A DNA stretch of 64,000 bases, taken from NCBI GenBank assembly GCA_018402205.1, contig JAGYIX010000003.1, forward strand, positions 372,001 through 436,000, read 5' to 3'. The notes under the pieces are model-generated. The model did no database searches, was not told the origin of the DNA, and saw only the letters and a program-made list of their open reading frames with translations. Made by a program: the position numbers and the translations under genes. Below, piece by piece: positions 1-64,000 of the stretch. This DNA comes from Flavobacteriaceae bacterium. Its GTDB lineage: Bacteria; Bacteroidota; Bacteroidia; Flavobacteriales; Flavobacteriaceae. The first letter of the stretch is position 1; every line of letters starts with the position of its first letter.

Positions 1-261
1 CTTGATAGTGAAGATCGGCTAAGTGGTGAATCTGTGCTATTGGTAGACGATGTGCTTAATTCAGGGGCTACGTTGATGTACGGATGCCTTCCTTTTCTCA
101 AACAAGGCGTACGAAAATTAAAAACGGCCGTTTTGGTGAATCGCAACCACAAACGCTATCCGGTAAAGGCTGACTTTAAAGGCATTTCACTTTCTACCTC
201 TACGCAAACACACGTAGAGGTCTCCCTAGAAGAAAACGCCTATTCGGCCTATCTAGAATAG
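1..261 (+). CDS. Phosphoribosyltransferase-family protein, 3' part only
   Basis: The window opens inside this gene, so only the last 86 codons are present and the true start lies upstream. The PRPP-binding loop is visible as VLLVDDVLNSGATL (about residues 12-25 of the fragment): two acidic residues followed by the S/T-G-A/T turn that grips the phosphate of PRPP in type I phosphoribosyltransferases. It resembles PyrR-like or hypoxanthine phosphoribosyltransferase-like proteins; without the N-terminal half the base specificity cannot be assigned. It is convergent with the shikimate kinase gene and the two stop regions overlap by 9 bp. Confidence 0.8.
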   Translation, partial: LDSEDRLSGESVLLVDDVLNSGATLMYGCLPFLKQGVRKLKTAVLVNRNHKRYPVKADFKGISLSTSTQTHVEVSLEENAYSAYLE

Positions 262-768
262 GGCAGTTATTTCTTCTACTAATTGTTCGACTGATTTACC
301 AGAGATCAAAACGAGGTGATTAGCACGCTCATAAAAGGGCATACGCTCAAATAAATGTTTGCCGATAAACTCCATTAAATCTTCTTCAGAACGCCCGGCA
401 ATTAGCGGACGCTGGTCTTGGCCCTTTATAAGACGGCTAGAAAGCTCAGCAACATTAGCCTTTAGATATACAGATCGAACTCCTTCGGTTTGTTCTATAA
501 ACTTCATGTTCATGCCATAACAAGGGGTGCCTCCTCCTAAAGAAAGCACAAAATCTTCCTTATATTCAAGCAGCTCATGAAGGAATTTGGATTCTGTTTT
601 TCGGTAAAAAATCTCTCCCTTTTGATTGAATATTTCAGCTACAGATGCCCCTAAAAACTTTTCTATCTCTTGGTCTAAGTCTCTAAACGGTAAGTTTAGA
701 CGCACAGAAAGCGCTTTTGCTACCGTAGACTTACCCGATCCCATATATCCTAGAAGGACTATTTTCAT
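253..768 (-). CDS. aroK: Shikimate kinase
   Basis: Cytosolic enzyme that phosphorylates shikimate with ATP, the fifth step of chorismate synthesis, and so feeds the tryptophan operon at the other end of the window. The 171-residue length is typical. The Walker A loop GYMGSGKST is at residues 7-15, the shikimate-contacting RDLD at 29-32, and the GGGTP loop at about 78-82. A second arginine-rich LID segment (GQDQRPL) follows near residues 116-122. The ATG at 768 is preceded on the minus strand by a TATATTTG element, consistent with its own promoter diverging from tRNA-Lys. Confidence 0.95.
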   Translation of the reverse strand: MKIVLLGYMGSGKSTVAKALSVRLNLPFRDLDQEIEKFLGASVAEIFNQKGEIFYRKTESKFLHELLEYKEDFVLSLGGGTPCYGMNMKFIEQTEGVRSVYLKANVAELSSRLIKGQDQRPLIAGRSEEDLMEFIGKHLFERMPFYERANHLVLISGKSVEQLVEEITALF

Positions 769-779
769 CGCATTCAGTA

Positions 780-809
780 TTGGATTATCAAATATAGCCC
801 TTATATTTG
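780..809 (+). promoter_or_regulatory. Bacteroidetes-type promoter for tRNA-Lys/tRNA-Leu
   Basis: TTG at 780-782, a 19-nt spacer, then TATATTTG at 802-809. This matches the Bacteroidetes sigma-ABfr consensus (-33 TTG / -7 TAnnTTTG). It ends 12 nt before the tRNA-Lys 5' end. Confidence 0.75.
789..796 (-). promoter_or_regulatory. Candidate -7 box (TATATTTG) for aroK
   Basis: On the minus strand the sequence TATATTTG lies 20 nt before the aroK start codon. It sits inside the spacer of the tRNA promoter on the other strand, so the two divergent promoters overlap. No good TTG is seen at the expected -33 distance, so this call is weaker than the tRNA promoter. Confidence 0.45.
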
Positions 810-821
810 CAGCCGCTAAAT

Positions 822-894
822 GACCTGGTAGCTCAGTTGGTAGAGCATCTCCCTTTTAAGGAGAGGGTCCTGGGTTCGAGCCCCAGCCAGGTCA
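822..894 (+). tRNA. tRNA-Lys (TTT)
   Basis: A 73-nt cloverleaf: acceptor GACCTGG pairs perfectly with CCAGGTC, the anticodon stem TCTCC/GGAGA encloses the loop CTTTTAA with anticodon TTT, and the T loop contains GGTTCGAGCC. CCA is not encoded. It is followed by tRNA-Leu 40 nt downstream, probably in the same transcript. Confidence 0.97.
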
Positions 895-934
895 CAAAGA
901 GTTAAGGCTTTTGTCTTAGCTCTTTTTTGTCTTA

Positions 935-1018
935 GCTCACGTGGTGGAATTGGTAGACACGCCATCTTGAGGGGGTGGTGTCCGATTGGATGTGCTGGTT
1001 CGACTCCAGTCGTGAGCA
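935..1018 (+). tRNA. tRNA-Leu (GAG)
   Basis: An 84-nt class II tRNA: acceptor GCTCACG/CGTGAGC, anticodon stem CCATC/GGTGG around loop TTGAGGG giving anticodon GAG, and a long variable arm. CCA is not encoded. The last ten bases of the tRNA begin a 59-bp sequence repeated 184 bp downstream. Confidence 0.96.
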
Positions 1019-1067
1019 CTTAAGGATCAAAAAAGAAAGCACTGCCGTTAGGCGGTGCTTTTTTGTT
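1009..1067. repeat. Direct repeat, copy 1: tRNA-Leu 3' end plus terminator
   Basis: 59 bp identical to 1193-1251. It comprises the last 10 bases of tRNA-Leu, a short A-rich spacer and the full intrinsic terminator. After one mismatch (G/A) a further five bases also match. Confidence 0.95.
1038..1064 (+). terminator. Intrinsic terminator of the tRNA-Lys/tRNA-Leu unit
   Basis: Nine-bp stem AGCACTGCC / GGCGGTGCT (one G-T pair) with loop GTTA, preceded by A residues and followed by six Ts. It begins 20 nt after the tRNA-Leu 3' end. Confidence 0.9.
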
Positions 1068-1112
1068 GGAACTAAACGGGCCCAAAACCATTGTTTTGAG
1101 GTCGGTTTGGTG

Positions 1113-1147
1113 AGAACAAAAGCGCATGCGCTAGCGTGTTCTTTTTT
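1113..1147 (+). terminator. Terminator-like hairpin between the two repeat copies
   Basis: AGAACA (1113-1118) pairs with TGTTCT (1137-1142), followed by a run of Ts. The loop contains the 12-bp palindrome AGCGCATGCGCT. No gene precedes it within the repeat-flanked interval, so what it would terminate is unclear. Confidence 0.4.
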
Positions 1148-1192
1148 GATTTAGACTACGGGCAAGACTTGAGCTGCCAAAGGCGACCCCAT

Positions 1193-1251
1193 GTCGTGAG
1201 CACTTAAGGATCAAAAAAGAAAGCACTGCCGTTAGGCGGTGCTTTTTTGTT
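1193..1251. repeat. Direct repeat, copy 2: orphan tRNA-Leu tail plus terminator
   Basis: Perfect copy of 1009-1067, but with no tRNA body upstream. The preceding sequence (1150-1192) does not fold as a tRNA, so only the last ten tRNA bases and the downstream terminator are duplicated. Confidence 0.95.
1222..1248 (+). terminator. Second copy of the tRNA terminator hairpin
   Basis: Identical 9-bp stem, GTTA loop and T run to the hairpin at 1038-1064. It may act as a backup terminator insulating the carotenoid operon from the tRNA promoter. Confidence 0.75.
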
Positions 1252-1294
1252 AGAACTTTATTTTTACCGCCCCTCACGCTTCATTTATTTTAGC

Positions 1295-1302
1295 TACTTT
1301 TG
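1295..1302 (+). promoter_or_regulatory. Candidate -7 box (TACTTTTG) for the carotenoid operon
   Basis: TACTTTTG matches TAnnTTTG and lies 21 nt before the start codon of the CarH-like regulator. There is no TTG at the usual -33 position, as might be expected for a regulated promoter. Whether the regulator binds here cannot be read from the sequence. Confidence 0.45.
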
Positions 1303-1323
1303 TTTAAGATTTTTGAATGAAGA

Positions 1324-2226
1324 ATGAACAGTAGCAAGAAGTATTTTAGTATACGAGACCTTGAAAATCTCTCCGGCATAAAGGCCCACACCATACGCAT
1401 ATGGGAGAAAAGATACCACCTCCTAAGCCCAGAGCGAACCGAGACCAACATACGCACATACTCCCTCGATAGCCTTCAGAAACTCTTAAACATAACACTA
1501 CTTTACAACAACGGATTCAAGATTTCAAAGATTGCCAAGATTCAGGAAGTCCAGATTCCTACTATGGTCAATGAAATCATAGCCAAGAACAGTGAGAAGC
1601 ACCATGCGGTGAACGCCTTCAAACTGGCCATGGTTAATTTCGATACGGCTCAGTTCTACAACACCTATAACAGTCTGGTTGCCGAGCGCAGCTTCAAGGA
1701 GATGTTTAACGACGTACTTGTGCCGCTTATGAACGAGCTTGGACTACTTTGGCAGGCCAAAGCCATAAGCCCGGCGCATGAACACTTTATTACGAGTTTG
1801 ATTAAACAAAAAATCTATATACATACCGAGAAATTTCAAAAGCTTCCGCCGACCAGAGAAGATGAGGTGTTCGTGCTTTACCTTCCTGAAGGCGAGATTC
1901 ACGAGGTAGGATTGTTGTTTTTAAATTACGAAATTGTCTCAAAAGGCTATCGCTCTATCTATTTGGGCCAAGCCAATTCATTAGAAAGTCTGAAAGAATT
2001 GCTGGGCTATTACAACAAAGTTCACTTTGTGTCTTATTTCACCGTTAGCCCTCAGAACGACGAGATAGAAAAATACCTTCACGACTTTAATAGCTCCCTG
2101 TACCGACCGGGCTGCAAGCTTTCGATTTTAGGTTATCAAACCCAGCGCATGCCTAAAAAACCACCATTCGATTACGTGCAGGCCTACGAGTCTATTGCCC
2201 ATTTCTCTTCGATTTTAGAGGCATGA
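1324..2226 (+). CDS. MerR-family regulator with B12-binding domain (CarH/LitR-like)
   Basis: A predicted light-responsive repressor of the carotenoid genes it precedes. Residues 8-75 form a MerR winged helix (IRDLENLSGIKAHTIRIWEKRY). Residues 95-170 form the helical bundle and hold W143 and E153-H154, the Wx9EH motif that caps adenosylcobalamin in CarH proteins. E191-x-H193-xx-G196 matches the ExHxxG motif supplying the lower axial histidine. The residue after the Trp is Q144, whereas in Thermus CarH it is the histidine that ligates cobalt after light exposure. The later GG motif is also degenerate (ILGYQ). Its TGA overlaps the crtI start, so it is the first gene of the operon. Light or B12 control is inferred from family knowledge. 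Confidence 0.85.
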   Translation: MNSSKKYFSIRDLENLSGIKAHTIRIWEKRYHLLSPERTETNIRTYSLDSLQKLLNITLLYNNGFKISKIAKIQEVQIPTMVNEIIAKNSEKHHAVNAFKLAMVNFDTAQFYNTYNSLVAERSFKEMFNDVLVPLMNELGLLWQAKAISPAHEHFITSLIKQKIYIHTEKFQKLPPTREDEVFVLYLPEGEIHEVGLLFLNYEIVSKGYRSIYLGQANSLESLKELLGYYNKVHFVSYFTVSPQNDEIEKYLHDFNSSLYRPGCKLSILGYQTQRMPKKPPFDYVQAYESIAHFSSILEA

Positions 2227-3689
2227 AAAAAGTAGTTGTAATCGGATCGGGCTTTTCATCGCTCTCGGCGGCCACCTATTTGGCACAGGCCGGATTCGAC
2301 GTAGGCATTTACGAAAAAAACGACACTGTGGGTGGGCGTTGCCGCCAATTCACCAAAGACGGATTCACCTTTGACATGGGCCCCTCATGGTACTGGATGC
2401 CCGATATTTTCGACGATTATTTTGCCGATTTCGGTCGCAAAACCTCCGAATTTTACGCGCTAGACCGCCTAGATCCGGGCTATCAGATCGTCTTTGAAGA
2501 CCGAAGCCTGCCCATTGGCGCGTCGGTAGAGGCCATTGCCCGCGAATTCGAAGCCATTGAGCCCAACAGCGGCGGCAAGCTAAAGGCCTTTTTGAAAAAG
2601 GCCGCGACCAACTACGAAATTGCCATCAAAAAAATCGTGCTCAGGCCCGGAAAGTCTCCGCTCGAGCTAATCACCCCCGAGACAGCGGTGCGCGTAGGCC
2701 AGTTTATTCAATCGGTAAGCGACGAGGTCAAGAAAAACTTTAAGTCGCCTCAGCTGCGTTCGGCCTTAGAATTTCCAGTTCTTTTTTTGGGGGCTAAGCC
2801 CGAAAATACTCCCGCGTTTTACATCTTCATGAATCACGCCGATTACGGGCTGGGTACCTGGCACCCCAAAGGAGGCATGTACGAAATAGTGAAGGCCATG
2901 AAAAAGGTAGCCGAAGACCTCGGCGTGTGCATTCACACCTCTAGCCCTGTGGCCAAAATTAACGTGAGTCCAAGCGGAAAGACTACCGGCATTAGCCTGC
3001 ATGACGGCAGCGCAATTGAGGCCGATTACGTGGTTTCAGGGGCCGACTACCACCACAGTGAAACCCTCTTGGATCAGGCCTATAGGCAGTACAGCGAATC
3101 GTACTGGAGCAAGCGCACTTTCGCCCCCTCATCGCTGCTATTTTATGTCGGATTCAACAAAAAGCTCGATCAAAAACTCTTGCACCACAACCTCTTCTTC
3201 GACACCGACTTTAAGGCGCACGCAAAAAACATTTACGATGACCCAGCTTGGCCAGAAGATCCTTTATTTTACGCCAACTTTCCGTCGGCTACCGACCCCA
3301 GCATGGCCCCAGAGGGCAAAGAGGCAGGTTTCTTTTTGATACCCATCGCACCGGGCATAGAAGACACCCAAGCGCTGCGCGACCATTACTTTAAACGACT
3401 CATCGAACGCTTAGAGGCCTACACCAATGACGCGCTCGAGCCCCACATCGAATTCGTAGAGAGCTTCTGCGTAAACGACTTTATTGAGGCATACAATTCC
3501 TACAAGGGCAATGCCTACGGGCTGGCCAATACGCTCAGACAAACCGCATTTTTACGACCTAAATTACAGTCTAAAAAAGTGAAAAACCTATATTTCACTG
3601 GGCAATTGACTGTTCCGGGGCCCGGAGTTCCTCCTGCCTTAATTTCAGGTAAATTAGTGGCTCAATTAATCAAAGAAGTCGCCTCATGA
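2223..3689 (+). CDS. crtI: Phytoene desaturase
   Basis: FAD-dependent, membrane-associated enzyme that desaturates colourless phytoene towards lycopene. The dinucleotide fold VIGSGFSSLSAATYLAQAG is at residues 6-24, followed by YEKNDTVGGR. The carotenoid-desaturase C-terminal signature LYFTGQLTVPGPGVPPALIS lies near 453-472. The length of 488 residues is normal for the bacterial CrtI family. The start overlaps the regulator stop (ATGA) and its own stop overlaps the crtB start in the same way, so translation is probably coupled. Bases around it look richer in G+C than the housekeeping genes downstream. Confidence 0.94.
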   Translation: MKKVVVIGSGFSSLSAATYLAQAGFDVGIYEKNDTVGGRCRQFTKDGFTFDMGPSWYWMPDIFDDYFADFGRKTSEFYALDRLDPGYQIVFEDRSLPIGASVEAIAREFEAIEPNSGGKLKAFLKKAATNYEIAIKKIVLRPGKSPLELITPETAVRVGQFIQSVSDEVKKNFKSPQLRSALEFPVLFLGAKPENTPAFYIFMNHADYGLGTWHPKGGMYEIVKAMKKVAEDLGVCIHTSSPVAKINVSPSGKTTGISLHDGSAIEADYVVSGADYHHSETLLDQAYRQYSESYWSKRTFAPSSLLFYVGFNKKLDQKLLHHNLFFDTDFKAHAKNIYDDPAWPEDPLFYANFPSATDPSMAPEGKEAGFFLIPIAPGIEDTQALRDHYFKRLIERLEAYTNDALEPHIEFVESFCVNDFIEAYNSYKGNAYGLANTLRQTAFLRPKLQSKKVKNLYFTGQLTVPGPGVPPALISGKLVAQLIKEVAS

Positions 3690-4526
3690 AAGTCCACTTC
3701 GACAACGTAAGTTATGAATGCAGCGAACTGGTGACTAAGCGGTACAGTACCTCTTTTTCATTGGCCACACGTATGCTTTCTAAAGACATACGTGCCGCAT
3801 ATTTATAACATTTACGGATTCGTGCGCTTTGCAGACGAGATCGTAGACAGCTTTCACGAGTATCCTAAAGAGAAGCTCTTCAACCGCTTTGCTGAAGACC
3901 TCGAGGCGGCCTTAGAAGACCAGATCAGTCTCAACCCCATACTTAACGCCTTTCAACATACCTATCACACCTTTGGTATATCCAAAGATCTAGTAGATGC
4001 TTTTATGAAAAGCATGCGTCTCGATTTGCACAAAACCGAATACTTGACCTCAGAAGAATACAAGGCTTACATTTACGGGTCGGCCGATGTGGTTGGTCTT
4101 ATGTGCCTAAAGGTATTTCTCGGGGGTGACCAGGTAGCCTATGATGCTCTTAAAACTTCAGCAATGGCTCTAGGTTCTGCCTTTCAAAAAGTGAATTTCT
4201 TACGCGATCTTAAGGCCGACTATGAAGCACTTGGCCGTACCTACTTTCCAAATGCCAATCTAGAAGCACTCGATGAAGTTTCTAAAGACGCGATTATCCA
4301 AGAGATAGAGGCTGATTTTGAAGCCGGATTCAGCGGCATAAAACAGCTTCCGATGAACGCTAGGTTTGGCGTGTACACCGCCTACCGCTATTACAAAAGG
4401 CTGCTTGACCGTTTAAAGAAAATACCTCCGATGGAGATCAAAAATAAGCGCATTCGAGTGCCAAACTACGAAAAGGCACAATTGCTCGCTCAGTCGTATA
4501 TTGATATTAAATTACAACGTGTCTAA
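3686..4526 (+). CDS. crtB: Phytoene synthase, frame broken by a 1-nt insertion
   Basis: Joins two geranylgeranyl diphosphates to phytoene, the committed carotenoid step. The gene starts with the ATG at 3686 inside the crtI stop and reads MKVHFDNVSYECSELVTKRY..., then meets a TAA at 3806-3808. Skipping one base at about 3794 gives IRPHIYNIYGFVRFADEIVD, which matches the family and continues to 4526. The first Asp-rich motif is FADEIVD, and the second is in NFLRDLKADYEALGRTYFPN. Both halves are normal and the total of about 279 residues fits CrtB, so this is either a sequencing error or a very recent mutation. If real, the cell would make no carotenoids. A GTG at 3792 could only start a truncated protein. 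Confidence 0.88.
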
Positions 4527-4529
4527 ACT

Positions 4530-4973
4530 ATGAACACCCTACTCTGGATCGCTGTTTTTCTACTCACCTTTTTGGCCATGGAATTTATGGCCTGGTTCAT
4601 TCACAAGTACATTATGCACGGACTTCTTTGGGTATTGCACAAAGATCACCACCATAAAGACCACGAATCCTGGTTTGAGCGCAACGACGCCTTCTTTTTA
4701 TTCTTCGCCGTACTTAGCATGAGTTTTTTGATGACGGCCAACGAGGCCTTCTGGATCGGCTTTCCGATCGGATTCGGTATTCTCGCCTACGGAGTCGCTT
4801 ATTTTGTGGTGCACGACATCTTTATTCACCAGCGCTTTAAGTGGCTTAGAAACATAGACAACGCCTACGCCAGAGGCGTTAGAAGGGCGCATAAAATACA
4901 CCACAAGCATCTTGGAAAAGAAAAGAGTGAAAACTTTGGGATGCTCTTTGTTCCCAAAAAATACTTCAAATAA
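4530..4973 (+). CDS. crtZ: Beta-carotene hydroxylase
   Basis: Membrane di-iron hydroxylase that adds the 3-hydroxyl to a beta-ionone ring. All four histidine clusters of the fatty-acid-hydroxylase superfamily are visible: HKYIMH, HKDHHH, HDIFIHQR and HKIHHKH. Hydrophobic segments lie at about residues 3-24, 55-75 and 78-95. The 147-residue length is typical of flavobacterial CrtZ. It sits 3 nt after crtB and 3 nt before the crtD-like gene. Its substrate needs a cyclised end group, yet no lycopene cyclase gene is seen in this cluster. Confidence 0.93.
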   Translation: MNTLLWIAVFLLTFLAMEFMAWFIHKYIMHGLLWVLHKDHHHKDHESWFERNDAFFLFFAVLSMSFLMTANEAFWIGFPIGFGILAYGVAYFVVHDIFIHQRFKWLRNIDNAYARGVRRAHKIHHKHLGKEKSENFGMLFVPKKYFK

Positions 4974-4976
4974 CCC

Positions 4977-7105
<2,129 letters not shown>

Positions 7106-7813
7106 ATTCATATCCAGCGAGGCGCCCTGATAGGTGCCGTAAACCTGATACGGCTGAAAACGGCTAAAGAGTTCCTCTTTGTACCAGTTGAATGCCCGCG
7201 TCTGCTCAATGGCTTTTTTATGGTGCGCATTAGAATAGGCAAAGTCTTTGAGCGCCTCTTCTGAACGCCAAATCGAAAAAGTGGCCATATTTCTAAACGG
7301 AACCTCTCCTATGCCCTTGGTCATTAGCAATCCGGGGTTGTCAATGAGATAACGCTGAGAATCGGGTACTGCACGCCAAAACTTAAACTGTAAACGCGTC
7401 TTAATAGTAGCTCTCGTAATAGCTGTAATGTATGGATTGTGTGGGTCTACGTCGCTGCTTCGCCTAAACGGATTCTCTGCGTTCCACTCACCGTGGGCCC
7501 TAAGGTTTCGCATCATCACACGCAGCACCTCGGTACTTTGACGCACATAAGCCGAATAAGTAGGATGACTATTAAAAAAATAGTCTGCAGCTTGTTGATT
7601 GCTCCACACCTGCAGTAGGGCATAAGTTTTCCAGTCGGGGCTGGGATTGAATCCCGGCTTACCCGTACCCATCAAAAAAAAACGCTCGAGACCCCCTACC
7701 TTTTTTAGAGGGGCTCGAGCGAACTGCATCATAAAAAAAGCCCAAAGCATAGACCTACGCGTTTCAAACCTAAAAAAGGTAAGCGAGGTGATCTGTTTGC
7801 TCATGTGCTCAAT

Positions 7814-10089
7814 TTAGGCTGCGCTTTCACGTTTGATGACATTTAAGGCAGATCCGGCATTGAACCATGAAATCTGCGAGGCGTTGTAACTGTGATTCAC
7901 TTGAATGCGATCAGAAGAACCGTCGCGGTGGTTCAATACTAAAGTCAATGGCTTTCCGGGCGCGAACTGATCGAGATCAACAAAATCAAAACGATCGTCT
8001 TCTTGAATCAAGTCGTAATCGGTTTCATTGGCAAAGGTAAGCGCTAGCATACCCTGCTTTTTAAGGTTGGTCTCGTGAATACGTGCGAACGACTTCACCA
8101 AAACAGCAGCCACTCCTAAATGGCGAGGCTGCATGGCGGCATGCTCTCTAGACGAACCTTCGCCGTAATTGTGGTCTCCCACAACTATCGAATAAAGCCC
8201 TTCTTTTTTGTAGGCGCGTTGGGTGTCAGGAACGGCTCCGTATTCACCATTTAATTGATTCTTGACAAAATTTGTCTTCTCGTTAAAGGCATTGACCGCC
8301 CCGATTAGGGTATTATTGGCAATGTTGTCAAGGTGGCCTCTGTAGCGCAACCACGGGCCGGCCATAGATATGTGGTCGGTTGTACATTTACCCTGTGCCT
8401 TGATAAGCAGAGGAATGTGCTTCATTTTGGCAACAGTCAATAGCCACAGAACGGATCGAGCAACTGCAGACGCTGCGACTCGAGATCTACCTTAATCGTA
8501 ACCTGATTAGAGTCAGCAGCGGGGGCCACATAGCCAGAATCTTCAACCGCAAAGCCCTCTGGAGGCAACTCATACCCTCTTGGCTCATCGAGTCTTACCT
8601 CTTCCCCATCTTCATTGATGAGGGTGTCTGTAAGCGGATTGAAGTCTAAACGCCCCGCAATGGCAATGGCTGTAACTAATTCAGGTGAACCTACAAAGGC
8701 CAAGGTATTCGGATTACCGTCTGCACGCTTGGCGAAGTTTCGGTTAAACGAGTGAACGATGGTGTTTCTTGGCCCATCTGCTGCCTTATCTCCATAACGA
8801 TCCCACATACCAATGCACGGTCCGCAAGCGTTCGCAAAAACGGTAGCACCAATTTTATCAAAGGTGTCTATGAGCCCATCGCGCTCAATAGTGAAGCGCA
8901 CCTGTTCAGAACCTGGCGTTATGGTAAATTTTGATTTCGTCTTTAGATTTTTATCAGACACTTGTTTCGCAAGAGAAGCTGCTCGCGAAATATCTTCATA
9001 CGAAGAATTCGTGCACGATCCGATAAGGCCCACTTCAACCTGAAGTGGCCAATCATTTTTCTTTGCGGTCTCTGCCATTTTTGAGATCGGAGTCGCCAAG
9101 TCTGGCGTAAACGGACCGTTTAAATGAGGCTCTAGCGTAGACAAGTCGATCTCGATAACCTGGTCAAAATAAGTTTCAGGATTAGCATACACCTCAGGAT
9201 CTCCTGTAAGGTGTGCCTTTACTTTATTAGCCGCATCGGCCACATCGGCGCGACCAGTGGCGCGCAGGTAGCGATCCATAGACTCGTCATAACCAAAGGT
9301 CGAGGTCGTAGCCCCTACCTCTGCACCCATGTTGCAGATGGTTCCTTTACCCGTGCACGACATAGAAAGGGCTCCTTCACCGAAATATTCAATAACGGCA
9401 CCTGTTCCGCCCTTAACGGTCAAAATTTCAGCTACCTTTAAAATCACGTCTTTAGGGGCCGTCCATCCCGATAATTTGCCCGTAAGTTTTACCCCGATCA
9501 GTTTTGGAAACTTAAGTTCCCAGGCCATTCCGGCCATAACGTCAACCGCATCTGCTCCACCTACTCCTATAGCGATCATTCCAAGCCCGCCAGCGTTCAC
9601 CGTGTGCGAATCCGTTCCAATCATCATTCCGCCCGGAAAAGCGTAATTCTCTAATACTACCTGGTGAATAATACCCGCACCAGGTTTCCAAAAACCTATT
9701 CCGTATTTGTTAGAAACAGACTCTAAAAAATCAAATACCTCATTAGAGGTTTCATTGGCGCGCTTTAGGTCGGCTTTAGCCCCCTGTTTAGCTTGAATAA
9801 GGTGGTCGCAATGTACCGTTGTAGGAACGGCAACTTTAGGTTTGCCGGCATGCATAAATTGCAATAGAGCCATCTGTGCCGTGGCATCTTGGCAGGCCAC
9901 GCGATCTGGAGCAAAGTCAACGTAGTCTACTCCGCGTTTGAAGGCTTCCGCTGCATGTTTATTCCATAGGTGGTTATATAAAATCTTTTCAGTAAGTGTT
10001 AATGGTCTTCCGATCAACTTGCGTGCAGCAGCGATGTTAGCGTCCATGCGATTATACACCTGCTGAATCATTTCAAAATCAAATGCCAT
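7814..10089 (-). CDS. acn: Aconitate hydratase, frame broken between N- and C-terminal domains
   Basis: [4Fe-4S] TCA-cycle enzyme converting citrate to isocitrate. The first frame (10089 to 8437, 550 residues) carries the cluster ligands C359 (GSCTNSS), C422 and C425 (ACGPCIG). The second frame (to 7814) carries the swivelling domain with [20 protein letters not shown] and the [15 protein letters not shown] motif. The first frame ends LLDPFCGY-stop; the second opens at a TTG overlapping that stop and has no good start of its own. Together they give about 758 residues, the usual size of this aconitase type. A one-base loss near 8445-8452 would restore LLDPF-x-W-LLTVAKM. A natural two-polypeptide enzyme is possible but less likely. 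Confidence 0.9.
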
Positions 10090-10129
10090 AATATTTATTA
10101 GTTAGAGTGCGAATTTACGAAGAAGCACA

Positions 10130-11506
10130 TTAATTCTTAAGCCAATTACTTGCAAAGTCACAGTCTTTTCGGGCATCATTAATCTGAATAAACGTAGCAT
10201 CTATCTGCTTAGCAATCCACTTTTCAATATTACGCCGCTCTTTATCCGACAGCGCAAGATCTTTGATCTTCACATAATCTCTAGCAAAGTCTGCCATATG
10301 CTCATTGAACCGGTTGCTCACCCGCATAATCTTAAATTTAGGCGGGCCACCACGCTGATCTTCTTCTTTTATGGGCTGTGATATTTGATCATCTCTAAGT
10401 GCTGCCACTTGGTTATAGAGCACCGGATCCATATTGGTTAATTCAAAGCGTGCACTATAATCTTGTGGATTACGCAGAACACCTCCGTCAAACTTGGTTT
10501 CTTTCTCATCTGAGAATTGGCGAGCAGCGTCTTCAAAAGTGATAGAACCTGCTAAAATCTCCGTGCGCAGGCTATCTAGCTGCTGTTTGGCCGCCTCGAC
10601 TTGATCGTTCGAAATTTCAGGAGTGAGCAATACATGTCGTAAATCGACTTCTTGACCGCGAATCTTTTCTAGTAAAATAATATGATAGCCAAAATCGGTC
10701 TCAAAAGGATCGGATATTTCGCCTTCGCGCAATGAAAAGGCTACATCTTTAAATTCCTTCACAAAAGGAGTCTCTCGATTCATAGTATAGAACCCGCCAT
10801 TACTTTTAGACCCCGGATCTTGGGAATACAACATAGCTTTTATACTAAAGCTCGCTCCATTCTCTTCTACATCTTGTTTCATTTGATCCAAGCGCTGCAC
10901 AATACGCACCTTTTCTTGTTCAGCAGGCTTAGGTTGTTTTACGATTTGAGCAATCTCTAGTTCAGCTCCAAATACAGGGCGCTTGGTGATCGGAATACTG
11001 TAAAAAAACTGTCTTACCTCTTCGGGGGTGATCTCGATCTCATCGACAATATCGCTGCGCATTCTATCGGCTAACATGCGCAACCTATTGATCTCATAAA
11101 GCTCGTCTTTAAAGGTCTGTAAATCAGATTTATTGTAAAATTCTAATACCTTCTCAACAGACCCTATTTGTCGTGCTAATTGCTGAATTTGCATATCACT
11201 GGTTTGATTCACCTCTGAATCTGACACTAATAAGCTGTCTTGAATAGCGTGATGGGCAAAAAGACGATCTTCCATTAATTTACCAAGCAACTGACATTCA
11301 GATATCTCGCCTAAATCTCCCCCTTGATTCTCAATATCGGCCTTGAGTTTCTCTACATCTGAGTCTAGAATAACAAAGTCGCCGATTACCGAAACCACTC
11401 CGTCAATTTTAATGCGTTTTACTGAAGACGTTCCTTGTGCGAAAAAGGGTTGGTTAGCTGCTAGAAATAACGCTAGGAGAAAAATAATTCTATTCATAAG
11501 TTTCAT
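10130..11506 (-). CDS. Periplasmic PpiC-type peptidyl-prolyl isomerase, SurA-like
   Basis: A predicted outer-membrane-protein chaperone and isomerase. It has a signal peptide (MKLMNRIIFLLALFLAANQP), a SurA-N-like helical region (residues 40-160), a first parvulin-type domain at about 170-290 with FSLREGEISDPFETDFGYHI, and a second at about 290-400 with LRHVLLTPEIS and FARQFSDE-like sequence. I place the start at the ATG at 11506 rather than the longer frame start at 11530, because the signal peptide then begins properly; the ATG at 11497 is also possible. It overlaps the end of the upstream lipoprotein gene, also SurA-like, so the two probably form an operon. Confidence 0.88.
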   Translation of the reverse strand: MKLMNRIIFLLALFLAANQPFFAQGTSSVKRIKIDGVVSVIGDFVILDSDVEKLKADIENQGGDLGEISECQLLGKLMEDRLFAHHAIQDSLLVSDSEVNQTSDMQIQQLARQIGSVEKVLEFYNKSDLQTFKDELYEINRLRMLADRMRSDIVDEIEITPEEVRQFFYSIPITKRPVFGAELEIAQIVKQPKPAEQEKVRIVQRLDQMKQDVEENGASFSIKAMLYSQDPGSKSNGGFYTMNRETPFVKEFKDVAFSLREGEISDPFETDFGYHIILLEKIRGQEVDLRHVLLTPEISNDQVEAAKQQLDSLRTEILAGSITFEDAARQFSDEKETKFDGGVLRNPQDYSARFELTNMDPVLYNQVAALRDDQISQPIKEEDQRGGPPKFKIMRVSNRFNEHMADFARDYVKIKDLALSDKERRNIEKWIAKQIDATFIQINDARKDCDFASNWLKN

Positions 11507-12362
11507 AGTTTTTTTTTCGGATGGCTTCACTGACCATGTCTTGCTTTTGGCGCTCTAGACGGTCAAATCGCTTTCTATTTTGTATAATTTGCTTTAACTC
11601 AATTTGCGCAAAGGCATAAGGTGCAATATCGCCTTTTTTTCGGGTATCTAAGACCTGACCAAAGTAAAAACCAGTACTATCGCGTATATCAAAAAACTGA
11701 TAGTCTTGTAGATAGTTGGTTATATTTTGATAGGTTATAGGGTTGATTCTCTTGGCAATAGCTGAGCTTTTTAGCCAAACTGAATCGTTGAGTTGTATCT
11801 CTTTTAAATAATTATGAACCCCTAGTGAATCAATAAAACGCTGGTCTTCTTTATTGTAACGCTTAAAGCGGTTCATTACCTCATCTGGTTTTGTGTAGGT
11901 GGCATTTAAGGCGATGTATCTGAGCTTTACTATGTCTTGGTCTAGTCGCATGCTCTGCTGTTCTCTGTCGTATAGTGCCTGCAGCTCATTTTCTCCAATT
12001 AATGTATCGGCCGGGTTAAACGATATAAGGTCAAAGTACGATTTGGTATAAAGATCGATGCGGTAATTCTCCACAAGCTGATCCAGCTTCCACTGCACCT
12101 CTTCAGGCAAATTGTCAAGGGTATTCTGAACCATCAATTGCTTTATTGCCCAATCTTGAATAAATTGGTTTTTGGCTTCTTTAATCGCTTGACTATCTAA
12201 CAGATAGTTGAAATTAGGTAAATCTGCAGCGTACAAAAAAGAGCGGCCAACACGGGCAACAGCCTCTTTGTTAGGCTCTGTAGTTACAAATAGATCGCAT
12301 GCATGCAGAGTAAGGAGCCCTGTAAAAGCGAAAAAAAATCTTATGTATGCTTTGAAACGCAT
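11490..12362 (-). CDS. Lipoprotein related to PpiC/SurA chaperones, no clear catalytic domain
   Basis: A 290-residue predicted lipoprotein. The ATG at 12362 gives MRFKAYIRFFFAFTGLLTLHAC, with Cys22 as the lipidation site; the frame extends 19 codons further but those do not look coding. The mature part is rich in charged helices (IKEAKNQFIQDWAIKQLMVQ; ENELQALYDREQQSMRLDQD), like the N-terminal chaperone region of SurA, but I see no parvulin core motif. It immediately precedes the two-domain PpiC gene, suggesting a paired envelope-protein folding role. That role is inference. Confidence 0.75.
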   Translation of the reverse strand: MRFKAYIRFFFAFTGLLTLHACDLFVTTEPNKEAVARVGRSFLYAADLPNFNYLLDSQAIKEAKNQFIQDWAIKQLMVQNTLDNLPEEVQWKLDQLVENYRIDLYTKSYFDLISFNPADTLIGENELQALYDREQQSMRLDQDIVKLRYIALNATYTKPDEVMNRFKRYNKEDQRFIDSLGVHNYLKEIQLNDSVWLKSSAIAKRINPITYQNITNYLQDYQFFDIRDSTGFYFGQVLDTRKKGDIAPYAFAQIELKQIIQNRKRFDRLERQKQDMVSEAIRKKNYETYE

Positions 12363-12442
12363 GTCCCAAAAATAGCACAAACTAGGGGTTCTACTTACCT
12401 TTGCCTTTGCACTTAACACAATTTTCGCAACTCATCTATGGT

Positions 12443-12688
12443 ATGAGCCCTTTAAAATCTATTCAGTTATTTTGGGACTTTAGAGGTCCAGACGCACAGC
12501 ACACCTCAAAACACTTTGAGCAGCACCTATTACAATTTTTAAAGACATACGCAGACAGAAAAGAACTCAATTGTGTTGAAATTATTCAGAACCAAGAGTT
12601 TTGGTACAGTTGCTCTCTAACCATAGAGGAACCACAACTTTCAGCTCTTAAAACCACGCTCAAGCCGCATAGAGGAATCTACCTATAA
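12443..12688 (+). CDS. Conserved hypothetical small protein
   Basis: About 81 residues from the ATG at 12443 (MSPLKSIQLFWDFRGPDAQH). It is soluble, with no signal or membrane segment, and has alternating strand/helix character. The opening IQLFWDFRG and closing KPHRGIYL look like conserved ends of a short Bacteroidota family that I cannot name. It is the only plus-strand gene in a long minus-strand stretch. It diverges from the lipoprotein gene and converges on rimO, whose stop it overlaps by 6 bp. Function unknown. Confidence 0.6.
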   Translation: MSPLKSIQLFWDFRGPDAQHTSKHFEQHLLQFLKTYADRKELNCVEIIQNQEFWYSCSLTIEEPQLSALKTTLKPHRGIYL

Positions 12689-13993
12689 GCCTTCAACCAC
12701 CGTTCCGTATAAGTCAAAATCACTGGCCTCAGCAATTTCAACATAGACGAAAGACCCCACTGTAAGAAAAATTTTTTCGGCATCAATCAGAACGGTATTA
12801 TCTACATCTGGAGAATCAAACTCGGTACGGGCAACAAAGTAGCCGTCTTCATACCTATCTACTATACACTTAAAGCGTTTGCCAATCTTTTCTTGATTAA
12901 GTTCCCATGAAATTTGAGACTGTAATTCCATAATCTCAGCAGCTCTGCGTTCTTTTTCATCTTGATCTACATCATCGATAAGGGCATAGGCGTGCGTATT
13001 TTCTTCATGTGAATACGTGAAACATCCTAATCGGTCAAAGCGCGTTTCTTTTACCCAAGCCTTTAGCTCTTCGAAAGCAGCCTGGTCTTCTCCAGGATAG
13101 CCTACAATGAGTGTAGTACGAATAGCCATACCAGGTACTTTTTCTCTGAATTGAGCAATAAGGGTATCGGTTTTATTATGAGTAGTTCCGCGGCGCATGC
13201 TCTTCAAAACCCTATCTGAAATGTGCTGTAAAGGAATATCAATGTAGTTACATACCTTGGGTTCATCGCGAATAACTTCTAATACTTCTTCTGGAAATCC
13301 GGTCGGAAAAGCGTAATGCAGTCGAATCCACTCTATGCCTTCAACGGCCACCAAGGCCTTTAGCAGAGCTGCTAATTCTCTTTTCTTGTAAATATCTAGA
13401 CCGTAATAGGTCAAATCTTGAGCGATTAAAATAAGCTCTTTTACCCCTTTTGAGGCGAGTATTTGCGCCTCTCTCACCAGATCCTCTATGGGCTTAGATT
13501 TATGTTTTCCGCGCATGAGCGGAATAGCACAAAACGAGCAAGGCCGATCACATCCCTCAGAAATCTTCAAATAAGCGTAATGGGTAGGAGTACTCATAAC
13601 ACGTTCTCCTAGCAGTTCGTGTTTATAATCGGCGCCTAACTCTTTCAATAAATGCCTGAGATGCTGCGTTCCGAAATAACGATCAACATCAGGTATTTCT
13701 TTCTCCAAGTCTTCCTGGTAGCGCTCACTTAAGCAACCCGTTACATATACCTTTTCTACTAAACCCTTTTGCTTTTGATCGACAAAATGCAGAATAGTAT
13801 CAATACTTTCTTGCTTAGCGTTGGCGATAAATCCGCAGGTATTAATAACAACTACTTCGCCGGAGCCTTCGTGAACCACTTCTTTACCTGAGGCCTTTAA
13901 TTGCCCACTAAGAACCTCAGAATCGTACAAGTTCTTGCTGCACCCTAAGGTGACTACATTGATAGTCTTCGACTTAATTGATTTGGTTCTCAT
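12683..13993 (-). CDS. rimO: Ribosomal protein S12 methylthiotransferase
   Basis: Radical-SAM enzyme that methylthiolates an aspartate of ribosomal protein S12. The N-terminal UPF0004 domain supplies cysteines C18, C53 and C87 for the auxiliary cluster. The radical SAM motif CDRPCSFC gives C148, C152 and C155. The C-terminal TRAM domain starts near residue 370. The 436-residue length is standard, and RimO is favoured over MiaB by the SEGCDRPCSFCAIP block and overall form. It lies 8 nt after ftsY, in the same order as in many flavobacteria (rpmB-rpmG-DUF4295-ftsY-rimO). Confidence 0.93.
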   Translation of the reverse strand: MRTKSIKSKTINVVTLGCSKNLYDSEVLSGQLKASGKEVVHEGSGEVVVINTCGFIANAKQESIDTILHFVDQKQKGLVEKVYVTGCLSERYQEDLEKEIPDVDRYFGTQHLRHLLKELGADYKHELLGERVMSTPTHYAYLKISEGCDRPCSFCAIPLMRGKHKSKPIEDLVREAQILASKGVKELILIAQDLTYYGLDIYKKRELAALLKALVAVEGIEWIRLHYAFPTGFPEEVLEVIRDEPKVCNYIDIPLQHISDRVLKSMRRGTTHNKTDTLIAQFREKVPGMAIRTTLIVGYPGEDQAAFEELKAWVKETRFDRLGCFTYSHEENTHAYALIDDVDQDEKERRAAEIMELQSQISWELNQEKIGKRFKCIVDRYEDGYFVARTEFDSPDVDNTVLIDAEKIFLTVGSFVYVEIAEASDFDLYGTVVEGL

Positions 13994-14001
13994 AGATATA
14001 A

Positions 14002-14941
14002 TTAGTCAAAAAGGGCGTCGACAAAGGCCTCTTTATCAAATACGCGTAAGTCTTCTATTCCTTCACCAAGCCCAATAAAACGAACCGGAATGGTAAACTG
14101 ATCTGAAATGCCTAAAACTACACCGCCTTTGGCCGAGCCGTCAAGTTTAGTAACAGTCAATGAATTGACCTCTGTGGCTGCAGTAAATTGTCGAGCCTGC
14201 TCAAAAGCATTTTGCCCTGTAGAACCGTCAAGTACCAGCATCACTTCATGAGGAGCATTCTCTAAAACCTTGCCCATGACCCGCTTAATTTTGGTAAGCT
14301 CATTCATAAGGTTCACCTTATTATGTAATCTTCCTGCGGTATCTACAAACAGCACATCTACTTCTTCTTTCAGAGCTCGAATCACTGATTCATAAGCTAC
14401 AGAAGCCGGATCGGCCCCTTCTTGCATACGCACCAAAGGAACCTTGGCTCTGATCGGCCCATACCTGAAGTTGATCAACAGCTGCGGCCCTAAAGGTATC
14501 GGCAGCACCTACCATGACCTTTTTGCCTTCTTGGGTGAGCTGATGTGCAAGTTTTCCGATAGTGGTGGTCTTGCCCACGCCATTCACCCCGACTACTAAC
14601 ACTACATACGGAGTTGAATCCCCTTGAAACCCTTGTTTACTTGAAGCGCTGAGTAACCCCTTAATCTCCTCTTTGAGAAGTCTTTGAAGATCTTCCGTCC
14701 CCAAGTATTTATCTTGAGCTACACGCCCCTCTATGCGTTCTATGATCTTTAGCGTGGTATGCACACCTACATCAGAGGCGATGAGCAGTTCTTCAACCGC
14801 ATCGAGAGTTTCGACATCAACCGTAGAACGACCAGCTACAGCTACAGCCAATTTGGAGAAGAAACTTTTCTTAGTCTTATCTAGACCCTCAGAAAGCTTC
14901 TCGGGCTCTTGTTTTTTCTTAAATGCATCCAACCAACCCAT
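14002..14941 (-). CDS. ftsY: Signal recognition particle receptor, frame broken by a 1-nt insertion
   Basis: SRP receptor GTPase that docks ribosome-SRP complexes at the inner membrane. The N domain is at the start, followed by the G1 loop [10 protein letters not shown] and the [16 protein letters not shown] block. At that point the frame runs into unrelated residues. Removing one base (the G at 14452 on the plus strand) gives [21 protein letters not shown], exactly the family sequence, then DTAGRLH and [10 protein letters not shown] to 14002. The merged length of about 313 residues fits flavobacterial FtsY, which lacks the long acidic A domain. As FtsY is normally essential, an artefact is the better explanation. 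Confidence 0.93.
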
Positions 14942-14973
14942 AGTACAAATCTATATGTTCAAGCCATAAAAAA

Positions 14974-14996
14974 AGCCGCTGAACGCGGCTTTTTTC
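14974..14996. terminator. Bidirectional-looking hairpin between DUF4295 and ftsY
   Basis: AGCCGC (14974-14979) pairs with GCGGCT (14985-14990), with an A run on one side and Ts on the other. On the minus strand it lies between the DUF4295 stop and the ftsY start, and could terminate or attenuate read-through into ftsY. Confidence 0.65.
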
Positions 14997-15013
14997 AAAA
15001 CATTTATAGATGT

Positions 15014-15166
15014 TTATTTACTATCTAACCACCCTTTTACCACCTCAGGAGCCATCACCGACTCTACAAAAGTGTAGGCTCCAGTTTTCGGAGAACGCAC
15101 CATTTTGATCGCTTTGGTTAATCTTTTTGAACTAGTCTGTAAGGATGCAACTGTTTTTTTTGCCAT
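15014..15166 (-). CDS. DUF4295 small basic protein
   Basis: A 50-residue lysine-rich protein beginning MAKKTVASLQTSSKRLTKAI and ending VVKGWLDSK. It lies 1 nt after rpmG. This short family is characteristically found directly after rpmB-rpmG in Bacteroidota and is thought to be ribosome-associated, which its size and charge support, but the role is not established. The segment RSPKTGAYTFVESVMAPE matches the family pattern as I remember it. Confidence 0.88.
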   Translation of the reverse strand: MAKKTVASLQTSSKRLTKAIKMVRSPKTGAYTFVESVMAPEVVKGWLDSK

Positions 15167-15167
15167 G

Positions 15168-15350
15168 TTACTTAATTTCTTTGTGAACAGTCATTTTCTT
15201 AAGAATAGGATTGAATTTCTTCATCTCTAAACGATCAGGAGTATTTTTCTTATTCTTAGTAGTAATATAACGAGAAGTTCCTGACATACCTGATGTTTTG
15301 TGCTCTGTGCACTCTAGGATTACCTGAACTCTATTTCCTTTTTTGGCCAT
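15168..15350 (-). CDS. rpmG: Ribosomal protein L33
   Basis: A 60-residue large-subunit protein starting [18 protein letters not shown] and ending [11 protein letters not shown], the usual L33 frame. It is a version without the CxxC zinc pairs: only one cysteine (ECTEHK) is present. It lies between rpmB and the DUF4295 gene in a tight ribosomal mini-operon. Confidence 0.95.
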
Positions 15351-15364
15351 CGCGAACTAACGAT

Positions 15365-15601
15365 TTATTTAATGAAACCTTTTTCTCTAGACTCTTTTAA
15401 AACCTCAGAGATACCTTTTTTATCAATAACCTTGATCCCCTTAGATGAAACATTCAGGGTAATCCATTTATCCTCTTCAGGAACATAAAAACGCTTCTTA
15501 CTTATATTCACATCAAAACGACGCTTGGTTTTGTTGATAGAGAACGAAACGTTGTTACCGAACATCACTTTTTTTCCAGTAACCTCACAGATCTTTGACA
15601 T
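15365..15601 (-). CDS. rpmB: Ribosomal protein L28
   Basis: A 78-residue large-subunit protein starting MSKICEVTGKKVMFGNNVS, with the typical NKTKRRFDVNI and FYVPEEDKWITLNVSSKGIK blocks. It is the first gene of rpmB-rpmG-DUF4295, with a good promoter 33-63 nt upstream. As in many Bacteroidota, the usual N-terminal zinc cysteines are not fully kept (only C5). Confidence 0.95.
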   Translation of the reverse strand: MSKICEVTGKKVMFGNNVSFSINKTKRRFDVNISKKRFYVPEEDKWITLNVSSKGIKVIDKKGISEVLKESREKGFIK

Positions 15602-15633
15602 TGTATGGGCGTTTTACCTGATTTTAGAGTGTG

Positions 15634-15664
15634 CAAATGTAGTAGTTTTATTGATTTTGACCAA
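15634..15664 (-). promoter_or_regulatory. Bacteroidetes-type promoter for rpmB-rpmG
   Basis: On the minus strand TTG (plus positions 15662-15664), a 20-nt spacer, then TACATTTG (15634-15641), 32 nt before the rpmB start. It matches the TTG / TAnnTTTG consensus. Confidence 0.7.
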
Positions 15665-15675
15665 GTACCATACAT

Positions 15676-16917
15676 TTATTTTATAATTTCTCTGTAAAGC
15701 ATTTCTAGTGCTTTCAAGCTGGCCTTTTCGATGACGCGCTCTCTTAGATTGCCAAACATAAATTTTTGCGCATAGGTGCGCGCTTCAGTGCTGATGCCGA
15801 TGAACACAGTGCCAATAGGCTCGTCTGAATCGCCTTTTGAAGGACCCGCATTACCGGTGGTCGAAACCGCCACAGAACAACCGGTTTTAAGCCTAGTATT
15901 TAGTGCCATTGCCTCAGCCACCTCGGCGCTAACGGTTGAATAAGAGCTTATTAAAGTGGCGTCTATGTCTAACAAACCTATCTTTTGAGCTGTTTGATAA
16001 GGCACAAAGCCTGCAGTAAACACCGAAGAAGCTCCAGGAATTTCGGTGATCGCCGCTGCTATTTGTCCTCCCGTGCAACTCTCACAACTAGCAATAGTCA
16101 TGTTTGCATATTTAGCAGCTTTAAGCACTTGAACAGCCAATCCACCGTCTTCTTCATCCCCAAAATAAATATCTCTGATACGCGATACGAGCATGTCGCC
16201 ATAATGGGCTAAAAGTTCTTTAACCTTGCTTTCAGAGGTATGTTTAGCCAAAAGACGCAAACGCACCCTTCCAAAATTAGGCAAGTATGATAATGACAAT
16301 TCAGCCGGAAGCTCCTCTTCAATAGAGGCTATTCGCTCAGCTATGGCGCTTTCACCTAATCCGTAGGTCATTAAGGTTCTGTACCGTATTATGAGCGAGC
16401 TCATCGATTTTAGGCGATTGAGCACTACCGTTTCCATAAGGTGCTGCATTTCACGCGGAACACCTGGCAAAAATATAGCAGTAACCCCAAGATGATTAAA
16501 CCACATTCCAGAGGCGGTACCTACTTCATTTTTGAGTACTTCGGCCTTCTTAGGAAGCAGTGCCTGGGTGCGATTAGCCGGACGAATGGGGGTTTGAATA
16601 TAGGTGTCAAATAAAAACTCAATGTGAGCTAGCACCTCTGGGTCTTCTTCTAATTGATCGTCGTAAAAGGCGCATAAAGACTCTTTCGTTACATCGTCTT
16701 TGGTTGGGCCTAAACCCCCCGTTACCAGCAACAGATTGGCGCGCGAATGGGCCATAGTTAAAGCTTCTATTATCGCTTCTTTGGTGTCTGCACTGACCGA
16801 GATATAGGCTACTTCAAGCCCAATTTTATTGAGTTGCTTTGCCAAATAGGCCGCATTGGTATTAACCACCTGACCGATTAGTAACTCGTCGCCTATACTG
16901 AGCAATTCGACTTTCAT
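15676..16917 (-). CDS. cinA: CinA-family protein (competence/damage-inducible; NMN amidohydrolase domain)
   Basis: A two-domain protein of 413 residues. The N-terminal molybdopterin-binding-like domain starts MKVELLSIGDELLIGQVVNT and includes TGGLGPTKDDVTKE. The C-terminal CinA domain (about residues 255-410) has ASCESCTGGQIAAAIT and STTGNAGPSKGDSDEPIGTV, the nucleotide-amidase region that recycles nicotinamide mononucleotide in characterised members. The ADP-ribose pyrophosphatase function of the N-domain is known in some relatives but not shown here. It is followed 10 nt upstream on the strand by the FAH-family gene, probably co-transcribed. Confidence 0.92.
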   Translation of the reverse strand: MKVELLSIGDELLIGQVVNTNAAYLAKQLNKIGLEVAYISVSADTKEAIIEALTMAHSRANLLLVTGGLGPTKDDVTKESLCAFYDDQLEEDPEVLAHIEFLFDTYIQTPIRPANRTQALLPKKAEVLKNEVGTASGMWFNHLGVTAIFLPGVPREMQHLMETVVLNRLKSMSSLIIRYRTLMTYGLGESAIAERIASIEEELPAELSLSYLPNFGRVRLRLLAKHTSESKVKELLAHYGDMLVSRIRDIYFGDEEDGGLAVQVLKAAKYANMTIASCESCTGGQIAAAITEIPGASSVFTAGFVPYQTAQKIGLLDIDATLISSYSTVSAEVAEAMALNTRLKTGCSVAVSTTGNAGPSKGDSDEPIGTVFIGISTEARTYAQKFMFGNLRERVIEKASLKALEMLYREIIK

Positions 16918-16927
16918 AGCTCGGGGT

Positions 16928-17539
16928 CTATAACACCTTTAGATCAAAAAATGGCTCACACTCGACAAAACCTTCTAGATAGTCACCCGAGACTACCGCA
17001 CCAACTCCAGCTGGGGTTCCGGTGAAAATAATGTCTCCTTTTTTTAACGTAAAGAAAGACGAAACATAGGCGATTAGCTCGTCTATTTTCCACAGCATCA
17101 GCGAGGTACTCGCCTGTTGAACTACCTCTCCATTCTTTTGAAGGCTAAAGGTCAAATCGTCCATGGATGCGTATTGGCTTTTTGAAACCCATTTTCCGAT
17201 AACCGCCGATCCGTCAAAGGCCTTGGCCTTTTCCCACGGAAGTCCTTTTTGCTTTAATTGATCTTGAAGGTCTCTCGCCGTAAAATCAATTCCAAGACTC
17301 ACCTCATCGTAATACTTATGGGCAAACTCCTTGGCAATATGCTTACCTACCTTGTGAATTTTCACCAGTATTTCTACCTCGTAATGCAGCGACCCTGTGA
17401 ACTCTGGAATATAGAACTCTTGATCTTTAGGCAGAATTGCAGAGTCGGGCTTCATAAAAATCACCGGGTCTTTTGGGCGCTCATTGGCGAGTTCTTCGAT
17501 GTGTGCCGTGTAGTTTCTGCCTATGCAAATGAGTTTCAT
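16928..17539 (-). CDS. Fumarylacetoacetate hydrolase-family protein
   Basis: A 203-residue single FAH domain. The opening MKLICIGRNYTAHIEELAN, the metal-ligand region SLHYEVEILVKI, and the later ILTFTGTPAGVGAV-like sequence (IIFTGTPAGVGAVVSGD) identify the family. Short members such as this often act as acylpyruvate hydrolases or oxaloacetate decarboxylases; which applies cannot be told from sequence alone. It lies between the exonuclease and cinA with short gaps in a consistent minus-strand run. Confidence 0.88.
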   Translation of the reverse strand: MKLICIGRNYTAHIEELANERPKDPVIFMKPDSAILPKDQEFYIPEFTGSLHYEVEILVKIHKVGKHIAKEFAHKYYDEVSLGIDFTARDLQDQLKQKGLPWEKAKAFDGSAVIGKWVSKSQYASMDDLTFSLQKNGEVVQQASTSLMLWKIDELIAYVSSFFTLKKGDIIFTGTPAGVGAVVSGDYLEGFVECEPFFDLKVL

Positions 17540-17550
17540 GCCTCTAAAAT

Positions 17551-18312
17551 TTAAAAGGTACCCAATTTTATCTGTGTCAATACTTTTTTAGTATACAGCG
17601 GAAAGTCTGCATTTAAGATCCATCCGAAATAGCCGGGCTCATTTTCGAGTACCACCCTTACCTTAGCTCCTTTGTGCTTGCCAAAATTAAAGATTGGATC
17701 TCCGTCTTCATCTAGGGCCAGCTGACCTGCGAAATCAACGCGATCACGTCTAGCAGTAAACTCAGCCAATTCAGCTACCGTGCTAGGCAAGTCGCTGTAT
17801 CGCTCAAGCTGAGCCAATAAGACCTCGTAAGTGGCTAGCGTATCGGCTTCGGCCGAATGGGCGTTCTCGAGCTGTTTACCGCAATAAAAGGCGTAAGCAG
17901 CAGCAAGCGTACGCTGTTCCATTTTGTGAAAGATGGTCTGCACGTCTACCGATTGCATTTTCTTGAGGTCAACATCGATTCCCGCCCTTAAAAACTCTTC
18001 TACCAATAGTGGAATATCAAACCGATCGCAATTAAACCCAGAGAGATCACTGTCTTTGATAAGGTCGTAAATGGTCTTTGAAAGCGCCTTAAAGGTGGGC
18101 TCATTAACCACTTTTTCGTTAGAAATTCCGTGTACGGCAACCACTTCAGCCGGAATCTCTATTTCAGGATTCACCAGCCAGGTAAACTGCTGTCGATTGC
18201 CATTTTGAAAAACCTTTAAAATCGCAATTTCAACGATACGGTCTTTTACAATATTGGTTCCGGTGGTTTCTAAATCAAAGAAACAGATAGGTTTTTTTAG
18301 TTCAAGCGCCAT
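17551..18312 (-). CDS. 3'-5' exonuclease, DnaQ/DEDDh family
   Basis: A 253-residue protein related to the proofreading subunit of DNA polymerase III. Exo I is FFDLETTGT (D13, E15), Exo II is FNCDRFDIPLL, and Exo III is HSAEADTLATYEVL with the DEDDh histidine. The C-terminal part (from about residue 180) carries DEDGDPIFNFGKHKGAKVRV and GYFGWILNADFP, a short domain often found C-terminal in bacterial exonucleases of this type. It could be a general repair or RNA-processing nuclease rather than the replicative epsilon subunit. Confidence 0.88.
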   Translation of the reverse strand: MALELKKPICFFDLETTGTNIVKDRIVEIAILKVFQNGNRQQFTWLVNPEIEIPAEVVAVHGISNEKVVNEPTFKALSKTIYDLIKDSDLSGFNCDRFDIPLLVEEFLRAGIDVDLKKMQSVDVQTIFHKMEQRTLAAAYAFYCGKQLENAHSAEADTLATYEVLLAQLERYSDLPSTVAELAEFTARRDRVDFAGQLALDEDGDPIFNFGKHKGAKVRVVLENEPGYFGWILNADFPLYTKKVLTQIKLGTF

Positions 18313-18332
18313 AGGTTTTCTACTGTTTTAAC

Positions 18333-19751
18333 TTAAACCGACCTATTGACATCCCATTTTTCGAGATAGTCGGCGATGAATTTTATGAAGAGTCCGCCTA
18401 GAGCACCATTAACAACACGGTGATCATAAGAATGCGAAAGGTACATTTTGTGGCGTATACCCAGAAACTCTCCTTGTGCTGTTTCGACTACTGCAGGCAC
18501 CTTTCTAATGGCCCCAATAGCTAAAATTCCCACTTGTGGCTGAGGAATAATAGGTGTACCAAAAACACTTCCAAAAGAACCAATATTGGTAACCGTATAG
18601 GTCGCATTCATCACTTCATCTGGTTTTAATGCTTTACTTCTGGCCCGTTGTGAAAGATCATTCACTTTCTGCGCTAGACCCGAAAGATTCAATAGATCGG
18701 CCTCTTTGATAACAGGAACAATAAGGTTTCCGTCTTCTAAGGCCGTAGCCATTCCAATATTTATGGCTTTCTTTTGAATAATCGATTCCCCGTCAAATTG
18801 AATGTTCAATTGCGGATACTCCTTGAGTGCTCGGGCAACCGCCTCCATAAAGATGGGTGTGAAGGTCAATTTCTCTCCCTCAACACGCTCAAATTGTTGT
18901 TTTACTGAAGCCCTCCATTCAACCACTGCAGTCACGTCTACTTCTATAAAGCTCTGTACGTGAGCCGAAGTTAAGACGCTCTCTAACATATTTTTTGCGG
19001 TGAGCTTGGCCATTCGATTGAGCTCTATGCGTTCATCGCCCGAAGCTAATTCTGCGGCCGGCATAGACGCAAGCAGTGGCGCTGTCATGGGCTTAGCTAA
19101 TTGCTGGTCAATAGCATTACTTGACTCTTGCCCTTGGGTCGCTTTAGACTGAGACCCGAGCTGCGGACGATTAGCAACAAAGTTCAAAATATCTTCTTTG
19201 GTAATTCGCTCGTCTAGTCCAGTCCCTTTTATAGAAGAAAGTTCTACTTCAGTCACTCCCTCTTCTTCGGCGATACTGCGCACTAATGGAGATAGAAATC
19301 CTCTAGATTGTGAAAGTGAAGAAGGTTGGCGATAGGTGCTGCGCATTACCTTCTCTGTAAACTGGGCGGCACTCTCCATTTCGGGCTCATTTTGCGGCCT
19401 GGGTGCTGACGGTTGGCTAAGAGGTTCTGCGGTAACAGCCAGATTTGCCTCCGGCGCATTTTCTGTGCTTTGCTGACGGTCTTTAGTGTCTTTGGGTTCT
19501 GAGGCCTTAGATTCGGTATCTACCACAAATAACACCTCTCCTACTTTAACCACTTGGTCTATTGCTGCGCGTCTTTCAACAATTACTCCGGCGTATTCCG
19601 AAACAATCTCAGAATCGACCTTATCGGTGGCTACCTCAACGACCACCTCATCAACTTCGACGGTATCTCCCACATTTTTCAACCAACTGGTGACGGTGGC
19701 TTCTACGACACTTTCGCCCATCTCGGGCAAGACAACTTCTAGGTGTGGCAT
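18333..19751 (-). CDS. 2-oxo acid dehydrogenase E2 (dihydrolipoamide acyltransferase)
   Basis: The core of a 2-oxo acid dehydrogenase complex, most like branched-chain or general E2 proteins of Bacteroidota. The lipoyl domain is at residues 1-75, with the lipoyl lysine K44 in EVATDKVDSE. A flexible linker runs from about 80 to 150. A peripheral-subunit-binding domain is at about 155-190 (LVRSIAEEEGVTEVELSSIK). The catalytic domain is at about 240-470. The catalytic motif reads YDHRVVNGALGG: H444 is present, but N448 stands where most E2s have Asp (HxxxDG). The matching E1 and E3 genes are not in the window. Start chosen at MPHLEVVLPEMGES. Confidence 0.92.
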   Translation of the reverse strand: MPHLEVVLPEMGESVVEATVTSWLKNVGDTVEVDEVVVEVATDKVDSEIVSEYAGVIVERRAAIDQVVKVGEVLFVVDTESKASEPKDTKDRQQSTENAPEANLAVTAEPLSQPSAPRPQNEPEMESAAQFTEKVMRSTYRQPSSLSQSRGFLSPLVRSIAEEEGVTEVELSSIKGTGLDERITKEDILNFVANRPQLGSQSKATQGQESSNAIDQQLAKPMTAPLLASMPAAELASGDERIELNRMAKLTAKNMLESVLTSAHVQSFIEVDVTAVVEWRASVKQQFERVEGEKLTFTPIFMEAVARALKEYPQLNIQFDGESIIQKKAINIGMATALEDGNLIVPVIKEADLLNLSGLAQKVNDLSQRARSKALKPDEVMNATYTVTNIGSFGSVFGTPIIPQPQVGILAIGAIRKVPAVVETAQGEFLGIRHKMYLSHSYDHRVVNGALGGLFIKFIADYLEKWDVNRSV

Positions 19752-19780
19752 AGCCGCAAATTTAGCAATAAACTTAAAGA

Positions 19781-20386
19781 CTAATCGCTCAATAAGACCC
19801 TATTACTAATACTGCGACCTAAGGTGATTTCATCGGCGTATTGCAACTCGTCTCCTACTGCAAGACCACGCGCCAATGTGCTGCATTTAAGCCTAAAATC
19901 TTTGATGCTTTTATGAATATAAAACTGGGTGGTATCCCCCTCCATAGAGGCGCTTAATGCAAATATTACTTCAGAAATAGTTGCGGTTTTTAACCGCTCG
20001 AGTAGACTGACTATAGCTAAATCTGAAGGCCCAATACCGTCCATGGGAGAGATCTTTCCGCCCAACACATGATAAAGTCCTTTGTACTCTGAAGTGGCCT
20101 CAATGGCCAATACATCGCGAATATCTTCAACTATGCAAATAAGCTGCTCATCGCGTCTAGGGTCAGCACATATTACACACAAATCATCATCAGAAAGGGC
20201 GTTGCACTGTTTGCAGTGTTTAATATCTAAACGCAGGCCCTTCAGCGCATCGGCCAGGTCGAGGGTTTGCGTTTCTGGGCGTTGTAATAGGTGCAATGCC
20301 AGTCTTAATGCCGTTCGTTTGCCGATACCTGGAAGCTGGGCGATGTGATCTACCGCTTTTTCCAATAACTTAGAGCCGTATTCCAT
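19781..20386 (-). CDS. recR: Recombination protein RecR
   Basis: RecFOR-pathway protein that helps load RecA at gaps. The 201 residues include an N-terminal helix-hairpin-helix ([17 protein letters not shown]), a C4 zinc finger ([16 protein letters not shown] at about residues 57-72), and a TOPRIM domain starting at [10 protein letters not shown]. Length and order are standard. It is transcribed away from the neighbouring symporter gene, with only 25 nt between the two starts. Confidence 0.96.
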
Positions 20387-20411
20387 AATTTCAAAAATAC
20401 GGCGAACGCCT

Positions 20412-21884
20412 ATGAATTCATTTCAAATTAGCATACTTCTTCTGCTCTATTTCGGCTTACTTTTCTTGATCTCATATCTCACAGGAAAAAACGACAGCAA
20501 CGAAACCTTTTACAGTGCGGGCAAAAATTCTAAATGGTATCTGGTAGCCTTCGGAATGGTCGGGGCTTCGCTCTCAGGAGTAACCTTCATATCGGTTCCG
20601 GGATGGGTTGGGGCAACACAATTCACCTATCTGCAAGTGGTCTTGGGCTATTTTTTTGGATACCTGGTCATCGCCTACATACTGCTTCCGCTTTATTATC
20701 GCATGGGTCTTCGCTCTATTTACGAATACTTGGGCGAACGTTTTGGCCCAAAAAGTCAGAAAACCGGAGCCTTCTTTTTCTTTCTCTCGCGTATTCTAGG
20801 GGCCTCTTTTAGATTGTACTTAGTGGCGCTCGTCTTACATCATTTTGTACTCAAGTCTTTTGGGGTTCCTATAGAAGTTACTGTGGTAGTCTCGGTGGCC
20901 TTGATTTACGCCTACACTTTTAGGGGCGGAATCAAGACTATTGTAATCACAGATACCTTGCAGACCTTTTTCATGCTTTCAGCACTAGTGTTAGCCATTT
21001 TTTTGATACTCGACGATCTAGATCTCTCGGCTGTGGCCTTTATTAGTAGCGAAGCCTTTGAGGGGTATAGCAGGGTGTTCGTTTTTGACGACCCCATGCA
21101 GAAAAACTACTTTTTTAAGTCTTTTATTGGCGGAGCCTTCATCACCATCGCCATGACCGGGCTCGATCAAGACATGATGCAAAAGAATTTAAGCTGCAAA
21201 AACATCAAGGAGGCTCAGCTCAATATGGTGGTATTCAGTATGATTTTGATAGTGGTTACCGGGCTTTTTGTATTCCTCGGTAGTTTGCTTTTTCATTACA
21301 GCGAGGTCAATGGCATAGACCTTCCGATGTCAAATGGCACAGTTAAAACAGACCTTCTATTTCCAGAAATAGCCTTAAATCAGTCTCTAGGGTTAGGCAT
21401 AGGAATCACCTTTTTCTTAGGACTCATTGCCGCCGCTTACAGCAGTGCTGACAGTGCCCTTACGGCGCTTACTACCTCTTTTTGCCTAGACTTTTTAGAT
21501 CTGGAGCGCTACCCGAAAGAGCTACAAGTCAAGCGCAGAAAGCAAGTACACTTGGCTATCTCTGTGATACTGGTAGCAGTTATAATCAGTTTCACCTACC
21601 TGCTTAGCGACAGTGTGATAGATAGCTTACTCACTATAGCGGGTTACACTTACGGACCACTCTTGGGCTTGTTCGCCTTTGGCATACTAACCTCTTATCA
21701 AATCAAAGAGCAATGGGTTGCTTTGGTGTCGGTGATTTCGGTAGCCACAATTGCGGTGCTAGGGTCGCTAGATGCGAGTGTGCTAAGTGGATACCAACTG
21801 GGCTACGAACTTCTGCCGTTAAATGGGCTTCTAACCTTTATTGGGCTTTATTTTATTCGCGAGTCAGACATTAAAACCGCATAA
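20412..21884 (+). CDS. Sodium:solute symporter family protein
   Basis: An inner-membrane transporter of 490 residues with about 13 hydrophobic helices, matching the SSS family (LeuT fold). Recognisable are the N-terminal [20 protein letters not shown], the unwound helix region [16 protein letters not shown], the mid-protein [20 protein letters not shown] and the [18 protein letters not shown] sodium-site helix. Substrate cannot be read from the sequence; relatives carry sugars, amino acids or organic acids. It diverges from recR and converges on fabH, overlapping its stop by 14 bp. Confidence 0.9.
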
Positions 21885-22878
21885 CTACACTCCCCCAAGT
21901 AAACCCGCTTCCGAATGCAGCTAGAACTACCAGATCGCCTTCTTTAATTTTACCCTTCTCCCAGGCCTCAGTCAGGGCGATTGGAATAGAGGCGGCAGTA
22001 GTATTTCCGTACTGCATAATATTATTGTACACCTGATCGTCACTGAGTTTAAACTTATTTTGGATGAACTGAGCGATTCTGAGGTTCGCCTGATGCGGAA
22101 TAAGCATATCTATATCTTCCGAAGTCAATCCGTTATGGGCTAAACCTTCATGAATAACCTCTGCAAAACGCACCACGGCATTCTTAAAGACAAACTGGCC
22201 ATTCATGTATGGCATATACGAGACATCGTCTGGATCGTTGTCTGCCAAAATATCACTCACCCATCGCTTACCCATTCCGGGGGCGATCAGTGAAAGTTCT
22301 TCAGCATGCTGTCCTTCGGAGTGCAGATGTGAAGATAAAATACCTCTACCTTCTTGAATGCTTCTTGAAACGACTGCAGCGCCAGCACCGTCCCCAAAAA
22401 TGACCGAGACATTGCGTCCACGGGTAGTCATATCTAATCCATGCGAATGCAGCTCAGAACCAATGACCAAAATGTTTTTGTACATGCCAGTGCGCACGAA
22501 TTGATCAGCTACCGAAAGGGCATATACAAATCCAGAGCATTGATTGCGCACGTCAAGGGCGCCCACTGTTCCAATACCCAAATCGCGTTGAACAAGTACG
22601 CCAGGCCCAGGAAAGTAATAGTCAGGACTAAGTGTCGCAAAAATGATGAAATCTATTTCGTCTTTGGCGATCTGAGCCCTTTCTATGGCCTTCTCAGCAG
22701 CCTTAACTCCCATAGAAGTGGTTGTGTCTTCGCCTTTAATGGCAAAGCGTCGTTCCTCAATACCTGTGCGCTCTTGTATCCACTCGTCACTAGTTTCCAT
22801 GAGCTCAGAGAGGTCGTTATTAGTCACTCTGTTTTCGGGTACATAAAACCCCAAACCTTTGATGTAAGACGTATACAT
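21871..22878 (-). CDS. fabH: 3-oxoacyl-ACP synthase III
   Basis: Condensing enzyme that starts fatty-acid synthesis from acyl-CoA and malonyl-ACP. The catalytic triad is visible: C114 in DVRNQCSGF, His in LIPHQANLRI, and Asn in NNIMQYGNTTAASIP. The 335-residue length is normal, and the C-terminal [13 protein letters not shown] is the family end. It lies apart from the usual plsX-fab cluster, so it could be an additional FabH paralogue with another acyl preference. It is downstream of the ABC1-kinase/TetR pair on the same strand, 37 nt after the kinase stop. Confidence 0.93.
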   Translation of the reverse strand: MYTSYIKGLGFYVPENRVTNNDLSELMETSDEWIQERTGIEERRFAIKGEDTTTSMGVKAAEKAIERAQIAKDEIDFIIFATLSPDYYFPGPGVLVQRDLGIGTVGALDVRNQCSGFVYALSVADQFVRTGMYKNILVIGSELHSHGLDMTTRGRNVSVIFGDGAGAAVVSRSIQEGRGILSSHLHSEGQHAEELSLIAPGMGKRWVSDILADNDPDDVSYMPYMNGQFVFKNAVVRFAEVIHEGLAHNGLTSEDIDMLIPHQANLRIAQFIQNKFKLSDDQVYNNIMQYGNTTAASIPIALTEAWEKGKIKEGDLVVLAAFGSGFTWGSVVMRF

Positions 22879-22915
22879 AAATGTAGTTTTAACGTAAAAA
22901 AGTTACGATTAAATC

Positions 22916-24223
22916 TTAAAGATAGCGTCTAAAGGCTTGAGTGTCTACCTTGGCCTTAAGGTCATTAAGCAGATTGTACAAACCAAAAAAGGTGCGATTC
23001 ATATAAAGAAAATGCTGAGATCCCCTATTGGAATTCATCTTTCTAATTTCTTGGTCATTGGCAAAAAAATCTGCCGTTTTTCCGATTCCCTCCCAAAATT
23101 TAGGATCTGCAAAATCGAAAGTTTCTGCATTGAAAGGTGCTGTGAAAACGGCAAGAAGTTCCTTGAATAGCTTTGTGAAGTATTCCACCTCGCCCGGACC
23201 ATCTGTGGCAACCAGCATCTCTAATTCATAGAGCTTTTCGGTAAATGCGGCATCGTTTTTCTGAGTGGCGTGATTGGCCAACTCAAAATAAGGAATATAA
23301 AAAGAGTCGGGTATCACTTTAATACATCCGAAATCAATCACAACCAGCTCGTTGTTTTTATTGATCAAGAAATTACCCGGATGCGGATCGGCATGCACCT
23401 TTTTGAGTCCGTGAATTTGATACATGTAAAAATCCCAAAGTGTTTGCCCTATAGAATTTGCCTCTTTGACACTAAAATCAGACTTTACCCATTGCCCCAA
23501 GGGAAGCCCCTCTATGTAACTCATGGTCAATACCCTCTCTGAAGACAAAGCGTCGTAATACTCTGGAAATTGAATATTTTTCAGATGGGCACAGGCCTGG
23601 GTAATCTCTTTGCTTTGCGCTAATTCTATGCGATAGTCGGTTTCTTCAAGTAGCTTGAACTCTACCTCCTTAAAATACTTTTCAGAATCTTTGGCGCTCA
23701 TGTTAAACATGCGAAGCGCGATAGGTTTAACCAGCGCTAAGTCGGTCTGAATGCTGTCTGCTACCCCAGGATACTGCACCTTGACGGCTAGAGAAACTCC
23801 ATCTTTGGTAGCTCTGTGCACTTGCCCTATAGAGGCGGCGTTAATCGCCGAGTAATCAAACGAATCAAACAGATGTTCGGGGTCACTGCCTAAATAGCGC
23901 TTTAACGTCTTTTTTACTAACGGAGCCGAGAGCGGCGGAACCGAAAACTGAGATAGCGAAAAACGCTCTACATAGGCCTTAGGCAAAATATTGCGCTCCA
24001 TGCTGAGCATCTGCGCCACCTTCAAGGCACTTCCTTTCAGATCTTTGAGAGAATCGTAAATATCCGATGCATTGTTCTCGTCGAGCTGTCCTTTGGCTCC
24101 TTCTTTATCGAGCACGCGTTGGCCGTAATACTTCAAATAATTGGCGCCTAACTTAACCCCGGTTCCTACCAGTTTTGAGGTGCGCTGCAATTTGGAGGTT
24201 GGAATCTTATCGGTTGACTTCAC
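22916..24223 (-). CDS. ABC1/UbiB-family atypical kinase
   Basis: A 435-residue member of the AarF/UbiB/COQ8 family. The sequence shows the A-rich loop NAASIGQVHR, the lysine strand LAVKVQYPG, the catalytic HADPHPGNFL and the metal-binding VIDFGCIK. The signature KxGQ motif of the family reads KVAQ here (K68-V-A-Q71), with Gly replaced by Ala. Translation appears to start at a GTG at 24223 that overlaps the TetR stop by one base. Since most flavobacteria use menaquinone rather than ubiquinone, a UbiB role is doubtful and the substrate is unknown. It is paired with a TetR regulator that probably controls it. Confidence 0.85.
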   Translation of the reverse strand: MKSTDKIPTSKLQRTSKLVGTGVKLGANYLKYYGQRVLDKEGAKGQLDENNASDIYDSLKDLKGSALKVAQMLSMERNILPKAYVERFSLSQFSVPPLSAPLVKKTLKRYLGSDPEHLFDSFDYSAINAASIGQVHRATKDGVSLAVKVQYPGVADSIQTDLALVKPIALRMFNMSAKDSEKYFKEVEFKLLEETDYRIELAQSKEITQACAHLKNIQFPEYYDALSSERVLTMSYIEGLPLGQWVKSDFSVKEANSIGQTLWDFYMYQIHGLKKVHADPHPGNFLINKNNELVVIDFGCIKVIPDSFYIPYFELANHATQKNDAAFTEKLYELEMLVATDGPGEVEYFTKLFKELLAVFTAPFNAETFDFADPKFWEGIGKTADFFANDQEIRKMNSNRGSQHFLYMNRTFFGLYNLLNDLKAKVDTQAFRRYL

Positions 24224-24887
24224 TAGGCTGTAAAGGCTTCTTTAAACAGAAACTTTCCTAAGTCAAAGGCATTTTCTAAGGGCGTATTATCGAATACATC
24301 AAAGATGGTATTTACCGATTTTTCGATCACCACGTCAGTCTTTTCAAATCCCTTAGAGCGGTCTTCAATAAAAAATTTGAGTAGAAACAACAACTGGGCC
24401 CATCCGGCTTCGGCAAAAAATCGCTTATTGTACTTAAAGGCCTCTAAAGTTTTTGATTGATTTTCCTCTTCAATTAGCGACTCTATAAAAAGCTTATAAC
24501 CGCTCCTTAAGCCCCTTAAAACTTTAAGGTCAGATAGATTTTTGTGCGCTCCCTGAAGTGCAAACAACACGTAAGAACGATTTAGGGTAAGGTTTTCGAA
24601 AAAGTAAATAAATAGCTCAGTACTTTCTCGCGATTGCTGAAACCTTCAAACTCTTTACTCTTTTGCAGAGTAGCCAAAGCCTTGTGGTGAAAAGTCTCCC
24701 ACACAGATTCTGCAACGGCATCTAGCGATGAAAAATGAGCATAAAAAGCAGTTTCATCTATAGACAGTTCTTTGCAGAACTTGTAAACTGACTTAGGAGC
24801 TGTTTCGTGTTCTAGTGAAAAATGGATATAGGCAGCAAGAATATCATCTTTGACATTCGTTTTTTCTTTTGCTGTAGACTTTGCCAT
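24223..24887 (-). CDS. TetR-family transcriptional regulator, frame broken by a 1-nt deletion
   Basis: The first part (residues 1-95) is a TetR DNA-binding domain with the recognition-helix region ELSIDETAFYAHFSSLDAVA. The frame then ends LFTFSKTLP-stop at 24582. Adding one A to the A5 run at 24599-24603 (one T on the coding strand) restores LFTFFENLTLNRSYVLFALQ and continues into the ligand-binding domain to 24223, about 221 residues in total. The homopolymer position points to a sequence error. It overlaps the kinase start downstream, so the two are translationally linked. An inverted repeat over its own promoter suggests autoregulation. Confidence 0.83.
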
Positions 24888-24897
24888 AAACAGATGT

Positions 24898-24931
24898 ATT
24901 GTTTATTCAAATTTACAATAAAGTAAACAAT
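24898..24931. promoter_or_regulatory. Candidate TetR operator: ATTGTTTA-N18-TAAACAAT around a -7 box
   Basis: Perfect 8-bp inverted repeat arms at 24898-24905 and 24924-24931 flank TAAATTTG (minus strand, plus positions 24908-24915), a TAnnTTTG promoter element of the tetR gene. The nearer arm begins 10 nt from the tetR start codon. The geometry suits a repressor dimer blocking its own promoter. The binding protein is inferred. Confidence 0.55.
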
Positions 24932-24971
24932 GAATTGTTCTAAATGATGAAGTAAAATCGTCTTAAACGCA

Positions 24972-25005
24972 GAAAGCATCCTATCAAGAATGATAGAATG
25001 CTTTC
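24972..25005. repeat. 34-nt imperfect palindrome in the tetR-htpG intergenic region
   Basis: GAAAGCAT (24972-24979) pairs with ATGCTTTC (24998-25005), and CTATCA (24981-24986) with TGATAG (24991-24996). There is one C/A mismatch and a 4-nt loop. No T run follows on either strand and no gene ends here, so it is not an ordinary terminator. Confidence 0.8.
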
Positions 25006-25214
25006 AACAACCTAACCAATAAATAAACAAAATCGTTGAATGAAGTTTTCATAGCAAAATTTCCTCAACCAATCAAATATACATTTTGTTTATCAAAAAC
25101 AAAAAATAATTAAACATTATTGAAAATTTTTACTTCTTATTCAAATGTCAAGTTGTCAGCCATTGACTAAATGGTACTCTTTTTGAAAAGAAAGATTGAA
25201 ACAAACTATTTATC
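25006..25214. other. A+T-rich upstream region of htpG
   Basis: The remainder of the 327-nt gap between the divergent tetR and htpG. I see no coding sequence, no CIRCE element and no clear TTG/TAnnTTTG promoter. A near match TCTTTTTG ends 25 nt before htpG, and a small inverted repeat CCATT-N5-AATGG lies at 25160-25174 just before it. The htpG promoter and any heat-shock control are unresolved. Confidence 0.5.
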
Positions 25215-27100
25215 ATGGAAAAAGGAAAAATTAATGTTTCCGTAGACAACATCTTTCCGCTGATCAAGAAATTTCTCTACAGCGATCAAGAAATCTTTTT
25301 GCGCGAACTGATATCCAATGCTACAGATGCCACACTCAAATTAAAACACCTCACTGGCATAGGTGAAGCTAAGGTAGAATACGTTTCGCCCCTTATTGAG
25401 GTGAAGGTCGACAAAGAGGGTAAGACCCTTCGCATCATTGACCAAGGAGTTGGGATGAGCGAAGAAGAAATTAAAAAGTACATCAACGAGGTAGCGTTCT
25501 CTGGCGCCGAAGAATTTTTAGACAAGTATAAAGACAGTGCCAAAGATGCCGGTATCATTGGACATTTTGGTCTTGGTTTCTACTCGGCTTTTATGGTGGC
25601 TGACAAAGTAGAGATCTTTAGCAAGAGCTATACCGACGCTCCTGCCGTGCACTGGTCTTGTGACGGATCTCCAGAATTTAGTCTTGAACCTCACGATAAA
25701 ACCGAGCGCGGAACAGAGATTGTGCTGCACATTTCTGAAGACGCCGTCACTTATTTAGAGGAGTCTACTATTCAACGGCTTCTCAATAAATACAGCAAGT
25801 TTATGCCTATTCCGATTAAATTTGGAATGCGCACTGAAACACTAGATAAACCCGAAGGGGCTAAAGAAGACGATCCAGCACCAACACAAGAGGTTGATGC
25901 CATCATCAATAACCCTGACCCAGCATGGACTAAGGCTCCTTCAGATCTCAAAGAAGAAGACTATAAAAACTTCTACAGAGAGCTCTACCCTATGCAATTT
26001 GAAGACCCGCTCTTTCATATTCATCTCAACGTAGACTATCCCTTTAATTTAACAGGAATTTTATTCTTCCCTAAGCTCTCGAACGATCTTTCCATGCAAA
26101 AAGATCGCATTCAGCTTTACCAAAATCAAGTTTTTGTAACCGACAACGTAGAGGGCATCGTGCCAGAATTTCTAACTATGCTAAAAGGGGTTATTGATTC
26201 ACCAGATATTCCTCTTAATGTTTCGCGCTCGTATTTGCAATCAGACACCTCAGTAAAAAAGATTACCTCTTATATTACGCGAAAGGTGGCAGACAAACTC
26301 CAAAGTCTTTTCAAAGAAGATCGTAAAGATTTTGAATCAAAATGGAACGACATAAAAGTGGTTATCGAATACGGAATGCTCACCGAAGAAAAGTTCTTTG
26401 AAAAAGCGCAAAATTTCGCCTTATACCCCACTACCGATGAAGAGTTTTTAACCTATGAAGAGCTCGAAGCGCGCATCAAAGACCTTCAAACCGATAAAGA
26501 AGGTAAAACCGTAATTCTCTATGCATCAAATAAAGATCAGCAACACAGCTACATAAAATTGGCTACCCAAAAGGGCTATACGGTTTTACTACTTGACTCT
26601 CCAATCGCTCCTCACTTGATCCAAAAACTAGAGGCAGAACTCAAAGATGTTCAATTCGCAAGAGTAGATGCAGACGCCATTGAAAATTTGATCAAAAAGA
26701 AGACGCCAAGATTTCTAAGCTCGACGAATCACAGCGCAGCGAATTAAAAACCTTGGTAGAAGAAACCGTTAAATCCTTCGGATACAGCGTTCAGGCTGAA
26801 GACCTCAGCAGTGAATCACTTCCATTTATGCTTACCGAACCAGAATTTATGCGCAGAATGAAAGACATGCAGCAGACAGGTTCTAGTGGAATTATGGGTT
26901 TAGGTTCTATGCCAGACATGTACAATTTAGTGGTTAACACTAATCACACGCTTATAGGAGAAATCTTAGAAGCTAAGACAGAAAAAAAACGCAAGAGACT
27001 CGTTCAACAAGGAGTAGATTTAGCCAGACTTTCTAAAGGAATTCTAAAAGGAAAAGATCTAGCGGACTTTATTTCGAGAAGCGTAGATATGATCAAATGA
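25215..27100 (+). CDS. htpG: Molecular chaperone HtpG (Hsp90), frame broken by a 1-nt deletion
   Basis: Cytosolic ATP-dependent Hsp90 chaperone. The GHKL ATPase domain is at residues 1-220, with FLRELISNATDAT, IIDQGVGMS and GHFGLGFYSAFMVA. The middle domain includes LNVSRSYLQ. The first frame ends at 26747 in residues unlike the family (KKKTPRFLSS). Adding one A to the A5 run at 26694-26698 gives IKKEDAKISKLDESQRSELKT and continues through the C-terminal dimerisation domain to 27100, about 628 residues, a normal HtpG size. The homopolymer position makes a sequencing error likely. A strong terminator follows. Confidence 0.94.
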
Positions 27101-27116
27101 GATAGGTCAAAAAAAA

Positions 27117-27142
27117 GGCCCTCCATGAAGAGGGCCTTTTTT
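27117..27142. terminator. Bidirectional intrinsic terminator after htpG
   Basis: GGCCCTC (27117-27123) pairs with GAGGGCC (27130-27136) around CATGAA, with an A run before and six Ts after. It serves htpG on the plus strand and the convergent small secreted-protein gene on the minus strand. Confidence 0.9.
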
Positions 27143-27161
27143 ACCTTAACAATTAACTAAA

Positions 27162-27518
27162 CTATTGTACCTCAACAATTTGCCCAACAGCTATTCGCTT
27201 GTAAGCTACAACAACCTTATAGTCATCGCGCTGCGCTTTTGAAAAATCAAACGCCCTTTGCACAATTAACTCACCGTCAAATTCTTGAGAGAATAGGAGG
27301 TTATTTTTTGAGTCTGTAATGCGAATTTCAACGGCATCCAGATCGGTATTTAAAAAACTAATAACTAATTTTTCTCCTTTTCTTACGAAAGTAGGATCTT
27401 CAGTGAGCCTACTTTCAAACCCTCCAATTGATGAAGTGTTGGTCAAAGTAACTGATGAATTAGCAAATGATAGTGAAACTACTGCTGAAAGCAGAAGTGT
27501 AAGAAATGACTTTTTCAT
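27162..27518 (-). CDS. Small secreted protein of unknown function
   Basis: A 118-residue protein from the ATG at 27518: signal peptide MKKSFLTLLLSAVVSLSFA with cleavage probably after SFA, then an all-beta-looking mature part (EKLVISFLNTDLDAVEIRIT; DYKVVVAYKRIAVGQ). The pattern resembles a single immunoglobulin-like or C-terminal secretion-type beta domain of Bacteroidota periplasmic proteins, but I recognise no named family. The longer frame upstream of MKKSF does not look coding. Confidence 0.65.
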   Translation of the reverse strand: MKKSFLTLLLSAVVSLSFANSSVTLTNTSSIGGFESRLTEDPTFVRKGEKLVISFLNTDLDAVEIRITDSKNNLLFSQEFDGELIVQRAFDFSKAQRDDYKVVVAYKRIAVGQIVEVQ

Positions 27519-27659
27519 AACGGTTCGTTTTTTGAATGATGATTGATTATGCAAATTTACGCTACAGTACCTGTGTGTTACTTTTCCTCGATTGTCCAGT
27601 TTATGCACTATTTTACCCTTATTTTATAAAAAATAGGCTAAAATGAGTCAATTAAGGAT

Positions 27660-27667
27660 TAATTTTG
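27660..27667 (+). promoter_or_regulatory. Candidate -7 box (TAATTTTG) for the AraC-alkB operon
   Basis: TAATTTTG fits TAnnTTTG and lies 34 nt before the AraC-type gene. No TTG is found at the usual -33 spacing. Confidence 0.35.
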
Positions 27668-27701
27668 TCTTTAAACAAGAACTTCATTCCATTTAAAATA
27701 T

Positions 27702-28571
27702 ATGCAACAGCTTGCTTTTGAGGTGATTACACCTATTTTCGGAAATTCGTTCAAGCTAGAGACCTTCGACGAGTATCACGTTAACCACTATAAGAGCTGG
27801 CACTATCACCCCGAAATTGAGCTGGTGTACATCAATGGAGGCGCTGGAAAACGACAGATTGGATCGCATATGTCGTACTTTAACGACGGAGACCTTATTC
27901 TTATTGGAAAAAACTTACCTCACTGCGGATTCACCGACCGCTTTACAGGAAATAAAAAAGAAACCTTAATACAATTCAAAGAAGATTTTCTAGGACCACA
28001 GTTCTTCGCGGTTCCCGAGATGGAACTAATAACTAATCTATTTACTCTTGCAGAACAGGGGTTAGCCTTTCACGGAGAGATCAAGGTGCACATAGGTAGT
28101 GTCATGGAAAATCTGAAAAATCTAGATGACTTTAAGAAGCTACTTAGCATTTTAGATATCCTTCATGAATTGAGCCAATCTAAAGAAGTGCAGATTTTAA
28201 ATGCAGAAAAATTTGCCATCTCCACTGAAATTAGTGATCAGAATCGCATTAATAAGATCTTTAACTACGTCAAAAATAATTTTCAGCAACCCATACCGCT
28301 AGAGACCGTTTCTTCTTTAACAGGAATGACCGAACCCTCCTTTTGCCGTTACTTTAAAAAAACCACCAGTAAAACTTTTACGCAATTCGTTAACGAATAC
28401 CGACTCGTTCACGCTTCAAAATTGCTCGCCGAAAAACAACTGGCCATAAGTGATATCGCTTTTGAGGCCGGGTTTCAAAATGTTTCGCACTTTACACGGC
28501 TTTTCAAGCAATTTGCAGGAATGCCTCCTTCGACTTATAGACACGAAATGAAAAATATAATTTCGACCTAA
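27702..28571 (+). CDS. AraC-family transcriptional regulator with cupin sensor
   Basis: A 289-residue regulator. The N-terminal half is a cupin-like sensing domain (KSWHYHPEIELVYINGGAGK; GDLILIGKNLPHCG), whose His-rich loop is typical of AraC-type sugar sensors. The C-terminal 100 residues hold two helix-turn-helix motifs (LETVSSLTGMTEPSFCRYFK and ISDIAFEAGFQNVSHFTRLF). The gene overlaps the AlkB-like gene by one base, so it may regulate its own operon. The ligand cannot be inferred. Confidence 0.88.
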   Translation: MQQLAFEVITPIFGNSFKLETFDEYHVNHYKSWHYHPEIELVYINGGAGKRQIGSHMSYFNDGDLILIGKNLPHCGFTDRFTGNKKETLIQFKEDFLGPQFFAVPEMELITNLFTLAEQGLAFHGEIKVHIGSVMENLKNLDDFKKLLSILDILHELSQSKEVQILNAEKFAISTEISDQNRINKIFNYVKNNFQQPIPLETVSSLTGMTEPSFCRYFKKTTSKTFTQFVNEYRLVHASKLLAEKQLAISDIAFEAGFQNVSHFTRLFKQFAGMPPSTYRHEMKNIIST

Positions 28572-29158
28572 TGATTGACCTTTCTATTGGATCAGCAACC
28601 CTTCATTATTGGCCCGATTTTCTTTCGCCTGATCGTGCCGACTACTACTTTAAAAGATTCTACACAGATAGCCCTTGGCGCTCAGAAAAGGTTACTGTTT
28701 TTGGCAAGGTTTACGATCAACCACGGCTTACCGCCCTTTATTCCAATAGTCCTAGAAGCTATAGTTATTCTGGTCTTACGCTCGATTCTCACCCTTTTCA
28801 CCCAGAGCTCAGCGCGCTCAAAGAACAACTAGAAAAACAAGTAGGCTATTCATTCAACAGTTGCTTATTTAACCTCTACCGCGATGAAAATGACAGTAAC
28901 GGATGGCATGCCGATGATGAAAAAGAACTAGGCGAGCTGCCTGTTATCGCTTCATTAAGCCTTGGAGAATCACGCCTATTTCATCTTAAACACAAAACGG
29001 ATAAAACTTTAAAACGCAGTATAGCTCTTGAGCACGGAAGTCTTTTACTCATGGCCGGTAAAACCCAGAAAGAATTCAAACACCAACTACCTAAGACCAA
29101 AAAGCCAAAAACCGCACGTATCAATCTAACATTTCGCTATATCTTTGAGGCGCTATGA
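28571..29158 (+). CDS. AlkB-like 2-oxoglutarate/Fe(II) dioxygenase
   Basis: A 195-residue enzyme expected to repair alkylated bases by oxidative demethylation. The iron ligands appear as HADDE (H-x-D) in NGWHADDEKELG and a later His in FKHQLPK. The 2-oxoglutarate-binding arginine pair is in TARINLTFR at the C-terminus. The substrate-lid sequence before the core (QPRLTALYSNSPRSYSYSGL) resembles the ALKBH2/3 and bacterial AlkB-2 type. It is translationally coupled to the AraC gene before and the TIGR03643 gene after. Confidence 0.9.
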   Translation: MIDLSIGSATLHYWPDFLSPDRADYYFKRFYTDSPWRSEKVTVFGKVYDQPRLTALYSNSPRSYSYSGLTLDSHPFHPELSALKEQLEKQVGYSFNSCLFNLYRDENDSNGWHADDEKELGELPVIASLSLGESRLFHLKHKTDKTLKRSIALEHGSLLLMAGKTQKEFKHQLPKTKKPKTARINLTFRYIFEAL

Positions 29159-29451
29159 TAAACGGTAATCTTCAGCCCGATTTAAGTGCGCAGCACATTG
29201 ACCGAATAATAGAAATGGCATGGGAAGACCGTACGCCTTTTGAAGCGATTACCTTTCAATTTGGGCTCAGCGAACGAGACGTTATTGACCTTATGCGTCG
29301 AGAGATGAAAGCCTCGAGTTTTCGCATGTGGCGCGAACGAGTTCAGGGGCGCTCTACAAAACACGCCAAGAAACGCAACGGTGAGGTTACGCGATTTAAA
29401 TGCAGCAGACAGCGGCAAATTTCGATGAACAAGGTTTCGAAGCGTCGCTGA
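29155..29451 (+). CDS. TIGR03643/DUF2805-family small protein
   Basis: A 98-residue protein whose first 75 residues (DRIIEMAWEDRTPFEAITFQ, then FGLSERDVIDLMRREM and SSFRMWRERVQGRSTKH) match a small uncharacterised family with a helix-turn-helix-like fold. The C-terminal tail is strongly basic. The start overlaps the alkB-like stop (ATGA). A nucleic-acid-binding role is suggested by charge and helix pattern but is not established. Confidence 0.82.
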   Translation: MINGNLQPDLSAQHIDRIIEMAWEDRTPFEAITFQFGLSERDVIDLMRREMKASSFRMWRERVQGRSTKHAKKRNGEVTRFKCSRQRQISMNKVSKRR

Positions 29452-29452
29452 C

Positions 29453-30282
29453 TTACTTAAAGACTTCGTTTAAGAGTTTGGCTAAACGGAATCCGCCCTT
29501 TTTGAGTTGTTCGAATACTAGTGGATTAAACTCGTACCCGTAGCGGTAGCTCAATTTATCTCCGCTAGAAGCCGAGGCGTAAATCTTCTCGGCAATTTGA
29601 TGAGACTCTTCTACCCAATCGAGATAGTTGCCTTCTTGCAATGCAAGAAGCTCAGTCTTACTGGTTGAGCGCATAAGCTCTTCGGCAAGTTCTTCATAAG
29701 ACATATTGTAACCGTCAATCAAATCAGAGTCCCATACCCGGTGTAAATTAGAATTTCTAGAAAACCAACTGACCTGAATGCGATTTCCGCCCTGATCTTC
29801 AGCTTGACCTACGTGAAGGGGTTGATGAAGATCTCCAATGAAGTGAATCAGCAACTTGAGGTAAAAGCTTTTGTCTGCCTCACTACTTTTCTCATTAGCA
29901 AGTACTTCTATGCTTTTTCGAATACCGTAAACTATGTCTCCTCTGTCGTCGGCATTGTTTGGGTCATAACGTTTATCTATGTCGTAGTTGACATAATGCC
30001 ATGGGCCATAGGCGTCGTAGGCTTTATCTGACTTGATCTCGTCAGCAAAGGTGGAGGCATAGGCCAAGCTATGCCCTTCGAGAAGAGTATTAATGGTTTT
30101 TTGGCGCGCTTACTTAGGTGTTCTTCTGCGATTAATCCTACTACACGATGTCCTGTTTGACCCCAAACAAATCCTGAATTAATTGAAAACGTGGCATTAA
30201 CTTCTAACCCCATTGTGTTAGGAGTATGAAAAAAGGTAAAAAGTAAAAAACTACTGCCTAAAAGATTTAAAAACACATGCAT
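29453..30282 (-). CDS. S1/P1-type nuclease, secreted, frame broken by a 1-nt deletion
   Basis: A secreted zinc nuclease acting on single-stranded RNA and DNA. I start it at the ATG at 30282 (MHVFLNLLGSSFLLFTFFH, a signal-like segment). The mature zinc-binding N-terminal Trp is in FVWGQTGHRVVG. Other ligands appear in HYVNYD, LIHFIGDLHQPLHVG and LHRVWDSDLI. The first frame goes wrong after SKRAKK; adding one base to the A6 run (plus 30097-30102) restores SKRAKK-x-INTLLEGHSLAYAS and continues to 29453. The merged length of about 276 residues fits the family. It may scavenge phosphate or nucleotides from extracellular nucleic acid. Confidence 0.85.
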
Positions 30283-30415
30283 AAGCGCCAAATATTTGAC
30301 CGTAAATATAAAAGAAGCACCAGGGAAAGCAGGTAAGCAGAGAATTAAGTTTGTATGAATTTCAAATTTTAACATCTTCAATACACAAATCTTTTATTTT
30401 TGGGGTTTGTTGTTT

Positions 30416-32624
30416 ATGAAAAAGTGCCTAATTAACTTCTTGGTCGTAATTCTTATGGCCACTTCTACCCATGCCCAAGACCGAAAGAGCATAAAGGCAC
30501 TTTTCACTGAAGAAGCTTTTGAGATTGACGGAAAATTGCTTGAACCTCAGTGGCAGAAAGCACCTACGCAAAGTAATTTCGTACAAAACTTTCCGACTGA
30601 TACACTTCCGGCTACCAAAGACACTGAATTCAGAATCTTGTATAATAACGACTTTCTCTATGTAGGTTTAGTAATGCAAACCCAGTCTAACGAATTTGTA
30701 ACCAATTCGCTGCAGCGCGATTATAGAGCAACAGGAAGCGACAATATCAGCATATCTATCGACACCTTTAACGACGGTGCAAATGCCTTTATATTTGGTA
30801 TCAATCCCTTTGGAGTAGTGCGCGAGGGCCTTATTACCAACGGCGGATCAGACTCGAGAGATTTTAGCACCTCATGGGATGTAAAATGGTGGGGGGAAGC
30901 TCATATAGCAGACGGGTACTACAGTGCCGAATTTGCCATTCCGATGAACTCTCTCAAGTTTCAAAACGGAAGCACATATTGGAGTATCAACTGCTACCGC
31001 TTTGACACCCAAACCAATGAGCGCACTATATGGTCAAGCGTACCTCAGAATCAAATGATTGCAAATTTAGCCTTCACTGGCATTCTAGAATTTGAGAAAC
31101 CCCTCGGAGATTCAAGCACTTCAATTGCACTGATTCCGTTTATAGCTGCCGGTATGAGTAAAGATTTTGAAAATACCTCAGACTTCAACAGCTTTAATTC
31201 TTTCGGTGCAGACTTTAAGGTACCTGTCGGAAAGGGCATGAACCTTGATCTCACCTTAAACCCAGACTTTTCTCAAGTAGAAGTAGATAATTTCATCACT
31301 AACCTGACCCGATTTGAGATCTCACTACCTGAGCGCCGGCAGTTCTTTTTAGACAACAACGATCTGTTCGGTGGATTTGGAGGCGGAAGAAATGCCAATC
31401 CGTTCTTTTCACGACGCATAGGAATAGCCGAAGACAAAGAGGGCAATACCATTGAAAACCCGATCATAGCCGGAGCCAGGCTTTCAGGAAAAATAGGCGA
31501 TGAATTCAGATTAGGCGTGCTCAATATTCAAACCGAAGCTGATTTAGAGAACGGCATTCCGGCCACTAACCACAGCATGTTAGCCTTTCAGCAAAAGGTC
31601 TTCGCCCGTTCAAACTTTGGAGCGTTTTTTATTAACAGACAGCACAACGAAGATGCTGACAACGCTCGGAGAAAACGCACCCCTAAAGTACAACCGCGTT
31701 CTCGGTCTAGACTATAACCTAGCTTCTTCAGATAATACCTACACAGGTAAATTCTATGCCCACAAGTCATTCTCTCCCAATGACAGCCAAGGCAACGCCT
31801 CTTTAGGAGCCACCATGCGTTACAATACGCGCACGTGGAATGGGTTTGCAGATCTTACTTATATAGATACAGAGTTTGTTTCTGACCTTGGGTTTATTCC
31901 TAGGAACGATATTTTCAGAATGGCCGCCAGACTCGGATATACCATTTGGCCTCAAAATGGAGCCTTTATTGCCCATACTTTCGATTCGTTTCAGAGCTAT
32001 ACCCACGTGATCAGTAGAGATTACCAGCAAACCGACATCTTCAGAAACTACGGATACGAAGGGCGCCTCAAAAATTTGACTCAAATTGAGTTTTCGTACA
32101 ATCAGCGCTACACGTTTCTTGTTGACGAATTTAATCCATCTCGTAAAGACGATGCAAGGGCCTTAGAGGCTGGTACCGATTACACCTACGATTCTGCGCG
32201 TTTTCAATACCGATCAAATCCTCAAGAGTTATTTTCTTTCACTACTCAACTTGATTTAGGCGAATTCTTTAATGGAAGCCGCTACTCTTTAGAGCACCGC
32301 ATGACTTTGCGTATACAACCCAAAGTCAACCTGGGGTTTAATACCAATTTTGACCATATCGCCCTTCCTGAAGACTACGGAATGGCCAATATTTTATTGT
32401 TAAGCCCTCGCATTGAGTATACCTTTAATCGAAGTGTTTTTTGGTCTACGCTCATTCAGTACAGCAATCAGCGCGACAACTTAGGCATAAACTCTAGGTT
32501 ACAGTGGCGGTTTGCGCCACTTTCAGATCTGTTTTTAGTGTATAACGACAACTACTTTACCACCACTTGGGGGCCCAGAGGGCGCTCGATCAATTTAAAG
32601 CTGACCTATTGGCTAAATATATAA
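30416..32624 (+). CDS. DUF5916 outer-membrane-type protein with CBM9-like domain, frame broken by a 1-nt insertion
   Basis: Start chosen at the ATG at 30416, giving signal peptide MKKCLINFLVVILMATSTHA. Residues of about 30-230 form a carbohydrate-binding family 9-like beta domain (EIDGKLLEPQWQKAP; FLYVGLVMQTQ). The rest is a DUF5916 beta-barrel-like region with FSQVEVDNFITNLTRFE and the marked PERRQFFLDNNDLF. The first frame ends at 31717 in Arg-rich nonsense. Skipping one base between about 31655 and 31668 joins NRQHNEDADN to GENAPLKYNRVLGLDYN and runs to 32624, about 735 residues. Function is unknown; outer-membrane location is inferred from aromatic, alternating strands in the C-terminal half. 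Confidence 0.82.
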
Positions 32625-32628
32625 AGTA

Positions 32629-33870
32629 ATGCTTACCAACGATGCTACCATTTTGGGAGCACTTGCCCTTGCGCTCGGACTCATTTTTTATACGAAAGAA
32701 CTGCCTTTATTTAAGCGTTTCTACGGTATTGTTCCGGCCGTATTGCTTTGTTATGTTATTCCATCTCTATTGGTGAGCAGCAAAATCATTGATCCTTCAC
32801 AGTCAAATCTCTATACAATTGCAAGCCGATATCTTTTGCCCGCAGCGCTTATCTTAATGACCTTGAGCATTGATCTCAAAGCGATTATAGGGCTGGGTTC
32901 TAAGGCCCTAATTCTCTTTTTCACCGCAACGATTGGAATTATTTTAGGCGGACCAATTGCTCTTTTTATCGTTTCATTTTTTGAGCCTTCGATCTTAGAA
33001 TTACAAGGTGCTCAAGAACTTTGGAAAGGATTAGCCACTATAGCCGGAAGTTGGATTGGGGGCGGAGCCAATCAGGCCACTATGTTAGAAGTTTTCGAGT
33101 ACGACAGAAGCCTATATGGAGCCATGGTACTGGTTGATATTTTGGTGGCCAACCTTTGGCTAGCCCTACTTATGATCAGCACCTCTAAGAGAAAAAGGAT
33201 TGATCAATGGCTTAAAGCAGATACATCCGCCATTGAAGCGCTACAAAAAAATGTAGAGCACTATCAAGCCAAAACCTCAAGGCTAACTACTCAGCCTGAT
33301 CTTATCGCCTTATTTGCCATCGCATTTAGCGGGGTAGGCATCGCTCATCTGCTTTCTCCACAGATCGTTAATCTTTTACTGTATTTTATTCCATCCCTCA
33401 ATGATCCTGGGCATTTACTAACCTCACTAACCTCTGAATTTTTATGGATGGTGGTAGTAGCTACGACTATTGGAATCGGTGCCTCATTTACTCCTATTAA
33501 GCGTTACGAGGGTATTGGAGCCAGTAAAATGGGGAGCGTATTTATCTATATTCTAGTAGCTACTATTGGCATGCAAATGAACTTGCTTGAAGCTATTAAT
33601 CATCCGGAACTTTTTGCCATCGGACTGATTTGGATTTGTTTTCACGCACTATTACTAATTCTGGTAGCGAAACTTATCAAAGCCCCTTTATTTTTTCTAG
33701 CCGTCAGTAGCCAAGCTAATGTTGGGGGAGCTGCATCAGCTCCAATTATCGCGGCTGAATTTCACCCTGCACTATCGTCAGTAGGAATACTATTAGCGGT
33801 TTTAGGCTACGTTGTGGGAACGGTCGGGGCTTATTTATGTGCCCTACTGATGCAGACTATAAGTTTATAA
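32629..33870 (+). CDS. DUF819-family integral membrane protein
   Basis: A 413-residue protein with about eleven hydrophobic helices. The conserved block GSWIGGGANQATMLEVFE near residues 140-157, the later ASFTPIKRYEGIGA, and the SSQANVGGAASAPIIAAEFH block near the end identify the DUF819 family, which resembles a duplicated sodium-dependent transporter. The second GGAAS motif mirrors the first GGGANQ, consistent with inverted repeats of a secondary transporter. Substrate unknown. It lies 4 nt after the DUF5916 gene and may be co-transcribed. Confidence 0.88.
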   Translation: MLTNDATILGALALALGLIFYTKELPLFKRFYGIVPAVLLCYVIPSLLVSSKIIDPSQSNLYTIASRYLLPAALILMTLSIDLKAIIGLGSKALILFFTATIGIILGGPIALFIVSFFEPSILELQGAQELWKGLATIAGSWIGGGANQATMLEVFEYDRSLYGAMVLVDILVANLWLALLMISTSKRKRIDQWLKADTSAIEALQKNVEHYQAKTSRLTTQPDLIALFAIAFSGVGIAHLLSPQIVNLLLYFIPSLNDPGHLLTSLTSEFLWMVVVATTIGIGASFTPIKRYEGIGASKMGSVFIYILVATIGMQMNLLEAINHPELFAIGLIWICFHALLLILVAKLIKAPLFFLAVSSQANVGGAASAPIIAAEFHPALSSVGILLAVLGYVVGTVGAYLCALLMQTISL

Positions 33871-33896
33871 CTATTTTTAGTCCAAATTTTAGATTC

Positions 33897-34595
33897 ATGA
33901 TGAAGCGAAACGCTCTACTGCTCTCAACCACTGTACTCATGCTAGTTCTTTCTTGCTCCACTGCATCTAAGAAGAACAGTACTGTTGAAGTGAATATAGT
34001 CGGACTAAAGAAAGGTAAACTCTATCTAGAGCAGGTAGTAGATAGCACTTTAATCGTTTTAGATTCTTTACGTGTTTCAAGAGAAGAGACCCATATCTTA
34101 AGACTTGATTTAGCACATCCTGAATTCCTCATTTTACGTCTCGATAAAGAAGACTTTAATCCGTTCAATGATCGCATTAGTTTCTTTGCTGACCCCGGAA
34201 AAACATCCATAAAAACTACCCTAAATGGTTTCGAAAAAGATGCCGTAATAGTTTCTGGCCCTCATCAAAAAGAATTTGAGAACATCAATAAGATGCTTAG
34301 TGATTTCGATATCAAATCTATACAGCTTTATCAGCTTTCTCAAGAGAAGGAGTATTTATTTCCCGACCGTCAAGACTCCTTAATTCGCATTGCTCAAAGA
34401 AATGAGTTAAGAAGATATCAGTACCTGGTCAACTACGCCCTAGCGAACACAGATAATTACCTGACCCCATTTGTGATTGTAGAGCAAGGAGATTTTCTTC
34501 AGCAAAAATGGAAAGATTCTATATACAACTTGTTAACCGATGACATAAAGTCTTCAACCTACGGTAAACAATTAGCTATACAACTGCAGCCTTAA
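33897..34595 (+). CDS. Lipoprotein with DUF4369-like domain
   Basis: A 232-residue predicted lipoprotein. I start at the ATG at 33897 (a second ATG follows at once), giving MMKRNALLLSTTVLMLVLSC with the lipidated Cys at residue 20. The mature part opens with VEVNIVGLKKGKLYLEQVVD and later SFFADPGKTSIKT, the beta pattern of the DUF4369 domain that in many Bacteroidota precedes a thioredoxin domain. Here no thioredoxin CxxC follows; instead a helical C-terminus ends the protein. It could be a stand-alone relative of that family. Confidence 0.7.
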   Translation: MMKRNALLLSTTVLMLVLSCSTASKKNSTVEVNIVGLKKGKLYLEQVVDSTLIVLDSLRVSREETHILRLDLAHPEFLILRLDKEDFNPFNDRISFFADPGKTSIKTTLNGFEKDAVIVSGPHQKEFENINKMLSDFDIKSIQLYQLSQEKEYLFPDRQDSLIRIAQRNELRRYQYLVNYALANTDNYLTPFVIVEQGDFLQQKWKDSIYNLLTDDIKSSTYGKQLAIQLQP

Positions 34596-34864
34596 TTCGA
34601 AAGAGATTGTATTTCTTTCTGTATAGCCTCAGTCTTTTCGTCGAGATAAGTACGGATCTTTGAGAAGTGCTCTTTCTTTAACTCAACCTCCTTATCGTTT
34701 ACGAGCTCAATGAGTTCGTCATACACCTGAATGCATTTATCAATTAACTTATTTCCCTCTTCAGAACTAATCTTTTGAGTGCTCGCTTCCCAGTGATACA
34801 CCTGTTCTATAAGGTCGCCCAAAACGTAGTTAATCTCTTTTTTGAGCAATTTAATACTTGCCAT
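34592..34864 (-). CDS. Hypothetical helical protein
   Basis: A 90-residue, almost wholly alpha-helical, highly charged protein (MASIKLLKKEINYVLGDLIE at the start, then EKTEAIQKEIQSLSN at the end), probably a coiled coil, with no signal or membrane segment. It overlaps the lipoprotein gene end by 4 bp in convergent orientation and is followed upstream on its own strand by manA. Not assigned to a family by me. Confidence 0.65.
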   Translation of the reverse strand: MASIKLLKKEINYVLGDLIEQVYHWEASTQKISSEEGNKLIDKCIQVYDELIELVNDKEVELKKEHFSKIRTYLDEKTEAIQKEIQSLSN

Positions 34865-34889
34865 ACTCTTTTATTACTTTAAGAACAAG

Positions 34890-35876
34890 TTAAACAAAAA
34901 CCTCTAAGAGCGTACAAGAAAATGTTTCTATTGTAATTTTTTTACAGCAGGCCGGAAATAATACCGTCGTACCCTTTGACGCATGCACCTTATGGCCAGG
35001 CGACCTAAGATCCCCAATAGTAGCACTACCCTCAACTACTATGTAAATGACAAAACTATCTACATGCTCTAGATCAAAAGTATCGTTAGTCGAAAGTGCG
35101 ATCTCATTGGTCTTAAAGTAAGGCGTCTGCGCAAGACTAAAAGAATCGACCGGTCGGTTTTGAAGTAGTTCTTTAGCTAATCTATAAGAAGAATTCGTTT
35201 GGTAGTTTAACGCCTCTAAAGCCAATTGAGTATGCAATTCGCGGTAGTTTCCGTTAGTATCTTTTCGATCAAAATCATAAACCCTATAAGTTATATCACT
35301 GGTCTGCTGAATCTCAGCCAATACCACACCGGCGCCTATAGCATGAATAGTTCCGGTTTCAATCAAGAACGCATCTCCTTTTTTAACAGGGTGATAGGCC
35401 AAAAGATCAGTAAGGCGATTTTGGGCGAGATAATCTACATAGATTTCTTGATCTATATTATTTTTAAAACCAATGATCAATTGCGCCTCTTGGTCTGCCT
35501 CTAGAATATACCACATCTCGTTCTTTCCAAAACTATTGTGACGTTTCTTGGCCAAATCGTCTGACGGATGAACCTGTATAGACAGATCTAACCGTGCGTC
35601 TAAAAATTTAATGAGAATTGGAAAAACTGTTCCAAAACGCTCTACCACCGAGTCTCCTAGAAATTGACGATCAAATTGATCAATGAGATCAGTCAGCAAA
35701 GCTCCTTGGTAAGGCCCATTGATAACTGTAGAGATATTCTCACTAACCCCTGAAATCTCCCAGCTTTCACCAACAAGGTCAGAAGAAATATCTTTTCCCA
35801 GTACGCGTCTCAAATGACTACCTCCCCAAATGCGCTCTTTAAAGATTGGAGAAAATAAAAGAGGGTAAGAGTACAT
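34890..35876 (-). CDS. manA: Mannose-6-phosphate isomerase, class I-like
   Basis: A 328-residue zinc enzyme interconverting mannose-6-phosphate and fructose-6-phosphate, feeding mannose use and GDP-sugar synthesis. The metal site is QVHPSDDLA with GKNEMWYILEAD, and the second half holds TGTIHAIGAGVVLAEIQQTS, the typical active-site block of short bacterial type I enzymes. The C-terminal cupin lobe is present. It lies 3 nt after queD, in a unit idi-queD-manA. Confidence 0.92.
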   Translation of the reverse strand: MYSYPLLFSPIFKERIWGGSHLRRVLGKDISSDLVGESWEISGVSENISTVINGPYQGALLTDLIDQFDRQFLGDSVVERFGTVFPILIKFLDARLDLSIQVHPSDDLAKKRHNSFGKNEMWYILEADQEAQLIIGFKNNIDQEIYVDYLAQNRLTDLLAYHPVKKGDAFLIETGTIHAIGAGVVLAEIQQTSDITYRVYDFDRKDTNGNYRELHTQLALEALNYQTNSSYRLAKELLQNRPVDSFSLAQTPYFKTNEIALSTNDTFDLEHVDSFVIYIVVEGSATIGDLRSPGHKVHASKGTTVLFPACCKKITIETFSCTLLEVFV

Positions 35877-35879
35877 GGT

Positions 35880-36287
35880 CTATCCTGTGTAGGTCACAAA
35901 ATTTCTTGGGGTCTCGTAGAGAACGACCTCGAGTTCTTGGCTAGAATCAAGATGTGGTTTAAGCTTGTTGTAAATGACCACAGCAATATTTTCAGCGGTA
36001 GGATTAAGGGTTTGAAATTCAGGAACCTCTACATTCAGATTCTTATGATCAAAGGCCTCCTCTACTTCGGCCTTTATAAGGTCTTTAAGCAGCTTCATAT
36101 CCATAACGTAACCCGTTACCGGGTCTATATCACCCGTAACACTAACAATAAGCTCGTAATTATGACCGTGATAATTAGGATTATTACACAGCCCAAAGAC
36201 CGACTGATTTTTATCCATATCCCATTCTGGATTATACAAACGATGCGCCGCATTAAAATGGGCTTTTCTACTAACCTTTACCCGCAT
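35880..36287 (-). CDS. queD: 6-carboxytetrahydropterin synthase (QueD/PTPS family)
   Basis: A 135-residue enzyme of the pathway to 7-deazaguanine (queuosine) from dihydroneopterin triphosphate. Zinc histidines are in FNAAHRL and NPNYHGHNYEL; the catalytic cysteine is in FGLCNNPNYHGH; and the pterin-anchoring glutamate is in LYETPRNF at the C-terminus. The length fits QueD. It overlaps the idi stop by 17 bp, so translation is probably coupled. A role as 6-pyruvoyltetrahydropterin synthase cannot be excluded from sequence. Confidence 0.9.
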   Translation of the reverse strand: MRVKVSRKAHFNAAHRLYNPEWDMDKNQSVFGLCNNPNYHGHNYELIVSVTGDIDPVTGYVMDMKLLKDLIKAEVEEAFDHKNLNVEVPEFQTLNPTAENIAVVIYNKLKPHLDSSQELEVVLYETPRNFVTYTG

Positions 36288-36819
36288 AAATCTCTTTTTT
36301 TAAATGATTGTAGAACTGTTCAAAAATAATTTTGAACCATACTGTATACTGTTCAGGACGGTCTGCGATATCCTTTTGAATAAACTCTATCGAACTATAC
36401 TTGAATGCTGCTACCTCTTCTGTATTAATGGTTGGGAGCTTATTGTAATACCCTATTAGCACATGATCAAATTCGTGCTCTGTAAGGCCATTCTCAAAGG
36501 GCGCCTTGTAAATAAAACTAAAAAGCTCCTTCAGCGGAACCTCAAAACCCATTTCTTCTTTCAGTCTTCTTCTTCCTGCCTCGAGCGAACTCTCACCTTC
36601 ACGTTGATGACTGCAACAGGTATTGGTCCAAAGCAAGGGTGAATGGTACTTTTGTGCCGCACGTTGTTGAAGCAACAGTTCACCTTTATCATTTAAAACA
36701 AATACCGAAAAGGCCCTATGAAGCACTGCTTTTTCGTGCGCTTCAAGTTTAGGCATAAGCCCAATGGCACGATCATTTTCATCTACCAAGATGACTTGTT
36801 CTTCGTTCATAGCTTGCAT
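36271..36819 (-). CDS. idi: Isopentenyl-diphosphate delta-isomerase, type I
   Basis: A Nudix-fold enzyme that interconverts IPP and DMAPP, supplying precursors for the carotenoids and menaquinone. The catalytic cysteine is in TNTCCSHQREGE, and the Nudix-like glutamates in RLKEEMGFEVPL. The C-terminal half has EHEFDHVLIGYYN, matching the family. I take the start at MQAMNEEQV (36819); MNEEQ (36810) is also possible, and the longer frame from 36846 adds residues unlike the family. It heads the idi-queD-manA unit, far from the crt cluster. Confidence 0.92.
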   Translation of the reverse strand: MQAMNEEQVILVDENDRAIGLMPKLEAHEKAVLHRAFSVFVLNDKGELLLQQRAAQKYHSPLLWTNTCCSHQREGESSLEAGRRRLKEEMGFEVPLKELFSFIYKAPFENGLTEHEFDHVLIGYYNKLPTINTEEVAAFKYSSIEFIQKDIADRPEQYTVWFKIIFEQFYNHLKKEIYAGKG

Positions 36820-36906
36820 AAAATAAAGGTAGTACAATTCGTTCATCTAATAAAAGTCAAGAAGAAGACAAGCTATTAGATTCATCTTACTTAGCAATTT
36901 AACCCC

Positions 36907-36914
36907 TATTTTTG
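36907..36914 (+). promoter_or_regulatory. Candidate -7 box (TATTTTTG) for prfC
   Basis: TATTTTTG matches TAnnTTTG and ends 26 nt before the prfC start. The -33 region has no clear TTG. Confidence 0.4.
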
Positions 36915-36940
36915 CCCCGAATTAAGCGCCACTGGTATTC

Positions 36941-38533
36941 ATGTCATTTACCGAAGAAATAAACAAACGAAGAACGTTTGGCATCATATCTCACCCGGAT
37001 GCCGGAAAGACTACCCTTACCGAGAAATTATTGCTTTATGGAGGGGCCATACAAGAGGCCGGTGCTGTTAAGAATAATAAGATCAAAAAATCAGCGACCA
37101 GCGATTTCATGGAAATTGAGCGGCAGCGGGGTATATCGGTGGCTACTTCAGTACTTGCGTTCAAGTACAACGATACCAAAATCAACATCTTAGATACACC
37201 AGGCCATAAAGACTTTGCCGAAGATACCTTTAGAACGCTCACTGCCGTAGATAGCGTTATTGTGGTCATTGATGTGGCTAAAGGGGTTGAAGAGCAAACC
37301 GAAAAATTGGTTGAAGTATGCCGCATGCGCAGTATACCAATGATTATCTTCATCAATAAAATGGATCGCGAAGGTAAAGACGCCTTTGATCTGCTTGATG
37401 AAATAGAGCAAAAATTGAATCTTAAGGTTACCCCTCTGAGTTTTCCTATCGGAATGGGCTACGACTTTAAAGGTATATACAATCTATTTGAACAAAATAT
37501 TAATTTATTTACGGCTCAAAGCAAGCAATACAAAGGAGATACCATTGCAATAACCCATGTTTCTGACCCTAAATTAGACAGCTTGATCGGAAAACAATCC
37601 GCCGATACGCTAAGAGAAAATTTAGAACTGGTAGAGGGAGTGTATCCACCCTTTTCAAGAGAGGCTTACCTAAAAGGCGAGTTACAGCCGGTGTTCTTCG
37701 GATCGGCATTAACTAACTTCGGAGTCAGAGAGTTGCTCGACTGCTTTATAACTATCGCTCCCTCTCCCAGGCCTAAAAAGGCCGATGAAAGAGAGGTCAA
37801 CCCTACGGAGAAAGAATTCAGCGGATTCGTTTTTAAAATCCATGCCAATATGGATCCAAAACATAGAGATCGCCTCGCTTTTGTTAAAATTGTTTCTGGC
37901 ACTTTCGAGCGCAATACACCTTACCTGCACGTGCGACTTCAGAAAAAATTGAAATTTTCTAGTCCGAATGCCTTCTTTGCAGAGAAAAAAGAAATTGTAG
38001 ACGTTTCTTATCCCGGAGATATTGTTGGGCTACACGACACGGGTAATTTCAAGATCGGAGACACCCTGACCTCGGGAGAGAATTTGCATTACAGAGGCAT
38101 TCCTAATTTTTCTCCTGAGCACTTCAGGTACATTAATAACGCCGATCCGATGAAGGCCAAGCAACTCTTCAAAGGAATTGATCAGCTTATGGATGAAGGA
38201 GTCGCGCAATTATTTACTCTAGAACTGAACGGAAGAAAAATCATAGGAACCGTTGGAGCACTGCAGTACGAGGTTATTCAATACCGCCTAGAACACGAAT
38301 ATGGCGCCAAATGTTCTTATGAAAATTTTGCTGCCTACAAGGCCTGTTGGATAGATGAGTCTAAGTCTAAACCCGATGAGCTCAAAGAATTTAAACGTGT
38401 AAAACAAAAGTTCTTAGCAAAAGACAAGTCAGACCAACTCGTGTTCTTGGCTGATTCTCAGTTTTCACTACAAATGGCACAACAAAAATACCCTTCGGTA
38501 CAGTTTAGGTTTACCTCAGAGCTTGTAGAATAG
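36941..38533 (+). CDS. prfC: Peptide chain release factor 3
   Basis: A translational GTPase of 530 residues that recycles class I release factors after termination. G1 is SHPDAGKTTL, the switch region carries RQRGISVATS, G3 is DTPGHKDFAED and G4 is NKMDREG. The domain II and III sequences continue to a normal C-terminus. It is flanked by minus-strand genes and preceded by its own candidate promoter. Confidence 0.96.
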   Translation: MSFTEEINKRRTFGIISHPDAGKTTLTEKLLLYGGAIQEAGAVKNNKIKKSATSDFMEIERQRGISVATSVLAFKYNDTKINILDTPGHKDFAEDTFRTLTAVDSVIVVIDVAKGVEEQTEKLVEVCRMRSIPMIIFINKMDREGKDAFDLLDEIEQKLNLKVTPLSFPIGMGYDFKGIYNLFEQNINLFTAQSKQYKGDTIAITHVSDPKLDSLIGKQSADTLRENLELVEGVYPPFSREAYLKGELQPVFFGSALTNFGVRELLDCFITIAPSPRPKKADEREVNPTEKEFSGFVFKIHANMDPKHRDRLAFVKIVSGTFERNTPYLHVRLQKKLKFSSPNAFFAEKKEIVDVSYPGDIVGLHDTGNFKIGDTLTSGENLHYRGIPNFSPEHFRYINNADPMKAKQLFKGIDQLMDEGVAQLFTLELNGRKIIGTVGALQYEVIQYRLEHEYGAKCSYENFAAYKACWIDESKSKPDELKEFKRVKQKFLAKDKSDQLVFLADSQFSLQMAQQKYPSVQFRFTSELVE

Positions 38534-38535
38534 CC

Positions 38536-38838
38536 TCAGGCTTCTCCAACAGGGCCAAAATTGATTGGTAAATTTTGGGGATGTTGTTCTTTAATCGTTC
38601 CGTGATTCTTTTCAAATCCTGCAATATTCTCTTCGAGTGCCTTAACAAAGCGTTTAGCATGTTCAGGAGTAAGCACAATCCGGCTCTTCACTCGAGCCTT
38701 AGGGGTGCCCGGCATAACACTAATAAAATCGATCACAAATTCAGAGGCCGAGTGATTGATAACCGCTAAGTTCGAGTACACTCCCTCAGCGGTTTTCTCA
38801 TCAATCTCAATATTTAACGATTGCTCTTTGGCGTCCAT
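38536..38838 (-). CDS. DUF3467-family protein
   Basis: A 100-residue soluble protein (IEIDEKTAEGVYSNLAVINH, then SEFVIDFISVMPGTPKARVK and SRIVLTPEHAKRFVKALEEN), the hallmark pattern of DUF3467. It directly follows rpoC (gap 16 nt) and may be co-transcribed with the rpo operon, as is common in Bacteroidota. Function unknown. Confidence 0.9.
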   Translation of the reverse strand: MDAKEQSLNIEIDEKTAEGVYSNLAVINHSASEFVIDFISVMPGTPKARVKSRIVLTPEHAKRFVKALEENIAGFEKNHGTIKEQHPQNLPINFGPVGEA

Positions 38839-38854
38839 CCTTTGGTTTTATGCG

Positions 38855-41800
38855 TTACGCCTTAAGCGCTTCTTCATCCACAAAAGTAGGCACATTAGCC
38901 TCGTACTCATCTTTAGAACCAACGATGATATGATCGTACTCACGAAGACCTGTACCCGCTGGAATCCTGTGTCCTACAATCACGTTCTCTTTAAGCCCTT
39001 CAAGTGTATCTACCTTACCACTAACCGCTGCTTCGTTGAGCACCTTAGTAGTCTCTTGGAAAGATGCTGCAGAAATAAACGATTTAGTTTGTAGAGAAGC
39101 ACGTGTGATTCCCTGCAGAATAGGTGTAGCCGTAGCAGCAACCGCATCGCGCCCAGAAACAAGGGTTTTGTCTTGACGCTTAAGCAATGAGTTTTCATCA
39201 CGGAAATGACGCGCCGAAATTATCTGACCAGGTTTTAATGCTTCAGAATCTCCTGCATCTTCAACTACTTTCATTCCAAAAATCGCATCGTTCTCTCTGA
39301 CAAAATCGTCTTTGTGAACAAGCTGATCTTCTAGGAACAAAGTATCACCTGCATCTTTAATTTGAACTTTTCGCATCATCTGACGCACAACAACTTCAAA
39401 GTGTTTATCATTAATTTTCACGCCCTGAAGTCGATACACTTCTTGAATTTCGTTCACCAGGTATTGCTGAACGGCAGAAGGCCCTTTGATCGACAAGATG
39501 TCGTCAGGTGTTATTGAGCCATCAGAAAGAGGCATACCCGCTTTTACGTAATCGTTTTCTTGAACAAGAATTTGATTTGATAGTTTCACAAGGTATTTAC
39601 GAGAATCACCGAGTTTAGACTCGACAATAATCTCTCTGTTTCCGCGCTTAATCTTTCCGAAAGAAACGACACCGTCAATTTCCGAAACAATCGCCGGATT
39701 CGAAGGGTTACGTGCTTCAAAGAGCTCAGTTACTCTTGGAAGCCCCCCAGTAATATCGCCGGCTTTAGCTGATTTTCTTGGAATCTTAACGAGTACTTTT
39801 CCTTCTCGAATATCATCATTCTCGTTGACCATAAGGTGTGAACCAACAGGAAGGTTGTATGAACGCAGTGTGTTTCCCTTTTTATCTTGAATTAACAAAG
39901 TAGGGATCAGTTTTTTATTTCTAGACTCAGAAATTACCTTTTCTTGGAAACCAGTTTGCTCGTCAATTTCCACTTGGTAAGTAACCCCTTGCTCAATGTT
40001 TTCATAGGATACTTTACCGGTAAATTCAGAAATAATTACCCCATTATAGGGATCCCACTGACAAATCACATCTCCTTTTTTGACCTTATCTCCGTTTTTA
40101 ATAAACAGTTGTGATCCATATGGGATGTTATTTATACTCAACACCGCCTTGGTTTTAGGTTCGATAAGTTTCATCTCAGCAGTTCGAGAAATAACAATAT
40201 TAGCTTTTTCTCCATTGCTGTTTTCACCGTCTACTACACGTAAATCTTCGATTTCAGCGATTCCGTCAAACTTGACGGTTAGCGTACTGTCTTCTGATAC
40301 GTTACCGGCAATACCCCCTACGTGAAAGGTTCTCAAGGTAAGCTGAGTTCCGGGTTCTCCGATAGACTGGGCAGCTACTACACCAACGGCTTCCCCTTTT
40401 TGAACGGGTTTATTGTTGGCTAGATTTCTTCCGTAACACTTGCCGCATATTCCTTTAGACGCCTCGCAGGTAAGCGCAGAGCGAACCTCTACACGGTCTA
40501 CGGCAGAGTTCTCTACTCTGATAGCGTCGGCCTCATTAATCTCTTGACCAGCACTTAGCAGTTGATCACCGCTGATAGGGTCGTAGAGATCAACTAAGCT
40601 AACGCGCCCTAATATGCGCTCACCCAATGTCTCAACGATTTCTTCGTTTTTCTTGAGTGCCTCTACTTGGATTCCTCGCAGTGTTCCGCAATCTTCTTGG
40701 TTAACAATCACGTCTTGGGCTACGTCCACTAATCGTCGAGTAAGGTATCCGGCATCAGCAGTTTTCAAAGCCGTATCGGCAAGACCTTTACGCGCGCCGT
40801 GAGTAGAAATAAAGTACTCGAGAATGGAAAGCCCTTCTTTAAAGTTCGAAAGAATGGGGTTCTCAATGATTTCTCCTCCTCCGGCCGTAGATTTCTTTGG
40901 CTTCGCCATTAATCCGCGCATACCGGTTAGCTGACGAATCTGCTCTTTAGATCCACGTGCTCCTGAATCAAGCATCATGAACACCGAGTTAAACCCTTGT
41001 TGGTCTTCACTTATGCGCTTCATGGCCAATTCAGTAAGCATAGCGTTGGTAGAGGTCCAGACGTCAATTACCTGGTTATAGCGCTCGTTGTTGGTGATGA
41101 GACCCATGTTGTAGTTCATCATAATTCCATCGACCTGCTGATTCGCATCATCAATCATTATTGTCTTTTCAGCCGGAATTATAATATCTCCTAAACTGAA
41201 AGACAATCCGCCCTTGAAGGCAAATTCGTAGCCCATCTGCTTCATCTTATCTAAGAATTCCGCTGTACGTGGTACATCAGTGACCGCCAAAATCTGTCCG
41301 ATAATGGTTCGTAATGTTTTCTTGTTAAGCACCTGATTAATAAATCCGGCCTCTTCAGGAACTACGTTATTGAAAAGTACACGCCCTACAGTGGTTTCAA
41401 TAATTTGAGGAACGAGCTCCCCAGCTTCATTGAAATCTTTGACGCGAATTTTAATAATAGCATTCAGATTTACACGCTTCTCATTAAAGGCGATGATTAC
41501 TTCCTCTGCAGAATAAAAAATGAGACCCTCACCAAGCACAGGCTGCTCGGCAGTAGACTTTCTTGCTTTGGTCATATAATAAAGACCCAAAACCATGTCT
41601 TGAGAAGGCACAGTAATTGGCGAACCGTTAGCAGGGTTCAAGATGTTTTGAGAAGCAAGCATTAATACTTGTGCCTCTAAAATAGCCTCTGGACCTAGTG
41701 GTAGGTGCACTGCCATCTGATCTCCATCAAAATCAGCGTTAAATGCGGTACAGGCCAGTGGGTGCAAACGAATTGCTTTACCTTCAATTAATTTCGGTTG

Positions 41801-43159
41801 AAAAGCCTGAATACCTAATCGGTGAAGTGTGGGGGCGCGGTTCAATAAAACCGGATGCCCTTTGATCACATTCTCAAGAATATCCCAAACTACTGGCTCT
41901 TTTTTATCTATAATTTTCTTGGCCGATTTTACGGTTTTTACAATACCTCGCTCTATCAGTTTTCGAATAATAAATGGCTTGTACAATTCTGCCGCCATGT
42001 CTTTAGGAAGACCGCATTCGAATAATTTTAAGTCGGGTCCTACTACGATCACTGAACGTGCAGAATAATCTACACGCTTACCAAGTAAGTTCTGACGAAA
42101 ACGCCCCTGCTTCCCTTTCAGCGAATCTGAAAGAGATTTAAGCGGACGGTTCGATTCTGTTTTAACGGCAGACGCTTTGCGTGTGTTATCAAATAAAGAA
42201 TCTACTGCTTCTTGTAACATACGCTTCTCATTGCGCAGAATAACCTCAGGAGCCTTGATCTCCATCAATCGCTTTAAACGATTGTTGCGGATAATAACGC
42301 GACGGTAGAGGTCATTCAAATCTGAGGTAGCAAAACGACCACCATCTAAAGGCACGAGCGGACGTAACTCTGGCGGAATCACCGGAACGACCTTCATGAT
42401 CATCCATTCAGGAAGATTCTCTCTATTGAGTTGTGCCTCTCTGAATGATTCTACCACCTGAAGACGCTTAAGGGCCTCTGTCTTACGTTGTTTAGAGGTC
42501 TCGGTATTGGCCTTGTGACGCAATTCATACGAAAGCGCTTCAAGATCTAGTCTCGAGAGTAAGTCAATGAGACACTCCGCACCCATTTTAGCAATAAACT
42601 TGTTCGGATCAGTATCATCTAAATACTGGTTTTCTTGTGGAAGCTCATCTAAAATATTTAGATACTCTTCTTCGGTTAAAAAATCAAGCATTTGCAACAC
42701 TTGACCTTCTACCCCTTTAGCTATACCCGGCTGAATTACCACGTATCGCTCGTAATAAATGATCATATCGAGCTTCTTCGAAGGTAGACCTAGCAAATAG
42801 CCTAACTTATTTGGAAGCGATCTGAAATACCAAATATGTGCCACAGGTACCACCAAACTAATATGCCCGACACGGTCTCTTCGCACCTTTTTCTCGGTGA
42901 CTTCAACCCCGCATCGATCACAGACAATACCGCGATAGCGAATACGCTTATACTTTCCACAAGCACACTCGTAGTCCTTAATTGGACCAAAAATGCGTTC
43001 ACAGAACAGTCCGTCTCTCTCGGGTTTATGCGTTCTGTAGTTAATCGTTTCAGGTTTCAATATTTCTCCTCTAGAAGCCCCAAGAATAGATTCAGGAGAG
43101 GCAAGCCCTATAGAGATTTTATTGAACCGCTGTTCTGTAGTTTCGTTTACTTTAGCCAT
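38855..43159 (-). CDS. rpoC: RNA polymerase beta' subunit
   Basis: A 1434-residue catalytic subunit. The N-terminal zinc cysteines are in [20 protein letters not shown], the active-site metal motif [15 protein letters not shown] is near the middle, and the C-terminal zinc site lies in [17 protein letters not shown]. Length and order match Bacteroidota RpoC, including its lineage-specific insertions. It follows rpoB after 36 nt. Numerous long ORFs on the other strand overlapping it are coding shadows. Confidence 0.99.
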
Positions 43160-43195
43160 AGTGTCGTAACGCTTAATAATTTATAAGAGAGCGAA

Positions 43196-46100
43196 TTATT
43201 CTTCAAGTCTAATATCTAGTCCTAATCCTTTCAATTCGTGCATAAGCACATTGAACGATTCAGGTAATCCCGGTTCAGGCATAGTCTCACCCTTAACGAT
43301 AGCCTCATAGGTCTTTGCACGTCCAATAACGTCATCTGACTTAACCGTAAGAATCTCACGTAAGGTAGATGAAGCACCATAGGCTTCAAGAGCCCAAACC
43401 TCCATCTCACCAAAACGCTGACCTCCAAACTGAGCTTTACCTCCGAGGGGCTGTTGCGTAATGAGCGAGTAGGGTCCAATAGAGCGCGCATGCATCTTGT
43501 CGTCAACCATGTGACCCAGTTTAAGCATATAGATTATCCCAACAGTTGCGGGCTGATCAAAACGCTCACCAGTGCCTCCATCGTAGAGATAGGTGTGACC
43601 AAACTTAGGAACTCCAGCCTTTTCGGTTAGCTCGTTGATCTGATCAATAGAAGCTCCGTCGAAAATTGGGGTAGCGTATTTCTGATTGAGCTTTGCTCCA
43701 GCCCATCCAAGAACCGTCTCGTAAATTTGACCGATGTTCATGCGCGAAGGAACCCCTAGTGGGTTCAACACTATGTCTACCGGTGTACCGTCCTCTAAGA
43801 AAGGCATGTCTTCGTCTCTTACGATTCGAGAAACAATACCCTTGTTTCCGTGGCGCCCTGCCATCTTATCCCCTACTTTGAGCTTGCGCTTTTTGGCGAT
43901 ATAGACTTTGGCCAACTTCATGATTCCCGATGGAAGCTCATCCCCCACTGAAATCGTGAACTTATCGCGACGCAGATTACCTTGAAGGTCATTCAATTTA
44001 ATCTTATAATTATGCAAAACGTCAGCGATGAGTGTATTGGTTTCATCATCTACTGTCCAGCTTCCGCCGACTAAATGTGCAAAATCATCAACGGCATGAA
44101 GCATTTTCAAGCTGTACTTCTTACCCTTTGGCAACACCTCTTCTCCAAGGTCGTTCAACACTCCTTGAGATGTTTTTCCGTTGACAACGGCGAAAAGTTT
44201 ATCTACCAAACGGTCTTTAAGCTGCTGAAACTTCACCTCATATTCGAGCTCTAAGGCCTGAATGGCCTCCTTCTCTTCGGAGCGCTTGCGCTTGTCTTTA
44301 ATAGAGCGGGCAAACAACTTTTTGTCGATAACCACCCCTCTAAGTGAAGGCGAAGCCTTTAAGGAAGCGTCTTTGACGTCTCCGGCCTTATCTCCAAAAA
44401 TGGCGCGAAGCAGCTTCTCTTCTGGAGTCGGATCAGACTCTCCTTTCGGTGTAATCTTACCTATCAGAATGTCTCCAGGTTTAACCTCGGCCCCAATGCG
44501 AATCATTCCGTTTTCATCAAGGTCTTTAGTCGCCTCTTCTGAAACATTAGGAATGTCATTGGTGAGTTCCTCTGCTCCTAACTTGGTGTCTCGCACTTCA
44601 AGTGAATATTCATCAACGTGAATAGAGGTAAAAATATCCTCTCGAACCACGCGCTCAGAAATCACGATTGCATCCTCAAAGTTATACCCTTTCCAAGGCA
44701 TGAAGGCTACCTTCATATTTCGTCCAAGGGCCAATTCGCCTTTTTCGGTGGCATAGCCCTCGCACAACACCTGTCCTTTAGACACTTTGTCTCCTTTAGA
44801 GACAATAGGCTTAAGGTTAATGGCTGATCCTTGATTCGTTTTTCTAAACTTAATCAATCTATACTCTTTATACTCGTCTTCAAAGCTGATCAGCTTTTCT
44901 TGCTCAGTCATGTCGTACTTTATGACAATGCGCTCTGCATCAACATATTCTACGACACCGTTGCTTTCAGCATTGATGAGTACCCGTGAATCTTTGGCAA
45001 CCTGTCGCTCTAAGCCTGTTCCTACAATAGGCGCTTCTGGACGCAATAATGGAACGGCCTGACGCATCATGTTTGATCCCATTAGTGCGCGGTTAGCATC
45101 ATCGTGTTCCAAGAAAGGAATAAGTGAGGCAGAAATGGAAGCAATTTGATTAGGAGCTACGTCGGTGTAATGGATCTCTTCTGGAGAAACTACTGGAAAG
45201 TCTCCTTCTAATCGAGCAATCACTTTGTCTGCATCAATAGTACCGTCAGCAGAAAGTGGAATATTGGCTTGTGCAATCTTCATACCTTCTTCTTCTTCTG
45301 CACTTAAAAATACATGCCCAGAGAGATCTACTTTACCATTAGAAACTTTGCGGTAAGGGGTCTCCAAGAATCCCATGGCATTAACCTTGGCAAATACAGA
45401 AAGGGAAGAAATAAGACCAATATTTGGACCTTCTGGGGTCTCAATAGGGCATAATCTTCCATAATGCGTATAGTGAACGTCTCGAACCTCGAATCCTGCG
45501 CGTTCACGCGATAGACCACCTGGCCCAAGGGCAGACAGTCTTCGTTTATGCGTAATCTCAGCAAGCGGATTGGTTTGATCCATAAACTGAGAAAGCTGAT
45601 TGGTTCCAAAGAACGAATTGATAACCGAAGAAAGTGTCTTGGCATTTATCAAATCGATAGGCGTAAACACCTCGTTATCTCTAACATTCATGCGCTCTCT
45701 TATGGTTCTTGCCATACGTGCAAGTCCTACGCCGAACTGCTGAGACAATTGCTCACCAACCGTGCGGATGCGTCGATTTGAAAGGTGATCAATATCATCG
45801 ATCTCAGCCTTTGAATTGATCAACTCGATCAGGTGTTTGATAATGGTAATGATATCTTCTTTGGTCAATACCTGATTATCCATTCCGATATCAAGGCCCA
45901 ATTTTTTATTCATTCGGTAACGCCCTACTTCACCTAGGTTATAGCGTTGATCAGAGAAGAATAACTTGTCGATGATACCTCTAGCGGTTTCTTCGTCAGG
46001 TGGTTCTGCGTTACGCAATTGACGGTAGATATGCTCTACAGCCTCTTTTTCAGAGTTAGTGGGGTCTTTTTGAAGCGTATTGTGAATGATCGCATACTCA

Positions 46101-47005
46101 GATTGCGCATTGTTCTCTTTGTGAAGCAGAATGGTTTTAACATCTGCTTCTACAATTTGATCAAGGTGCTCCTTATCTAGAACAGTATCGCGATCGAGAA
46201 TGATCTCATTGCGCTCTATAGAAACCACTTCGCCTGTGTCTTCATCTACGAAGTCTTCATGCCATGTGTTTAGAACACGAGCCGCAAGCTTGCGACCCTG
46301 TACTTTTTTGAGTCCGGTTTTTGAAACCTTCACCTCTTCAGAGAGATCAAAAATCTCTAAAATATCTTTATCACGCTCATAACCAATAGCTCTAAAAAGA
46401 GTGGTTACCGGCAATTTTTTCTTGCGGTCGATGTACGCATACATCACCCCGTTAATATCCGTTGCGAATTCAATCCATGAACCTTTGAATGGGATAACGC
46501 GAGCAGAATATAATTTGGTGCCGTTCGCATGAATAGATTGACCGAAGAATACCCCTGGAGAACGGTGAAGTTGAGAAACAATAACGCGTTCGGCGCCATT
46601 AATTACAAAAGTGCCTGAAGGGGTCATGTAAGGAATGGTTCCCAGGTAAACGTCTTGAACTATGGTCTCGAAGTCTTCGTGTTCAGGATCGGTACAATAG
46701 AGTTTGAGGCGCGCTTTTAATGGAACGCTATAGGTTAACCCTCGCTCGATGCACTCCTGAATATTGTAGCGCGGAGGATCGACAAAATAATCCAAAAACT
46801 CAAGCACAAACTGATTGCGTGTGTCGGTGATTGGAAAATTCTCCATGAAGGTGTTAAATAAGCCTTCGTTCTCGCGTGCATCCGATTTGGTCTCTAACTG
46901 AAAAAAGTCTTGAAATGACTTGATTTGAATATCCAAAAAGTCAGGATATTCTGGAATACTAGTAGCGGATGCAAAATTTACTCTCTCGGTCTGATTCGAC
47001 AACAT
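43196..47005 (-). CDS. rpoB: RNA polymerase beta subunit
   Basis: A 1269-residue catalytic subunit. The rifampicin-binding region reads [20 protein letters not shown], with no obvious resistance substitution at the usual positions (D, H, R and S are present). The [10 protein letters not shown] and [12 protein letters not shown] blocks are intact. It is separated from rplL by a 96-nt gap containing a strong hairpin. Confidence 0.99.
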
Positions 47006-47041
47006 GGAACGGACAGTTTATAAAGTGAATAAAAACAGGTG

Positions 47042-47075
47042 AAGGCCTTACCAATATTAGCATTGGAAAGGCCTT
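47042..47075 (-). promoter_or_regulatory. Hairpin in the rplL-rpoB intergenic transcript (possible attenuator or processing site)
   Basis: AAGGCCTT (47042-47049 and 47068-47075) pairs, as does CCAAT (47051-47055) with ATTGG (47062-47066), around a 6-nt loop with one A/A mismatch. After it on the minus strand there is only a delayed short T run. In other bacteria this intergenic region holds an attenuator or an RNase III cleavage site that sets the ribosomal-protein to RNA-polymerase ratio. The role here is inferred. Confidence 0.65.
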
Positions 47076-47101
47076 TACCCTAAGTAGTTAGAACAGTAGA
47101 A

Positions 47102-47482
47102 TTACTTAAGCTCAACTTCAGCACCAGCCTCTTCTAAAGAGTTTTTGATACCTTCTGCTTCGTCTTTAGAGACTCCTTCTTTTACCGCTTTAGGAGCGCT
47201 ATCTACGATTTCTTTAGCCTCTTTAAGTCCGAGACCTGTTAGTTCTTTAACTAGTTTTACTACAGCTAGTTTGCTAGCTCCAGCTGCTTTGAGAATTACA
47301 TCAAATTCTGTTTTCTCTTCAGCTACAGCTCCTTCAGAAGCACCAGCACCACCAGCCGCTACAGCAACAGCTGCTGCCGCAGGCTCGATACCGTATTCGT
47401 CTTTAAGAATAGTAGCTAATTCATTCACCTCTTTTACGGTGAGGCTAACTAGTTGTTCTGCAAAATCTTTTAAATCTGCCAT
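47102..47482 (-). CDS. rplL: Ribosomal protein L7/L12
   Basis: A 126-residue stalk protein: N-terminal dimerisation helix region ([20 protein letters not shown]), Ala/Gly-rich hinge ([19 protein letters not shown]), and C-terminal domain with [20 protein letters not shown]. Length and composition are typical. Confidence 0.98.
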
Positions 47483-47533
47483 TTTCTATCGTTTTAATAA
47501 AGTTTAAAATATTGAGTATTGAGTGCGTACAAA

Positions 47534-48049
47534 TTAACGTTCAGACAAGGTTTTTACAATGCCAGCCAACTTACCTCCGCCTGATTTTAGTCCAGAGATA
47601 ACATTCTTGGCAGGCGATTGAAGCAGCGCAATAAGTTCTGCAATCACCTCGTCTTTAGATTTGATACTTACAAGAGCGTCTAAGTAGTTATCTCCTATAT
47701 AGACAGACTCTTCTACAAATGCTCCCTTCAGTACCGGTTTACTCGAATTCTTTCTAAAGTTTTTGATCAGTTTTGCAGGTGCATTTCCGGTTTGAGCGAT
47801 CATAATCGATGTCTCTCCCTTCAATACACTAGACAAATCACCAAAATCTCTATCTGAATCCTCCATTGCCTTCTCAAGCAAGGTGTTTTTAACCACCGAA
47901 AGACTTATGTCTGCTTTGAAACAGGCTCGTCTTAGATCGGCAGTAGCTCTTGCATTTAATCCGGAGATATCTGCAAGATAGATCGTTGAGTTCGACGCAA
48001 GGGTATCCTTCAACTGCTCTATTACTTGTGCTTTTTCTTCTCTAGTCAT
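47534..48049 (-). CDS. rplJ: Ribosomal protein L10
   Basis: A 171-residue stalk-base protein that carries L7/L12 dimers. It begins MTREEKAQVIEQLKDTLAS and has the KNTLLEKAMEDSD and ISIKSKDEVIAELIALLQSP features. In many bacteria L10-L12 represses its own operon through the mRNA leader; the gap to rplA here is only 22 nt, with no evident leader structure. Confidence 0.97.
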   Translation of the reverse strand: MTREEKAQVIEQLKDTLASNSTIYLADISGLNARATADLRRACFKADISLSVVKNTLLEKAMEDSDRDFGDLSSVLKGETSIMIAQTGNAPAKLIKNFRKNSSKPVLKGAFVEESVYIGDNYLDALVSIKSKDEVIAELIALLQSPAKNVISGLKSGGGKLAGIVKTLSER

Positions 48050-48071
48050 ACTGTTGGTTTCTTAAGGTGTG

Positions 48072-48761
48072 TTAAAGCGCCTTTACGTCTAATGGAACAC
48101 TTGGGCTCATGGTTGATGAAAGGTAGATGCTCTTCATATACACCCCTTTAGATGCCGCAGGTTTTATGCGATTCAATGTATCGATAATCTCCTTGGCATT
48201 TCCTTCAATCTTTTCAGCTTCAAAAGAAACTTTGCCAATGGCGGCATGTACAATACCTGCCTTATCTACCTTGAAATCAATTTTACCCGCCTTAACTTCT
48301 GAAACCGCCTTAGCGATATCCATAGTTACCGTTCCTGTTTTGGGGTTAGGCATCAAGCCTCTTGGGCCGAGTACACGACCTAAAGGTCCTAATTTACCCA
48401 TAACACTAGGCATAGTAATAATCACGTCAACGTCTGTCCAACCTGATTTAATCTTGTCTAGATATTCGTCAAGTCCGACGTAATCAGCTCCTGCAGACTT
48501 AGCCTCTTCTTCCTTGTCAGGAGTTACTAAGGCCAAGACACGTACATCTTTACCTGTACCATACGGAAGCGTCACCACACCGCGAACCATTTGGTTTGCC
48601 TTGCGTGGATCAACTCCTAAGCGTACAGCGATATCGACTGAAGCATCAAAGTTTACGTTGGTGATTTCTTTTACTAAAGCAGCGGCTTCTCCAAGTGAAT
48701 AGAGCTTGCCCTGATCGACTTTAGCGCGAGCGATTTTCTGTTTTTTCGTCAATTTTGCCAT
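48072..48761 (-). CDS. rplA: Ribosomal protein L1
   Basis: A 229-residue stalk protein that binds 23S rRNA and, in many bacteria, represses the rplK-rplA mRNA. The conserved [18 protein letters not shown] and [16 protein letters not shown] blocks are intact. It follows rplK after 16 nt. Confidence 0.98.
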
Positions 48762-48777
48762 AACTAAGTCGATTCAA

Positions 48778-49215
48778 TTAAAAAGGTTTTTGTCCTGAAA
48801 TTTTGATTCCCATAGATCGAGCAGTGCCCGCGATCATCATCATTGCAGACTCTACAGTGAACGCATTAAGGTCAACCATTTTGTCTTCTGCAATAGATTT
48901 AATCTGATCCCAGTTTATGCTAGCCACCTTTGATCTGTTGGGTTCTCCAGAACCTTTTTTAATTTTTGCTGCTTCCATGAGCTGAATGGCCGCCGGAGGT
49001 GTTTTTACCACAAAGTCAAACGACTTGTCGGTATATACGTTGATGACTACAGGTAAAACTTTACCTGGTTTATCTTGGGTTCTAGCATTAAACTGCTTAC
49101 AGAACTCCATGATATTGACACCAGCGGCACCTAAGGCGGGTCCAACCGGTGGCGATGGATTCGCAGCACCTCCCCTAACTTGTAGTTTAACTACTTTACC
49201 TATTTCTTTTGCCAT
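48778..49215 (-). CDS. rplK: Ribosomal protein L11
   Basis: A 145-residue GTPase-centre protein: [20 protein letters not shown] near the N-terminus, [15 protein letters not shown] next, and [17 protein letters not shown] in the rRNA-binding C-terminal domain. Confidence 0.98.
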
Positions 49216-49235
49216 GATTAGTGTTTAAAATTGCC

Positions 49236-49260
49236 GTTACACAATTGGAAGCTGTGCAAC
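49236..49260 (-). promoter_or_regulatory. Small hairpin in the rplK mRNA leader
   Basis: GTTACACA (49236-49243) pairs with TGTGCAAC (49253-49260), one mismatch, 9-nt loop. It lies in the 68-nt gap between nusG and rplK, where an L1-binding autoregulatory site would be expected. Whether it resembles the L1 site cannot be judged by eye. Confidence 0.35.
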
Positions 49261-49283
49261 TAAGCGACTTATAGTTGTAACAT

Positions 49284-49835
49284 TTAAACTTTCTCTACTT
49301 GTAAATAGCTCAATTCTAGAGGGGTCTTTCTGCCAAAAATCTTAACCATCACCTCAAGCTTGCGCTTTTCTTCATTTATTTTATCAATAGTACCATTGAA
49401 TCCATTGAAAGGACCATCAATAACCTTAATCGTCTCTCCTATTACAAAAGGAATCGATACGTCATCGGCAGTAAGTGCTAACTCGTCAACCTTTCCTAGC
49501 ATTCTATTTACTTCAGACTTACGAAGAGGCACAGGGTCTCCCCCTTTAGTCTCTCCCAGAAATCCAATAACATTTGTTATAGAGCGAATAATATGTACCA
49601 TTTCACCAGCCAAATTGGCCTTAACCATTATATAACCAGGAAAATAAGTACGCTCTTTCTGTATTTTTTTTCCGTTGCGAATCTGAACTACTTTTTCGAT
49701 AGGCACTAAAACCTCTTCAAGGTGATCTTTGAACCCTTGACGTTCAACCTCGGTTTCAATGTATCCTTTAATTTTGTGCTCTTGTCCGCTAACAGCTCGC
49801 ACTACATACCATTTCTTATCTAACACCTCAGCCAT
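49284..49835 (-). CDS. nusG: Transcription termination/antitermination factor NusG
   Basis: A 183-residue factor. The N-terminal NGN domain (KWYVVRAVSGQEHKIKGYIE) and the C-terminal KOW domain (VIDGPFNGFNGTIDKINEEK) are both present. It lies 7 nt after secE. Confidence 0.97.
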   Translation of the reverse strand: MAEVLDKKWYVVRAVSGQEHKIKGYIETEVERQGFKDHLEEVLVPIEKVVQIRNGKKIQKERTYFPGYIMVKANLAGEMVHIIRSITNVIGFLGETKGGDPVPLRKSEVNRMLGKVDELALTADDVSIPFVIGETIKVIDGPFNGFNGTIDKINEEKRKLEVMVKIFGRKTPLELSYLQVEKV

Positions 49836-49842
49836 AGCTTAC

Positions 49843-50028
49843 TTATTTCAATAGGTTGAAATACATTTGAATCAAACGGCTAAATACGGTATCCACACCC
49901 CAGGTCATCAAGGCGAAAATCAACGAGAACACAGCTACAACCACCATTAAATTTGAAGCTTGTTCACGAGTCGGCCAAGAAACATTATTCTTTAGTTCTT
50001 CTACTGATGCCTTGATATATGTAATCAT
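49843..50028 (-). CDS. secE: Preprotein translocase subunit SecE
   Basis: A 61-residue single-spanning subunit of SecYEG. The amphipathic NNVSWPTREQASN is followed by the transmembrane helix LMVVVAVFSLIFALMTWGVD. The position between tRNA-Trp and nusG is typical. Confidence 0.96.
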   Translation of the reverse strand: MITYIKASVEELKNNVSWPTREQASNLMVVVAVFSLIFALMTWGVDTVFSRLIQMYFNLLK

Positions 50029-50068
50029 CTTTAAACTTTAAAATAAAGGCGCAAGCGCCAAACCTTCG

Positions 50069-50141
50069 CACGGGAGGAGAGACTCGAACTCCCGACACCT
50101 GGTTTTGGAGACCAGTGCTCTACCAACTGAGCTACACCCGT
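50069..50141 (-). tRNA. tRNA-Trp (CCA)
   Basis: A 73-nt cloverleaf on the minus strand: anticodon stem CTGGT/ACCAG around loop CTCCAAA (anticodon CCA), and T arm GGGAG/CTCTC as in other bacterial tRNA-Trp. The acceptor ACGGGTG / CTCCCGT has a T-T mismatch at position 6-67. CCA is not encoded. It lies between tuf and secE. Confidence 0.95.
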
Positions 50142-50206
50142 TTATATGTATGCCAAAAGGTATCTCGCATGCGAGACACCCTTTAGACATACTTTATTGA
50201 TTAGAC

Positions 50207-51394
50207 TTAGTCTAAAATTTCAGTTACCTGACCTGCTCCAACGGTTCTACCACCCTCACGGATTGCGAAACGAAGACCTACGCTTAGCGCAATAGGCTGA
50301 ATTAAGTCAACAGTAATAGTCAAGTTATCTCCAGGCATTACCATTTCTACTCCGTCAGGAAGCACAATGTTTCCAGTAACGTCAGTCGTACGAACGTAGA
50401 ACTGCGGACGGTAGTTATTATGGAATGGCGTGTGACGGCCACCTTCTTCTTTTTTAAGGATATAAACCTCCGCCTTAAACTTAGCGTGTGGCTTAACAGA
50501 ACCTGCCTTACAAATTACCATACCACGTTTGATATCGGTCTTTTCGATACCGCGAAGAAGTAACCCTACGTTGTCACCAGCTTCCCCACGGTCAAGAATC
50601 TTACGAAACATCTCAACACCTGTGATGGTAGAAGTTAGCTTCTCAGCACCCATACCAATGATTTCAACAGAATCTCCAGTGTTAGCTACCCCTGTTTCGA
50701 TACGACCGGTTGCAACGGTTCCACGACCAGTAATAGTAAACACGTCTTCGATAGGCATCAAGAACGACTTATCAATATCACGAGTAGGAAGCTCGATCCA
50801 GCTATCCACAGCTTCCATCAATTTCATTACGGTATCTACCCACTTATCTTCACCGTTAAGTGCTCCAAGTGCAGACCCCATGATTACAGGTCCGTTATCT
50901 CCATCATACTCGTAGAAAGAAAGTAGTTCACGCACTTCCATTTCAACTAGTTCTAAAAGCTCTTCATCATCTACCATGTCTACCTTATTAAGGAAAACAA
51001 CGATACGTGGAATACCTACCTGGCGTCCAAGAAGAATGTGCTCACGCGTCTGTGGCATAGGACCATCAGTTGCAGCAACCACTAAAATAGCACCGTCCAT
51101 CTGGGCGGCACCCGTAACCATGTTTTTAACATAATCCGCGTGACCTGGACAGTCTACGTGTGCATAGTGGCGATTTGCAGTAGAATACTCTACGTGTGAA
51201 GTGTTGATAGTAATACCGCGCTCTTTTTCCTCAGGAGCATTGTCGATAGAGTCAAAACTTCTCATTTCTGAGAGTCCAGCCTTCGCAAGCACTGTAGTTA
51301 TTGCAGCAGTAAGTGTGGTTTTACCGTGGTCAACGTGTCCAATAGTACCAATATTTAAGTGGGGTTTTGACCGGTTAAATGTTTCCTTTGCCAT
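50207..51394 (-). CDS. tuf: Elongation factor Tu
   Basis: A 395-residue GTPase delivering aminoacyl-tRNA to the ribosome: [22 protein letters not shown] and NKVDMVD are the G1, G3 and G4 motifs. It is the only tuf copy in the window, and the first protein gene of the secE-nusG-ribosomal-rpo transcription block downstream of four tRNAs. Confidence 0.99.
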
Positions 51395-51440
51395 TGTTAA
51401 TGAATTTAATCTTAGTTTATATTAGTGTACAATCTTTATA

Positions 51441-51456
51441 ATGTTTGCGCAAACAT
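51441..51456. repeat. Perfect 16-bp palindrome in the tuf leader
   Basis: ATGTTTGCGCAAACAT is its own reverse complement. It lies between tRNA-Thr(GGT) and tuf, about 47 nt before the tuf start. As RNA it could form a 6-bp stem with a GCGC loop; as DNA it could be a dimeric protein site. Confidence 0.85.
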
Positions 51457-51481
51457 GCACTCTCATTCTGTTTATAATTTG

Positions 51482-51553
51482 AGCCAATGACGGGATTTGA
51501 ACCCGTGACCTCTTCCTTACCAAGGAAACGCTCTACCCCTGAGCTACACCGGC
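51482..51553 (-). tRNA. tRNA-Thr (GGT)
   Basis: A 72-nt cloverleaf: acceptor GCCGGTG/CATTGGC (with two G-T pairs), anticodon loop TTGGTAA giving GGT, T arm with GGTTCAAATCC. CCA is not encoded. Confidence 0.96.
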
Positions 51554-51595
51554 CTATTAGCTACTATCGCTCTTGAGCAATCAGCCCTAATTTAG

Positions 51596-51668
51596 AGCGG
51601 GAGACCGGGTTCGAACCGGCGACATTCAGCTTGGAAGGCTGACGCTCTACCAACTGAGCTACTCCCGC
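51596..51668 (-). tRNA. tRNA-Gly (TCC)
   Basis: A 73-nt cloverleaf: acceptor GCGGGAG/CTCCCGC perfect, anticodon stem TCAGC/GCTGA around CTTCCAA (anticodon TCC). CCA is not encoded. Confidence 0.97.
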
Positions 51669-51709
51669 AAAAAACCTTTTCAAAAAAGGCTAGAATCACC
51701 ATTTCAATG

Positions 51710-51794
51710 TGGTGGGGAGAGCAGGATTCGAACCTGCGAAGGTAAAACCAACAGATTTACAGTCTGTCCTCGTTGGCCGCTTGAGTATCTCCCC
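51710..51794 (-). tRNA. tRNA-Tyr (GTA), CCA encoded
   Basis: A class II tRNA with long variable arm: acceptor GGGGAGA/TCTCCCC, anticodon loop containing GTA, 3' end ACCA encoded in the DNA (51710-51713). Mature part without CCA is 51713-51794. Confidence 0.96.
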
Positions 51795-51833
51795 GGCATT
51801 TCATCATCTGGGATAAACTCCCCACTTTTTTTA

Positions 51834-51910
51834 TGGAGCCGGTGGAGGGACTCGAACCCACGACCTGCTGATTACAAATCAGCTGCTCTAGCCAGCTGAG
51901 CTACACCGGC
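51834..51910 (-). tRNA. tRNA-Thr (TGT), CCA encoded
   Basis: Acceptor GCCGGTG/CACCGGC perfect, anticodon stem GCTGA/TCAGC around TTTGTAA (anticodon TGT). CCA is encoded (51834-51836). First of the four-tRNA cluster leading to tuf; it covers Thr codons complementary to the GGT isoacceptor. Confidence 0.96.
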
Positions 51911-51928
51911 ATAACGCCTTAACGCCAC

Positions 51929-51953
51929 AAAAAAAGCCCGTTATTTCTAACGG
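51929..51953 (-). terminator. Terminator-like hairpin between hpf and the tRNA-tuf operon
   Basis: On the minus strand CCGTTA/TAACGG (plus 51938-51943 and 51948-51953) with a 4-nt loop, then GGGC and seven Ts (plus 51929-51935). It lies just before tRNA-Thr(TGT) and could end the hpf transcript. Confidence 0.65.
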
Positions 51954-51957
51954 ACTG

Positions 51958-51965
51958 CAAATGTA
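51958..51965 (-). promoter_or_regulatory. Candidate -7 box (TACATTTG) for the tRNA-tuf operon
   Basis: TACATTTG on the minus strand matches TAnnTTTG, with TTTTG 18 nt upstream. Its expected start site falls at the foot of the hairpin at 51938-51953, so transcripts would begin with a terminator-like structure. Confidence 0.45.
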
Positions 51966-52013
51966 GCTAATTATTTTTTTTATCAAAACAATTAGAAACA
52001 ATTTTATACGTGG

Positions 52014-52310
52014 CTAAAATCCGCGTATGGTCTTCTTTTTCTTCACCATTCTGGCCAACGCTTTTACGCTTTTATCGGTAGCTTCTTCAAAGCTGTTTGA
52101 TAGCTTCCGCACCAAGAGCTTGCCTTTAGGAACTACCAATTTAATCTCTGCCACTTTGTTGGTCTTTTCTTTGGTATTCTCCACCTTTAAAAATACTTCA
52201 GCCTCTAGTATTTTTCCGTAAAAGCGTTCCAATTTCTTTAGGCGTTTTTCAATAAAGTTTTTGAGCTTAACATCGGCTTTAAAATTAACAGCATGCATCT
52301 GTACAACCAT
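52014..52310 (-). CDS. hpf: Ribosome hibernation-promoting factor
   Basis: A 98-residue short-form HPF/YfiA protein that binds the 30S decoding centre in stationary phase. Pattern: NFKADVKLKNFIEKRLKKLE, VFLKVENTKEKTNKVAEI and KALARMVKKKKTIRGF. It follows xerC after 37 nt on the same strand, a common flavobacterial order (xerC-hpf-tRNA-tuf). Confidence 0.92.
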   Translation of the reverse strand: MVVQMHAVNFKADVKLKNFIEKRLKKLERFYGKILEAEVFLKVENTKEKTNKVAEIKLVVPKGKLLVRKLSNSFEEATDKSVKALARMVKKKKTIRGF

Positions 52311-52347
52311 GGTAAAAAAATTAGTAGGGGAATACCCCCTGTTCGAC

Positions 52348-53253
52348 TTACGAAGAAAAGCGTTCCCCTCTTGGATGCGATGCTTTGTAAACCGACTTCA
52401 GCTCCTCAATACTGCTATGGGTGTACACTTGTGTAGCCGCCAAACTAGAGTGGCCAAGTAATTCCTTAACGGTATTTAGGTCAGCTCCGCGATTTAATAA
52501 ATGCGTCGCAAAAGTGTGTCTGAGCATGTGAGGACTCTTCTTCTGTTTAACGGACACCTCCTTAAGATACGAATTTACAAGACGATATACAAATTCTGGA
52601 TAGAGCTTTTCACCCTTATCTGTAGTGAAAAGAAATAGACTAGGGTGCTCAAATTGCAATTTCTTGAGCAGAAGATACTCCTTAAACAAATTGACTAATG
52701 TTCCTATCATTGGCACTAGCCGTTCTTTCTTTCCTTTGCCTAAAATTTTCAAGACACCCTGCTCCATATCCAAATCAACGGTCTTCAAATTAATGAGTTC
52801 TGCCCTTCGCATTCCAGTTGCGTACAACGATTCTACAATCAAGCGATTGCGCAACCCCGAGAAACCGGTATCTTGACTAGCCCAGTGTTCATCAAGATGC
52901 TCCATCTCATCTTCAGAAAATGGAATACTTAAAGATTGAGGGGTCTTTAGGGCTTTGTGAGCTTCTAATGGATTTTGAATCAAACGCTCATTTCTTCGCT
53001 CGAACTTAAAATATCCGTTGAGTACACTCATTTTTCTATTGATACTTCGCGCACTCACACCCTGCGCATTTAAATACGCTATATAGTTTCGAATTAACGC
53101 ATAGCTCAAAGAGTTGAGCTCAAGGCCTGAATCAATAGTAAATCGGAAATACTCTAAAGCCGCATTAAGGTCTGAGGTGTACGCCTTAACCGTGTGAGGA
53201 GAATACTTTTTTTCAGTAGTTAAAAAGCGAATGTATTCCGCAAATGGATCCAT
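52348..53253 (-). CDS. xerC: Tyrosine recombinase XerC
   Basis: A 301-residue site-specific recombinase for resolving chromosome dimers. The N-terminal SAM-like core-binding domain starts FAEYIRFLTTEKKYSPHTVK. Catalytic residues appear in TGMRRAEL (Arg), GKGKKERLVP (Lys), HMLRHTFATHLL (His, Arg), LGHSSL (His) and VYTHSS (the nucleophilic Tyr). Its housekeeping location beside hpf and rpsU indicates XerC, not a phage integrase. Confidence 0.93.
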   Translation of the reverse strand: MDPFAEYIRFLTTEKKYSPHTVKAYTSDLNAALEYFRFTIDSGLELNSLSYALIRNYIAYLNAQGVSARSINRKMSVLNGYFKFERRNERLIQNPLEAHKALKTPQSLSIPFSEDEMEHLDEHWASQDTGFSGLRNRLIVESLYATGMRRAELINLKTVDLDMEQGVLKILGKGKKERLVPMIGTLVNLFKEYLLLKKLQFEHPSLFLFTTDKGEKLYPEFVYRLVNSYLKEVSVKQKKSPHMLRHTFATHLLNRGADLNTVKELLGHSSLAATQVYTHSSIEELKSVYKASHPRGERFSS

Positions 53254-53276
53254 GATACCAAAATACGATTTAAATA

Positions 53277-53308
53277 AAAAAGCCCGAGGCTGCCATTAGC
53301 TTCGGGCT
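53277..53308 (-). terminator. Intrinsic terminator after rpsU
   Basis: AGCCCGA / TTCGGGCT with an inner GCT/AGC, preceded by plus-strand As that read as a T run on the minus strand. It separates rpsU from xerC. Confidence 0.85.
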
Positions 53309-53333
53309 TTTCAACATGTATAACGGTTACAAA

Positions 53334-53528
53334 CTATTGAGCCTCTTGGTCTCTTAAATTCTGGATGTACTGCGCTTTTTGAATCTCTTTACGACGTTCT
53401 ACCGATTTTTTGGTGAACTGCTGGCGAGTTCTCAACTGACGCATTGTACCTGTTTTGTCGAACTTACGCTTAAAACGTTTTAACGCTCGATCAATATTTT
53501 CGCCTTCTTTAACTGGAATTATTAACAT
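53334..53528 (-). CDS. rpsU: Ribosomal protein S21
   Basis: A 64-residue basic small-subunit protein: MLIIPVKEGENIDRALKRFK then KRKFDKTGTMRQLRTRQQF. Start taken at the ATG at 53528; the extra upstream codons in frame do not match the family. In Bacteroidota S21 is implicated in anti-SD sequestration on the ribosome, relevant since genes here show few strong SD sites. Confidence 0.95.
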   Translation of the reverse strand: MLIIPVKEGENIDRALKRFKRKFDKTGTMRQLRTRQQFTKKSVERRKEIQKAQYIQNLRDQEAQ

Positions 53529-53591
53529 ATCAAAGCACCTCCTCTCTTTTGGTGGCTGCAAATATACCTTTTATGCATTAGAGTGCAAGAA

Positions 53592-54728
53592 CTAAAGTAT
53601 ATTTTTAGCAATAACCACCTTTTGGATTTCTGTGGTTCCCTCTCCAATGGTGCAAAGTTTCGCGTCACGATACAATTTCTCCACCGGATAATCTTTGGTA
53701 TACCCGTATCCTCCATGTATTTGAACGGCCTCACTTGAAGCGCGAACGCATAACTCTGAGGCAAACATTTTGCACATGGCACTGTTTAGCGTCATTTTGC
53801 GGTTTTCATTCTTTAAAAAGGCCGCCTTGTGCAAGAGCAATTCTGCCGCTTCTATTTCTGTAGCCATATCTGCTAGCTTGAACGAGATTCCTTGAAAAGC
53901 GCTTATTGGTTTTCCAAATTGCACGCGTTCCTTACTGTATTTGACTGATGCCTCAAAAGCTGCCTTGGCAATGCCTAAAGAAAGGGCTCCAATAGAGATG
54001 CGCCCACCATCTAAAATCTTCATGGATTGAATAAAACCTTCACCTTCCTCTCCTATGCGCTGATCGTCTGAGATCACGCAGTTATCAAAAATCATTTCGG
54101 CGGTTTCGCTTGCGCGCATGCCTAACTTATCTTCTTTTTTTCCCGCAAAAAAGCCTGAGGTGCCTCGCTCAATAATAAACGCAGTCATTCCTCGTGAATC
54201 TCCCTTTTCTCCTGTACGTGCTATGACCACCGCTATGTCTCCACTCTTTCCGTGGGTGATAAAATTCTTTGTTCCGTTTAGAGTCCAGTTGGATCCGTCG
54301 AAAACGGCTGTCGTATTCATGCCTCCTGCATCGGAGCCTGTGTTGTGTTCTGTAAGACCCCATGCACCAATATGCTCTCCAGAAGCAAGGCGAGGCAAAT
54401 AGCGTTGCTTTTGCGCTTCAGATCCGAATGCTAGAATATGATTCGTGCAAAGCGAGTTGTGAGCCGCCACCGAGAGCCCTATAGACGGATCAACCTTAGA
54501 TAATTCTTCTATTATCACTATATACTCATGGTAACCTAGCGCTGAGCCTCCGTAAGCTTCAGGAACCAAAATTCCCATAAAACCCAATTCTCCAGCCTTT
54601 CTAAGCACATCTAGCGGCAAGTGCTGCCTTTCATCCCACTCACGAACATGAGGGGCTATGTATTGGTCGGCAAATGAAGCCGCCGAAGAGGCAACCATTT
54701 GACAGGTTTCACTAAGGTCAAAATTCAT
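53592..54728 (-). CDS. Acyl-CoA dehydrogenase
   Basis: A 378-residue FAD enzyme of fatty-acid or branched-chain amino-acid oxidation. The signature GAWGLTEHNTGSDAGGM is near residues 115-135. The FAD/substrate region KNFITHGKSGDIAVV and the C-terminal IHGGYGYTKDYPVEKLYRDA with IGEGTTEIQ (the catalytic Glu position of short-chain types) are intact. I start at MNFDLSE (54728) rather than eight codons upstream. Substrate chain length cannot be read reliably. Confidence 0.92.
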   Translation of the reverse strand: MNFDLSETCQMVASSAASFADQYIAPHVREWDERQHLPLDVLRKAGELGFMGILVPEAYGGSALGYHEYIVIIEELSKVDPSIGLSVAAHNSLCTNHILAFGSEAQKQRYLPRLASGEHIGAWGLTEHNTGSDAGGMNTTAVFDGSNWTLNGTKNFITHGKSGDIAVVIARTGEKGDSRGMTAFIIERGTSGFFAGKKEDKLGMRASETAEMIFDNCVISDDQRIGEEGEGFIQSMKILDGGRISIGALSLGIAKAAFEASVKYSKERVQFGKPISAFQGISFKLADMATEIEAAELLLHKAAFLKNENRKMTLNSAMCKMFASELCVRASSEAVQIHGGYGYTKDYPVEKLYRDAKLCTIGEGTTEIQKVVIAKNIL

Positions 54729-54765
54729 GGTCTGAAGGGAATCAGTAAGCATATATCTTTGAAAT

Positions 54766-55437
54766 TTACAAGGTCAAATATAAGAGAATAAAAGGCTTTT
54801 TGTTTAAAGTTTTAATAAATAAGTTAGTCAGATCTTCTTCTGTTCTGAACTCCCCACGTACTCGACGCACCTCTAAAATCCAATTGATTTCTTGACTAGA
54901 AAGATAAGGTAAAGCACTTAATTCTTCCTTAGAAGCGCTGTTAATAGCTATCTTATTTAGGGCACTAGTGTCAAGAGAAAATTGTGATTTGAGTTTTATG
55001 TAAACCGAATCGGGCAAGTGATAAACCTCCTCAAGTTGCTCCATAGCTACAAAGTGCCCTAGATACTTTCTATACTTGACGATGCGCTGGCTCAAAACAG
55101 AACCTATACCAAAAATGCGTTTCAATTTAGTAGTGTCTGCTGTATTGATATCCCCAAGATGCGCGGGGGAGGGTTTTGAGGTGGATAATTTGTGTGAGCT
55201 TGATCGGTATTTGCTTGAGGCATCGTTTGAGTAAGGAGTTTTAGCCTTAAATCCTTTTTGACCTCCTGAAATATAAATTGTATCCGATGCCAGCCATTCA
55301 ATTGGCTGTTCATAAACTGCAGTGCTCAAGTGGAATATTGTCGGCTCTATTAACTTGAAAATGCATAAAGCAAGCAGGGTAAACATCACCCCTGTTCGTT
55401 CTGCAGCAGAAACGAAGAAGGGCGATTTCTTTGGCAT
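54766..55437 (-). CDS. Membrane-anchored protein with ComEA-like helix-hairpin-helix repeats
   Basis: A 223-residue protein: an N-terminal hydrophobic segment (VMFTLLALCIFKLIEPTIF), a low-complexity linker, then DINTADTTKLKRIFGIGSVL, SQRIVKYRKYLGHF, and a second unit INSASKEELSALPYLSSQEI. These are tandem HhH DNA-binding motifs as in ComEA, which holds incoming DNA in competent bacteria. Other competence genes are not in the window, so DNA uptake is a possibility, not a conclusion. It lies 3 nt after the AGCS transporter gene. Confidence 0.82.
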   Translation of the reverse strand: MPKKSPFFVSAAERTGVMFTLLALCIFKLIEPTIFHLSTAVYEQPIEWLASDTIYISGGQKGFKAKTPYSNDASSKYRSSSHKLSTSKPSPAHLGDINTADTTKLKRIFGIGSVLSQRIVKYRKYLGHFVAMEQLEEVYHLPDSVYIKLKSQFSLDTSALNKIAINSASKEELSALPYLSSQEINWILEVRRVRGEFRTEEDLTNLFIKTLNKKPFILLYLTL

Positions 55438-55440
55438 AGG

Positions 55441-57033
55441 CTACCTTGCCACTTTGATGGCTTTTAAGTATCGATTAAGTTGGCGTTTAACTTCAGGAAA
55501 CAAGAAATAAAGCCCTACCATATTCGGAAATACCATGGCAAAAATCATAGCATCAGAAAAAGCCCAAATAGAGTCCATACTTGCAGCAGCACCAATGACA
55601 ATGAAAACAAGAAATAAAAATTTATAGGTAAGATCCATCGCTTTTCCTCTACCGAAGAGAAACTTCCATGCTTGCAGGCCATAGTACGACCATGAAATCA
55701 TGGTAGATACCGCAAATAGAACCACGGCGATGGTTAGAAAAACGTCTGAAAAGGGGATGTAATTCGCAAAGGCCTGCGAAGTGATTCCAGCGCCTTCATA
55801 GGGTATGCCCTCTATGTAGACTACCCCGCTTCCATCGCCTCCGTATTCGAATACACCGCCCATATTAAAAATAACTATTACCAGGGCAGTCATAGTACAG
55901 ATCACTACCGTGTCAATAAAGGGTTCAAGCAGCGCAACAAGTCCTTCTGAGGCTGAAAACTTTGTTTTTACCGCAGCGTGAGCGATGGAGGCCGATCCGG
56001 CTCCGGCTTCGTTTGAAAAGGCTGCGCGTCGAAATCCTATAAGCAACACGCCAATGACTCCTCCAACTCCAACGGCTTTGGGCTCAAACGCCTGAGATAT
56101 GATTTGACCTATAGCGTCGTCAACGTAAGAAAAATTTGATCCGATAATGTAAACGCAGGCCAATACGTAGAGCACGGCCATCAATGGAACCACTTTCTCG
56201 GTAACAGCAGCAATTCGCTTAATACCTCCGATAATTATAATACCTACCAAAATAGCTATGGAAACTCCAATAAGGGTTCCGGCCATGGCGCTCTCTAGGC
56301 CAAAAAGATCTTTTAGTACTATAGTAGCTTGATTCGATTGAGCAGCATTACCTCCTCCAAATGAACCCCCTATGCAAAAAATAGCGAAAAGCACCGCTAC
56401 AACTTTACCTAATGTGGCGAAACCCTTAGATGCTAAGCCTTTTTTAAGAAAATACATGGGCCCCCCATAGACTACTCCATTTTCGTCAACATCTCTATAT
56501 TGCACTCCAAGGGTGCACTCTACAAACTTGGTAGACATACCCAACAATCCACAGACAATCATCCAAAAAGTCGCACCTGGCCCTCCTAAGGCAATGGCTA
56601 AAGCTACTCCAGCAATATTTCCATTTCCGACCGTACCCGAAACGGCGGTGGCTAACGCTTGAAAATGGCTAACCTCTCCTTCTTTTGACTCGTCTTTGAT
56701 GGTGCCTACAACATCTCCGTCTACAATATTTAATTCGGCCTGTTCTGCCTTGTGGGCGTCTACTTCATCGTATTTGCCGCGAACTACATTAATAGCTGTT
56801 CCAAAGTGACGGATATTAGGAAACTTAAAGTATAGGGTAAAAAATAACGCGCTTCCGACCAGTAAAATAAGCACGAAAGGAGTGTCGAATACCTCAAAGA
56901 AAACAGCGTTAGTGACTGTATCTGAAATTGGCTTAAATGCCTCGTCAATGCGCTGATCTAGTCCCTTCTCTTGAGCACTTAACTGATTATTTACAAATAA
57001 AAGTGTCGAGAGTAGTGTAAAAGCTTGCTTCAT
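55441..57033 (-). CDS. Sodium:alanine symporter family protein (AGCS)
   Basis: A 530-residue transporter of the alanine/glycine:cation symporter family. The N-terminus is signal-like and LSAQEKGLDQRI precedes the first core helix, and the family signature GNGNIAGVALAIALGGPGAT is near residues 140-160. The GFRRAAFSNEAGAGSASIAH block is also present. I start at the ATG at 57033 (MKQAFTLL); a GTG two codons upstream exists. Substrate likely alanine or glycine, from family knowledge. Confidence 0.9.
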   Translation of the reverse strand: MKQAFTLLSTLLFVNNQLSAQEKGLDQRIDEAFKPISDTVTNAVFFEVFDTPFVLILLVGSALFFTLYFKFPNIRHFGTAINVVRGKYDEVDAHKAEQAELNIVDGDVVGTIKDESKEGEVSHFQALATAVSGTVGNGNIAGVALAIALGGPGATFWMIVCGLLGMSTKFVECTLGVQYRDVDENGVVYGGPMYFLKKGLASKGFATLGKVVAVLFAIFCIGGSFGGGNAAQSNQATIVLKDLFGLESAMAGTLIGVSIAILVGIIIIGGIKRIAAVTEKVVPLMAVLYVLACVYIIGSNFSYVDDAIGQIISQAFEPKAVGVGGVIGVLLIGFRRAAFSNEAGAGSASIAHAAVKTKFSASEGLVALLEPFIDTVVICTMTALVIVIFNMGGVFEYGGDGSGVVYIEGIPYEGAGITSQAFANYIPFSDVFLTIAVVLFAVSTMISWSYYGLQAWKFLFGRGKAMDLTYKFLFLVFIVIGAAASMDSIWAFSDAMIFAMVFPNMVGLYFLFPEVKRQLNRYLKAIKVAR

Positions 57034-57160
57034 GTGCACAGAAAAAGAAATTGAACTTCTTAAGAAGCGCTGAAGATGCTAAAAATTTTACAGTTTAACA
57101 ACGAAAGCATCATTTAACAAAGAAAATAAACTACAGTGCAAAAGGCATTCAGTGCTTCGT

Positions 57161-57391
57161 TTACAGATCAAATACGGATGATCTTTTAGTGTAAACGAGG
57201 TCTTTTATACGCATCCAAAAAGCGACAAAAAGATAAAGCGCAAAACCAAAACCTAGCGTAATAAAGGTAAGATAGACAAAACTTAGTCGCACTACTTTTG
57301 GACGAATGCCCCAAGAGTCTCCTAAACGCTGGCACACCCTGAACCCCCATAGCTGAAAGAAATGCAGTAAACGCTGAAAAAATGTTGGCAT
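57161..57391 (-). CDS. PspC-domain small membrane protein
   Basis: A 76-residue protein with an amphipathic start (FQRLLHFFQLWGFRVCQRLG), the PspC-typical DSWGIRPKVVRLSFVYLTFI and one or two hydrophobic helices (FITLGFGFALYLFVAFWM). PspC proteins sense envelope stress in some bacteria. The gene stands alone, without other phage-shock genes. Confidence 0.8.
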   Translation of the reverse strand: MPTFFQRLLHFFQLWGFRVCQRLGDSWGIRPKVVRLSFVYLTFITLGFGFALYLFVAFWMRIKDLVYTKRSSVFDL

Positions 57392-57409
57392 GAGGTAAAA
57401 TTAGCGCTT

Positions 57410-57712
57410 TTAGACCAATGGTCCGTCCCAGCTCATCACTCCACCCGTGAGATTAAATGCGTTTTCAATTCCTTTTGAGCGCAGTACAGCACAGGCTTGC
57501 CCTGAGCGATTTCCCGAACGGCAATACACAAAATAAGAGGCAGAAGGGTCAAAACTATCTACCGCCGCCATGAAAGCCTGAGGGTTAAAAATGTCGTGAT
57601 GAAGAGCCCCTTCAATTTTACCTTCGGCCACCTCTTGTGCCGTGCGCACATCTAGAATAATGGCATTATTGGTTTGGGCTAACTTTTCTTTCCACTGCTC
57701 TTGAGTCAGATC
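57410..57712 (-). CDS. Rhodanese-like sulfurtransferase
   Basis: A 100-residue single rhodanese domain. The active-site loop is FVYCRSGNRSG with the catalytic Cys, and the N-terminal NAIILDVRTAQEVAEGKI is typical. Start taken at MDLTQEQWK (57712), because the upstream codons overlap the TlpA-like gene end. Co-orientation with the TlpA-like gene suggests a thiol-redox or sulfur-transfer unit. Confidence 0.9.
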   Translation of the reverse strand, partial: DLTQEQWKEKLAQTNNAIILDVRTAQEVAEGKIEGALHHDIFNPQAFMAAVDSFDPSASYFVYCRSGNRSGQACAVLRSKGIENAFNLTGGVMSWDGPLV

Positions 57713-57752
57713 CATAAAGTTGAAATTTTTGACAAATATAAGGGCTGCTTTA

Positions 57753-58274
57753 CTAGTTGTTGTGTAACTCAAGTAACGCAGCTTCTAAATCTTCTTCGCG
57801 TGTTGCACCCATAAAGAAGACCCTTTGGTCTTTATAGGTAAGCAGGGTTACTGGAATAGCGGGTATAACCCACTGATCAGAAACCTCCATGCGCCAATCG
57901 AAATTTGGCGTTTGATGCACTAACCAGATCGGATGCGTAATCTCTAAGTTTTTTGCGGCCTCTACAACGGCTGTTTCCCAAACCTCTTCGCGGTCAAGGT
58001 TCACAAAATAAAGATCTACTTCTTGACTGTGGCGACTAGCAAACGCTTCAAAATCGGGCATTTCTTTTATACAAGGTGTGCACCAGCTTGCCCAAAAATT
58101 AAAGATTCGAACACGACTTATGGTATCTATAGCTGTTTCTGTTGTAAGGTGGCTAACAGAAATCTCGGTAAAAAGGTCTTGATCTCGTCCTGAAGGCTGG
58201 CATCCGATTAAAGTAAATGCAAAAGCAAAAAGCGCATTTTTTAAGCTAACTGAAGATTTTAAGTAAGTATGCAT
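57753..58274 (-). CDS. TlpA-family thiol:disulfide oxidoreductase, lipoprotein
   Basis: A 173-residue envelope protein: hydrophobic N-terminus with lipobox LIGC (Cys25), then a thioredoxin fold with the active site WASWCTPCIKEMP. The cis-proline region is VIPAIPVTLL. It likely reduces or isomerises periplasmic disulfides, for example in cytochrome c maturation. It overlaps the rhodanese frame upstream codons but not the chosen start. Confidence 0.88.
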   Translation of the reverse strand: MHTYLKSSVSLKNALFAFAFTLIGCQPSGRDQDLFTEISVSHLTTETAIDTISRVRIFNFWASWCTPCIKEMPDFEAFASRHSQEVDLYFVNLDREEVWETAVVEAAKNLEITHPIWLVHQTPNFDWRMEVSDQWVIPAIPVTLLTYKDQRVFFMGATREEDLEAALLELHNN

Positions 58275-58304
58275 AAACAGCTAAAGCACCACTAAGGTTT
58301 TAGG

Positions 58305-58312
58305 TACCTTTG
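58305..58312 (+). promoter_or_regulatory. Candidate -7 box (TACCTTTG) for the nitroreductase gene
   Basis: TACCTTTG matches TAnnTTTG and ends 15 nt before the start codon. No TTG at the -33 spacing. Confidence 0.45.
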
Positions 58313-58327
58313 CGCCAAAATTAAGCA

Positions 58328-58966
58328 ATGAAAACCGAATCTTTTCTCTCTTCTAGATTGTGGAGGTATGCCACCAAACGTTTCGATACTAATCAGAATC
58401 TGTCTGAAGAGCAATTGCATCTGATTCTCGAATCTATACGCCTTACCCCTACCTCTTACGGCTTGCAGCCGTTCAAGGTGTTGGTAGTGAATAGTATAAA
58501 CCTAAGGGAGCAACTGCGATCAGCAGGTTTTGATCAACCTCAATTTAGCGATGCTTCTCATCTTTTGGCTTTTGCGCACTACGACGGGTTCTCAGAGGAT
58601 CTAATTGACCGTTATATAGATCTAACTATAGAGATTAGGCAAGCAGACCCTGCAAAAATTGAAGGGTACCGCAGCTTTTTAAAAAATCTTTTTGGCGCAT
58701 GGTCTACCGAGCAAAAGTCGCATTGGGCAGACAAACAGATGTACCTCGCGCTGGGGAGTGCGCTGCAAGCAGCGGCTGAGTTAAAACTAGACAGTTGTGC
58801 TTTAGAAGGCTTCGATTCAAAAAAGGCTAATGAAATTTTAGGGTTGACTGAAAAGCACCTAAAAGTTACCGCATTTCTAGCCCTTGGATATCGATCTTCA
58901 GAAGACGCCACGCAGCACCTGCCCAAGGTGAGAGTCCCCTCATCTGTTCTAGTTGAAATCATTTAA
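58328..58966 (+). CDS. NAD(P)H-dependent nitroreductase-family oxidoreductase
   Basis: A 212-residue FMN enzyme resembling NfsB. The N-terminal RLWRYATKRFDTNQNLSEEQ, the FMN-phosphate region RLTPTSYGLQPFKVLVV, and the C-terminal KVTAFLALGYRSSED are typical. Natural substrates are uncertain; such enzymes reduce quinones or nitroaromatics. Confidence 0.9.
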   Translation: MKTESFLSSRLWRYATKRFDTNQNLSEEQLHLILESIRLTPTSYGLQPFKVLVVNSINLREQLRSAGFDQPQFSDASHLLAFAHYDGFSEDLIDRYIDLTIEIRQADPAKIEGYRSFLKNLFGAWSTEQKSHWADKQMYLALGSALQAAAELKLDSCALEGFDSKKANEILGLTEKHLKVTAFLALGYRSSEDATQHLPKVRVPSSVLVEII

Positions 58967-58985
58967 GCAAAGACCTAAAATAGTC

Positions 58986-59015
58986 TTGCCATTTTATGTG
59001 CAAATTGTATATTTG
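58986..59015 (+). promoter_or_regulatory. Bacteroidetes-type promoter of the trp operon
   Basis: TTG at 58986-58988, a 19-nt spacer and TATATTTG at 59008-59015, a full match to the TTG/TAnnTTTG consensus. The leader-peptide ATG begins only 6 nt after it, so the transcript would start at or next to that ATG. Confidence 0.78.
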
Positions 59016-59020
59016 GCCTT

Positions 59021-59077
59021 ATGTTAAAAAATCAGTTTATCTCTAAGTGGTGGTCATGGTCTACATTCAGACGGTGA
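59021..59077 (+). CDS. trpL: Trp leader peptide
   Basis: An 18-codon ORF encoding MLKNQFISKWWSWSTFRR, with Trp at positions 10, 11 and 13 (TGG TGG TCA TGG). It lies between the trp promoter and a terminator in front of trpE. Trp is otherwise rare, so three in 18 codons is strong evidence for a ribosome-stalling leader: low charged tRNA-Trp stalls the ribosome and prevents the terminator. Too short for routine gene finders. The only Trp-tRNA gene seen (CCA) is in this window. The peptide has no clear SD sequence. Confidence 0.85.
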   Translation: MLKNQFISKWWSWSTFRR

Positions 59078-59103
59078 TGCAATGCTTATATCCATAATTT
59101 TAG

Positions 59104-59129
59104 AGCCTGTCATCACGACAGGCTTTTTT
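59104..59129 (+). terminator. trp attenuator terminator
   Basis: AGCCTGTC (59104-59111), loop ATCAC, GACAGGCT (59117-59124), then Ts to 59129, 12 nt before trpE. Two competing pairings can be drawn: GACGG (59070-59074) with CTGTC (59107-59111), or GTGATG (59074-59079) with CATCAC (59111-59116). Which is the true antiterminator is unresolved. Confidence 0.88.
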
Positions 59130-59140
59130 ATTTATACCTC

Positions 59141-60541
59141 ATGACTTTTAAACTATATACACAGTACAGAAAGATTGTCGCCGATACGCTGACTCCGGTG
59201 AGTATTTTCTTGAAATTACGGGATCAGTTTGAAGGCAGTTTTCTGCTGGAGAGCAGCGACTACCACACTAGCGAAAACAGCTTTTCGTACATCTGCTGTA
59301 ACCCCATTGCTTCGTTTAAGGTTGAAAGAGGTGCCTTTAAAGCAACCTATCCAAACGGAGATGCCACTGTGCAGGCGATTGCACAAACCGAAGACCTCAT
59401 CGCCTCTATTCAGCAATTCACTTCGTCTTTTGAGATAGACCCTTCAGAATTCAAGTTTCTCTCTAACGGGCTCTTTGGCTACACTCAATACGATGCAGTG
59501 CGTTATTTTGAGCAGGTAGATTTCGATCTAGACAAGCCTGGTATTGATATGCCTGAAATGCAGTACACCCTGTTTCAGAACATCATTGCTATTGATCACT
59601 TTAAAAACGAGGCCTACCTATTTTGCCATAGCCAAGATGAGAAAAGCAACAATCTAGAAGTCCTTGAGAAGCTGCTGAGAGAGGCCACCTTTACCACATA
59701 CGAGTACACAAACGTAGGCGATACGGCCTACAACATGAGTGACGAGGCTTTCAAAGAACTAGTAGTGAAAGCCAAAGAGCATTGCCAACGTGGAGACGTC
59801 TTTCAACTCGTGCTCTCCAGGCGTACCGAGCAGCAGTTCAAGGGCGATGAATTTAACGTATACCGCGCCTTGCGCTCTATCAACCCAAGCCCTTACCTCT
59901 TTTACTTCGACTACACCAACTTCAAGCTATTCGGATCGTCGCCTGAGGCACAACTCATTGTGCAGCAATCGATCGCTGAAATTCATCCCATAGCCGGAAC
60001 CTATAAACGCACCGGAAACGATGAGCTAGACGCGGCGCTGGCAAAAAAATTGTCTGAAGACGTGAAAGAGAATGCCGAGCACGTTATGCTCGTTGATTTG
60101 GCGCGTAATGATTTGAGCAGAAACGCTGAAGAAGTGTCGGTAAAGACCTTTAGAGAGGTGCAGTATTTCTCACACGTGATTCATCTGGTTTCTAAGGTGA
60201 TCGCCAAGAAAAAGCCAGATGTGTCGGCCTTGCAGCTCATGGCAGATACGTTTCCGGCCGGAACCTTGAGCGGGGCCCCAAAACCAATGGCGCTGAAATT
60301 GATTGATCGCTATGAACCCACTAAAAGAGGGTACTACGGAGGAGCCATTGGGTTCTTCGATTTTAACGACAATTACAACCATGCTATTTTGATTCGGTCT
60401 TTTCTCAGTCACCAAAACACGCTCTACTACCAGGCCGGAGCAGGCATTGTAGCCTCTTCATCTCCTGAAAATGAGCTTCAAGAAACCTACAACAAACTAG
60501 GGGCTCTTCAAAAGGCCCTAGAACTGGCTGAAAAACTATGA
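59141..60541 (+). CDS. trpE: Anthranilate synthase component I
   Basis: A 466-residue enzyme making anthranilate from chorismate using ammonia from TrpG. The tryptophan-feedback motif LLESS is at residues 35-39 in EGSFLLESSDYHTSENSF, suggesting allosteric inhibition by Trp in addition to attenuation. The chorismate-binding core (SPSPYLFYF-like SPEAQLIV; PIAGTYKRTGNDELD; TFPAGTLSGAPKPMALKL) is intact. The trpG start overlaps its stop by 4 bases. Confidence 0.96.
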   Translation: MTFKLYTQYRKIVADTLTPVSIFLKLRDQFEGSFLLESSDYHTSENSFSYICCNPIASFKVERGAFKATYPNGDATVQAIAQTEDLIASIQQFTSSFEIDPSEFKFLSNGLFGYTQYDAVRYFEQVDFDLDKPGIDMPEMQYTLFQNIIAIDHFKNEAYLFCHSQDEKSNNLEVLEKLLREATFTTYEYTNVGDTAYNMSDEAFKELVVKAKEHCQRGDVFQLVLSRRTEQQFKGDEFNVYRALRSINPSPYLFYFDYTNFKLFGSSPEAQLIVQQSIAEIHPIAGTYKRTGNDELDAALAKKLSEDVKENAEHVMLVDLARNDLSRNAEEVSVKTFREVQYFSHVIHLVSKVIAKKKPDVSALQLMADTFPAGTLSGAPKPMALKLIDRYEPTKRGYYGGAIGFFDFNDNYNHAILIRSFLSHQNTLYYQAGAGIVASSSPENELQETYNKLGALQKALELAEKL

Positions 60542-61117
60542 AAAAGCAGCGCATTTTAGTCATCGACAATTACGACAGTTTTGTGTACAACATCGTGCAC
60601 TACCTGAAAGAACTGGGGTGCACGGTAGAGGTCGTTCGAAACGATCAGTTTGAGCTTTCAGTCTTGAAAAATTACGATCGCATCGTCTTGTCTCCGGGGC
60701 CTGGAATTCCATCTGAAGCCGGAAAGCTCATGGAGGCCATCGACTACCTCAAGACCCTTGACAATCCCATTCCTGTTCTGGGGGTGTGCTTGGGTCATCA
60801 AGCTATCGCTGAATCGTTCGGAGACCAGCTAATCAACCTGTCTGAGGTCTATCACGGATTGAGCTCATACCATTAAAGTAGACAGCTCTCAGCCCATTTA
60901 CCGCGGGCTAGGCCCCCAAATTGAGGTGGGGCGCTATCACTCTTGGGTAGTGGCCGGATCTAAAGACACCGGGCTAATAGTCAGCGCTACAGATGAGCAC
61001 GGCACCGTAATGTCGTTTTCGCACGAATCACTTCCGTTTACCGGGGTGCAGTACCACCCAGAGTCGGTACTCACGCCAGACGGATACCAGATATTAACGA
61101 ATTGGATACAGTCATGA
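60538..61117 (+). CDS. trpG: Anthranilate synthase component II (glutamine amidotransferase), frame broken by a 1-nt insertion
   Basis: Supplies ammonia to TrpE by hydrolysing glutamine. The nucleophile is in GVCLGHQAIAE; the oxyanion region is LSPGPGIPSEAG; and the His-Glu pair is in FTGVQYHPESVLTP. The first frame stops at 60874-60876 after YHGLSSYH. Skipping the T at 60868 gives YHGLSSTIKVDSSQPIYRG and reaches 61117, overlapping trpD. The merged length of about 192 residues is normal. Since the rest of the operon is intact, a sequence error is likely; if real, the cell would depend on free ammonia for anthranilate. Confidence 0.92.
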
Positions 61118-62109
61118 AGCACGTACTCAACCGCCTAATCGCCCACGAGAGCCTAAGCAGAGAAGAATCGCGCCAACTGCTCATTGAAATTGCAGAAGGA
61201 GCCTACGATTCCCATCAAGTGGCCTCCTTTATGACCATTTTCATGATGCGCAGCATTACCGTAGACGAACTTACCGGATTTCAAGAGGCTCTACAGTCGC
61301 TTTGCGTGTCCATAGACGTTTCCGCTTTTGACCCCATTGATTTGTGCGGAACCGGGGGCGATCAAAAAGACACCTTTAACATCTCTACCTTGGCTTCTTT
61401 TGTGACGGCCGGAGCGGGCGTGCCTGTAGCCAAACACGGCAATTACGGAGTGAGCTCAAGCTGCGGAAGCAGCAATGTAATGGAGTATTTAGGCATCCGC
61501 TTTACCCCTGATCTAGAGGTACTCAAGCGCTGCCTAGACCAGGCGAATATTTGCGTATTTCACGCTCCGTTATTTCATCCGGCCATGAAGGCTGTAGCCC
61601 CGATCAGAAAGGCCTTAGGGGTAAAAACCTTTTTCAACATGCTCGGGCCTCTGGTCAATCCTGGAATGGTGAAAAAACAACTCGTGGGGGTTTTTAGCCT
61701 AGAGTTGGCCCGCCTCTACGCCTATCGATTTCAACAGACCGACATGCGCTACACCATCGTACATGCTTTAGACGGCTATGACGAAGTGTCGCTCACCTCT
61801 GCAGCAAAATTGATAAGCCCAAAGGGCGAGCGCCTTATTGAACCCTCAGATTTTGGATTTAATCCTTTAAATTCCTTAGCTATTGCGGGCGGAACTGATA
61901 TTCAGGCCTCCGCACAGATCTTCATGAATGTGCTCGAGGGAAAGGGTACGCCTGCTCAAAATCAAGTGGTGCTCGCCAATGCCGCTTTGGCTATAGCCAC
62001 CGCCGAAGACCTTACTATAGGCCGCGCCCTTGAGCGAGCCAGCGAGTCGCTTGAAGAAAAGAAGGCCCTCACTGCGTTTAACACACTCAAAAAAGTCGCT
62101 GCCTTATGA
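61114..62109 (+). CDS. trpD: Anthranilate phosphoribosyltransferase
   Basis: A 331-residue enzyme joining anthranilate to PRPP. The phosphate/PRPP loop DLCGTGGDQKDTFNIS is at about residues 75-90, followed by KHGNYGVSSSCGSSNVMEYL. Start at the ATG at 61114, overlapping the trpG stop; the frame extends to a TTG at 61102 but this is not needed. Confidence 0.96.
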   Translation: MKHVLNRLIAHESLSREESRQLLIEIAEGAYDSHQVASFMTIFMMRSITVDELTGFQEALQSLCVSIDVSAFDPIDLCGTGGDQKDTFNISTLASFVTAGAGVPVAKHGNYGVSSSCGSSNVMEYLGIRFTPDLEVLKRCLDQANICVFHAPLFHPAMKAVAPIRKALGVKTFFNMLGPLVNPGMVKKQLVGVFSLELARLYAYRFQQTDMRYTIVHALDGYDEVSLTSAAKLISPKGERLIEPSDFGFNPLNSLAIAGGTDIQASAQIFMNVLEGKGTPAQNQVVLANAALAIATAEDLTIGRALERASESLEEKKALTAFNTLKKVAAL

Positions 62110-62882
62110 GCATACTCGACCAAATAATGCAGCAAAAGGTGGTAGAGGTAACCGCCAAGAAGAAAGCGGTCTCGGTAAAGGCGCTAGAAAGCTTTGCGTA
62201 TTTCTACCGTCAAACCCATTCGGCAAAAGCGGCGCTCTTAGGCGGAGGCGTCATAGCCGAGCACAAGAGAAGGTCTCCATCAAAGGCGGCTATCAACACC
62301 CAATCAAAGGTGCAAGAGATGGTGTCTGCCTATGATAGCGGAGGGGCAGCGGTGCTTTCAATCTTGACCGACACCGTGTTTTTTGGAGGCAGTCTAGACG
62401 ACCTAATCACGGCCCGTAATCACACAGAGAAACCGCTATTGCGCAAAGACTTTATCTACGATCCGTATCAGGTCTATGAAGCAAAGGCATACGGAGCAGA
62501 CGTGATCCTACTCATTGCCTCGGTTCTGACTAAAAATCAAATCGACGAACTCAGCGCGCTGGCCCACGAATTGAACATGGAGGTCTTATTAGAAGTACAC
62601 GACAAAGAAGAGCTGTTAGAAAAACAATCCCCCGAAATCGACCTATTGGGGGTTAATCACCGCAACCTAAAAACCTTTGAGGTCAATTTAAGCCTAGGCG
62701 AAGAACTGCTGCCACTAATGCACAAGACCCAAGTGGCTGTGGCCGAAAGTGGCTTAAGCGAATTAGCGCAAATAGAACGACTCTACAAGCTCGGTTTCAA
62801 GGGCTTTTTAATCGGAGAATTCCTGATGAAAGAAGATCATCCGGCACAGACATTAAGAGCCATAAATCAACTGTTTCAATGA
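62106..62882 (+). CDS. trpC: Indole-3-glycerol phosphate synthase
   Basis: A 258-residue TIM-barrel enzyme closing the indole ring. Catalytic regions are visible in GGVIAEHKRRSPSKAAI (the E-K pair), RKDFIYDPYQVYEA and VNHRNLKTFEV. It overlaps trpD by 4 bases (ATGA) and trpF by 4 bases. Confidence 0.97.
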   Translation: MSILDQIMQQKVVEVTAKKKAVSVKALESFAYFYRQTHSAKAALLGGGVIAEHKRRSPSKAAINTQSKVQEMVSAYDSGGAAVLSILTDTVFFGGSLDDLITARNHTEKPLLRKDFIYDPYQVYEAKAYGADVILLIASVLTKNQIDELSALAHELNMEVLLEVHDKEELLEKQSPEIDLLGVNHRNLKTFEVNLSLGEELLPLMHKTQVAVAESGLSELAQIERLYKLGFKGFLIGEFLMKEDHPAQTLRAINQLFQ

Positions 62883-63523
62883 GTAAAACCCTGCAAATAA
62901 AGGTATGCGGCGTTCGCGACCAATCCGAGTCGATTGACGCCCTAGGCGTTGACTATATCGGGCACATTTTCTGGGAGCACTCATCGCGCTACCTCGATCG
63001 GGCCGCAGCAGAAGCTGCTTCGAAGATCCCTGTAGAAGCCAAGCGCATAGGAGTCTTCGTAGACGCCAGCCTCGACGAGCTTATGTCGCAGGTTGAGAAG
63101 TACCATTTAGACGGCGTGCAACTGCATGGCAACGAAAGCCCTACCGCGCTCGCCCAATTGAGACAGCGTTTTGGCGGGCTGATCTTTAAGGCCTTCTCGA
63201 TTGATGAACATTTCGACTTTAGCCGCATGGCAGCCTATTCAGAAAGTGTCGATATCTTTGTATTCGATGCAGCCGGAAGGTTGCCCGGCGGAAACGGTCA
63301 CACCTTTAACTGGGCGCTGTTAGCATCGTACCAAGAGACTCGTCCGTTTTTACTCAGCGGCGGAATCGGTTTAGATCAACTGGGCGACCTAAACCTATTT
63401 TTTAAGAACAAAGCAAGTGAAAAGTGTATCGGACTAGATCTCAATAGTAAGTTCGAACACCAGCCCGCTCAAAAAGACATCGCTAAACTAGCTAACTTCA
63501 TCACTCAAATTCAATCGCTATGA
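62879..63523 (+). CDS. trpF: Phosphoribosylanthranilate isomerase
   Basis: A 214-residue TIM-barrel isomerase acting before TrpC. The catalytic Cys is in IKVCGVRD, the Asp in [17 protein letters not shown], and the C-terminal [14 protein letters not shown] and LDLNSKFE complete the phosphate site. Overlaps trpC and trpB by ATGA. Confidence 0.95.
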
Positions 63524-64000
63524 AAACCACGAGTTACCACGTAGATGCCGACGGATTTTACGGAGAGTTTGGAGGCGCTTTCATCCCTGAAATGCTCTAC
63601 CCTAACACCGAAGAACTGCGCAATACTTACCTTGAGATTAGCTCTAGGCCAGAGTTTCAACTCGAATTTAAGGCCCTGCTAAAAGACTATGTAGGACGCC
63701 CTACACCGCTCTTTTTTGCCTCGCGTTTATCGGAGAAATACCAAACAAAAATCTACCTCAAACGAGAAGACCTTTGTCACACCGGAGCGCACAAAATAAA
63801 CAACACCATCGGTCAGATTTTACTGGCTAAGGCGCTGGGTAAAAAACGCATTATTGCCGAAACCGGAGCCGGCCAACACGGAGTAGCCACCGCCACCGTT
63901 TGCGCGCTAATGGGAATAGAATGCGTGGTGTACATGGGTGCTCTTGACATCAAACGTCAGGCCCCTAACGTGGCCCGCATGAAACTGCTGGGGGCCACCG
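63520..64000 (+). CDS. trpB: Tryptophan synthase beta chain, 5' part
   Basis: The first 160 codons are present before the window end; the ATG at 63520 overlaps the trpF stop. The PLP-binding lysine is in HTGAHKINN, followed by [15 protein letters not shown]. The start sequence [19 protein letters not shown] is typical. Continuation with trpA would be expected just downstream. Confidence 0.96.

Follow-up and report, generated by a model that had tools for sequence, protein, structure and literature searches.

The gap between a nitroreductase-like gene and trpE in a Flavobacteriaceae bacterium very probably holds a ribosome-mediated transcription attenuator of the trpE-G-D-C-F-B operon, judging from comparison of sequences and predicted folds. 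The gap lies in the window, by which we mean the whole stretch of 64,000 nt that was analysed (contig JAGYIX010000003.1 of assembly GCA_018402205.1, positions 372,001 to 436,000 of the forward strand). The earlier note on this DNA had described an 18-codon ORF with the run WWSW, followed by an 8-bp terminator with a U run and then trpE, and this arrangement is borne out by the sequence. The interpretation as an attenuator, which was drawn in that note, gains support from conservation of the leader, from covariation in the terminator, and from a competing antiterminator that the note did not contain. The features, all on the + strand and in window positions, are as follows.

58328-58966 (+), nitroreductase-like gene, upstream of the leader and trpE
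59008-59015 (+), -7 promoter box, TATATTTG; Bacteroidota consensus TAnnTTTG
59021-59077 (+), trp leader peptide ORF, 18 codons; sequence MLKNQFISKWWSWSTFRR, then stop
59048-59050, 59051-59053 and 59057-59059 (+), regulatory Trp codons (TGG) of WWSW
59053-59078 (+), predicted 1:2 hairpin, the minimum-energy fold of the ribosome-free leader; it hides strand 2
59074-59087 (+), antiterminator strand 2, GUGAUGCA..GCUU; overlaps the leader stop codon
59102-59126 (+), intrinsic terminator hairpin (strands 3:4), then a U run
59103-59116 (+), strand 3, the terminator 5' arm and loop; common to antiterminator and terminator
59141-60541 (+), trpE, anthranilate synthase component I; best model TIGR00564, score below the curated cut-off
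59243-59257 (+), LLESS motif in trpE, TrpE residues 35-39
60538-60876 (+), 5' part of trpG; frame broken
61114-62109 (+), trpD; TIGR01245, above cut-off
62106-62882 (+), trpC; best model just under its cut-off
62879-63523 (+), trpF; best model under its cut-off
63520-63999 (+), trpB, running off the window end; open-ended ORF, name given by eye

The TrpE product aligns with solved anthranilate synthases, its LLESS lying opposite FLLES of PDB 7bvd. The trpG ORF stops after 112 aa at 60876, and homology runs on in another frame toward about 61117, near trpD. The gene is open over 188-193 aa in 9 of the 10 relatives' loci checked (the tenth ends too early; two of the loci compared, L003 and L085, may be the same organism), and the frame break is either an assembly error or a real lesion.

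Other means of Trp control were also searched for. TrpR (PF01371) has no match in the window's own genome, which is 90.1% complete, and no match above the family cut-off in any of the 20 genomes searched, the E. coli control being positive; one of the 20, G007 of the same genus, matches weakly, under the cut-off. In the window, the Rfam matches at gathering threshold are only tRNAs, with no T-box. The earlier note had proposed both transcriptional and allosteric control by Trp. The transcriptional part is supported by the case for an attenuator; LLESS is present, and Trp feedback on TrpE is plausible, as far as the LLES motif alone can indicate.

The leader gene and its promoter

Judged alone, the Trp-rich ORF of the window is only mildly surprising. 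Short ORFs with adjacent Trp codons appear in about 1% of shuffles of this gap of 174 nt (197 of 20000) and, in the shuffled upstream regions of the fetched loci described below, in 21 of 2200. The leader ORF goes beyond chance because it is kept among relatives, which was the check suggested with the original description. Among named genomes, 78 of the 80 top-ranking TrpE loci have a Trp-rich ORF upstream of trpE. A first scan, for ATG-started ORFs with at least two Trp codons within 450 nt of trpE, found 74 of these; four of its six misses were recovered, one with a TTG start (L018) and three with the leader about 500 nt upstream (L056, L058 and L063), and the remaining two (L030 and L068) are contigs that start too late to show a leader. 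A separate search covered 98 genomes, including the window's own, with a strong TrpE match in 72, and 29 loci were fetched besides the window's. All 29 have the leader, 28 directly and L105 via a TTG start. A second trpE copy of the same-genus genome G006 was left out of the fetched loci, and the named and fetched sets overlap slightly, the leader of L085 being identical to that of L003. With the sets combined, the leader precedes trpE in 107 of 109 relatives' loci, the two misses being untestable. The ORF is at the same place in 10/10 same-genus genomes.

The Trp codons are conserved more than the rest of the peptide, which varies outside the Trp run even inside the genus. Among 101 distinct leaders, 92 have three Trp codons and nine have two, the run being mostly WWW. 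The window has Trp at codons 10, 11 and 13, an interrupted run. Since the runs differ within the genus (WWSW in the window, WWSL, WWSP, WWRS and WWW elsewhere), WWSW is therefore one variant with a partly changed Trp run. Two other arrangements were seen among the named loci. In L056, L058 and L063, the attenuator is separated from trpE by about 400 nt, with a repeat-like hairpin (CCGCCTTCGCGG or similar) at the end; these stretches look like insertions between attenuator and operon. L065 has two successive Trp-rich leader ORFs, both with WWWH, located about -316 and -168 relative to trpE; they may form a tandem attenuator.

The breadth of the element was followed with a covariance model built on the region from the Trp codons to the terminator. 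Of 395 genomes sampled across the phylum, it matches 76 at E <= 0.01. In the same family, 39 of 41 genomes are matched, as far as the kinship-ordered list shows, and 36 of the 41 at E <= 2.4e-5, which equals the window's own value. The loci fetched from this search have trpE in 30/30 cases. A second match in the window's own genome (E = 0.44) was rejected, being by eye the terminator-like end of a fumarase gene.

More distant loci were taken from 36 genomes of other families, hand-picked and so not a random sample, of which 28 had a model match somewhere in the genome and 27 a TrpE match at E <= 1e-80. In these 27 loci, which belong to other families of the order, class and phylum and reach TrpE proteins of only 37-39% identity (tblastn), a leader precedes the trp genes in every case. 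In 24 of them, a short ORF containing WW or W-x-W is no more than about 310 nt from trpE, L150 and L169 being counted on W-x-W only; the loose scan used here yields an extra, probably chance ORF at a greater distance in three loci. L158, L163 and L164, the remaining three of the 27, have an ORF with WW or WWW about 1.37 kb upstream of trpE, where leader and terminator stand before a TrpB-like gene (by eye) that itself precedes trpE. The attenuator thus seems to keep its place ahead of the operon's first gene even where the gene order differs. Because the model matched at the trp locus itself in only 10 of the 27, the way in which the distant genomes were chosen is insufficient to explain 27/27.

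The -7 consensus of Bacteroidota promoters is given as TAnnTTTG in two reports (PMC7366714; PMC9723704). The window's box ends 5 nt upstream of the leader ATG, so that the transcript is probably leaderless; we infer a transcription start at about 59019-59022, i.e., at the ATG itself. A TAnnTTTG box ends 3-21 nt before the ATG in 86 of 102 leaders, as against 184 of 5100 shuffles, and when TAnnTT[TA]G is allowed within 40 nt, 89 of the 102 have a box. The gap between box and ATG in these 89 is bimodal, with 33 leaders at 4-8 nt, 50 at 13-21 nt and only six between them, at 9-12 nt; this suggests two modes of translation start on the same leader gene. If transcription begins a few bases past the box, transcripts with the short gap would have little or no 5' UTR, and those with the long gap one of about 10 nt. 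For comparison, the same reports give a leaderless rate of 5.5% in Flavobacterium psychrophilum (PMC9723704) and 5' UTRs under 10 nt at about 3.7% in Bacteroides thetaiotaomicron (PMC7366714).

The terminator and its competitor

The terminator has a core of 8 bp (AGCCTGTC/GACAGGCT), 10 pairs when the outer ones are included, and a 5-nt loop. The region 58900-59200 contains two terminator-like sites, as against 0.2 +/- 0.5 in shuffles, and the other one sits within the upstream gene. In the set of 104 leader rows, which counts the window's own copy and one duplicate, 103 are followed by a hairpin with a U run; the remaining locus enters masked bases. Base-pair covariation, the other check that had been suggested, is also present. 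In an alignment of 56 leaders chosen from the 101 distinct ones, 91.8% of the terminator cells pair, and both sides are altered, with compensation, in 9 of 13 pairs. Cells with changes on both sides number 31, against 4.4 in shuffles, and none of 500 shuffles was as good; sliding the partners lowers every measure of covariation. For five of the 24 distant leaders that adjoin trpE, no terminator was detected by the script.

The region of the leader stop codon is complementary to the apex of the terminator (arm and loop). In the fold of the nascent transcript of the window, 59074-59087 pairs with 59103-59116 over 12 bp, with an energy of -10.6 kcal/mol. The complementary sequences differ among groups: TCGTGA faces TCACGA in many Flavobacteriaceae, GTGATG faces CATCAC in the clade of the window, GCGATGA faces TCATCGC in L086-L088, and CAGTGA faces TCACTG in L072 and L076. 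The leader-side element is read in differing frames, with TCG TGA as the last codons, as TTC GTG AAC TAA, or past the stop, and this speaks for its conservation as RNA.

The energy of pairing supports the antiterminator strongly across 101 loci and modestly for the window alone. The duplex averages -10.1 kcal/mol, against -5.4 in shuffled leaders (mean z -2.7), and is better than all 50 shuffles in 37 of the 101 loci. With a stalled ribosome, the nascent fold averages -13.7 kcal/mol against -7.5 for shuffles, z being below -1 in 97/101; for the window by itself, the nascent antiterminator is equalled by 6 of 100 shuffles. At least six cross pairs form in the stalled state in all 101 loci, yet also in 71% of shuffles, so that energy and spacing are better evidence than the count of pairs. 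The energy of the whole-leader fold is uninformative (z = -1.36).

Exchange of partners and covariation were also examined. When leaders and terminators of ten groups were swapped, native pairs were stronger on average (-11.2 vs -8.2), but, because most groups have a GTGA/TCAC core in common, the native partner led or shared the lead in only four of the ten rows. For the window leader, two of nine foreign terminator groups make a better partner than its own. The core hardly varies and is little informative for covariation. At the flanks, pairing by position is 51/66 against an expected 44.8 +/- 1.6 and 49/66 against 38.5 +/- 2.5, one further position being at chance level (24/66 vs 22.6 +/- 2.2); these counts, from 66 unique rows with 4 of the 101 loci skipped, are inflated by picking the register for maximum pairing.

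Ribosome position and the choice of fold

The position of the antiterminator 5' strand is much steadier relative to the Trp codons than to the end of the ORF. The distance from the last Trp codon to this strand has a median of 18 nt (IQR 17-19, sd 2.4) and lies within 15-21 nt in 95 of 101 loci, whereas the distance from the stop codon has an sd of 9.4 and ranges from -38 to +9. Strand 2 of the window begins at a distance of 14 nt from the third Trp codon and 20 nt from the WW pair. The distant set departs from the 18-nt value, its distances being 3-24 nt over 19 loci.

Folds were computed with an assumed ribosome footprint of about 10 nt beyond the A-site codon. When transcription is followed with a ribosome stalled at the Trp codons, the antiterminator (-10.6) is the fold of the window until the 3' arm of the terminator is largely made. 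With the ribosome at the stop codon there is no competitor and the terminator forms, and with no ribosome, strand 2 is taken by the 1:2 hairpin. The window has 12 antiterminator pairs in the first state and none in the second. Over the loci, the nascent fold averages -2.2 kcal/mol with the ribosome at the stop, compared to -13.7 when it is stalled. At least six antiterminator pairs persist with the ribosome at the stop in 23 of 101 loci, the window not among them, and in those 23, where the strand is left unmasked, passage of the ribosome may weigh more. In equilibrium folding the terminator wins in 100 of 101 loci even with the ribosome stalled, so that the choice between the folds would have to be kinetic. 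A kinetic choice of fold is general for attenuators.

The mechanism that these features suggest runs as follows. Transcription would start no more than about 2 nt from the leader ATG, and the 18-codon leader would be translated by a ribosome. When charged tRNA-Trp is scarce, the ribosome is expected to stall at WW(S)W, leaving strand 2 (59074-59087) open to pair with 59103-59116 before the 3' arm of the terminator exists; with the antiterminator formed, polymerase would proceed into trpE. When Trp is plentiful, the ribosome would reach the stop codon, which lies inside strand 2, and mask that strand. The terminator (59102-59126) could then form, and transcription would end about 110 nt after its start. 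A leader that is not translated would terminate too, its 1:2 hairpin (59053-59078) hiding strand 2.

A wider reading of these results is tentative, and we consider it rather less probable than its contrary. It takes the element as an ancestral trp attenuator of Bacteroidota, often leaderless, whose switch is set, at least in Flavobacteriaceae-like loci, by a ruler of about 18 nt measured from the Trp codons and not from the stop codon. The antiterminator would seize the terminator loop and adjacent bases before the stem closes, and passage of the ribosome, not its halt at the stop, would decide the outcome. In a phylum whose translation starts do not use Shine-Dalgarno pairing, and in a genome that yielded no TrpR, this might perhaps be the only transcriptional Trp control.

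Alternative readings and related systems

Other readings of the same region have to be weighed against attenuation. The hairpin starts about 135 nt past the stop of the nitroreductase-like gene, and could be the terminator of that gene, with the Trp-rich ORF a chance frame such as about 1% of shuffles produce. The relatives largely refute this: the leader ORF recurs before trpE at nearly every testable locus (107/109), though the peptides vary, and a promoter box lies 3-21 nt upstream of its ATG in 86 of 102 leaders. We regard this reading as almost certainly wrong. Since the hairpin ends only 14 nt upstream of the trpE ATG, the leader might instead act mainly on translation of trpE, or bind a Trp-sensing protein in the manner of TRAP, with no stalling of a ribosome; control of the TRAP type is known in Bacillus (PMC3913778). 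The conserved in-frame tandem Trp codons and their steady distance from the antiterminator (95/101) point to the ribosome as sensor, and the U run after the hairpin also speaks against control by translation or a TRAP-like protein, which makes such control highly unlikely here.

An attenuator that works as proposed could have a further product, the terminated, leaderless RNA of about 110 nt acting in trans as an sRNA or as a mini-mRNA for the peptide. Its geometry would be that of Sinorhizobium rnTrpL/peTrpL: the RNA starts with the initiation codon of a short Trp-rich ORF (a probable start in the present case) and ends in a terminator. The leader peptides differ outside the Trp run even within the genus, and we consider an action in trans improbable, if somewhat less so than the reading just dismissed. 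Cis-acting attenuation of transcription remains the preferred reading.

The classical system is trpL of E. coli, with tandem Trp codons at about 10-11, alternative 1:2, 2:3 and 3:4 structures, and a terminator just before trpE. The present element resembles it in the short leader peptide, the tandem Trp codons, the three alternative pairings, and the place of the terminator before trpE. It differs in that no TrpR was found, the promoter box is of the Bacteroidota type, the transcript is probably leaderless, and the antiterminator of the window pairs partly with the terminator loop. RF00513, the Trp_leader family of Rfam, is not among the matches at gathering threshold, and a search of 58940-59200 up to E = 10 gave six weak matches to unrelated families and none to Trp_leader. 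A short gene and an RNA switch are added that every Rfam model missed in the window. Comparative genomics by Vitreschak et al. in 2004 is reported to have predicted attenuators of amino-acid operons, including some in Bacteroidetes/Chlorobi; those predictions concern the same class of element and use a similar kind of argument.

Leader-peptide attenuation in the absence of repression is described for S. meliloti trpLE(G) with rnTrpL/peTrpL, where the trpL transcript begins directly with the ATG of a leader ORF of 14 aa that has several Trp codons in a row (PMC7298713). The window would resemble it in a start at the leader ATG, which here is a predicted one, and in attenuation with no TrpR found; the differences are the phylum and the fuller trp operon downstream, and of the two elements only that of Sinorhizobium is reported to act in trans. 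The nearest printed precedent we found is in the same family, Flavobacteriaceae, and proposes the same mechanism: attenuation by leader peptides was suggested before amino-acid operons of F. psychrophilum, trp not being named in the available text (PMC9723704). To this, the present work adds a survey of trp loci and covariation. Leader-peptide-like sORFs are also reported in B. thetaiotaomicron (PMC7366714). The literature search, whose coverage left out most subscription journals, gave no Bacteroidota trp attenuator by name.

The present results suggest that leader-peptide attenuation runs Trp synthesis across much of a large phylum of environmental and gut bacteria, no TrpR having been detected in the genomes searched. 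They also provide objects in which to test how ribosomes that do without Shine-Dalgarno pairing couple to transcription on probably leaderless or very short leaders. Compared with the systems above, the kind of element is already known; what is new is the present member, its antiterminator, its spacing and its breadth.
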